Virus record (IMG/VR): IMGVR_UViG_3300047481_001504
Coordinates: 1-31,766 of that record
Reading direction: 5' to 3' (one strand)
DNA length: 31,766 nt
Source: a virus
Part shown: positions 1 through 31,766 of the stretch, piece by piece
How the letters are laid out: each line of letters starts with the position of its first letter
How positions within the stretch are numbered: position 1 is the first letter of the stretch
Made by a program: the position numbers and the translations under genes
Notes under the pieces: generated by a model
Seen by the model: only the letters and a program-made list of their open reading frames with translations
Database searches by the model: none
What the model was told of the DNA's origin: nothing

Positions 1-1038
1 GAACAGGTAGCAGCAGCAAACGCTACTATTAAAGAAGCCCACGAATCAATTAAGTCTTCGTTGGAGAGAATCGAAACTATTTCCAAAACTATCACTGATA
101 GCAACAAGGTGAAGAAAAACTTTGACAAGTACACTGAACTGTGGTCACAGATTCAAAAGAAAATACAGACCATGAACAAGGAAATCGCCTTCTATGAGAA
201 GAACGATTCCTGTCCTACATGCTCTCAGAAGATCGCGGATGACTTCAAGCGTGATGCCATCGACAGGGGCAAGAGCAAGACAATTGAGATGGAGAAAGCC
301 ATCGAAGAAATCGCCAAGGAGAGGGAGATCGCAGAGAAGCGGCTTGAAGCAATTGAAATCGTGATGCGTGAGATCAGCGACCTGAACTCGCTCATCATGA
401 AGAAGACAAATCAGATTGAAGCCACGGAAAAGCACATCAAGACCATCACCTCTAAGAAGTCGGCTAAGATCGGAAATGTTTTGGATGATCTGTCGGCTGC
501 TTTATCAGCAGAGGAAGAAACGATTGAGAACAAGCGTGAACTTATAGAAGATCAGCACTATCTTTCGATAGCAGGAACTCTGCTCAAGGATTCGGGAATC
601 AAAAGCCGTATCATCAAAAACTACATTCCTGTGATCAACGACACGATCAACAAGTATCTTACGCAGATGAACTTCTTCGTGAACTTTCACTTGGATGAGG
701 AGTTCAATGAAACAATTAGGTCTCGTCACCGCGATGTGTTCACATATGCATCGTTCAGCGAAGGCGAGAAAAAAAAGATCGACTTGGCCCTGCTTTTTGC
801 ATGGAGGTCTATTGCGTCAATGAAGAACTCCATCACCACGAACCTGTTGATTCTTGATGAGATCTTGGACGGCAGTTTAGACGATTCTGCAATCGAAGCC
901 TTCTTGGACATTATGAACAACATTAAAGCGGGTACAAATACCTTCGTAATTAGCCATAAGCCCAAGGAAATCTTGCAGGACAAGTTCGACCGATGCATTC
1001 AGTTTGCCAAGCGCGGCAACTTTAGCAGAGTGGTCTAA
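1..1038 (+). CDS. 46: Recombination endonuclease subunit gp46 (Rad50/SbcC-like), C-terminal part
   Basis: The reading frame is open from the first base, so the N-terminal Walker A half lies outside the window. A zinc-hook motif CPTC is encoded at 211-222 between two charged coiled-coil stretches. The ABC signature region follows (FSEGEKKKIDLAL, near 750-795), then a Walker B strand with LLILDE (near 845-865) and the H-loop FVISHK (near 945-960). This order is diagnostic of Rad50/SbcC/gp46 ATPases. With gp47 it forms the nuclease complex that resects DNA ends for recombination-dependent replication. Its partner gp47 is on the opposite strand 2.3 kb away, whereas in T4 the two genes are adjacent and co-directional. 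The TAA stop directly abuts the stop of the convergent Sm-like gene. Confidence 0.95.
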   Translation, partial: EQVAAANATIKEAHESIKSSLERIETISKTITDSNKVKKNFDKYTELWSQIQKKIQTMNKEIAFYEKNDSCPTCSQKIADDFKRDAIDRGKSKTIEMEKAIEEIAKEREIAEKRLEAIEIVMREISDLNSLIMKKTNQIEATEKHIKTITSKKSAKIGNVLDDLSAALSAEEETIENKRELIEDQHYLSIAGTLLKDSGIKSRIIKNYIPVINDTINKYLTQMNFFVNFHLDEEFNETIRSRHRDVFTYASFSEGEKKKIDLALLFAWRSIASMKNSITTNLLILDEILDGSLDDSAIEAFLDIMNNIKAGTNTFVISHKPKEILQDKFDRCIQFAKRGNFSRVV

Positions 1039-1046
1039 TCACTCTG
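1026..1046. terminator. Hairpin over two convergent stop codons
   Basis: CAGAGTG (1026-1032) and CACTCTG (1040-1046) form a perfect 7-bp inverted repeat. A G·T and a T-A pair can extend it inward. The hairpin covers the stop codon of gene 46 and the stop codon of the convergent Sm-like gene, which have no bases between them. Neither strand has a T-run after the stem, so it is not a classical intrinsic terminator. It could act as a weak bidirectional terminator or as 3'-end protection for both mRNAs. Confidence 0.45.
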
Positions 1047-1359
1047 TAATCAGACGCAACGGCGGTGCCTCGACATTCTTATCAAGAACTACGAGACCTG
1101 AACCGAAGTTCTCGTTGTAGTCGTTGACCAACTGCGTCTTCGGTGTGGCGACAAATGCAATCGCCTTCTCGGGCAGTTCCATGCTGTCGGTTTCGCAGTA
1201 GGGAAGCCAAGGTGCCAACCCCAACTTGCCGTTTCCAACGGGGAGAAGGATGGCGGGGGACTTTAACAGCCACGATCCCGCATGGGCATGGGAGTTTTCC
1301 AACACCTTGCTGATCACTTCTTCGCCCGAATTCAGTCTAAACAGTTTCACAGTACTCAT
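1039..1359 (-). CDS. Small Sm-like-fold protein, paralogue A
   Basis: This 106-aa protein starts at an ATG preceded by a good Shine-Dalgarno (AAAGGAGA, 7 nt spacing). Its N-terminus KLFRLNSGEEVISKV has the look of the first beta strands of Sm/Lsm-type small barrels found in many marine T4-like phages. It shares an arrangement with the 150-aa protein at 5171-5623: KL-x-R-x-x-x-GE-x-[IV] at the start, a central [LF]-x-K-[SP] strand, and P-x-KA-[IV]...P...[LI][VI]-x-DY near the end. The two are probably paralogues. It is the last gene of the minus-strand run 55-47-orf72-pseudoprotease. An RNA-related role is only suggested by the fold resemblance; no function is shown by the sequence. Confidence 0.75.
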   Translation of the reverse strand: MSTVKLFRLNSGEEVISKVLENSHAHAGSWLLKSPAILLPVGNGKLGLAPWLPYCETDSMELPEKAIAFVATPKTQLVNDYNENFGSGLVVLDKNVEAPPLRLITE

Positions 1360-1390
1360 GACAAATCTCCTTTGTTTTAGTATGTAGGCG

Positions 1391-3115
1391 TTATGCCGTG
1401 AAGTCTATTGTGATAGTGGTTCCGATTTCATCATTCGATTCGGGCTGTAGATATGGTTTGTTTACAAACTTATCAAATCCACCTTCGCTGATCTTTATAC
1501 CTACGCTAGGATTGGTGTTTCTCAACTGTGCCCGTCTTGATTTTGATTTGGGCACAACACTTCCAAAAGGAATTGAAGGATAGGGATATGTCTGATTCGT
1601 ATCCTCAGTTTTTCTAGTCAGTGACACACTCTTTGCCGACACACCTGAAAGAGAAAGGTATTGATTAAGGAAAGAGATGGGAGTCCATGTTGTGCCCCAC
1701 GGGAATGTGATTGGCTTGCTTGAACCGATCCCCGTGCCGCGAAGCGATGCAAACGCAACCAACTTCTTAGGATCTGAATAATGGGTATATCCTGCTCCAG
1801 TTACTAATCCAAGGAACACGGGATTTCCATGGTAGTAAGTAATGACGGGAGACCCATTGTCGCCGCGAACAACGGCGATGGTTCTTAATGTGTTCGCCAT
1901 TTCATGCAATTCTGATGAGGGGATGTTTGCACATGCATCAGATCCCTTAAACAGCAAGGTCGGGAGAATAGTAGGATTGAATAAACTTCCTGTAAATGGT
2001 GGGCAGAATGTTCCATGATGCCCTCTTGCTTCTTGACCGATTGCCAATCCATAGAAAATGGGGTCGCTTTGATAAGCGTCGATCAGACCGATTGGAGTGA
2101 TGTCGTTCGGCAGATTCGTGGTAAAGGTGATGATCTTGATGTCATCAAAGTATGCAGCCATCTCGTTGTACTTCGCTAAGATTTCTGTGCTGCTATTTTC
2201 ATTAACAAACCCAATAGCATCCCACATCTGCTTGAATGTATTGATGGAAGTTGAAACCGTGGGGGTTACGAATCCGCTGGCACCTGAGTAAAAGCGGAGG
2301 TTTGAATTGTCGATATCTGCGGACGCAGACACAATTGCATGTCTGCTGCTGATCAGCACGGCAGAGACTCCCTTGCCGCTGTTACTTTTCATACTGTATG
2401 GAATCGGTCTCTTGAAACGGTTCCTTGTATTAATCCATGTGTAGTCCAAATTTTTGTATGGTGTCTTGTTCATAAACAAGGAATTGAACGGCGTTGTCAC
2501 ATCAACGATTGTTCGTGGTTGGTCTGAGTATTTGAACAGGTTGAGATGAACGGGAGAGAATAAATACTCATAGTAAGAACCCTTGAGGCTACCATTACAA
2601 TCCATTCCATTCAATTTATTTACTGCTGTTGCTCCTTCGCAGATACATTCGATTTCTTTAGTGAATCCTTTGAACGGGCCTGCATAGAATCTTTTCGCGC
2701 CGCTGATTTCACCAACAATGATCGATCCATTCAACAAGAATGAATCGATCCCATTATCGGCAGTAATCCCCCTGTCTGAAATAGGTCTAAGCCCCGTATT
2801 GAATGTTGGAACAGTTGTGATATCGATCTCACTCTGATATGGAAATACAGAGTCGGGATTGATGACCAATCCTACATTTTCTGTGCGACTATTCGATCTT
2901 TCTCGCTCCTGCGTAAAGATACCGAGAACAGTTGCTCCAAGATGTGAGTCAAATTGGAAATTGGAACCGCTGTTTCCATGGTCGGGGGGGTAGAGCAACT
3001 GTAGTTTCTCCCCCGCAACGAACGGCTTCGTGAAGTCTGTGCTTACGAAAGTGTCATACCCAAATATGTTCCCCGCCGCAATGACAGTTGCCTTGCAGTC
3101 ATGTCCGAACATCAT
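1391..3115 (-). CDS. Large trypsin-fold-like protein lacking catalytic His and Ser (putative pseudoprotease)
   Basis: The frame extends upstream to a TTG at 3136, but the ATG at 3115, overlapping the upstream stop as ATGA, is the better start (574 aa). From that ATG, residues about 254-267 read LISSRHAIVSASAD, matching the chymotrypsin block that normally ends TAAHC but with Ala where the catalytic His belongs. DDIKIITF at about 324-331 matches the catalytic Asp block. GDNGSP at 418-423 matches GDSGGP with Asn for the nucleophile Ser. The spacings (about 59 and 95 residues) agree with the fold. A second motif GNSGS with a following VLGIFT strand lies at residues 47-69. No signal peptide is seen. 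A late-type box upstream of the preceding gene suggests late, perhaps virion-related, expression. Function is unknown. Confidence 0.8.
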   Translation of the reverse strand: MMFGHDCKATVIAAGNIFGYDTFVSTDFTKPFVAGEKLQLLYPPDHGNSGSNFQFDSHLGATVLGIFTQERERSNSRTENVGLVINPDSVFPYQSEIDITTVPTFNTGLRPISDRGITADNGIDSFLLNGSIIVGEISGAKRFYAGPFKGFTKEIECICEGATAVNKLNGMDCNGSLKGSYYEYLFSPVHLNLFKYSDQPRTIVDVTTPFNSLFMNKTPYKNLDYTWINTRNRFKRPIPYSMKSNSGKGVSAVLISSRHAIVSASADIDNSNLRFYSGASGFVTPTVSTSINTFKQMWDAIGFVNENSSTEILAKYNEMAAYFDDIKIITFTTNLPNDITPIGLIDAYQSDPIFYGLAIGQEARGHHGTFCPPFTGSLFNPTILPTLLFKGSDACANIPSSELHEMANTLRTIAVVRGDNGSPVITYYHGNPVFLGLVTGAGYTHYSDPKKLVAFASLRGTGIGSSKPITFPWGTTWTPISFLNQYLSLSGVSAKSVSLTRKTEDTNQTYPYPSIPFGSVVPKSKSRRAQLRNTNPSVGIKISEGGFDKFVNKPYLQPESNDEIGTTITIDFTA

Positions 3116-3330
3116 GTGATACCCCCCGAACTCCAATTTGCGTTCTTTAGTTTGCCGATTTCTACCCGCGAAGGAGACTTGTTCTTCAGTTGGATTACAG
3201 ACGGCTTCTTTGCCTTGTTGGACTCACCTGTCTTGAGGGACATCACGGGGGTAGTGTCTCCACTACCGCTCGTTGGAACGGTACTCCACTCCTTGATGTC
3301 CTGAATCAGCGTGTTGTAGTGTTTAGGCAT
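3112..3330 (-). CDS. Hypothetical 72-aa protein upstream of the pseudoprotease
   Basis: This small hydrophilic, Lys/Ser-rich protein begins MPKHYNTLIQDIKEW, a short helix-like start, followed by a low-complexity basic stretch. I do not recognise the family. It starts 10 nt after the gene 47 stop, with no Shine-Dalgarno. Instead a CTAAATA box (3344-3338) lies 7 nt before its ATG. Its TGA overlaps the ATG of the pseudoprotease as ATGA, so translation of the two is probably coupled. A run of six G (minus strand, 3127-3122) lies just before its stop. That run could in principle allow a frameshift fusion to the next frame, but coupling is the simpler reading. Confidence 0.65.
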   Translation of the reverse strand: MPKHYNTLIQDIKEWSTVPTSGSGDTTPVMSLKTGESNKAKKPSVIQLKNKSPSRVEIGKLKNANWSSGGIT

Positions 3331-3337
3331 TTCATCA

Positions 3338-3344
3338 TATTTAG
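3338..3344 (-). promoter_or_regulatory. Putative late promoter box CTAAATA
   Basis: CTAAATA on the minus strand overlaps the gene 47 stop codon and ends 7 nt before the ATG of the 72-aa gene. It is one of five identical heptamers, all found just upstream of start codons. It resembles the T4 late promoter TATAAATA read by gp55. Confidence 0.6.
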
Positions 3345-4384
3345 CCTTGCAACGAATCGCTGTAAATCTCCCGAATCAAGGTCTTGAGGCGTACTTGATC
3401 CTGCACTCCCTGTAGCGTGTCGATCTCGTCGCAGATCAGGGTAAGGGTATCCTTGGTCATGTCCACCACATCGGTGTTGCTGTTTATTTCCTTTTCCGTC
3501 TGATCGGTCACACTCACCGAATGGGCGGGGGCATCGTTCAGCCGATCTAACAAGTTGTCGAACATGATCGGGCGGGTCTTGTTCTTGACCAAGAGCCGAA
3601 TGAATGTATTCCTGTACTGCTTGCAGTTCAGGATGTTGTAGTCTTCCTTGGTGTCATCGTATTCGATCTGATGGAAGATCTGAATCGGGTTCTCAACGAA
3701 CTCCATCTCCCCCGTGCGCGGGTGAAAGATGCTGAATCCTTTGCGCTCGTTTAGATCGGCAAAGGTCATCTGATACTGGGTACCCAAGTAGTGAATGTTT
3801 GCCCTGCTGTGACGGCAATGGAAGTGACCGCTGTAGACCGCCTCATAACTCTTGAACAGAGCAGGATCCATTCCATCGTGGTGTTCGACCCCGCGAAGCA
3901 CCTCATAGCCACTCACCTCAAAGTGCCCCATGAGCACGCGCACGGGCGCGGACGCGATGAACTTCAGGCACTCCTCTGCGTTGTCCTTGGTAATCCAAGG
4001 CATCAATCCTACCTTTGTTTCGCCCAAGTCAAGCACAGTCGGCTGTTCGTGGATTCGAATGTTTGGGTAGTTGCGGAACAGTTCAATAACTGAGTTGAGT
4101 CGATTCGTGTTCTTGAAGAAGACATCGTGGTTGCCTAGAGTGATGTCCATTTCCACACCCATGTTTTTCAGCGGCTCCAAGAACCGAGTTCGAACCTGAT
4201 GCAGCGTGTAGAAGTTAACATACTTGCGACGATCTAAGAAGTCGCCCAAATGGATGATCCTCTTTATGCCACGGTCTTCTATTGTAGGAAAGAACACCTT
4301 CTCCCAAAACTCCATAAAATGTTCAAGAAAGATCGGGCTGTCATTACGAGCACCAAAGTGTGTGTCGTTAATGATTGCAATCAT
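3341..4384 (-). CDS. 47: Recombination endonuclease subunit gp47 (Mre11/SbcD-like)
   Basis: This 347-aa protein carries the full calcineurin-type metallophosphoesterase motif series in order: DTHFG (residues 8-12), GDFLDRR (about 47-53), GNHD (about 98-101), GHFE (about 153-156) and GHFHCR (about 187-192). These residues bind two metal ions in Mre11-family nucleases. With gp46 it processes double-strand ends for recombination and recombination-dependent replication. Its start overlaps the gene 55 stop by 4 nt (ATGA), so it is translationally coupled to the sigma factor. It is transcribed toward gene 46, which is on the other strand. Confidence 0.95.
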   Translation of the reverse strand: MIAIINDTHFGARNDSPIFLEHFMEFWEKVFFPTIEDRGIKRIIHLGDFLDRRKYVNFYTLHQVRTRFLEPLKNMGVEMDITLGNHDVFFKNTNRLNSVIELFRNYPNIRIHEQPTVLDLGETKVGLMPWITKDNAEECLKFIASAPVRVLMGHFEVSGYEVLRGVEHHDGMDPALFKSYEAVYSGHFHCRHSRANIHYLGTQYQMTFADLNERKGFSIFHPRTGEMEFVENPIQIFHQIEYDDTKEDYNILNCKQYRNTFIRLLVKNKTRPIMFDNLLDRLNDAPAHSVSVTDQTEKEINSNTDVVDMTKDTLTLICDEIDTLQGVQDQVRLKTLIREIYSDSLQG

Positions 4385-4959
4385 AGATCTTCCATCACAT
4401 CATCCAAGGTGTTCTTTGGATTTTTAGTGGTATTTTTCTTTCGCTTTTTCTTTTTCTTGGGTCTGAGTGATTCTGATGTGAGGTAAGTATCAGAGATTAT
4501 CCCCATGTACGGGTTTTGATTGCCGTCATCATACTTGCGGTTTTGTTCTTCCATCCAGTTTCGAAAGCGACCAGACAAATCGTTTTCTTCGAAACACTTC
4601 ATCTTGATGTAGAGTTGTTTCTTTTCCTTCTGAATGCGCCTAAGGAATGCGTAGTAGATGATCTGCGTGAAAAATGCAAATGGATTGCGTGACTTCTTTG
4701 GATCAAAGTTGGTCGCATACATGATGCAGTTCTCCACCGAGTCTGATACCATTTCTTCCTTGTAGATGTAGTTTGCAAAGTTGGGCTTTTTTGCCAAATT
4801 GTTAGCAATGTCGAGAAAACATTGACCGATGTAGTTTGTCACACCAGGTGGCTTGATGCCTTCTTTCTTTGCCTTGGCTACAGCCTTCTTATGTGCAACT
4901 AGTTCCTCTAAGAACTGTTCGTTGTTGATGTAATGATTTCCTGTTTTTTTCTTATTCAT
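4381..4959 (-). CDS. 55: Late-transcription sigma factor gp55
   Basis: This 192-aa protein is the usual size for gp55 (T4: 185 aa). The central part, around NFDPKKSRNPFAFFTQIIYYAF and the following RRIQKEKKQ, is the sigma-70 region-2-like core conserved in T4-type late sigma factors. It binds core RNA polymerase and recognises the late -10-like box. A lysine-rich run (KKKKKRKK, near residues 168-175) separates the core from an acidic/hydrophobic C-terminal tail (LDDVMEDL). In T4 the gp55 tail contacts the sliding clamp. The start has an AGAGGA Shine-Dalgarno and a strong host-like promoter just upstream, so it is expressed before the late genes it controls. Confidence 0.92.
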   Translation of the reverse strand: MNKKKTGNHYINNEQFLEELVAHKKAVAKAKKEGIKPPGVTNYIGQCFLDIANNLAKKPNFANYIYKEEMVSDSVENCIMYATNFDPKKSRNPFAFFTQIIYYAFLRRIQKEKKQLYIKMKCFEENDLSGRFRNWMEEQNRKYDDGNQNPYMGIISDTYLTSESLRPKKKKKRKKNTTKNPKNTLDDVMEDL

Positions 4960-4977
4960 TTTTCCTCTGCGTTGTTG

Positions 4978-5006
4978 ATTATAACACTGGTTTCTGTTGA
5001 AGTAAA
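4978..5006 (-). promoter_or_regulatory. Sigma-70-type promoter for gene 55
   Basis: On the minus strand a perfect TATAAT (4983-4978) is preceded by TG at the extended -10 position. It is spaced 17 nt from a TTTACT -35 hexamer (5006-5001). It lies 18 nt upstream of the gene 55 ATG, with the Shine-Dalgarno between. This is a host-polymerase promoter for the 55-47 transcript. Confidence 0.8.
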
Positions 5007-5097
5007 GAAGATTGTTAGTAGAATTTTTACAGACTTAGTGAAATCAAATACAATTTACTTTTTGCTGCTACTAGATACACTTGAGGTTCAAGAGTAA

Positions 5098-5172
5098 ACT
5101 AGTACTTATAGAGTACTACTTAAGTAACCTTTTTAGAGAGTACATAGAGTACTTTTAGTATCCTAAGTACCT
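5098..5172. repeat. Cluster of GTAC-centred palindromic repeats
   Basis: The 210-bp gap between gene 55 and the Sm-like gene B is AT-rich. Its distal 75 bp hold five GTAC cores (5102, 5113, 5140, 5149, 5167), three of them in AGTACT. TAGTACT (5100-5106) and AGTACTA (5112-5118) form a perfect 7-bp inverted repeat with a 5-nt loop, and ACTTAAGT (5117-5124) is a further palindrome. The rest of the gap (4960-5097) holds the gene 55 promoter and no reading frame I can support. The cluster could be an operator for the gene 55 promoter or a 3'-end structure for the uvsY operon. Confidence 0.5.
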
Positions 5173-5623
5173 AGTCGAGACGAGGATCACCACCCCAACC
5201 TGGGAACTCGTCGTGACCTTCTTCGTATTCGACATCATCATCGCCACAGTCTTCAATTTTTTTCTTTGAGTCTTTCGATGTATTGTTGTCATCAGTCATT
5301 CTGTTTTCAATCATGTCACTTGCAGTGACGGATTGAATCTTTGCCTGAGAATAGTCTGCAATGATGTTCTTGTTGGGTTTCATGATGCACATGACCGCCT
5401 TTTTTGGGATGATGTAGTATTCCTCGTCACTGAATTCCATCCAATCACGAAGCATGATTGTGACCTCCTGAACCATATTTGGCTTTTGGTTCGGCAATGC
5501 AACAGCAATAATAATCATGGGCTTTTCAAAAAGATATGATTCTTTCCCGCTGTTTGAGATGCCTGTGACTATTATTTCACCCGTCATCATTCGTACCAGT
5601 TTGATTGGGTAGTATTGGGTCAT
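5171..5623 (-). CDS. Small Sm-like-fold protein, paralogue B
   Basis: This 150-aa protein starts MTQYYPIKLVRMMTGEIIV, typical of the Sm-like small-barrel proteins common in marine T4-type phages. The barrel-like part occupies about residues 1-105. The C-terminal 45 residues are acidic and probably disordered (DDNNTSKD, DDDVEYEE). It overlaps the uvsW stop by 4 nt (ATGA) and is the last gene of the uvsY-uvsW transcript. It resembles the 106-aa protein at 1039-1359 in spacing and key residues. Its molecular role is unknown; an RNA-binding or assembly function is only an inference from fold. Confidence 0.78.
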   Translation of the reverse strand: MTQYYPIKLVRMMTGEIIVTGISNSGKESYLFEKPMIIIAVALPNQKPNMVQEVTIMLRDWMEFSDEEYYIIPKKAVMCIMKPNKNIIADYSQAKIQSVTASDMIENRMTDDNNTSKDSKKKIEDCGDDDVEYEEGHDEFPGWGGDPRLD

Positions 5624-7161
5624 TTCTCATCTTTCTTTGGTCTTTGTATCCGCATGTCAATTGGTAACTTAACTAACTTGTAGCGAAATTGTTCGGATTC
5701 GTATATTTTTACCCGCTTCAGGAAATGCTGTAGTGTGTAATTCAGATTATCGCCATGGTGCAGATCATCGGCAATATCGTACAACTTTGCAATGTGTTTG
5801 CCCTCACATTTTCGCAGTTGGCGACCGATGCTCTGAAGTATTCGAATACGGCTCTTTGATGGGCTAGCAAATATTACATTCTTCAGACTGCGAATGTTGA
5901 TGCCTGTCGAGAATGTTCCATAAGATGCGACAATGATCGCATTCTCTTCCTTTTCCACAATAGATCGGATTCCCTCGCGCTGCTCAAGTTCGGTTTCCCC
6001 TGCGACGAAGAATACCTTGCGCCCTTCGATGGTCGCCATGGCGGTCTTTTTGATTAACTCATACAAGGGCTTTCCATGCTTCTCAACATAGTTGAAAAGT
6101 AAGAGAGTGTTACCACGGGTCGCGGAAGCCAAGAACGCGATGAACTCGTTTCGCTTCTCACAGTTGATCAACCACTCTATTTCGCTGTGGTAATCTAACC
6201 CACACACACCTTTGCGGATATCAGGTGGATAACGGAGCATGATACATTCAATTCTCAGGTTGGTCAAAAGGTTCCGCTCCATCAATTCCTTTGTGGTGAT
6301 CACGCGGTGAACTGGGCCAAACAGTCCTTCTATAGCCAACTTGTGAATTTTGCTTCCATCGAGCGTACCTGTGAGTGCGATGCGATAGGGGCAATCGATC
6401 AACTTGTTCATGATTGTGTTCAGGCTTTGTGCCTTGAATAAGTGTGCTTCATCTCCTATAACCACTTCAAAGTTATCGAACCACGCCCTAGGTAACTTGT
6501 AGATGCTCTGCCATGTTGAAATAACGATTTGCTTGTCTGTTACCTTGGATTCGCCGCCAACGATGCGGTGGCAGTTCTTCTCGGCATTCCAATTCGTCGT
6601 ACCCGAGTAATCATTGAAGTCAGAATATAACTGTGCGACCAATGAGATAGTTGGGACGATGATGAGTATTTTTCTGTTTGGAGCGATTGTATTTTGGTAG
6701 TACCTAACCATCGAATAAATAGCAAGACTTTTGCCACTAGCAGTAGGCGATAAAAGTACGCATCGTGATTGGTTTAGGGCATGACACACTGCATTGACTT
6801 GATGATCATGAGGATCCAAGAGTTTGCCATTGCTGGTTGGGTTCAAAGACTTAATAAAGCCCCTGACCTTTTCACAATCGAACTTGATCTCGGGTTGGGC
6901 TATTAGGGAATCAACTCGCAACTCATAATTTCGATCCTTTGCGAATGTCGCAAGATAGTCCATGAGACCTGAAGGCAATAGCCCTGAATATGCGTTGAAG
7001 AGTCGTATCTTTCCGTCCCATACACGCCGTTTGTATGCGGGGGTGTATTTCGCACCTGGGACTTCGAAAGTGAAGTAATCCTGAAGTTCATATGCAATGC
7101 CATTCTCTGCAATGACACGAAGATAAGCGGTATTCATGTTACGAACTTCAATCACGCTCAT
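5620..7161 (-). CDS. uvsW: UvsW-type ATP-dependent DNA/RNA helicase
   Basis: This 513-aa protein has the SF2 helicase motif series: Walker A in LLSPTASGKS (about residues 136-145), DEAH (about 239-242), ALTGT (about 263-267) and motif VI in SIGRQLRK (about 445-452). The N-terminal 100 residues (YFTFEVPGAKY, RRVWDGKIRLF) are the UvsW substrate-recognition domain. UvsW (T4: 503 aa) unwinds R-loops and branched DNA, switching replication from origin to recombination mode. In T4, uvsW is a late gene. Here a CTAAATA late-type box overlaps the uvsY stop and sits 6 nt before this ATG, which has no Shine-Dalgarno. That placement agrees with late control. Confidence 0.95.
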   Translation of the reverse strand: MSVIEVRNMNTAYLRVIAENGIAYELQDYFTFEVPGAKYTPAYKRRVWDGKIRLFNAYSGLLPSGLMDYLATFAKDRNYELRVDSLIAQPEIKFDCEKVRGFIKSLNPTSNGKLLDPHDHQVNAVCHALNQSRCVLLSPTASGKSLAIYSMVRYYQNTIAPNRKILIIVPTISLVAQLYSDFNDYSGTTNWNAEKNCHRIVGGESKVTDKQIVISTWQSIYKLPRAWFDNFEVVIGDEAHLFKAQSLNTIMNKLIDCPYRIALTGTLDGSKIHKLAIEGLFGPVHRVITTKELMERNLLTNLRIECIMLRYPPDIRKGVCGLDYHSEIEWLINCEKRNEFIAFLASATRGNTLLLFNYVEKHGKPLYELIKKTAMATIEGRKVFFVAGETELEQREGIRSIVEKEENAIIVASYGTFSTGINIRSLKNVIFASPSKSRIRILQSIGRQLRKCEGKHIAKLYDIADDLHHGDNLNYTLQHFLKRVKIYESEQFRYKLVKLPIDMRIQRPKKDEK

Positions 7162-7167
7162 CTAAAA

Positions 7168-7174
7168 TATTTAG
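7168..7174 (-). promoter_or_regulatory. Putative late promoter box CTAAATA for uvsW
   Basis: CTAAATA on the minus strand overlaps the TAA stop of uvsY and ends 6 nt before the uvsW ATG. The known late timing of T4 uvsW supports reading it as a gp55 promoter. Confidence 0.65.
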
Positions 7175-7608
7175 GTTACCCCGCTCATAAACTTCCGCCA
7201 TTCAATTGCGTTGCGAATCACCCATTGGCGGTTGTTGATGCTTTTGATCACACTGTCAAGGTACTCAACTTTCGCCTTTTGTAGATCGATCTTTGAGCAG
7301 ACACGAATAAGATCCTCATCTGCGTTCATGTAGGTATCCATGTCTTGACGCAGAATTCGATGCCCGAAAGGCTCCCACCCAAGTTGGGCAAGTTCCTGTT
7401 GAGACATCTTCCCATTGTAATACTCCCACTTCTTTTTTCGAAGGGTGTTCAGATCTACATCCAACTTACGAAGAATCAGGCACTCGTCATGATAGATGTT
7501 AAGGTACTTGCCGTGCAGTTGGGGAATGCGGATTGACTCATCTCCCAATTCGGTTCCGTCGATCTTGAGGTCTGCTTCAACTATCTCTTTGATTCGTTCG
7601 ATGTTCAT
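7171..7608 (-). CDS. uvsY: Recombination mediator UvsY
   Basis: This 145-aa protein is close to the T4 UvsY length (137 aa). The block LRKKKWEYYNGKMSQQEL followed by GWEPFGHRI (residues about 56-86) is the conserved core. The remainder is helical and charged, fitting the hexameric UvsY fold. UvsY loads the UvsX recombinase onto gp32-coated ssDNA; gp32 is encoded downstream in this window, but UvsX is not seen. It is the first gene of the minus-strand transcript and has no Shine-Dalgarno before its ATG. Confidence 0.93.
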   Translation of the reverse strand: MNIERIKEIVEADLKIDGTELGDESIRIPQLHGKYLNIYHDECLILRKLDVDLNTLRKKKWEYYNGKMSQQELAQLGWEPFGHRILRQDMDTYMNADEDLIRVCSKIDLQKAKVEYLDSVIKSINNRQWVIRNAIEWRKFMSGVT

Positions 7609-7615
7609 AGATTAG

Positions 7616-7643
7616 ATTCTATCACAGGTTTCAGGAGATGCAA
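7616..7643 (-). promoter_or_regulatory. Possible extended -10 promoter for uvsY
   Basis: On the minus strand TAGAAT (7621-7616) with TG at the extended -10 position lies 16 nt downstream of a weak TTGCAT. The predicted start of transcription falls at or within 1-2 nt of the uvsY ATG, which would make the mRNA leaderless. This is a moderate match only. Confidence 0.4.
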
Positions 7644-7654
7644 TACATACTTTC

Positions 7655-8203
7655 GTGAAAGTTCTTGGTATTGACTACTCTATGACATCACCCGCCGTCA
7701 CCCTCATCGACGGGGACAAAGCCACTTGTTGGTTTCTTACATCAGTCAAGCGAAACCAAGTAACTCAGACTTTTGGATTCTTAACTTGTGTTGGTGATGT
7801 CTATCCTAACTTTCTTTCGCCTGAGGAAAGATACGATTTGATTTCAAATTGGGCGATCTCTAAGTGTGGGGTCAATCCCGATTTTCTCGTCATAGAGGAC
7901 TACGCAATGGGTGCCAAGGGCAAGGTTTTTCATATCGGCGAAAACTGCGGTCTGTTGAAGCACAAGTTGTGGAAATACAACATTCGATTCGAAACGGTTG
8001 CTCCCGCCGCACTTAAGAAGTTTGCGGTAGGAAAGGGGAACGCAGACAAATGTATTATGCATGCTGCATTCAAGGATCAAACGGGAATTGATCTAATGAA
8101 GTCTATGGAGAAAGAGAGCAAGGACTGTGGAAGTCCTGTCTCAGACATAGTTGACTCCTACTTCCTTGCGCGATATGCTCTTAGGAAGCAACCACAACAT
8201 TAG
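7655..8203 (+). CDS. RuvC-like Holliday-junction resolvase / RNase H-fold nuclease
   Basis: This 182-aa protein begins VKVLGIDYSMTSPA, the first strand of a RuvC/RNase H fold, with the catalytic Asp in GIDYS. FLVIEDYAMG (about residues 77-86) supplies the acidic residue of the second motif. VSDIVDSYFLA (about 164-174) supplies the C-terminal acidic residues. The PAALKKFAVGKG segment is typical of phage RuvC-like proteins. It probably resolves branched DNA before packaging, in place of T4 endonuclease VII. GTG at 7655 is chosen because it gives the usual MK-x-LGID start. The only AGGAG (7633-7637) is 17 nt away, nearer to an in-frame ATA at 7643, so the start is not certain. Its 3' end overlaps the convergent minus-strand gene by 23 nt. 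Confidence 0.88.
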   Translation: MKVLGIDYSMTSPAVTLIDGDKATCWFLTSVKRNQVTQTFGFLTCVGDVYPNFLSPEERYDLISNWAISKCGVNPDFLVIEDYAMGAKGKVFHIGENCGLLKHKLWKYNIRFETVAPAALKKFAVGKGNADKCIMHAAFKDQTGIDLMKSMEKESKDCGSPVSDIVDSYFLARYALRKQPQH

Positions 8204-8618
8204 CAATGTCGGGGAAAGCACTTTGAACAATCGTCTTGGACAATCCGTAACCGCATTCGAAGGTACCCCCCATAAGTTCTTTGAGCAGTTTCGCCTCGTC
8301 GGGGTGGACAGACTCAAGAATCTGAATGAGCAGGATGTCCTTACGATCCTTTGGGAGGTTGTAAGACTCTTTGAAGATGTACAGTCGCTTGCTTTCTTGA
8401 AACAGGCTCGACACGGTCAATCCTTCGGGGGCTTGTTCGGGCGTGTATGGTGGAAGGTCGTTGCGGTACCACTTTGTATTGTCAAAGAAGGCGTAGTGAA
8501 GCAACTGCTTCAGCGCGTGACTTCCGTTTTCACGAAGGATACGGATGTTGTCCTCGCGGCTCTTTGCGGTTTGCGAGATTTTTTTCAGAACTTCAGGAAT
8601 GGTCAGAGTAGTTGGCAT
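8181..8618 (-). CDS. DUF6433-like conserved phage protein
   Basis: This 145-aa protein matches a family widespread in marine T4-like and related phages. Its hallmarks are an N-terminal helical segment, PPYTPEQAPEG (about residues 55-65), SLFQESKRLYIF, DILLIQILESVHPDEAKLL (about 93-111) and a C-terminal YGLSKTIVQSAFP. Function is unknown. The ATG at 8618 is preferred over the GTG at 8633 because AAGGTGAGG lies 9 nt upstream of it. It is a single minus-strand gene set between two plus-strand genes, with its own late-type box CTAAATA 18 nt upstream. Confidence 0.82.
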   Translation of the reverse strand: MPTTLTIPEVLKKISQTAKSREDNIRILRENGSHALKQLLHYAFFDNTKWYRNDLPPYTPEQAPEGLTVSSLFQESKRLYIFKESYNLPKDRKDILLIQILESVHPDEAKLLKELMGGTFECGYGLSKTIVQSAFPDIANVVVAS

Positions 8619-8636
8619 GATAATATACCTCACCTT

Positions 8637-8643
8637 TATTTAG
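8637..8643 (-). promoter_or_regulatory. Putative late promoter box CTAAATA
   Basis: CTAAATA lies on the minus strand 18 nt before the ATG of the DUF6433-like gene, with a Shine-Dalgarno in between. It is 10 bp from the back-to-back host-like promoter reading the other way. Confidence 0.55.
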
Positions 8644-8653
8644 TACTTAGGGC

Positions 8654-8682
8654 TTGACACCGCCACTATTATGGGCTATGAT
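8654..8682 (+). promoter_or_regulatory. Strong sigma-70-type promoter for the early plus-strand operon
   Basis: A perfect -35 TTGACA (8654-8659) is spaced 17 nt from TATGAT (8677-8682), one mismatch from the -10 consensus. It drives the run of small genes from 8723 onward. It is back to back with the late-type box at 8637. Confidence 0.85.
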
Positions 8683-8722
8683 TGTCTAAATCGCAACTTT
8701 AAACCAAAAAAGTTACAAAAAC

Positions 8723-8935
8723 ATGAAAAACAACGAAACAACACAGAAAAAAGCACCGCAGCAAAAAGTTTGGCTGAAGGACGAGCAAAACACCGCTATT
8801 GTTCGGCGGATAGAGATGCACCCTAATTGGGGTAAGCAGTATCTCGTTACAACCTACAGCCATGAGTGGGGCCCCGATACTTATTGGGTTAAAGAAAAAA
8901 ATGTCGAACTGATGGGGGTGCAGCACAATGGCTAA
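8723..8935 (+). CDS. Hypothetical 70-aa protein, first gene of the early operon
   Basis: This 70-aa hydrophilic protein has a Lys/Gln-rich N-terminus. The rest has alternating strands (VWLKDEQNTAIVRRI, KQYLVTTYS, DTYWVKEKNVEL) that look like a small beta barrel. I do not recognise a family. It begins about 35 nt after the predicted transcription start and has no Shine-Dalgarno. It overlaps the next gene by 8 nt. Position right after a strong early promoter suggests an early host-interaction role, which is inference only. Confidence 0.65.
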   Translation: MKNNETTQKKAPQQKVWLKDEQNTAIVRRIEMHPNWGKQYLVTTYSHEWGPDTYWVKEKNVELMGVQHNG

Positions 8936-9332
8936 GTCAATCAAGAAGCGCGTGGTCAAGACCGTCAAGAAAGTTACGCACGCACCCGCGCCCGTGCGCG
9001 AGGCAGAACCTGTGATCGATGTAAAGCCCATCGACAGTAACAAATACGACAAAATCAAGATCAAACCATCATATGTAATGGTGGGTAAAAAAAGCATGTA
9101 CAATGCCGATTCATGGCTTGGACTTGGTTGGACAGTCCTAAGACATTGTCTGTGGCATCTTGATGAAAAGCCCATCGACAGTAACAAATACGACAAAATC
9201 AAGATTGCACCGTCCTATATCATGGAATGTGAAGCAGGCGTGTACCATGCCAAGTCATGGCTTGGACTTGGTTGGGCAATCTTCACACACCGTCTGTGGC
9301 ATCTTTGGAACGATGGTTCCTTCAAGGACTGA
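8928..9332 (+). CDS. Hypothetical protein with a 48-residue tandem duplication
   Basis: This 134-aa protein has a basic, Lys/Val-rich N-terminus (residues 1-32), then two copies of a 48-residue unit. Each copy starts KPIDSNKYDKIKI and ends SWLGLGW...H-x-LWHL. The first 13 residues are identical, and the DNA is nearly identical over that part, so the duplication is fairly recent. The conserved Trp/His-rich end of each unit may be a small folded or metal-binding module. No family is recognised. The start overlaps the previous stop, and the next gene begins 4 nt after its stop. Confidence 0.75.
   Translation: MAKSIKKRVVKTVKKVTHAPAPVREAEPVIDVKPIDSNKYDKIKIKPSYVMVGKKSMYNADSWLGLGWTVLRHCLWHLDEKPIDSNKYDKIKIAPSYIMECEAGVYHAKSWLGLGWAIFTHRLWHLWNDGSFKD
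9024..9311 (+). repeat. Two tandem 144-bp repeats inside a coding region
   Basis: The 5' part of the unit (CCCATCGACAGTAACAAATA and onward, about 35 bp) recurs at 9027 and 9171, an exact 144-bp period that keeps frame. The second half is also clearly related (TCATGGCTTGGACTTGGTTG at both copies, near 9111 and 9255). Confidence 0.9.
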
Positions 9333-9335
9333 TAC

Positions 9336-9875
9336 ATGAACATCTTCGTAGTGCAATCCTCACCGCATGAAGCGGCGCGGGATCTTTGCGACAAGCATGT
9401 CGTGAAGATGATCGTTGAAAGCGCACAAATGCTTTCTACGGCTCACCGTGTGCTTGACGGCGAACCCACCATCCGTCTATCCAAAAACGGTCGCAAGATC
9501 AAGCATTGGATTCACCCCGAGTACGACGATGTACTTTGTCTTGCGACAATGGTCAACCACCCATGCACACGATGGGCAATGGAGACTTCGTCCAACTACG
9601 ATTGGCTTTGGCACCATGCACAAGGTCTAATGTCTGAGTACACCAAGCGGTATGGTAAAAAGCATTCGATGAATAAACTGATGGGCATTCTTGCAGAGTG
9701 CCCCAACAACATCAAGAATGGGCAGTTGACTCCGTTTGCCCAAGCAATGCCCGAACAGTATCGCTGTGAAAATGCCGTCACGGCGTATCGCAAGTACTAC
9801 ATCGGCGAAAAGAAGCGTTTTGCCAAATGGGCGAAGACCCCTGTTCCATTGTGGTTTGCTAGCGAAGTCGTATAA
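9336..9875 (+). CDS. Conserved phage protein of unknown function (MNIFV...LCDKHVVKM family)
   Basis: This 179-aa protein starts MNIFVVQSSPHEAARDLCD, then KHVVKMIVESAQMLSTAHR. I recognise this signature from proteins common in marine and other environmental phages. Residues about 75-115 (HPCTRWAMETSSNYDWLWHH) and the end (KKRFAKWAKTPVPLWF) are also typical. Several conserved His, Asp, Lys and Trp residues suggest an enzyme or DNA-binding protein. Some members carry pyrimidine-dimer-glycosylase-like labels, but I cannot confirm that from the sequence. AAGGA lies 7 nt before the ATG. It is an internal gene of the early plus-strand operon. Confidence 0.8.
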   Translation: MNIFVVQSSPHEAARDLCDKHVVKMIVESAQMLSTAHRVLDGEPTIRLSKNGRKIKHWIHPEYDDVLCLATMVNHPCTRWAMETSSNYDWLWHHAQGLMSEYTKRYGKKHSMNKLMGILAECPNNIKNGQLTPFAQAMPEQYRCENAVTAYRKYYIGEKKRFAKWAKTPVPLWFASEVV

Positions 9876-9878
9876 ATA
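9871..9878 (+). promoter_or_regulatory. Possible internal late promoter TATAAATA
   Basis: An exact match to the T4 late consensus TATAAATA overlaps the stop of the preceding gene and lies 11 nt before the ATG of the zinc-ribbon gene. A start about 6 nt downstream would remove the GGAG Shine-Dalgarno from the message, so it may be fortuitous. Confidence 0.4.
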
Positions 9879-9889
9879 GGAGACTCGCT

Positions 9890-10144
9890 ATGCCAAATTA
9901 TGATTATCATTGCCGTGCATGCGATCACATATTTGAAGAGTTCTTGATGATCAAGGATCGGGCGAAGCCATGCAAGAAGCCATGCCCGAAGTGTGGCAAG
10001 AAACAGGTTAAGCAGTACATCGCATCTGCCCCGCCTGTGATCGATCCTGTTCGATTGGGCATTCGTAAACCCGACAGTGGGTTCAAGGAAGTCATTTCCA
10101 AGATCAAGTCGGCACACCCTCGCCATGGAATGAGAGACTATTGA
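9890..10144 (+). CDS. FmdB-type zinc-ribbon protein
   Basis: This 84-aa protein begins MPNYDYHCRACDHIFEEF and continues to CPKCGKKQV, giving paired Cys-x2-Cys knuckles (CRAC near residue 8, CPKC near residue 34) of the FmdB/CxxC zinc-ribbon family. The tail after residue 45 is basic and probably flexible. Members are often labelled putative regulatory proteins, with little functional proof. It has a GGAG Shine-Dalgarno and ends 2 nt before the exonuclease gene start. A role in binding nucleic acid or RNA polymerase is plausible but unproven. Confidence 0.82.
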   Translation: MPNYDYHCRACDHIFEEFLMIKDRAKPCKKPCPKCGKKQVKQYIASAPPVIDPVRLGIRKPDSGFKEVISKIKSAHPRHGMRDY

Positions 10145-10146
10145 GC

Positions 10147-10827
10147 ATGAACACAAATGAAGCAAAACTCGTTTCCGTGGAAGCGGAAGGTCTTGGGCGG
10201 TACTATCAATCGCCAACCAACGGCAAGTGGTATCCATCGGTAACCACCGTGGTGAACCATGAGGATGCCGACAAGTGGAAGAAGTGGCGAGAGGATCCCG
10301 AGAATGCGAAGAAGTCGCAGATGGCGATCAATCGCGGGAACAAGTTGCACTCATTGGTGGAGGAGTACCTGACGAAACGCAAGGTTCCTACGGAGATCGG
10401 TGATCGTTGGCATTTCGATCCGATTCTCCCCTTGTTGGAAAACATCGGGGACATCTACGCAATCGAAAACGGTCTGTGGTCGGACAGTCTCATGCTTGCA
10501 GGACGAACGGACTGCATCGGTGAGTACTGCGGTGAACCCGCCATCATCGACTTCAAGACAGCGTCCAAGGAGAAGAAGCGTTCGTGGATCACGAACTACT
10601 TCCATCAAGCGGCTGCGTATTCGTACATGTGGGAGGAGCGGACAGGCAAGCGTATTGAACGCCTTGTCGTGCTGATTACCACCGACGAGGGTACGGCTCA
10701 GGAATTCGTTGAGCATCGCAACGATTTCAGGGAGGGGTTGGCAAATGTCATCCGCTCCTATTGGGCAAAGAACAACTTCAAGAAAGTGCAGGAGATCGCC
10801 AATGAACTGGCTCAAAAGATTGTTTAA
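10147..10827 (+). CDS. PD-(D/E)XK exonuclease, MGME1/RecB-like
   Basis: This 226-aa protein carries WYPSVTTVV near the N-terminus, then RGNKLHSLVEEYL (about residues 61-73). The catalytic region is GRTDCIGEYCGEPAIIDFKT (about 119-138), with the Asp and the Asp-x-Lys of the PD-(D/E)XK fold, followed by YFHQAAAYSYMWEERTG, the Q-x3-Y motif. This is the arrangement of MGME1-like exonucleases frequent in marine T4-like phages. It likely acts on ssDNA ends or flaps in replication and recombination. The ATG at 10147 is chosen over a TTG at 10141. Confidence 0.87.
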   Translation: MNTNEAKLVSVEAEGLGRYYQSPTNGKWYPSVTTVVNHEDADKWKKWREDPENAKKSQMAINRGNKLHSLVEEYLTKRKVPTEIGDRWHFDPILPLLENIGDIYAIENGLWSDSLMLAGRTDCIGEYCGEPAIIDFKTASKEKKRSWITNYFHQAAAYSYMWEERTGKRIERLVVLITTDEGTAQEFVEHRNDFREGLANVIRSYWAKNNFKKVQEIANELAQKIV

Positions 10828-11044
10828 GTATTTCGGGTGGTCTTTTACCCGTGCAGATCAAATGGTGGTTCCCCCCAAGCAGGAGAAGTTTCATTGCATT
10901 CGTTTCATGACAGATAGAGGAGAGCAGATTGGAATCCTTCTGACAGGAGAAGAGTTTGAAACGGGCATTCGCCGTTGGGTCGATAGTATTGAGGAAATGC
11001 CGATTGAAACAACGAATGCCACAGATGAAGAAAGTATTTCCTAA
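10802..11044 (+). CDS. Hypothetical 80-aa protein
   Basis: A longer frame from 10709 exists, but the ATG at 10802 has a perfect AGGAG 7 nt upstream, so the product is 80 aa. The N-terminus MNWLKRLFKYFGW is a short basic amphipathic helix that could touch a membrane or another protein. The middle (FHCIRFMTDRGEQIGILLTGEEF) looks like beta strands, and the C-terminus is acidic. It overlaps the exonuclease end by 26 nt, and its stop shares one base with the gene 33 start (TAATG). No family is recognised. Confidence 0.7.
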   Translation: MNWLKRLFKYFGWSFTRADQMVVPPKQEKFHCIRFMTDRGEQIGILLTGEEFETGIRRWVDSIEEMPIETTNATDEESIS

Positions 11045-11283
11045 TGGGATCTATCATTAAAATCGAAGAGACATTCAGTAAAGATATCGAAGAACTGTGC
11101 AAGAATCGCAAAGGGGGGAAGTACATTGATGCTATTCTTGAACTCTGTGATAAGCATGGAATTGACCCCGAGGCTGTAGCCAAGTTGGTAACGAAGCCGA
11201 TTCGGGAGAAGTTGAAGGCAGAGTTTGAGGATCGAAATATGTTGAGGGGAAAAAAGAAAAGATCGAAGTTGCCCCTTGACTGA
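11044..11283 (+). CDS. 33: gp33-like late-transcription co-activator
   Basis: This 79-aa helical protein has KDIEELCKNRKGGKYIDAIL, then ELCDKHGIDPEAVAKLV (residues about 30-50), and ends KRSKLPLD. The size, the YIDAI-x5-C-x4-GI/D-x-E-x-[AV]-[AV]-KL pattern and the KLPL ending fit the gp33 family of marine T4-like phages. gp33 binds the RNA polymerase beta flap and the sliding clamp and supports gp55-dependent late transcription. It sits immediately before gene 32. The -35 box of the gene 32 promoter overlaps its last codons. Confidence 0.75.
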   Translation: MGSIIKIEETFSKDIEELCKNRKGGKYIDAILELCDKHGIDPEAVAKLVTKPIREKLKAEFEDRNMLRGKKKRSKLPLD

Positions 11284-11303
11284 GACACATTTAACGCTAT
11301 ACT
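11276..11303 (+). promoter_or_regulatory. Sigma-70-type promoter for gene 32
   Basis: TTGACT (11276-11281) is spaced 16 nt from TATACT (11298-11303). The -35 box overlaps the gene 33 stop codon. Transcription would start near 11310, giving a leader of about 40 nt that is almost free of G before the AGGAG of gene 32. Confidence 0.8.
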
Positions 11304-11349
11304 TGTCAAATCGTATCACACAACAAACACAAACACACAGGAGATACAC

Positions 11350-12273
11350 ATGTCAGGATTCGCAAGCATGAAGAAGAACGCTCAGTCCGCAATCGACAAG
11401 TTGTCGAAGGAGATGAGCAAGGTCAGCGAGAAGAAGAATTATGATGATGATCGCTTTTGGACGCTTGAGCGCGACAAGGCGGGTAACGGCTACGCGGTGA
11501 TCCGCTTCCTGCCGCCTGTCGAAGGCGAGGACATTCCTTGGGTGCGGCTCTTCAGCCACGGCTTCCAAGGTAAGGGCGGTTGGCTCATCGATAACTGCCC
11601 AACAACGATTGGGAAGAAGTGCCCGATCTGCGAGGCGAATAACGAACTTTGGAACAGCGGACTTGAGTCGAACAAGAGCATCGCCCGTGATCGCAAGCGC
11701 AAGTTGTCGTACATCGCCAACATCCTTGTTGTCAATGATCCATCGAACCGTGAGAACGAGGGCAAGGTGTTCCTCTTCAAGTTCGGCAAGAAAATCTTCG
11801 ACAAGTTGCAGGATGCCATGAACCCCACTGATGATGAGCCGAAGATCAATCCGTTTGACTTTTGGCAGGGTGCCAACTTCAAGTTGAAGGCGGCTATGGT
11901 GGACGGTTATGTGTCCTACGAGAAGAGCGCATTCCAACCCGCATCGGAACTTTTCGATGGCAATGATAAGCAGTTGGAGGCTCTGTGGAAGACGCAGTAT
12001 CCGCTACAGGCGTTCGTTGGCGCAGATCAGTTCAAGTCCTACGAGGAACTGAAGAGTCGCATGGATCAGGTTCTCAAGGGCGGTACAAGCGAAGGTTCCG
12101 CTGTCCGTGCCGAGGAGGCAGAGCCTGAGGACTTCCGCAGCAAAATGAAGGCTGCGAATCCCGTCTCCGAGGAGAAGGCTCCTAAGAAGGCTCCTGCGAA
12201 GGCAGGAAAGACTGAGGACGAGGACGAGGATGCGTTTGCCTACTTCAAGAAGTTGGCAGATGACGATGAGTGA
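11350..12273 (+). CDS. 32: Single-stranded DNA-binding protein gp32
   Basis: This 307-aa protein (T4: 301 aa) has the three-part gp32 layout. A basic N-terminal segment (residues 1-30) serves cooperativity. The OB-fold core holds zinc ligands in SHGFQGKGG followed by CPTTIGKKCPIC (H about 74, Cys about 87, 95 and 98). A Lys/Ala linker leads to a very acidic C-terminal tail (EDEDEDAF, ADDDE) that contacts partner proteins. It coats ssDNA during replication and recombination and works with UvsY and the gp46/47 pathway in this window. An excellent AGGAG lies before the ATG, and the gene has its own promoter and terminator, as expected for a very abundant product. Confidence 0.96.
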   Translation: MSGFASMKKNAQSAIDKLSKEMSKVSEKKNYDDDRFWTLERDKAGNGYAVIRFLPPVEGEDIPWVRLFSHGFQGKGGWLIDNCPTTIGKKCPICEANNELWNSGLESNKSIARDRKRKLSYIANILVVNDPSNRENEGKVFLFKFGKKIFDKLQDAMNPTDDEPKINPFDFWQGANFKLKAAMVDGYVSYEKSAFQPASELFDGNDKQLEALWKTQYPLQAFVGADQFKSYEELKSRMDQVLKGGTSEGSAVRAEEAEPEDFRSKMKAANPVSEEKAPKKAPAKAGKTEDEDEDAFAYFKKLADDDE

Positions 12274-12301
12274 GTTCTAATTAACTCATGTGATAGAGGC
12301 G

Positions 12302-12334
12302 CACAACAGCCGCTCAGAAATGGGCGGCTTTTGT
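12302..12334 (+). terminator. Intrinsic terminator after gene 32
   Basis: AGCCGC (12308-12313) pairs with GCGGCT (12324-12329), followed by a short T-run. CACAA (12302-12306) and TTGTG (12331-12335) lengthen the stem. It ends at the stop codon of the convergent tape measure gene, so it insulates the two. Confidence 0.8.
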
Positions 12335-12335
12335 G

Positions 12336-15089
12336 TTATAGGGCAGGACAATCCTGAAACAGCAGGGCACGGAATGTCGGTTCCGTGTTTCTGTTGTTTG
12401 TTGGCATCAGCACATTACTCTCGCCACCGCCACCGCTTACAACATTGTTTGTGGTCGGGGTGTTGATGACTGCGGTACCGCCTTGATTCATCGCGTTCAT
12501 TTTTGCTGTTGATGTAGTTGTTGTCGCATTGTTGACGGTATTTGCGTTGTAAGAAGGTGCTGCCATCGGGGCAAACTGTACTTTGCCACTTGGGGTTACG
12601 ATTGGTGTTGGTGATGTATTTGAGAAATCAGTCGCCTTTGCAGGACTTGTCGTAGTAGCAGCCATAGTACTTGTACTTTGCTGCGCTTCTTTTACAACTT
12701 CGGCACTCTTCTCAACGGCAACCTGTAAGCCATTACCCCCCGCACCGCCACCAAGGGCTTCCTTGATGTATCCACCAACGATTGGAATCTCTCCCAACCC
12801 ATCAGCAATTGCGTTGATGATTCCTGCGAAGAAATCGATTAGTTCATCGTAAAGCCAAGTGCCAAAGTTGGCAACATCCGCCAAGATCTCACCGCTAGAG
12901 ATCCAATCCCACAGGGACATAAAAGCGTCATATGTCAACTCTGCCAACTTGACAAGCATCTCACCGATAAAATTACCAATCTTAAAAGGCAATACAACAA
13001 CAGCATTAAAGACAGTTTTAATTGCTGCCTCTACGAAAGCAACTATGCTCTTTACTGTTGTGGTGATACCAATCTGAATGACTTTGAATATCTTGCTGAA
13101 GATCGATCCCTCGCCTTGGAAAACTGCCATCACACGCGAGAAGGCATCAGCCAACTTGTCATATACCTTTCCGAAAAATTCAACGATGGGTTCAAACACA
13201 CCCGCGATTCCATCAAACACACCTCCCATGGTTGTGTTGAAGAAGTCAAAGATGCTTTGGAAGTCAAGCAGTCCGAATGTAAGACCGCTGATAATCTGAG
13301 CAATCGCACCCATGATCAGACCCTTGATATTTCCCAACTTTTGGAACCCCTTGTAGGCACCGAAGATGGCATCAATCACTAGTTGAACATAGAAGAATAC
13401 TTTACCTAGTACTTGGAAACCAAACTTGAATGCGGATCCCAATCGTCCAAGGAACGGAAAGACCTTTGCAATTCCTTCGCCAAAAAGACCTAACTTGCTT
13501 CCTACACCAGCAAGTACTTTTCCGATGCCGCCACCAATCGCCCCCAACTTTCCAAAGACATTACCAATTACCTTGCCGATGCCGAATGGAAGGTGTGTGA
13601 GCACACTGAGGATGTTCTTCACGATGTTGACAATGAACATCACCTTGTAGAAGATGTAACCGAGAACAGCACCAATAGTTATTGTGAGGATAACAAGGAT
13701 AGTCTTGAACCACCCGTCCTCTTTTTTAAACATACCCCCCATAGTGCCCTTTAGGCTTTCGATTCCATCAACAAATTTCTGTGCCCAAGGGGGAGTATCA
13801 TTCAGGGTTTCAGCCTCCCTCTCCGCCGTCGCGATGGAATCCTTTTCCATCCTGTCGATCATCCTAATCTCATGCCCCTCTAGCCTTTCCAAAGACTTAA
13901 TGACCTGACTCTGCCCGTCAATGATTTTTGCATCAGTTTCTCTGTTCTCTTTGGTATCCGCAAGTTTTGCGGCAGTAGCAACAGAGACCTTTTTCTCTTC
14001 AACAATCTTCTTGATTCTCTCTTGCCGAACTTTTTCTAATTCCTTCTGCTGCTGAATCTCAATACGCTTCATAATGACATCTTTCTGTGTCATTATGAAC
14101 TTTTCGCGGTTTACTGCGACTTCTTCTTTGGTGGCTTTGGGATTGTATGCCTTGAAGCGATCATCCTCGGCCTTAGCAATCTCATCAATTTGATTCTTGA
14201 TTGTTCCCAAACCAACGAGACCTCCTTGTGCTTCTAGGCTTTTTCCAAAGTCTTCGGCTGTTTGAGTTCTTTGGTATTCCTTGATAGATTCTTTCTTTTT
14301 CTTCTTCTCATCGAGTTCATCGGCAGCAGCAGTTGCAGCCTCTTCCGATGCTTTCTTTTCTTTTTCCGCAGTTTCTGCTGCTTTCTGTGCCGCTTCTTCC
14401 AACGCTTTTGCTGCGTCTTCTGCTGCTTTTGCAAGATTGGCTTCCTTCAAAGACTGTGCCATTTCACCAAACACAGATTCTGTTTTAGTCTTTAGTTCGC
14501 TTGATATCTTCTGTGTTTCGGTTTCAATCTTTGCATTTGTGGAGGTAATATACTTGGTTGCCTGTCCAAGAGACTTGGACAAATCTGCGCCGATAGACGC
14601 ATCAGCCTCTTTCACCACATCCCGCAAGTCGCGCAATGAGAAGAGCGCGGACATCCGAGCATCCTTCTCTTCCTTCATGGTTTTTATGTTTTCTTCTAGC
14701 GCAGTGGTAACCCCGTCGATTTCCTCGACAGCAGCAGAATAGCCTTCGTTGATTTTCAGAAGGTCGTTTTCATACTTTTCGCGGATAGCCTCCGCGCCTT
14801 TGACCCAATTACCTTGCGCGTCAATGTACTTCTTGTGAGCAGCGAGAAGAGCATCCGAGTCTTTCTTTTTCTGTTCATCCGCCTTGTGCAACTTGACAGA
14901 TACTTCTAAGAGTTTGTCTTCGATCTTCTTTCTCTTGGCTAAAGTCTCGTTTGACTTCTCAACCAACTTCTTCAGGTCTTCAATCTCAGCAAAAAACTTG
15001 TCCAATGCCTTGTTGGCATCGGGCGATGGGGATATCAACCCATCTTGGTTGTTTGGTGGTGTGGGATTGCCTTGTGTTGGTTCAGCCAT
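12336..15089 (-). CDS. Tail tape measure protein (gp29 functional equivalent)
   Basis: This 917-aa protein has a long charged helical N-terminal half (residues about 25-430), including an Ala/Glu/Lys-rich coiled-coil stretch near 210-265. A hydrophobic segment follows (WFKTILVILTITIGAVLGYI, about 460-480), then a Gly/Phe-rich region to about 790, and a Ser/Thr/Asn-rich C-terminus. Length, composition and position directly after the gp26-like gene and its frameshift extension mark it as the tape measure. T4 gp29 is 590 aa, so this tail should be longer; by the rule of about 0.15 nm per residue it would be near 135 nm. Only an AGGGA Shine-Dalgarno precedes the ATG, 12 nt after the extension's stop. 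Confidence 0.85.
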   Translation of the reverse strand: MAEPTQGNPTPPNNQDGLISPSPDANKALDKFFAEIEDLKKLVEKSNETLAKRKKIEDKLLEVSVKLHKADEQKKKDSDALLAAHKKYIDAQGNWVKGAEAIREKYENDLLKINEGYSAAVEEIDGVTTALEENIKTMKEEKDARMSALFSLRDLRDVVKEADASIGADLSKSLGQATKYITSTNAKIETETQKISSELKTKTESVFGEMAQSLKEANLAKAAEDAAKALEEAAQKAAETAEKEKKASEEAATAAADELDEKKKKKESIKEYQRTQTAEDFGKSLEAQGGLVGLGTIKNQIDEIAKAEDDRFKAYNPKATKEEVAVNREKFIMTQKDVIMKRIEIQQQKELEKVRQERIKKIVEEKKVSVATAAKLADTKENRETDAKIIDGQSQVIKSLERLEGHEIRMIDRMEKDSIATAEREAETLNDTPPWAQKFVDGIESLKGTMGGMFKKEDGWFKTILVILTITIGAVLGYIFYKVMFIVNIVKNILSVLTHLPFGIGKVIGNVFGKLGAIGGGIGKVLAGVGSKLGLFGEGIAKVFPFLGRLGSAFKFGFQVLGKVFFYVQLVIDAIFGAYKGFQKLGNIKGLIMGAIAQIISGLTFGLLDFQSIFDFFNTTMGGVFDGIAGVFEPIVEFFGKVYDKLADAFSRVMAVFQGEGSIFSKIFKVIQIGITTTVKSIVAFVEAAIKTVFNAVVVLPFKIGNFIGEMLVKLAELTYDAFMSLWDWISSGEILADVANFGTWLYDELIDFFAGIINAIADGLGEIPIVGGYIKEALGGGAGGNGLQVAVEKSAEVVKEAQQSTSTMAATTTSPAKATDFSNTSPTPIVTPSGKVQFAPMAAPSYNANTVNNATTTTSTAKMNAMNQGGTAVINTPTTNNVVSGGGGESNVLMPTNNRNTEPTFRALLFQDCPAL

Positions 15090-15101
15090 CTATCTGTCCC
15101 T

Positions 15102-15298
15102 TTACTGTCTTTGACTCTTCAAAGACTCCATCCGCTCCTTTTCTTCCTTCAAGTGTTGCATAAGCAAATCGATGTAAACCCTCCGTTCCCATGGCATCAT
15201 GCTCTCTAGATCAACTAGCGTGTAGTTGAAGTTTTGCATCATCGCAAAGTTCACAGAGAGCATGTTGAATAGATTGTCATGGGTGGAGGCTAGGAGAA
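15102..15298 (-). CDS. Frameshift-expressed C-terminal extension of the gp26-like protein (GT-type domain)
   Basis: In the -1 frame relative to the gp26-like gene, 64 codons are open from the slippery site to TAA at 15104-15102. The product contains NFNYTLVDLESMMPWERRVY followed by IDLLMQHLKEEKERM, an aromatic-rich helix and a charged coil typical of tail-assembly-chaperone T domains. There is no Shine-Dalgarno before its first internal ATG (15263), and the frame is open well upstream of that ATG, through the overlap with the gp26-like gene. A -1 shift would give a 298-aa fusion. Position between the chaperone-like gene and the tape measure matches the lambda G-GT-H order. Confidence 0.75.
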
Positions 15299-15997
15299 AA
15301 AACTTGTGATCCCCCTCAGAGTTGAGTTGTTTTCATGCCCACAATGCTTGCACTTGAATTGAACTTGTTTCTCCAACTTGGGCATCGTTTCCACGAAGGA
15401 GAAGAGTTTCTTGAACTGTTCCTGCGTCATCTCTTCGATGAACCCACGGACTTCCTTGGGATCCATTTCAGATGCATTGAAGATCTTCTCACCTTGATAG
15501 ACCTTGTCGATTGACTTCACCAACAGGGTGAGTGCTTTTTCGATGTCGCTCTGTGAGTCAATATCTTTCAGGTCATCGACAGTCGGATACTTCATGACTA
15601 CGCTGATGTCCCCGACGATGGGGATGATCTTCTTGTGATTCGGATCGTTGATCGGCTGAATCTCCTTCAGGTTGATCTCAACCTCTGTGGGGAGTTCGCA
15701 CTTCGAACACTTGATATTTGGCTTGGCGGTTTCGCCAACGGAGTGACTACGCAGTTGCAGGAACAAATATTCCATGTCCACCAACGGCAACTTGAAGACA
15801 TCCACTACTCCGCCTGTGCACGAGGAGATCACCTCGCGGATGGCTGTATTGATTGTTTTCTCGTCCTTGCTTTCAGCCGCCATGAGAAGGATTTTCTCCT
15901 CCTTAACGATGAATGGTCGATATTCAATCTTCTTTCCGCTGATGGGAAGAGTTGTTTGGTGTTTTGGTGTTGAAGCGATAATTCCTGCGAGTGACAT
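15290..15997 (-). CDS. 26: gp26-like baseplate hub / tail-assembly chaperone protein
   Basis: This 235-aa protein (T4 gp26: 208 aa) has the N-terminus LPISGKKIEYRPFIVKEEK, then LLMAAESKDEKTI, the opening typical of the T4 gp26 family. A zinc knuckle is likely from paired Cys motifs: CSKC (about residue 97) in the middle and CKHC (about residue 217) near the end. It has a good AGGAGA Shine-Dalgarno. It ends with a slippery T TTT TTC three codons before its TAG, from which a longer fusion can arise. Family knowledge places it in the baseplate hub or its assembly. The architecture here suggests a tail assembly chaperone acting on the tape measure. Confidence 0.82.
   Translation of the reverse strand: MSLAGIIASTPKHQTTLPISGKKIEYRPFIVKEEKILLMAAESKDEKTINTAIREVISSCTGGVVDVFKLPLVDMEYLFLQLRSHSVGETAKPNIKCSKCELPTEVEINLKEIQPINDPNHKKIIPIVGDISVVMKYPTVDDLKDIDSQSDIEKALTLLVKSIDKVYQGEKIFNASEMDPKEVRGFIEEMTQEQFKKLFSFVETMPKLEKQVQFKCKHCGHENNSTLRGITSFFS
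15296..15302 (-). promoter_or_regulatory. Programmed -1 ribosomal frameshift site
   Basis: In the frame of the gp26-like gene the bases read T TTT TTC, a canonical X XXY YYZ heptamer where both tRNA-Phe can re-pair after slipping back one base. A G-rich Shine-Dalgarno-like AGGGGG lies 8 nt upstream, the usual place of a stimulator. The zero-frame stop comes two codons later, and the -1 frame stays open for 64 codons. Confidence 0.78.
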
Positions 15998-16019
15998 AAT
16001 GATCTCCTATGATAAAAGA

Positions 16020-17066
16020 TTATGGTAAAAATCCGTTTCCAAAGAATCCTGCACCGAAAAAGCCTTGAGTCTGTGACAAGAGAGTCAGACCCAAGTCGAG
16101 TCCACCTTGACGCGGGGTGGAATAGACTACTCTTCCATCCACGCCGCGAGGCAGATCATTTACTTTATATTCCTCTAGTTGCTTAACATAAGCCTGTAGG
16201 ATGCTGCGCTGCTGCTGACGAATGTTGTTGAACGCTGCCCGTTCTGCAATCGTGCCGATGGCAAATCCATTGACAGCCTTGTCGATACCCGCTTGACTTG
16301 CCGCGAGGATATCTTTATAGCGATCCCGTTCGATGATGGGGAATCCTGTATCCGTGACTGTCGGAATGATGTTGTCGTATTTGATCGTTTCTTCCTGAAG
16401 CGGGATCATGTCGTGATACATGAATCCGATATCAGAGAACAGCGGCTCCTGCACACTGTTGTAATTCAGGTTTCCACCGTTCATGTTCATGGAGAACGGA
16501 TAGACTTCGGTAAACTTGTAGCCAACAATTTTACCTTGATACATGGCTTCCATCGCCATGGCGAAGTTCTGTACATGATTGGGCAGGAGGAGCAGATAGA
16601 TGAAACTGTCCTTGGCATAGTCATCGTAGAACTTCCATTGCCGCGTGTATGGGTTTTGGATGTACCGCAGCCATGCCTCAAAGAATTCCTTTTCGAACAT
16701 GTCCGTCCCGACATTGAACTGCACCTTGATGCCCGAAGCATTGTTGGTGTTTCTCTTGTAGGGAAACACGCGATTTGGGCCTGCGTTGATGTAGTTCTGT
16801 TCGGTGCTGTACCAAGTCTGCTCATTGAGATTGATCGACTTACATGTAGTAGCCAATCGGGCGACATCGGGAACAAAGTTCATGCCGATGCCATCCCTTA
16901 CCGCTTGGTTGGGGAAGACCATGACCAACCAACGGTTACCCGCCGCCCATCCCGTCTCACGCGCCCGTCCGTAGACGGAGTCCTGAAAAGATGGTTCAGT
17001 ATTCCTAACATACGATTGGTATGCCGCCCGTGCGCGTGCTGCCTGTAGATTTGCCTTTATATCCAT
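16020..17066 (-). CDS. 54: Baseplate tail-tube initiator (gp54-like)
   Basis: This 348-aa protein (T4 gp54: 320 aa) has the tail-tube-like core. NRWLVMVFPNQAVRDGIGM leads to the tube strands IKVQFNVGTDMFEKEFFEAW and YIQNPYTRQWKFYDDYAK, and YKFTEVYPFSMNMN is the C-terminal beta part of such folds. A coiled stretch (FNNIRQQQRSILQAYVKQLE) follows. The C-terminus is rich in Gly and Phe (FFGAGFFGNGF). It sits with the tape measure and gp26-like genes and caps the baseplate to start tube polymerisation. The ATG has no Shine-Dalgarno; an ATAAATA box ends 12 nt upstream. Confidence 0.78.
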   Translation of the reverse strand: MDIKANLQAARARAAYQSYVRNTEPSFQDSVYGRARETGWAAGNRWLVMVFPNQAVRDGIGMNFVPDVARLATTCKSINLNEQTWYSTEQNYINAGPNRVFPYKRNTNNASGIKVQFNVGTDMFEKEFFEAWLRYIQNPYTRQWKFYDDYAKDSFIYLLLLPNHVQNFAMAMEAMYQGKIVGYKFTEVYPFSMNMNGGNLNYNSVQEPLFSDIGFMYHDMIPLQEETIKYDNIIPTVTDTGFPIIERDRYKDILAASQAGIDKAVNGFAIGTIAERAAFNNIRQQQRSILQAYVKQLEEYKVNDLPRGVDGRVVYSTPRQGGLDLGLTLLSQTQGFFGAGFFGNGFLP

Positions 17067-17078
17067 GGTTTTATAAGG

Positions 17079-17085
17079 TATTTAT
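17079..17085 (-). promoter_or_regulatory. Putative late promoter box ATAAATA for gene 54
   Basis: GATAAATAC on the minus strand overlaps the stop of the upstream gp2-like gene and ends 12 nt before the gene 54 ATG, which lacks a Shine-Dalgarno. Confidence 0.55.
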
Positions 17086-17678
17086 CATGCTAAAGCCCAT
17101 ACATCTGAGCGAGTTGCGCCTTTGAATTTGTCTAAGGGAAAGAATGGCACCATTTTCCATTGCATTGGATCTATGAACGCTACCTTTGTAACGATGTGAT
17201 TGTAGTAGTAACGCTTGATGCACGGTCTGAACGCGGCGAGTTTGGCATTGTTCTTAAGTAGACCATATGTAACGCGAAACTCAACTGATGTGTTACTATG
17301 CTTGATCCAATTTGGATCGGATACATATTGGATCAGCCTATTTAAGAAGTCTGCCCGAGCCAAGGGCGGTAAATAGTGAAGATTTAATCCCAAGAATCCT
17401 CCTTTTTGTGGATGAAGAACTATAGTTATAGGAAACTCATCCCAAAATTGGAGTTCATTTTTTGTCTTCGGCATATAACCAAAGAAAACCATGTTACCAG
17501 GGGTCATTTGTTTTCTGATCAAAGTTCTGCTTTGATTGATGTAGTTGTCCTGCCGCATTGTTGTCTTGATCTTGGACAGGTTGATCGCCAACCAACGAGT
17601 AGCACGGTCATCACCAAGGTTGAGATTGGTTGTTCGGGAGAACTGGTTTACAACCTTTGTTACCTGTTGCTTCGTCAT
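17085..17678 (-). CDS. 2: gp2-like DNA end protector (head completion)
   Basis: This 197-aa basic protein contains MTPGNMVFFGYMPKTKNEL, then FWDEFPITIVLHPQKGGFLG and LNLHYLPPLARADFLNRL (residues about 56-115), and further on FRPCIKRYYYNHI. This pattern matches proteins labelled DNA end protector gp2 in marine T4-like phages. It overlaps the gene 4 stop by 4 nt (ATGA), the same pairing of head-completion genes near 53 as in T4. It would bind the packaged DNA terminus and protect it from host exonucleases during infection. I rely on remembered family signatures, so the number is less certain than for its neighbours. Confidence 0.65.
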   Translation of the reverse strand: MTKQQVTKVVNQFSRTTNLNLGDDRATRWLAINLSKIKTTMRQDNYINQSRTLIRKQMTPGNMVFFGYMPKTKNELQFWDEFPITIVLHPQKGGFLGLNLHYLPPLARADFLNRLIQYVSDPNWIKHSNTSVEFRVTYGLLKNNAKLAAFRPCIKRYYYNHIVTKVAFIDPMQWKMVPFFPLDKFKGATRSDVWALA

Positions 17679-18142
17679 TTGGCAGTCTTTCCGAAGATGT
17701 TCTCTTCAGTTAGGAGTCTGAACTTCCAACCCCGATCCTCACAGTAATCTTCAGCAGCGATCCATTTTGCAGAATTGACAACCCAGTTACGGATCTCAAA
17801 CAATTTGGATTTGGAGATTCGCTTCGATTTTGGTTGTTCAGGCTTAATGGTCTGTTTCTTGGGCTTCACCTCTATCAGGCATTCTTCAAATGATCCATCG
17901 GGCTTTCTCAGCCGCACCCAAAAGTCAACGAAGTATCGGTGCCGCCGTCCGTCAATTGGGGAGATGTAAGGAATCACGACTTCTTCCGAAGACCATTCAA
18001 CCACGGCACTGTTTTTGTCGCAGAATGTCATAAATCGGCGTTCCCATGATGATCGGTAGAAACACATGTTGGGATCGCCCTTGTACTTCTGCGGACACTT
18101 TGGCGTGTATTTTCCCTTGTACGAGTTTCCAGTTGCGATGAT
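17675..18142 (-). CDS. 4: gp4-like head completion protein, probable non-AUG start
   Basis: The core YRSSWERRFMTFCDKNSAVV, EEVVIPYISPIDGRRHRYFV and CLIEVKPKKQT is the gp4 (gp50/65) head-completion family, with a PD-(D/E)XK-like arrangement (D in VDFW, E-x-K in IEVK). The first ATG in frame is at 18067, but the conserved N-terminus YKGKYTPKCPQKYKGDP is encoded upstream of it. No ATG, GTG or TTG exists between the in-frame stop and that ATG. An AGGAG (18152-18148) lies 5 nt before an ATC at 18142 and 8 nt before a second ATC. The start is therefore taken as ATC 18142 (about 155 aa). A late-type box lies 18 nt further upstream. A sequencing error at the start codon is possible. Confidence 0.8.
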   Translation of the reverse strand: MIATGNSYKGKYTPKCPQKYKGDPNMCFYRSSWERRFMTFCDKNSAVVEWSSEEVVIPYISPIDGRRHRYFVDFWVRLRKPDGSFEECLIEVKPKKQTIKPEQPKSKRISKSKLFEIRNWVVNSAKWIAAEDYCEDRGWKFRLLTEENIFGKTAK

Positions 18143-18160
18143 CGTGTCTCCTGTATCTGT

Positions 18161-18167
18161 TATTTAT
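18161..18167 (-). promoter_or_regulatory. Putative late promoter box ATAAATA for genes 4 and 2
   Basis: ATAAATA on the minus strand lies 18 nt upstream of the proposed ATC start of gene 4, with AGGAG between. It is one half of a divergent pair with the box at 18178. Confidence 0.6.
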
Positions 18168-18177
18168 GAGATCCTAT

Positions 18178-18184
18178 CTAAATA
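18178..18184 (+). promoter_or_regulatory. Putative late promoter box CTAAATA for the baseplate operon
   Basis: CTAAATA ends 7 nt before the ATG of gene 48, which has no Shine-Dalgarno. It lies 10 bp from the divergent box for gene 4 and would drive genes 48 to 7. Confidence 0.65.
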
Positions 18185-18191
18185 CACCTAT

Positions 18192-19391
18192 ATGGCAGAG
18201 TTCAGCAGCAGCAAAACCTACGGAGAAATCCGAGCCATCGACAGCATTCTTCGACGCAGATCAAGTGCATTTGAGGACAAGTTGTTTAATGATGGTCGCG
18301 GTGGGTTTATCAACAAAGCGGATGCAACGAGGGCTGCGGGGTACTATAAGTATCCATATGATCTTTTGACAGATCCTTCGCACCAAAGCATCATGTGTAT
18401 TGAGATATGGGAGAACAACCCACAGTACTTGGCAACCAAGCGAGAGGCATTTGCTAGATTTGGCGATAGCCTAATTGACAAGATGCGAACGGCGCAGAAT
18501 GCCGCTGAGAAAAATGCAACAGCCGAGCAGAAAACAGATGTAGTTGGAATGGTTGCAAACACCTTAAGTGCAATAGTTTCGGGCGGTGGTTTTATCTTGG
18601 ATACTGCGAAACAGGCATTCGCTGATGGCAACATTAAAGGTCAGGGATTGGGACGCGACTCTTATACAGAGGAGCAGACAGGGCTTGCAGGAGGAACTGC
18701 ACCAATCAAAGCCCGTGTCTATCTGTACATGCCTACAGGACTAGAAGTTGGGTATGCCATGGAGTATGAAGATGCAAGCATGGCGGGATTGGATGCCCTA
18801 AAACTTCCAAAAGCAATCGGACAGACAGACGATCCTGCCTCAGCAAGAGATATTGGAAAGAAAATTGGCATGGCAAACCTCAAGGTGCTTGATTCTTTGG
18901 GAGAACTTGTTGGGGCTGAAGCAGGAACTTTTGCTAAGTTCGCTTCCGCGCAGCAGCGACAAGTCGTGAACCCAATGTCGCTTCACCTGTTCAAAGAGGT
19001 CAAGCGCAGAGAGTTCAACTTCTCATATACCTTTCTCCCACGCAACAGGGAAGAGGTCGAGACATGCCATGGGATCATCGGTCTTCTCAAGTTCTTCTCC
19101 CACCCCAAACGGTCGGAGGGTTCAGGTCGCTTCTTGGACTATCCCGCAGAGTTTCAGATCAAGTTCTTGACTGCGGACGGTAGAGAGAACGGCTATCTCC
19201 CGTACATTCATAAGTGCGCTCTCAAGGGGGTCAAGGTGAAGTATGGCGAGGAAACCACATTCACCACCTTCCAAAACGATGGGTACGGTTCCGCACCCAC
19301 GAAGATCACCATGGAACTGTCTTTCAGCGAACTTGAAATCCTCACCCGCGACCGCTTTGGTTGGGAGTTGGGGAACACTCCCTCACCCTGA
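18192..19391 (+). CDS. 48: Baseplate tail-tube cap (gp48-like)
   Basis: The frame is open upstream as an antisense shadow of gene 4; the ATG at 18192 gives 399 aa (T4 gp48: 364 aa). The C-terminal half is typical of gp48. ARVYLYMPTGLEVGYAMEYE is followed by FNFSYTFLPRNREEVETCHG, GRFLDYPAEFQIKFL, YLPYIHKCALKGVKVKYGEE and MELSFSELEILTR. These are strands of the tube-like fold that closes the hub and joins it to the tube with gp54. The N-terminal part is helical, with a Gly-rich hydrophobic stretch near residues 135-155. It is the first gene of the plus-strand baseplate operon. gp54 is on the other strand, whereas T4 has 48 and 54 together. Confidence 0.88.
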   Translation: MAEFSSSKTYGEIRAIDSILRRRSSAFEDKLFNDGRGGFINKADATRAAGYYKYPYDLLTDPSHQSIMCIEIWENNPQYLATKREAFARFGDSLIDKMRTAQNAAEKNATAEQKTDVVGMVANTLSAIVSGGGFILDTAKQAFADGNIKGQGLGRDSYTEEQTGLAGGTAPIKARVYLYMPTGLEVGYAMEYEDASMAGLDALKLPKAIGQTDDPASARDIGKKIGMANLKVLDSLGELVGAEAGTFAKFASAQQRQVVNPMSLHLFKEVKRREFNFSYTFLPRNREEVETCHGIIGLLKFFSHPKRSEGSGRFLDYPAEFQIKFLTADGRENGYLPYIHKCALKGVKVKYGEETTFTTFQNDGYGSAPTKITMELSFSELEILTRDRFGWELGNTPSP

Positions 19392-19399
19392 AATAATCT

Positions 19400-20386
19400 A
19401 TGGGCTATTTCAACTATCTACCTAATATCGGCTATCGGGATGATTCTGGAAACCTAGTCCTTGCGAAGAACATTCTCACAAGAGCAAAAATCCTAGACAT
19501 CGTCAAAGAGGCACAGGGAACCGCCTTGGATTACACGATCAAGGACGAAGAGCGACCCGAGACAATTGCTCACCGCATCTATGGTCGGTCTGACTATCAT
19601 TGGATCATCCTTATGTTCAATGAGATCCTTGATCCATACTTCAGTTGGCCTCTGAGCGTCAACGAGTTGGAGACGCAGATGGAGAAGACATACACGGGTA
19701 AAAGCCTGTTTGTCTATCCTCCGTTGCTGTGGGATCGCAAGAGTGGGAAACAAGAAGACGGTGAGATCGTTCCTTTTGATCGACGGCTACCACACTTCGA
19801 AGTGGGCGATACTGTTGTTCAGAAAGATCGGTTTGGCAAACAAATCGCTAGCGGAAAAGTGAAGTCTTGGGATCCGAATCTGTACAAAATAGAAGTTGAA
19901 GACATTACAGGCATTTTCAAAATTCAAGGCACCTTGGTTCAGTTGTCAGGGCAGGCAATCGCTCGACCCGAGGACATTCGACATGACTTGTTCTCAATCA
20001 CCAGAACTGGAAGAGAAGTCGCTGCACAGGTGTTCAGAGTGGTGGACGACAATCGATATGCGTTGCATCATTTTGAAACAAGCAGCGGTGAGGTGCTATC
20101 GCCGCTGTATAGACCCGTTTACTTGATTGATGTTAATCAGGATGGTGAGTATGAGAGATCTGAAAGTCCGTCAGCATTAATAGACAGATTCGTGGTTGGA
20201 AATACAGAGGTAATTGATTTGGGCGTGAATACCGCAAACGAAAACTTTGGGTATGTGACAGCAGTCACGAACATTGTTCATGAATCGGAAGTCAATGATG
20301 CAAAACGAACTGTAAAAATCATGCGCCCCGAATACATCGATCCAGTTCTGAGAGACTTCAGACGATTGTTCCAAATCAACACATGA
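19400..20386 (+). CDS. 53: Baseplate wedge protein gp53
   Basis: This 328-aa protein opens MGYFNYLPNIGY...NILTRAKILDIV, then ERPETIAHRIYGRSDYHWII and LMFNEILDPYFSWPLS, the hallmark gp53 block with a LysM-like fold. T4 gp53 is 196 aa. The extra length includes a small-barrel-like insert (FEVGDTVVQKDRFG, GKVKSWDPNLYKIEV, about residues 134-165) and a C-terminal part ending RPEYIDPVLRDFRRLF. gp53 staples gp6, gp7 and gp25 in the wedge. No Shine-Dalgarno is present, and the start lies 8 nt after the gene 48 stop. Confidence 0.9.
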   Translation: MGYFNYLPNIGYRDDSGNLVLAKNILTRAKILDIVKEAQGTALDYTIKDEERPETIAHRIYGRSDYHWIILMFNEILDPYFSWPLSVNELETQMEKTYTGKSLFVYPPLLWDRKSGKQEDGEIVPFDRRLPHFEVGDTVVQKDRFGKQIASGKVKSWDPNLYKIEVEDITGIFKIQGTLVQLSGQAIARPEDIRHDLFSITRTGREVAAQVFRVVDDNRYALHHFETSSGEVLSPLYRPVYLIDVNQDGEYERSESPSALIDRFVVGNTEVIDLGVNTANENFGYVTAVTNIVHESEVNDAKRTVKIMRPEYIDPVLRDFRRLFQINT

Positions 20387-20394
20387 GGTGAATT

Positions 20395-21873
20395 GTGGCA
20401 GAAGTCAGTAGTGATACGATGATTAAACCAGGCGATGTGGTGATCGATGAGATCACCCTTAAGTCATATACTGGTTTTACGATGAGCCTAAAGGGCATCT
20501 TTCATAACTTCATTGTGTATGAGGACATCTTCAGCAACTGCATGTCGGGGAGTATCACGCTGATCGAGTCTGTGAATATTGTTAAGAACTTTCCGATCAT
20601 CGGTGCAGAGACCCTAACAATCATCTATAGAACGCCAACGGGCGGTGGGGCCCCTGTCAAGTTGGTGTTTCGCACATATAAGATTTCGGTGCTTACAGAA
20701 ACCGCGCAGGAGTCCGCGCAAATGGTTCGTATTGAGTTTGTCGCAACGCAAGCGATCAAAAGCATGCAATCCAAGGTTTCAAAATCATATCGAAACATGC
20801 CAGTTTCCAAGATGGTGGAGAATATCTTTGACGAGTACTTGGCGGTCGATAACGGTGAAAACAACGGTCTCATTTCAGCAGCCGCAGGAGGCGCAGCAGC
20901 AGGGGGGCTGATTGGCAGTATGATCCCCATGCCCATCGCAGGGAGCGTAGCAGGGGCTATCGTAGGCGGCGGGGTGGGGCTTGCGCGGGAGGCATCGGAT
21001 GATGACAAGATTCACCTCAAGACAGTTATTGAGACTTTTGACACACGGTCGTATGTGATTCCTTATTGGTCACCTCTGTACGCGATCAATTGGCTTGCTC
21101 ACAGGGCTAGAGCCAAGGCTGATACATCCATGTGCGATTATGTTCTTTTTCAGAACTCAGATGGTCACCACTTTGTGCCCTTGTCGGGTCTGAAAACAGC
21201 CGATGCCGCTTTTACATACACAAACTACCCCGATGGATTCCGCAGCGAAGATGGCACAAGAATGATTGAGTCGGAACTTCGAAACATTCACTCGTTGGTC
21301 GTGGAGGACATGACTGACAAGATCAAGCAGCAGAACTTGGGCATGCTTGCCTCTGCGATCATGACACATGACATGACCACCAAGACATGGTCTACATCGC
21401 AGTTTAAATACGACAAGTCGTTCATGAATGATGCTGCCCACCTTGAAAAGAACCCTTTGATTCCCATACAAAAAGTTGATTACACAGACTCTGTTGAATC
21501 GCACACTCGTTTCTACCCAAACTCATCGTATTCAATGGCAGAAATTGCTCAAGTGCATGACCCCGAAGAAACAATTTTGCTCAGGCAGTCGCTGTTGAAC
21601 CAAATCAATTCGATCAACCTAATTGTCTCTTGCTACGGAGACACAAATGTCAGAGTTGGTCAGGTGATCAACTTCAGAACGATTTCAAATGAAAATACTA
21701 AGAAACAAGACAACTATGAGGATGACTACCTCAAGGGTCGTTACTTGGTTACCACTATCAAACACCTAGTTACGGATCGTGAACATATTATGACTATGAC
21801 CCTATCGCGGGATTCTTTTGCAGAACCAATTACTGACTATAAGAAGGCAGAGTTGAACTTGGAGCCGTCATGA
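20395..21873 (+). CDS. 27: Baseplate hub protein, gp27-like, with a glycine-zipper insert
   Basis: This 492-aa protein starts at GTG with GAGGTG 5 nt upstream. The first 155 residues contain a tube-like domain (MSGSITLIESVNIVKNFPII, PVSKMVENIFDEYL). The end has the hub-type strand set (CYGDTNVRVGQVINF, GRYLVTTIKHLV, MTMTLSRDSF), as in T4 gp27 and related hub proteins. Residues about 158-200 are a Gly/Ala-rich hydrophobic run (SAAAGGAAAGGLIGSM, AGSVAGAIVGGGVGLA) resembling a glycine-zipper membrane hairpin, not expected in gp27 (391 aa in T4). It overlaps the next gene by 4 nt. It would form the trimeric hub that carries gp5. Confidence 0.75.
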   Translation: MAEVSSDTMIKPGDVVIDEITLKSYTGFTMSLKGIFHNFIVYEDIFSNCMSGSITLIESVNIVKNFPIIGAETLTIIYRTPTGGGAPVKLVFRTYKISVLTETAQESAQMVRIEFVATQAIKSMQSKVSKSYRNMPVSKMVENIFDEYLAVDNGENNGLISAAAGGAAAGGLIGSMIPMPIAGSVAGAIVGGGVGLAREASDDDKIHLKTVIETFDTRSYVIPYWSPLYAINWLAHRARAKADTSMCDYVLFQNSDGHHFVPLSGLKTADAAFTYTNYPDGFRSEDGTRMIESELRNIHSLVVEDMTDKIKQQNLGMLASAIMTHDMTTKTWSTSQFKYDKSFMNDAAHLEKNPLIPIQKVDYTDSVESHTRFYPNSSYSMAEIAQVHDPEETILLRQSLLNQINSINLIVSCYGDTNVRVGQVINFRTISNENTKKQDNYEDDYLKGRYLVTTIKHLVTDREHIMTMTLSRDSFAEPITDYKKAELNLEPS

Positions 21874-23105
21874 GCAGCAATCAAGAACCATTGAGAGCGG
21901 ACTACATGGGCAAAAACGGCTTCGTGTGGTGGCAAGGTGTCGTGGAGGACATCTATGATCCACTCAAGTTGGGTCGCGCCCGTGTGCGCGTACTTGGTTG
22001 GCACACAGATGATAAGGCGCAGATTCCCACAACGGATCTTCCTTGGGCGCATGTTATCATGCCTGTTACGAGCGCAAGCGTATCGGGTAAGGGGTGGTCT
22101 CCTACGGGATTGCTACAGGGAGCATGGGTTGTCGGTTTCTTCCGCGATGGTATGAACGCACAGGAACCCGTGGTCTTTGGAACCATCGGTGGCATCAATA
22201 CTGTCAATATCCCCGTTCCGAACGAACTTGCAAACTTGCCAAACATCCCGCTGATCGACCCCGAGGATGTCAAGCAGATCTACATCAACGAGATCGAAAG
22301 CAGGAAGGCGCAGATCATCAGTTCGTTGGACGAGGCGAAGAACGATGTTGGTCTGAAGTCATATCAGTTGCCTAAGAATCCGACAATCAACACCAACCGC
22401 GGGTTTACAGATCCACAGGGTGTGTACCCTCTAATTTCGCGCATGGGAGAAGCAGATACAAATCGCTTGGCAAGAAATGAGCAGATTGAGAACACGATTG
22501 TCAAAAAGAAAAAGGACAGCCTAGAGTTTTGTGCGTCTGCGCTGTATGGGTTTTGGTCGGAACCCGAAACCCCCTATGCCGCTCAGTATCCATTCAACAA
22601 TGTGTACGAATCTCAGGCGGGGCATGTCGTTGAGTATGACGATACCCCTGGTGCCGAGAGAATGCATTGGTACCATTGCTCAGGCACATTCACCGAGATT
22701 CACCCGAGGGGAAGCGAAGTACACAAAGTCGTTGGCAACGCATGGGACATCACTCTCAACGACAAGATGATCTTGGTGAAGGGCAACTGCTCGTTCAACA
22801 CGGACAAGACCATGAAGATTCTCATGGGTAAGGACTTGGAAATTGAGGTGCAGGGAGACACCAAGATGTATGCCAAGGGAAACATGACTGTCGATGTGGA
22901 GGGTAACTTCTTGCAGAAAGTCAAAGGAACCTACACGCTTTCTAGCGAGGGCAACATGGTGATCATGGCTCCTCGCATCGACTTGAATCCTGAGGGCAAT
23001 AACGCATCGAGTGTGCAGACTTTGATGAACAAATTGCGCGGTATGGTAAATGGATTGATTGACAAATTTAGTCCAACCGATATGGAAGTGAGGAACAAAG
23101 ATTAA
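21870..23105 (+). CDS. 5: Baseplate central spike protein gp5, no lysozyme domain
   Basis: This 411-aa protein has an N-terminal OB fold (LKLGRARVRVLGWHTDD, SPTGLLQGAWVVGFFRDG, EPVVFGTIGG; residues about 30-110). A linker leads to the VgrG/gp5 block GHVVEYDDTPGAERMHWYH, SGTFTEIHPRGSEVHKVVG. The triple-stranded beta-helix repeats follow (about 285-385; KGNCSFNTDKTMKILMGKD, EIEVQGDTKMYAKGNMTVDV). T4 gp5 is 575 aa with a lysozyme domain between OB fold and helix. Nothing lysozyme-like is present here, so peptidoglycan must be opened by another protein. The start overlaps the hub gene (ATGA), and the stop overlaps the next start (TAATG). Confidence 0.9.
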   Translation: MSSNQEPLRADYMGKNGFVWWQGVVEDIYDPLKLGRARVRVLGWHTDDKAQIPTTDLPWAHVIMPVTSASVSGKGWSPTGLLQGAWVVGFFRDGMNAQEPVVFGTIGGINTVNIPVPNELANLPNIPLIDPEDVKQIYINEIESRKAQIISSLDEAKNDVGLKSYQLPKNPTINTNRGFTDPQGVYPLISRMGEADTNRLARNEQIENTIVKKKKDSLEFCASALYGFWSEPETPYAAQYPFNNVYESQAGHVVEYDDTPGAERMHWYHCSGTFTEIHPRGSEVHKVVGNAWDITLNDKMILVKGNCSFNTDKTMKILMGKDLEIEVQGDTKMYAKGNMTVDVEGNFLQKVKGTYTLSSEGNMVIMAPRIDLNPEGNNASSVQTLMNKLRGMVNGLIDKFSPTDMEVRNKD

Positions 23106-23824
23106 TGTCTTTCGCAAGACCAAACATGTCCATACCGATTACAAGCGCAATTCCTTCTAAGAGTACGCAAGGATCTGTGTATTCAGCAAATGATATTGAG
23201 ACATACCAGTTCGATCAACAAAATCAACTCAAAACATATGCTGCTCTTGATGCTGCGCAGAAGTCATTGGTCAAGACAAGTGAGGCAGTTAGCATTCGTG
23301 GCATGGTGAATATGCCCGTTGCAACAGATTTCCTAGAGTCGAAGAAGAGCATCAACGAATTGACAACGGGGCGCGGCGATATCTCACAGGTTCCTGATAT
23401 CGACATCTGTGGATTTATGGGTAAGGTGCCGTCCTTGGATTTGGATATCACGAATTCTAGAGTTGGGGATCTCCCATCTCTAAACGATATTATGGGAGCG
23501 ATCAACGGGATTACTCTTCCCACCTTACAGATCGCATCTGAAACAATCGTTGGTGTGGTCGGAAAGATCAACGATACTATTTCTGATATCGGTACTGCGA
23601 TTCAAACCAACATTCCGACTATCTCATGTGGTAAGCCTGAGGCTGTTCCGATACCACTATCCGAACCAAGAATGGGAGAGGCACTGTCCCAACCAGCAGA
23701 ACAAATAATTGATGCATTCATCGCAGAACCAGTTCCATATGGCACGACTCCCAACATTGTAATCGACTCCCCCGATGTCACGGTGAAGAGTTTGGATGAT
23801 GAAATCGACTTTGGAGAATTCTGA
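23105..23824 (+). CDS. Structural-type protein of unknown function between spike and tip genes
   Basis: This 239-aa protein is rich in Ser, Ile, Pro and Asp. Residues 1-75 include a helical Gln/Asn-rich stretch (YQFDQQNQLKTYAALDAAQK). The middle has amphipathic segments (NDIMGAINGITLPTLQI, VVGKINDTISDIGTAI). Pro-rich strand-like parts follow, with an acidic end (SLDDEIDFGEF). No family is recognised. It overlaps gene 5 by 1 nt and the next gene by 1 nt. Tight coupling to gene 5 and the PAAR gene suggests a hub, spike or tail-lumen component, which is inference. Confidence 0.7.
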   Translation: MSFARPNMSIPITSAIPSKSTQGSVYSANDIETYQFDQQNQLKTYAALDAAQKSLVKTSEAVSIRGMVNMPVATDFLESKKSINELTTGRGDISQVPDIDICGFMGKVPSLDLDITNSRVGDLPSLNDIMGAINGITLPTLQIASETIVGVVGKINDTISDIGTAIQTNIPTISCGKPEAVPIPLSEPRMGEALSQPAEQIIDAFIAEPVPYGTTPNIVIDSPDVTVKSLDDEIDFGEF

Positions 23825-24606
23825 TGGCTAGTATGACAGGCGTACAGCCTATCGAATATTACTATCCCGCAGGATTCGGCGAATTGAAGATTGTAGAACA
23901 GGACGAATCTCTCTCATCCATCACAGGTGACATTCAATGGTTGAGTCCTGCCATACTTAACAGGTCATACAACGAGACTTCACCTTCTCGTCCGATTTTC
24001 GAACAGCATAAGGTGATTCGACCACAAGATCCTTATGTTGATTGTGCGACTACGATTCGACTCAGGGCATCTTATGTGTCTTATGTGTTTGCACCTCCTA
24101 CAACAGGCGGCAAACTAAAGTTTGCAATCGTTAGTGGGGTATTTCCGCCGAGCCTCACACTAGATATCGACACAGGATATCTTTTTGGGAAGATCGATGA
24201 CTTGGATGACATCTTTCCCTTGGAATTTGGACTTACGAACAATCAGGGCATTCCCGAGGATCCGCGTGACACACAGGCAGCAGAGGTTTTCAATTTCAAT
24301 TTTGGAGAACAGTCTCCGCGCAAGTTTACGGAAGAGAATTATGGGGAGCGAGGATCAGCATCTTTGTATAAAGCAGGGTTCTCGATACCGAAAGGAATTG
24401 TTTTTATCGCACGGGCATTTGATCCCTCTCTCACAAGTCGGTACATCGATGGTGAGTTCTTGATCGATATAAGCAATAATTGGTCTTCAGACAGGGATGA
24501 GTTTATACTAAATATCAGAAATCAGATGTTCGTTGATGGAACCCCCGTGACAAATAAACAGTATCTCGCCACTATGAAGGGGCGTGGATACTTTCCGAAT
24601 TGTTAA
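23824..24606 (+). CDS. Putative baseplate/virion protein with an Ig-like (putative-Ig) repeat
   Basis: This 260-aa protein contains IRLRASYVSYVFAPP, then LKFAIVSGVFPPSLTLDIDT and GYLFGKIDDLDD (residues about 77-126). This follows the putative-Ig/cadherin-like consensus of a flexible strand, G-x-[FL]PPSLTLD-x-x-TG-x-[LI]-x-G. The rest is strand-rich with no clear motif, ending in KGRGYFPNC. Such domains occur on phage tail and surface proteins. It directly precedes the PAAR gene and is co-transcribed with the baseplate genes, so a virion role is likely. The specific function is unknown. Confidence 0.7.
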   Translation: MASMTGVQPIEYYYPAGFGELKIVEQDESLSSITGDIQWLSPAILNRSYNETSPSRPIFEQHKVIRPQDPYVDCATTIRLRASYVSYVFAPPTTGGKLKFAIVSGVFPPSLTLDIDTGYLFGKIDDLDDIFPLEFGLTNNQGIPEDPRDTQAAEVFNFNFGEQSPRKFTEENYGERGSASLYKAGFSIPKGIVFIARAFDPSLTSRYIDGEFLIDISNNWSSDRDEFILNIRNQMFVDGTPVTNKQYLATMKGRGYFPNC

Positions 24607-24615
24607 GGAGATTCA

Positions 24616-24903
24616 ATGCCAGCCGCTCACCGTCACACAGATATCTGCTCAGGGCACGGATGCTTCCCCCCTCGCCGCAATATTGAGGGTTCTAAGAATG
24701 TATTCGTCAATAGTCTTGGTTGGCATAGGAAAGGTGATGGTTGGGCAACGCATTGCTGCGGCCCATCATGTCATGGTAGTAAAACAGCGGAAGGCTCATC
24801 TTCCGTGTTCATCAACGGCAGACCCGCAGCAAGGGTTGCCGATCCTGTCCATTGCGGCTCCGCATGTGCGCGGGGAAGTAAAAATGTCTACTGCGGGGGT
24901 TAA
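24616..24903 (+). CDS. PAAR-domain spike tip protein (gp5.4-like)
   Basis: This 95-aa protein matches the PAAR fold: MPAAHRHTDICSGHGCFPP at the start, SKNVFVNSLGWHRKGDGW, then SSSVFINGRPAARVADPVHC and GSACARGSKNVYCGG. The repeated [NS]-V-[FY]-[VI]-N-G strands and the conserved His and Cys residues bind a metal ion at the tip of a cone that sharpens the gp5 spike. AAGGAG lies 6 nt before the ATG. It is encoded three genes after gp5, in the same operon, as expected for its partner. Confidence 0.92.
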   Translation: MPAAHRHTDICSGHGCFPPRRNIEGSKNVFVNSLGWHRKGDGWATHCCGPSCHGSKTAEGSSSVFINGRPAARVADPVHCGSACARGSKNVYCGG

Positions 24904-24906
24904 GAA

Positions 24907-25551
24907 ATGGGGATGTTCACATCGCTACAGACTTGGTTTGAGATCGGCATCGCAGCATCGGGCATCATCGGGGGTCTGATTGCAGGGGCTTTATACACCA
25001 AGCGAAAGATCATCTTTGAAAAGCGCAAAGAGATTGAGGAAGCCTCAATTGGAAGCAAGAAGAACTCCAATTTCCAAGCCAAGCATACAATAGTCCACGA
25101 AACTCTTACGGGAGTTCGCGTGAAGGCAAATGCATGTCGTGCAAGAATCGGACACTTCCACAACGGTGGCAAGTTCTTGGACGGCACCCCGATGAAGAAG
25201 TTCTCTATCACACATGAATCTTGTGAGCGAGGCGTTCCATATGACGGAGCGAATCTTCAGAATATCTTGGTGACCATGTTTTGGGACTTGGTTGAAATGA
25301 TGCGGGAAAACAATTCAAGACTGCATATGACAGAGGCGATGCGGGATGGATACTTCCGTTCGTACAACAAGTCAAACGGCATTGTTGCATATGCGATCCT
25401 GCCGATCATGAAGGAAGACCTGTATATCGGCTTTGTGGAACTTGAGTGGTTTGAACCCGAGAAGTTGCCCACAGCCGAGCAAGCAAAGAATCTTAAAACA
25501 GTATTTGAGCAATCCCGAGACTACATCGAACTTGAATTGGCTCTAAGGTAA
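24907..25551 (+). CDS. Membrane-anchored protein with GAF-like domain, unknown function
   Basis: This 214-aa protein has one N-terminal transmembrane segment (FEIGIAASGIIGGLIAGALY, residues about 11-30) followed by positive residues (TKRKIIFEKRK), so the bulk probably faces the cytoplasm. The soluble part has HETLTGVRVKANACRARIGH, FHNGGKFLDGTPMKKFSITH, then ILPIMKEDLYIGFVELEWFE, which together resemble a GAF-type fold. Such a protein is out of place between the PAAR tip and gp25. It might act in lysis timing, superinfection exclusion or membrane sensing; none is proven. It starts 3 nt after the PAAR stop and has no strong Shine-Dalgarno. Confidence 0.72.
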   Translation: MGMFTSLQTWFEIGIAASGIIGGLIAGALYTKRKIIFEKRKEIEEASIGSKKNSNFQAKHTIVHETLTGVRVKANACRARIGHFHNGGKFLDGTPMKKFSITHESCERGVPYDGANLQNILVTMFWDLVEMMRENNSRLHMTEAMRDGYFRSYNKSNGIVAYAILPIMKEDLYIGFVELEWFEPEKLPTAEQAKNLKTVFEQSRDYIELELALR

Positions 25552-25554
25552 AGA

Positions 25555-25947
25555 ATGGCAAAGACACAGAACACCTCAATTGATCTAGACATCAACTTCG
25601 ACCGCAATCCGCTGTCGGGCGATGTCGCCCTGCGTAAGGATGAGGAAGCCATCAAAAGATCGCTTCGCAACCTTCTGCTCTATCGTAGGGGAGAAAAGCC
25701 ATTTCACCCCGAGATCAGTTCGGGTATTCAAGATCTTTTATTTGAACTTGTCAATCCCGTCATGCTGATCGAATTGAAGCGCAGAATCGGAGACACGATT
25801 CAGCGATATGAACCTCGCGTTAGCAACGCAATCGTAGATGTGGTCGATGTAATAGATAGAAACGAGATTCGGATTACGATCCACTTTACGATTAAGAATG
25901 TACAGAAAGTCTTCTCGACAACAGTCGCTCTACAAAGGCTACGATGA
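25555..25947 (+). CDS. 25: Baseplate wedge protein gp25
   Basis: This 130-aa protein (T4: 132 aa) has DINFDRNPLSGDVALRKDEE, AIKRSLRNLLLYRRGEKPFH and PEISSGIQDLLFEL, then YEPRV (about residue 84) and EIRITIHFTI. This is the gp25/GPW-like fold, with the conserved EPR motif that interacts with sheath or core wedge proteins. It is the universal wedge core component shared with type VI secretion TssE. It begins 3 nt after the previous stop and overlaps gene 6 by 4 nt (ATGA). Confidence 0.95.
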   Translation: MAKTQNTSIDLDINFDRNPLSGDVALRKDEEAIKRSLRNLLLYRRGEKPFHPEISSGIQDLLFELVNPVMLIELKRRIGDTIQRYEPRVSNAIVDVVDVIDRNEIRITIHFTIKNVQKVFSTTVALQRLR

Positions 25948-27872
25948 ACAACAGTTCCAATACACCCATTCAGTCGCTTGAATTTGATGAGATCAAGAAC
26001 AATCTGAAGGCATATCTTCAGGGACAGGAGCAGTTCAAGGATTACAACTTTGAAGGCTCTGCGCTGTCAGTCGTTCTAGATCTGTTGGCATACAACACGC
26101 ACTATCAAGCATTCTATGCAAACATGGCAGCAAACGAGTCGTTCATCGATTCAGCAGTCATGCGTCCATCCGTAGTATCACTTGCCAAGCACTTGAACTA
26201 CACGCCCCGCTCAAAGAAATCCGCAAAGTTGATCGTGGATGTTTCGTTGGGCTATGACCCTGTGGCGAACCAATTCACACAGCGCGTGATTCAGGGACGC
26301 GAATTCATAGAACAAGGACAGGTATTCCGCGGCAAGGATGTTGATGGAAAATCAATCAACTTTGTTACTTTGGAGTCATATAAGGCGGTACGGCGGAGCG
26401 GTGAAAACCTCGTTCAGGATGTGATGCTTCATCAAGGATACCTAAAGCAAGTCATATATGTCGCAAACACACAGGGCGGCAGCGAGGCAAAGTTCATAAT
26501 CCCCGATCTGAATGTGGATATTGATACTTTGGTTGTCCTTGTGCAGCGGTCTCAGACCGATACCACGGGATCGGCACAACTGTGGAAGAAAGCAACCGAC
26601 ATCAACAAGTTAAACTCGTCATCAAATGTATTCTTCATTCAAGAAAGCAGAGATGGCTTTTGGGAAGTCTACTTCGGTGATGGTGTAGTCGGAAAGGCTA
26701 TTGAAAACGGTAATGTGGTTACCCTTCGATACTTGGTCACCAATGGTTCCGCAGGAAACGGGATCGGATATGACGAGAGCAGCACAAAGAGAGCAATCAC
26801 ATGTGCCACGGATAGCCGAGTCAGCGAAGTCCGAATCAAGACCGATGAAAATGACAAGGTTCAGGTCTCTTTCGGCGGCGAGGACAGCGAAGACATTGAG
26901 TCGATTCGTTACTACGCCCCGCGCAACTATCAGGCACAAGATCGTGCAGTCACCGCAGATGACTATAAGGCTCTGTTAGGCCGCGAGTATGCAAGCCGCG
27001 CAGACTCGTTTTTCATTTGGGGTGGTGAGGAAAACGATCCGCCACAGTACGGCAAGGTGTATATCAGCATCAAGCCAAAGGTGGGAACAAGACTTTCCAA
27101 TACCGAGAAGCAAGCAATCGAACGGACGATATTGGGACAGCGCAACCTTGTCACAATCACACCCGAGGTTGTCGATCCCGACATCCTTTACATCAATCCC
27201 TCCGTCACGGTGTATTACGACGAGTCGAAGACAACCCTGAACAAGGCAGGAGTCGAAACCCGAATCTCCTCGTTGATTAAGGTATTCAACACGAACTATC
27301 TTGGTCTGTTCCAACGCAACTTCAGGCTGTCAAAGTTCTCGTCCATCATCGACGGTGCAGCACCCGCAATCAATTCAAACTCGACGGAAATCACTCTATC
27401 TAAGCAGTTTGAGCCAAACCTGAATCGGGCTGCTCCTTATACGATTCGCTTTGATAACCCGCTCTTGCACCCTGTTGATGGGTATACGCCGATTTTCTCA
27501 AGCACCTTGTTTGGTTACCGAGATGCGACATCCACAGCAGTTGTGAAGCCAATTGTTGATTGCTTCTTGGATGACGATGGCTATGGAAATGTCCGCGTCT
27601 ATAAGCAAGTGGGATCGTCCAAGGTTGTTGTGCTGAAGAACATCGGCAGCATTGACTATGCGACAGGAACGATTTCTCTCCGCAACTTCACCCCTGAATA
27701 TTTGGATGACGGACAGACAACATTGAAAGTCACAGTCACTCCCGAGAAGAAGGACATCTTTGCCCGTAGAAATCAGATCATCATCATCGATGACTTAGGC
27801 ATTTCGGTAAGTGCAATCCCTGAAAAGACCACAATAGATAGAAGTGCAAGTGATTCTCCATTCACGCGATAA
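25944..27872 (+). CDS. 6: Baseplate wedge protein gp6
   Basis: This 642-aa protein (T4: 660 aa) has the N-terminal helical block SLEFDEIKNNLKAYLQGQEQ, then GSALSVVLDLLAYNTHYQAF and ANMAANESFIDSAVMRPSVV of gp6/J-like wedge proteins. APRNYQAQDRAVTADDYKAL lies near residue 318, the core domain shared with TssF-like proteins. gp6 dimers make the ring that surrounds the hub and change conformation at contraction. It is translationally coupled to gp25, the usual partner, and lies 6 nt before gene 7. Confidence 0.95.
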   Translation: MNNSSNTPIQSLEFDEIKNNLKAYLQGQEQFKDYNFEGSALSVVLDLLAYNTHYQAFYANMAANESFIDSAVMRPSVVSLAKHLNYTPRSKKSAKLIVDVSLGYDPVANQFTQRVIQGREFIEQGQVFRGKDVDGKSINFVTLESYKAVRRSGENLVQDVMLHQGYLKQVIYVANTQGGSEAKFIIPDLNVDIDTLVVLVQRSQTDTTGSAQLWKKATDINKLNSSSNVFFIQESRDGFWEVYFGDGVVGKAIENGNVVTLRYLVTNGSAGNGIGYDESSTKRAITCATDSRVSEVRIKTDENDKVQVSFGGEDSEDIESIRYYAPRNYQAQDRAVTADDYKALLGREYASRADSFFIWGGEENDPPQYGKVYISIKPKVGTRLSNTEKQAIERTILGQRNLVTITPEVVDPDILYINPSVTVYYDESKTTLNKAGVETRISSLIKVFNTNYLGLFQRNFRLSKFSSIIDGAAPAINSNSTEITLSKQFEPNLNRAAPYTIRFDNPLLHPVDGYTPIFSSTLFGYRDATSTAVVKPIVDCFLDDDGYGNVRVYKQVGSSKVVVLKNIGSIDYATGTISLRNFTPEYLDDGQTTLKVTVTPEKKDIFARRNQIIIIDDLGISVSAIPEKTTIDRSASDSPFTR

Positions 27873-27878
27873 TCAAAC

Positions 27879-30086
27879 ATGAGTATTGATGGTGATCGCA
27901 ACCTCTCACACTTAGTTCCCGACAGACTCCCTGAGTTTGTTCGGGTAGATCACCCCACGCTTGTGGCGTTTCTGTCTGCCTACTATGAATGGTTGGGATT
28001 GGAACGGAACGAGGGAAAGGTGCTTTCGCCAATGGCAATGCATGACATTCCTGATATTGATACAACGCTTGATCAGTTCGTGGAGGATTTTCGCAAGCAG
28101 TATCTGCTCAACTTTCCCGAAAGCCTTGCGATAAACAAGAAAACGAATGAGCCTGTCGATGCGCGGCGGCTCATGAAGAACATCAAGCAGTTCTATTTTG
28201 CAAAGGGCACCGAGAAGTCATATGAGTTCCTGTTTCGTATTCTCTACGATACATCGGTGGAGTTTTATTATCCCAAGACAGACATTATGCGTTTGTCTTC
28301 AGGCAGATGGGCACAGAACAACTACCTACGAATCTCTAACGCTCTTGGCGACACAATTTATCGTGCCGCAGGAAACAACATCGTGCAAAAGAGCGCAAAT
28401 GGTTCGATCCTAGCGACAGCCCGTGTCGTTGATGTAAATGTCTATCAGATTGACAATTTTCCCGTAGCGGAACTCTTGATTTCGGGAAGAAACGGTACAT
28501 TTACAGCAGGAAACTTGGGACTTGATTTCACCGATGGAGATGAGTCTTTCCATGAAGTCTCCGTATACAGCGTTGTATCGTCACTCAGCATTTCAAATGG
28601 AGGCAGTGACTACGAGATTGGTGATTTAGTTCGGTTTGTTGCCCAAAGTGGAGATAGTGGTCAGCAAGCGGTAGGAACAGTAGTTGAAGTCGATGCGGTG
28701 GGTTCTATTCGAAAAATTGATATCAATGATTTTGGTATCAACTACAAGACCTCACCGAACATTGTGATTGACACGACCCGAGGATCGGGATTCAGTGGAA
28801 GCGTGACAGTGGGTGCGTTGTGCCAATCTTCGGGGTATTATACTAACAATGACGGAAGACTCAGCACCAATAAGGTGTTGCAGGATAATCATTTTTATCA
28901 AAATTGGTCATATGTTCTGAAGAGTGAAGTTGTGATCGACAGATACAGAGAAGTCATTCGCAGATTAGTACACCCAATCGGAACCGCAATGTTCGGATCG
29001 GTGTTGATCAAAAGATGCTCTGAGGCAGACTTGGAGAATGCATCTGCTCTTATGTCATACCATGTGCCGATCATCGGTCACTATGTACCGTATACATTCC
29101 AAACATTCGATGATCTGTCGCTGTGGTTCTTGACGGGTGTCACGGGTGGTGGATTAACCGCAGCAGGGTATTCACCCAACACACATGATATTTTCATTCG
29201 CGGAACAGGAAATGGATTGGCACTTCAAGGCAATCCGATTACAAATAACATTTCATTTGTCGGTGCGACCGCGGGAATTATTTTTGAGAACGATTTTCCA
29301 AATGCAGATCCGTTTTGGATCGTGTATCCACACCCAAACAAAATGGTCTCGCGTGGATATCACATCGCCAAGATTTGGAACACTCAGATTGAGGACTTCC
29401 TGTCACTGGAAAGAGGTTGGAGAGAGTGGTCATATTACAAAGAAGGACAAACTGAAAATATCTCTGCTTGGGAACGAGATCTTCGTAATACAGACTATCC
29501 GCTCAACATCACCGCAGATGCAACTGAGCCATGTAACGGAAATATCACTCCTTGTCCCAACGGTCTCTACTATACCGAAGAAAACGATTTCAAATATGCT
29601 CTTCTTGAATATGACGAGAACAGCGAATTTCGAAAGATCACGGCACGGGCTTTCTTCAACATGCCGCAGGGTCAAGAATTTAACTGTAAGAATGAAAACT
29701 TCGCGGATGTTGTCGTTCCAAAGATCGCAATCACAATACCCTCTGAGGGGAGTATCGCAAACAATCCCCCCGTACCTGTCGGCACCCAAGAGTCCGACTA
29801 TTACTTTTTCAGGACGCTGACAGTCAACTTTACGATAGCAAACCAAGAAAATCTTTCCTACTACAAGGCAAAGGAGATTAAGGTTTATTTGAATAACAGG
29901 TTTAGGTCTACTCTTTCTGTTAACAGCAGAAGAATTTCCTTGAGTAACATGAAAAACGGCAGACAGACTCTTAGGATGGAAATATTAGACGAACATGGAA
30001 GACTGATCCCTGGGACGAGAAAGATTCACTTGTTTGGTTATGAGTTTATACCACCGCCAAAACCAACAACAATAGCGGGGGGCTAG
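27879..30086 (+). CDS. 7: Baseplate wedge protein gp7
   Basis: This 735-aa protein has the typical N-terminal wedge-arm block: LPEFVRVDHPTLVAFLSAYY, EWLGLERNEGKV, DIPDIDTTLDQFVEDFRKQYL, IKQFYFAKGTEKSYEFLFRI and LYDTSVEFYYPKTDIMRLSS. It continues with strand-rich domains and a C-terminal Ig-like part (about residues 610-730; YYFFRTLTVNFTIA, RRISLSNMKNGRQTLRMEIL). T4 gp7 is 1032 aa, so this form is shorter. Order 25-6-7-8 is the same as in T4. gp7 joins gp6, gp53 and gp10 in the wedge. There is no clear Shine-Dalgarno. Confidence 0.88.
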   Translation: MSIDGDRNLSHLVPDRLPEFVRVDHPTLVAFLSAYYEWLGLERNEGKVLSPMAMHDIPDIDTTLDQFVEDFRKQYLLNFPESLAINKKTNEPVDARRLMKNIKQFYFAKGTEKSYEFLFRILYDTSVEFYYPKTDIMRLSSGRWAQNNYLRISNALGDTIYRAAGNNIVQKSANGSILATARVVDVNVYQIDNFPVAELLISGRNGTFTAGNLGLDFTDGDESFHEVSVYSVVSSLSISNGGSDYEIGDLVRFVAQSGDSGQQAVGTVVEVDAVGSIRKIDINDFGINYKTSPNIVIDTTRGSGFSGSVTVGALCQSSGYYTNNDGRLSTNKVLQDNHFYQNWSYVLKSEVVIDRYREVIRRLVHPIGTAMFGSVLIKRCSEADLENASALMSYHVPIIGHYVPYTFQTFDDLSLWFLTGVTGGGLTAAGYSPNTHDIFIRGTGNGLALQGNPITNNISFVGATAGIIFENDFPNADPFWIVYPHPNKMVSRGYHIAKIWNTQIEDFLSLERGWREWSYYKEGQTENISAWERDLRNTDYPLNITADATEPCNGNITPCPNGLYYTEENDFKYALLEYDENSEFRKITARAFFNMPQGQEFNCKNENFADVVVPKIAITIPSEGSIANNPPVPVGTQESDYYFFRTLTVNFTIANQENLSYYKAKEIKVYLNNRFRSTLSVNSRRISLSNMKNGRQTLRMEILDEHGRLIPGTRKIHLFGYEFIPPPKPTTIAGG

Positions 30087-30095
30087 GTAAGCACT

Positions 30096-30102
30096 CTAAA
30101 TA
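30096..30102 (+). promoter_or_regulatory. Putative late promoter box CTAAATA for gene 8
   Basis: CTAAATA lies in the 23-bp gap after gene 7 and ends 7 nt before the gene 8 ATG, which has no Shine-Dalgarno. Confidence 0.65.
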
Positions 30103-30109
30103 CAAAGCA

Positions 30110-31766
30110 ATGGCAGGATCCTGCGACCCATTTCGTCAAAACCACAAGCGCATTGCCGCTGAATCTCTACTTGACATCTACGGGGATGTTGATGAGAACA
30201 ATCTATTCCTTTCCATCGGCAAGGTTGTTTCTTGGTTAAATGACGAGAATCCACCACGCAGCATCGATAGCGTAAAAGATGACACAGACTTTTGGCGTGG
30301 CATCTTCGCACACAAGCGAATTGACAGGACAGATGTCTCGCTTGTTGTTCGTCGGTACGATTGGACTCTAGGTACTGTCTATACTGCGTATCGGGACAAC
30401 ATCGATATGTTCGATGATCTGAATCCCGCTCCGTTCTATGTATTGGTGGACGAAGAGCGAGTGTACAAGTGCATCGACAATGCAAGCGGCTTACCTTCCT
30501 TGGTTGCACCTCTGCATACAGACTCACGCATTCGGCGGCTCTCCGATGGTTACCGTTGGAAGTTCTTGTATCAGATTCCCGAATCGAAGCGCAAGTTCTT
30601 GACACGGTCTCAGGGCGACATAATTGGATACATGCCAGTTGAATATGTGGAATACCTTCGGACAAGCGATGAGCGAATTCTTCAATGGCGCGTCCAAGAA
30701 GATTCCATAAATGGTGAAATCGCATATGTCAAAATGAACACGGATGTTCAACCATTTGTAGTATCTACAAACTGTGTATTCCCTTCTGCTAGTAATACAG
30801 TTGTTGCGGATGTTGCTTTAGGAGCAACTGGCATCACTTTGGCTTCAAAGTTCCTCTTTCTACAAAATGAATACTATAATGACATGGTTCTATCCATCGA
30901 CAATGGGCAGGGCATGGGCCAGCGGCGGGTGATCACAACATTCACCCCCACGGAAGGAAATTCAGCATTCGTAACAGTTGCGGATCCATTTTCTATTAGT
31001 GTATCGGGGGGTGGCAGTCCAAGCACATTCTCTATTGTTCCGCACATCAAAGTCATAGGTGATGGCGAAGCAAACAACAACTCATCAAACCCATATAAAG
31101 TAAACGCGGAAGTTTCAGTTCGTTTCGGACTGACTGCGGGATCCGATGTTTTAGCCGCAAACGGAATCACTGGAATCACTTCTTGTACGGAATTCTTTGA
31201 GTCCATTCGACTGGTCGATTCTATCGAACTTGTAGATGGGGGCAAAAATTATACATTTGCCTCGCTTGAGTTCGTGAGAGGGCTTGATGTTCCTACAGGT
31301 AAGGTCAATTTGGATGACTTGGCAGAGCCTGTCATGTCTCCTCCAAATGGACATGGATCCAATCCTGTAAAGGAGTTGGGCACATCGTCCATCATGATCG
31401 TCAAGGACTATTTCCGCAGCGAGAACAACAAGGTCAGCACGGAGAACGAATATCGCCAGTTTGGATTGGTTCTGAACCCTCTCCTAGAAGAAAAACATGT
31501 TCGCCTCAACTTTTATGGCAGCGGTGTGTCGGGGTCTTTTGTTGCGGGTGCGACAGCACAACAGGCAACGGGTGCAGGGTACAGCGGTGCTTATGGCAAG
31601 GTTGTTTCTTGGCGCAGCGGTGCTTCAGGCCAGAGTGGAACAAGCGAATTGGTACTTACGAACATCAGAAATGGGGATTTCAAGTTTGGAGGAACCGTCA
31701 ACGGGCTGACCATCATGAATATTCGTGAGAAGACTGTTGCGGGAACAGAGGGTCGCCGTCTGCTTC
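30110..31766 (+). CDS. 8: Baseplate wedge protein gp8-like, C-terminus outside the window
   Basis: The frame is open from ATG 30110 to the end of the window (552 codons and more). The N-terminal part has FLSIGKVVSWLNDENPPRSI, DTDFWRGIFAHKRI, VVRRYDWTLGTVYTAY, then FYVLVDEERVYKCIDNASG and YRWKFLYQIPESKRKFLT, the gp8 signature of cyanophage-like T4 relatives. T4 gp8 is 334 aa, so this version is much longer; a beta-rich part follows, with Gly/Ser/Ala-rich runs near 31500-31640. gp8 braces the gp6-gp7 wedge. It follows gene 7 as in T4 and has its own late-type box. Confidence 0.87.
   Translation, partial: MAGSCDPFRQNHKRIAAESLLDIYGDVDENNLFLSIGKVVSWLNDENPPRSIDSVKDDTDFWRGIFAHKRIDRTDVSLVVRRYDWTLGTVYTAYRDNIDMFDDLNPAPFYVLVDEERVYKCIDNASGLPSLVAPLHTDSRIRRLSDGYRWKFLYQIPESKRKFLTRSQGDIIGYMPVEYVEYLRTSDERILQWRVQEDSINGEIAYVKMNTDVQPFVVSTNCVFPSASNTVVADVALGATGITLASKFLFLQNEYYNDMVLSIDNGQGMGQRRVITTFTPTEGNSAFVTVADPFSISVSGGGSPSTFSIVPHIKVIGDGEANNNSSNPYKVNAEVSVRFGLTAGSDVLAANGITGITSCTEFFESIRLVDSIELVDGGKNYTFASLEFVRGLDVPTGKVNLDDLAEPVMSPPNGHGSNPVKELGTSSIMIVKDYFRSENNKVSTENEYRQFGLVLNPLLEEKHVRLNFYGSGVSGSFVAGATAQQATGAGYSGAYGKVVSWRSGASGQSGTSELVLTNIRNGDFKFGGTVNGLTIMNIREKTVAGTEGRRLL

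Follow-up and report, generated by a model that had tools for sequence, protein, structure and literature searches.

The locus described here lies on the minus strand of a 31,766-nt window, by which we mean the whole stretch of viral DNA that was analyzed (IMG/VR record IMGVR_UViG_3300047481_001504). T4-type core genes are present in this window, namely those for gp32, the DNA end protector, head closure, tail cap, and UvsY proteins, a late sigma factor, a helicase, SbcC/SbcD-like nuclease subunits, a hub lysozyme, and baseplate wedge proteins. No close DNA relatives of the window were found among phage records; at the protein level, gp26 sequences on IMG/VR contigs showed up to 97% identity to the product of the window gene.

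The features of the locus are summarized in Table 1. The 3′ end of the gp26-like gene reads CTG AGG GGG ATC ACA AGT TTT TTC TCC TAG, in which the reading phase of T TTT TTC fits a tandem −1 slip. An open −1 frame spans 15332 to 15105 and is closed by a TAA at 15104–15102, and a fusion made at this site would join gp26 residues 1–234 to 64 further residues, giving a protein of 298 aa (TAC-NC), with the −1-frame product past the slip being LLASTHDNLFNMLSVNFAMMQNFNYTLVDLESMMPWERRVYIDLLMQHLKEEKERMESLKSQRQ. The first start codon in this frame is an ATG at extension codon 12, 29 nt beyond the gp26 stop; inspection of the sequence revealed no Shine-Dalgarno motif at this ATG, nor any start codon upstream of it in the open stretch from 15332. 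A sequence-only reading of this DNA had pointed to the heptamer near the end of the gp26-like frame, to an AGGGGG 8 nt ahead of it, and to a 64-codon −1 frame that ends 12 nt before the tape-measure ATG and is open upstream of a first ATG devoid of a ribosome-binding site. All of these were reproduced, with the heptamer placed one sense codon before the TAG and the strand, which that reading had left unstated, identified as minus.

Table 1. Features of the frameshift locus in the window
Feature	Coordinates	Strand	Basis
AGGAG ribosome-binding site of the gp26-like gene	16004..16008	−	Sequence
gp26-like gene, short form (TAC-N), 235 aa, zero frame	15290..15997	−	PF12322, phrog_150
Internal Shine-Dalgarno-like element (AGGGGG), 8 nt ahead of the heptamer	15311..15316	−	Sequence; shuffle test
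Slippery heptamer T TTT TTC, a single codon ahead of the gp26 stop	15296..15302	−	78/78 relatives with an intact 3′ end
Short-form stop (TAG), 3 nt past the heptamer	15290..15292	−	Sequence
gp51-like extension (TAC-C domain) in the −1 frame, 64 codons and a TAA	15102..15296	−	phrog_634, dN/dS
Putative tape measure protein ORF, 917 aa, ATG at 15089	12336..15089	−	phrog_1535, position

We examined the conservation of the heptamer in relatives that were retrieved from IMG/VR with gp26 peptides alone, so that neither the heptamer nor the extension was selected for among these loci. The set comprised 80 such loci together with S-SSM7, S-BM3, and Melnitz-3, and five of these sequences end before the stop, leaving 78 with an intact 3′ end. 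An in-register T TTT TTC or T TTT TTT was present 0–9 nt before the stop in all 78 (30–97% identity), and every one of them also carried the −1 extension, that of L046 being shortened by the contig end. Thus, the conservation across related phages that the sequence-only reading had set as a check was found throughout the intact relatives. The heptamer was further present in the named phages phiM19, Bakedbeans, Moby, D484, V07, ACG-2014a, and Syn9. Among 40 representative sequences (<80% identity), the distance from heptamer to stop was 3 nt in 34; TTT was in every case the first Phe codon and was always preceded by GAT, AGT, AAT, or TCT. Given the amino acids and codon usage, the chance of finding a T-ending preceding codon and a TTT Phe codon in all 40 was estimated at ~10^−17.7 on the assumption of independence, a value that is overstated by the kinship of the representatives but clear in its direction. 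These data indicated that the T's of the heptamer are retained beyond what the amino acids require, and that the conservation of heptamer and extension is more than chance.

Selection on the extension was then evaluated by dN/dS in 15 ungapped relatives, which yielded 0.069 in the −1 frame versus 1.09 and 2.76 in the other two frames; for the codons between the slip and the first ATG, the value was 0.121. These results indicated strong purifying selection on the −1 frame, including the part that precedes its first start codon. A −1-frame stop immediately adjoins the slip site in 9 of the 40 representatives, any ATG, GTG, or TTG upstream in the −1 frame occurs in only 2 of 40, and a conserved segment, FFRxALxHxxLxxY (FF..L..H..L..NF), lies ahead of the first ATG in most of them. 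Therefore, entry into the −1 frame must come from the gp26 frame, which argues against the separate gp51 gene of the public records.

A Shine-Dalgarno-like element was found 8–10 nt upstream of the heptamer in most representatives. Across the 40 sequences, its predicted pairing with the anti-Shine-Dalgarno averaged −6.4 kcal/mol versus −4.6 kcal/mol for synonymous-codon shuffles, none of 200 shuffles was as strong as the observed pairing (z = −7.4), and at 15 other places in the gene the z values ranged from −1.3 to 2.1. Since this excess over the shuffles is specific to the place, the codons appear to have been chosen such that the internal element is kept. A downstream stimulatory hairpin was considered as well and was rejected, as the window gave a z of 0.12 and no structure was common to the relative set; L047 and L081, which fold well downstream of the heptamer, are exceptions in the set. 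There was no trade-off between downstream folding and Shine-Dalgarno strength (Spearman −0.09).

The proteins encoded by the two frames were compared with profile families. The short form matched Pfam PF12322 (T4_baseplate) at E = 1.4e-60 and phrog_150 (baseplate hub) at E = 2.7e-59, with the phrog_150 profile continuing into the extension, and the extension matched phrog_634 (baseplate hub assembly catalyst, the gp51 family) at E = 5e-20. T4 gp26 aligned over its full length with the short-form profile of the relatives (65.8 bits). T4 gp51 aligned with the virtual-fusion profile at 40.6 bits over columns 52–280 of 297, that is, across the frame junction, versus 13.8 bits with the short-form profile alone. 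These alignments amend the sequence-only reading in that they indicate the extension to be a homologue of the T4 gp51 C terminus, and T4 gp51 itself to be the long form.

AlphaFold models of the short form and of the mostly helical extension reached pLDDT values of 87 and 80, respectively. Residues 1–87 of the short-form model best matched the HK97 tail assembly chaperone 2ob9 (Z = 7.5, 84 residues, rmsd 3.7 Å), a score that unrelated folds can also reach; Foldseek alone gave E = 0.99 for the same pair, and a search with the gp26 profile against the sequences of solved structures returned nothing significant. The match of the modeled N-terminal domain to the HK97 chaperone is thus supportive, not proof. 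The next structural match, at Z = 4.1, was 5ir0, ORF19 of a Vibrio cholerae PICI-like element, which aligned with short-form residues 7–92 and is possibly a chaperone-like protein in a phage satellite. For the extension, all Foldseek matches to viral models had E values above 0.001, the best of them being a 182-aa protein that also matched the gp26 model. The 917-aa ORF downstream gave a weak match to phrog_1535 (tail length tape measure, E = 6.5e-5), and in five close representatives (L012, L019, L020, L021, and L027) an ORF of 907–978 aa starts 6–16 nt after the extension; this profile match, together with the position, suggests that the ORF is tape-measure-like.

Taken together, we consider it very probable that the locus makes a two-form tail assembly chaperone, TAC-N and TAC-NC, by −1 programmed ribosomal frameshifting. 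Most ribosomes would read the gp26-like gene to its TAG and release the 235-aa TAC-N, and a minority would pause on T TTT TTC, presumably aided by pairing of the 16S rRNA 3′ end with AGGGGG. Both tRNA-Phe, one in the P site and one in the A site, would then re-pair one base back (UUU/UUC to UUU/UUU), the stop would be bypassed, and 64 further residues would complete the 298-aa TAC-NC. On the model of lambda G/GT, the short form would coat the tape measure, the C-terminal domain of the long form would recruit the tail tube protein, and both forms would leave the finished tail. The 235-aa and 298-aa forms and the G/GT-type role proposed in the sequence-only reading gain support from the heptamer conservation, the selection on the −1 frame, the Shine-Dalgarno-like element, the gp51-family extension, and the HK97-chaperone-like fold predicted for the N-terminal domain. 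The gene order and the published precedent in T4-like phages also speak for the frameshifted chaperone, whereas the lack of a shared downstream RNA structure counts against it. The sequence-only reading had named relatives whose frames are always separate with a good second start, or a heptamer that is not conserved, as grounds against a frameshift, and the frameshift withstood both comparisons.

The public records imply a different account, namely that the extension is a small gene of its own, gp51, translated by termination-reinitiation or from an internal start, with the heptamer being incidental. Indeed, gp51 is annotated as a separate CDS in the S-SSM7, S-SM1, Syn9, phiM19, and D484 records, and three phages (D484, V07, and Moby) have an ATG that overlaps the stop of gp26. 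However, most representatives resemble the window in that their first ATG lies 23–56 nt past the stop, behind conserved coding sequence, the window's ATG is without a Shine-Dalgarno motif, and the annotations of S-SSM7, Syn9, and ACG-2014a begin at differing points inside one conserved domain. What is invariant is the heptamer and not a start codon, and we regard a separate gene as very unlikely. As an observation in its own right, the −1-frame ATG overlaps or abuts the gp26 stop in phiM19, Moby, D484, and V07 (L085, L088, L090, and L094), and reinitiation in these phages could contribute a free extension besides the fusion.

That the true gene is a single 298-aa ORF, with the FF pair and the extension reflecting protein constraint and the frame being broken by a recent mutation or a sequencing error, is hardly credible. 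Indel errors are common in poly-T runs, and T4 gp51 is a long form in a single frame, but the frame relation and the stop recur in 78 contigs and isolate genomes that differ widely in sequence, and T4 has a separate short-form gene, the keeping of which suggests that both chaperone forms matter. A further account accepts the frameshift and takes its products for structural parts of the baseplate hub rather than tape-measure chaperones; it draws on the historic T4 names (gp26, baseplate hub subunit; gp51, catalyst) and on the baseplate genes near the locus. T4-like genes have, however, been reassigned as tail assembly chaperones (Vladimirov et al. 2022, cited in PMC10885494 and PMC12846349). 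The gene order directly before the tape measure, the two-form architecture, and the HK97-chaperone-like N-terminal domain predicted here likewise speak against baseplate parts, and we judge this account improbable, if the least so of the three.

The chaperone frameshift proposed here can be set beside known systems. The −1 frameshift of Escherichia coli dnaX employs an internal Shine-Dalgarno upstream of the tandem-slip heptamer A AAA AAG and a downstream hairpin; dnaX is a cellular gene with that hairpin, whereas no shared downstream structure was found in the relatives of the window. In lambda the slippery heptamer is GGGAAAG, in contrast to T TTT TTC in the window. As for T4-like phages, Vladimirov and coworkers are said to have found frameshifting conserved in several groups, with T4 using separate genes 26 and 51. 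The window proteins belong to the same families as this T4 pair, the short form corresponding to gp26 and the fusion to gp51 across the junction. In T4 and Phi1, however, the two forms are separate, divergently transcribed genes, in contrast to the single frameshifting locus of the window, and T4 gp26 is without the slippery site, having GAG TTC TTT there. Lambda G/GT and other −1 frameshifted tail assembly chaperones follow the same logic as proposed for the window, pairing a short form with a −1 extension immediately ahead of the gene for the tape measure (Xu, Hendrix and Duda 2004). Phage Adele (Vandenendeviridae/Andersonviridae) resembles the window in the proposed −1 slip and the gene order but belongs to different phage families: according to PMC12846349, its tail assembly chaperone is made by a −1 frameshift with an invariant GTTTTT near the TAC-N end and an extension before the tape measure.

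The same source credits poly-T slippery signals in T4-like TAC-N genes to Vladimirov et al. 2022 (Virology 566:9-15), and the reference list of PMC10885494 also contains this paper by Vladimirov, Gautam and Davidson on T4-like tail assembly chaperones. The idea of a frameshifted T4-like chaperone, put forward in the sequence-only reading, is therefore already published (Vladimirov, Gautam and Davidson, Virology 2022), and the window locus joins a known group. What may be added to it are the selected Shine-Dalgarno-like element, the short and conserved spacing between heptamer and stop, and five phages (VPALA, D504, IME250, phiDP10.3, and SP1) that have a −1 extension without the canonical heptamer.

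These variants comprise three Ackermannviridae sequences (L091, L092, and L093) and the Vibrio phages VPALA and D504 (L087 and L089), in which the gp26-like gene ends in ATT TTC ATT TAA or CTT TTC xxx TAA and is followed by a −1 extension of about 50–65 codons, but a heptamer of the canonical XXXYYYZ type is missing. As no more than three codons of open −1 frame precede the stop in L092 and L093, the slip would have to take place at another type of site. We hold the following history to be about as likely as not. The T4-type cassette, consisting of the heptamer, a selected Shine-Dalgarno-like element 8–10 nt upstream, and a stop that mostly follows after one codon, and having no downstream structure in common, would be ancestral; the T4 pair would have arisen by duplication, one copy keeping the short form and the other fusing the frames; and the Ackermannviridae and the two Vibrio phages would have kept the extension with a decayed heptamer (G ATT TTC, A CTT TTC), which would point to another manner of slipping. 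Since V07 is classified in Straboviridae (Schizotequatrovirus), this family may contain frameshifting as well as split-gene forms.

If the proposed frameshift holds, a large and mostly uncultivated group of T4-type phages is placed among the frameshifters, and public records would be splitting one chaperone into gp26 and a shortened gp51 whose start is set arbitrarily. How T4 came to have genes 26 and 51 apart also becomes testable, and the relatives provide a natural series in which the contribution of an internal Shine-Dalgarno to −1 slippage can be followed.

Elsewhere in the window, an in-register G GGG GGC at 30077–30083 (+) directly precedes the stop, at 30084, of a baseplate wedge ORF, and the −1 frame runs on without interruption into the following wedge gene. 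This candidate for a second frameshift was rejected, as none of 14 relatives keeps the heptamer, and the run is probably a chance occurrence. Nearby, TCTAAATA at 30095–30102 (+), 7 nt before the wedge gene ATG, resembles the T4-type late promoter (TATAAATA). Over the whole window, late-promoter-like motifs were not more numerous than expected by chance; the late sigma factor of the window is encoded at 4381–4959, and CTAAATA is kept before the wedge gene in 13 of 14 relatives.
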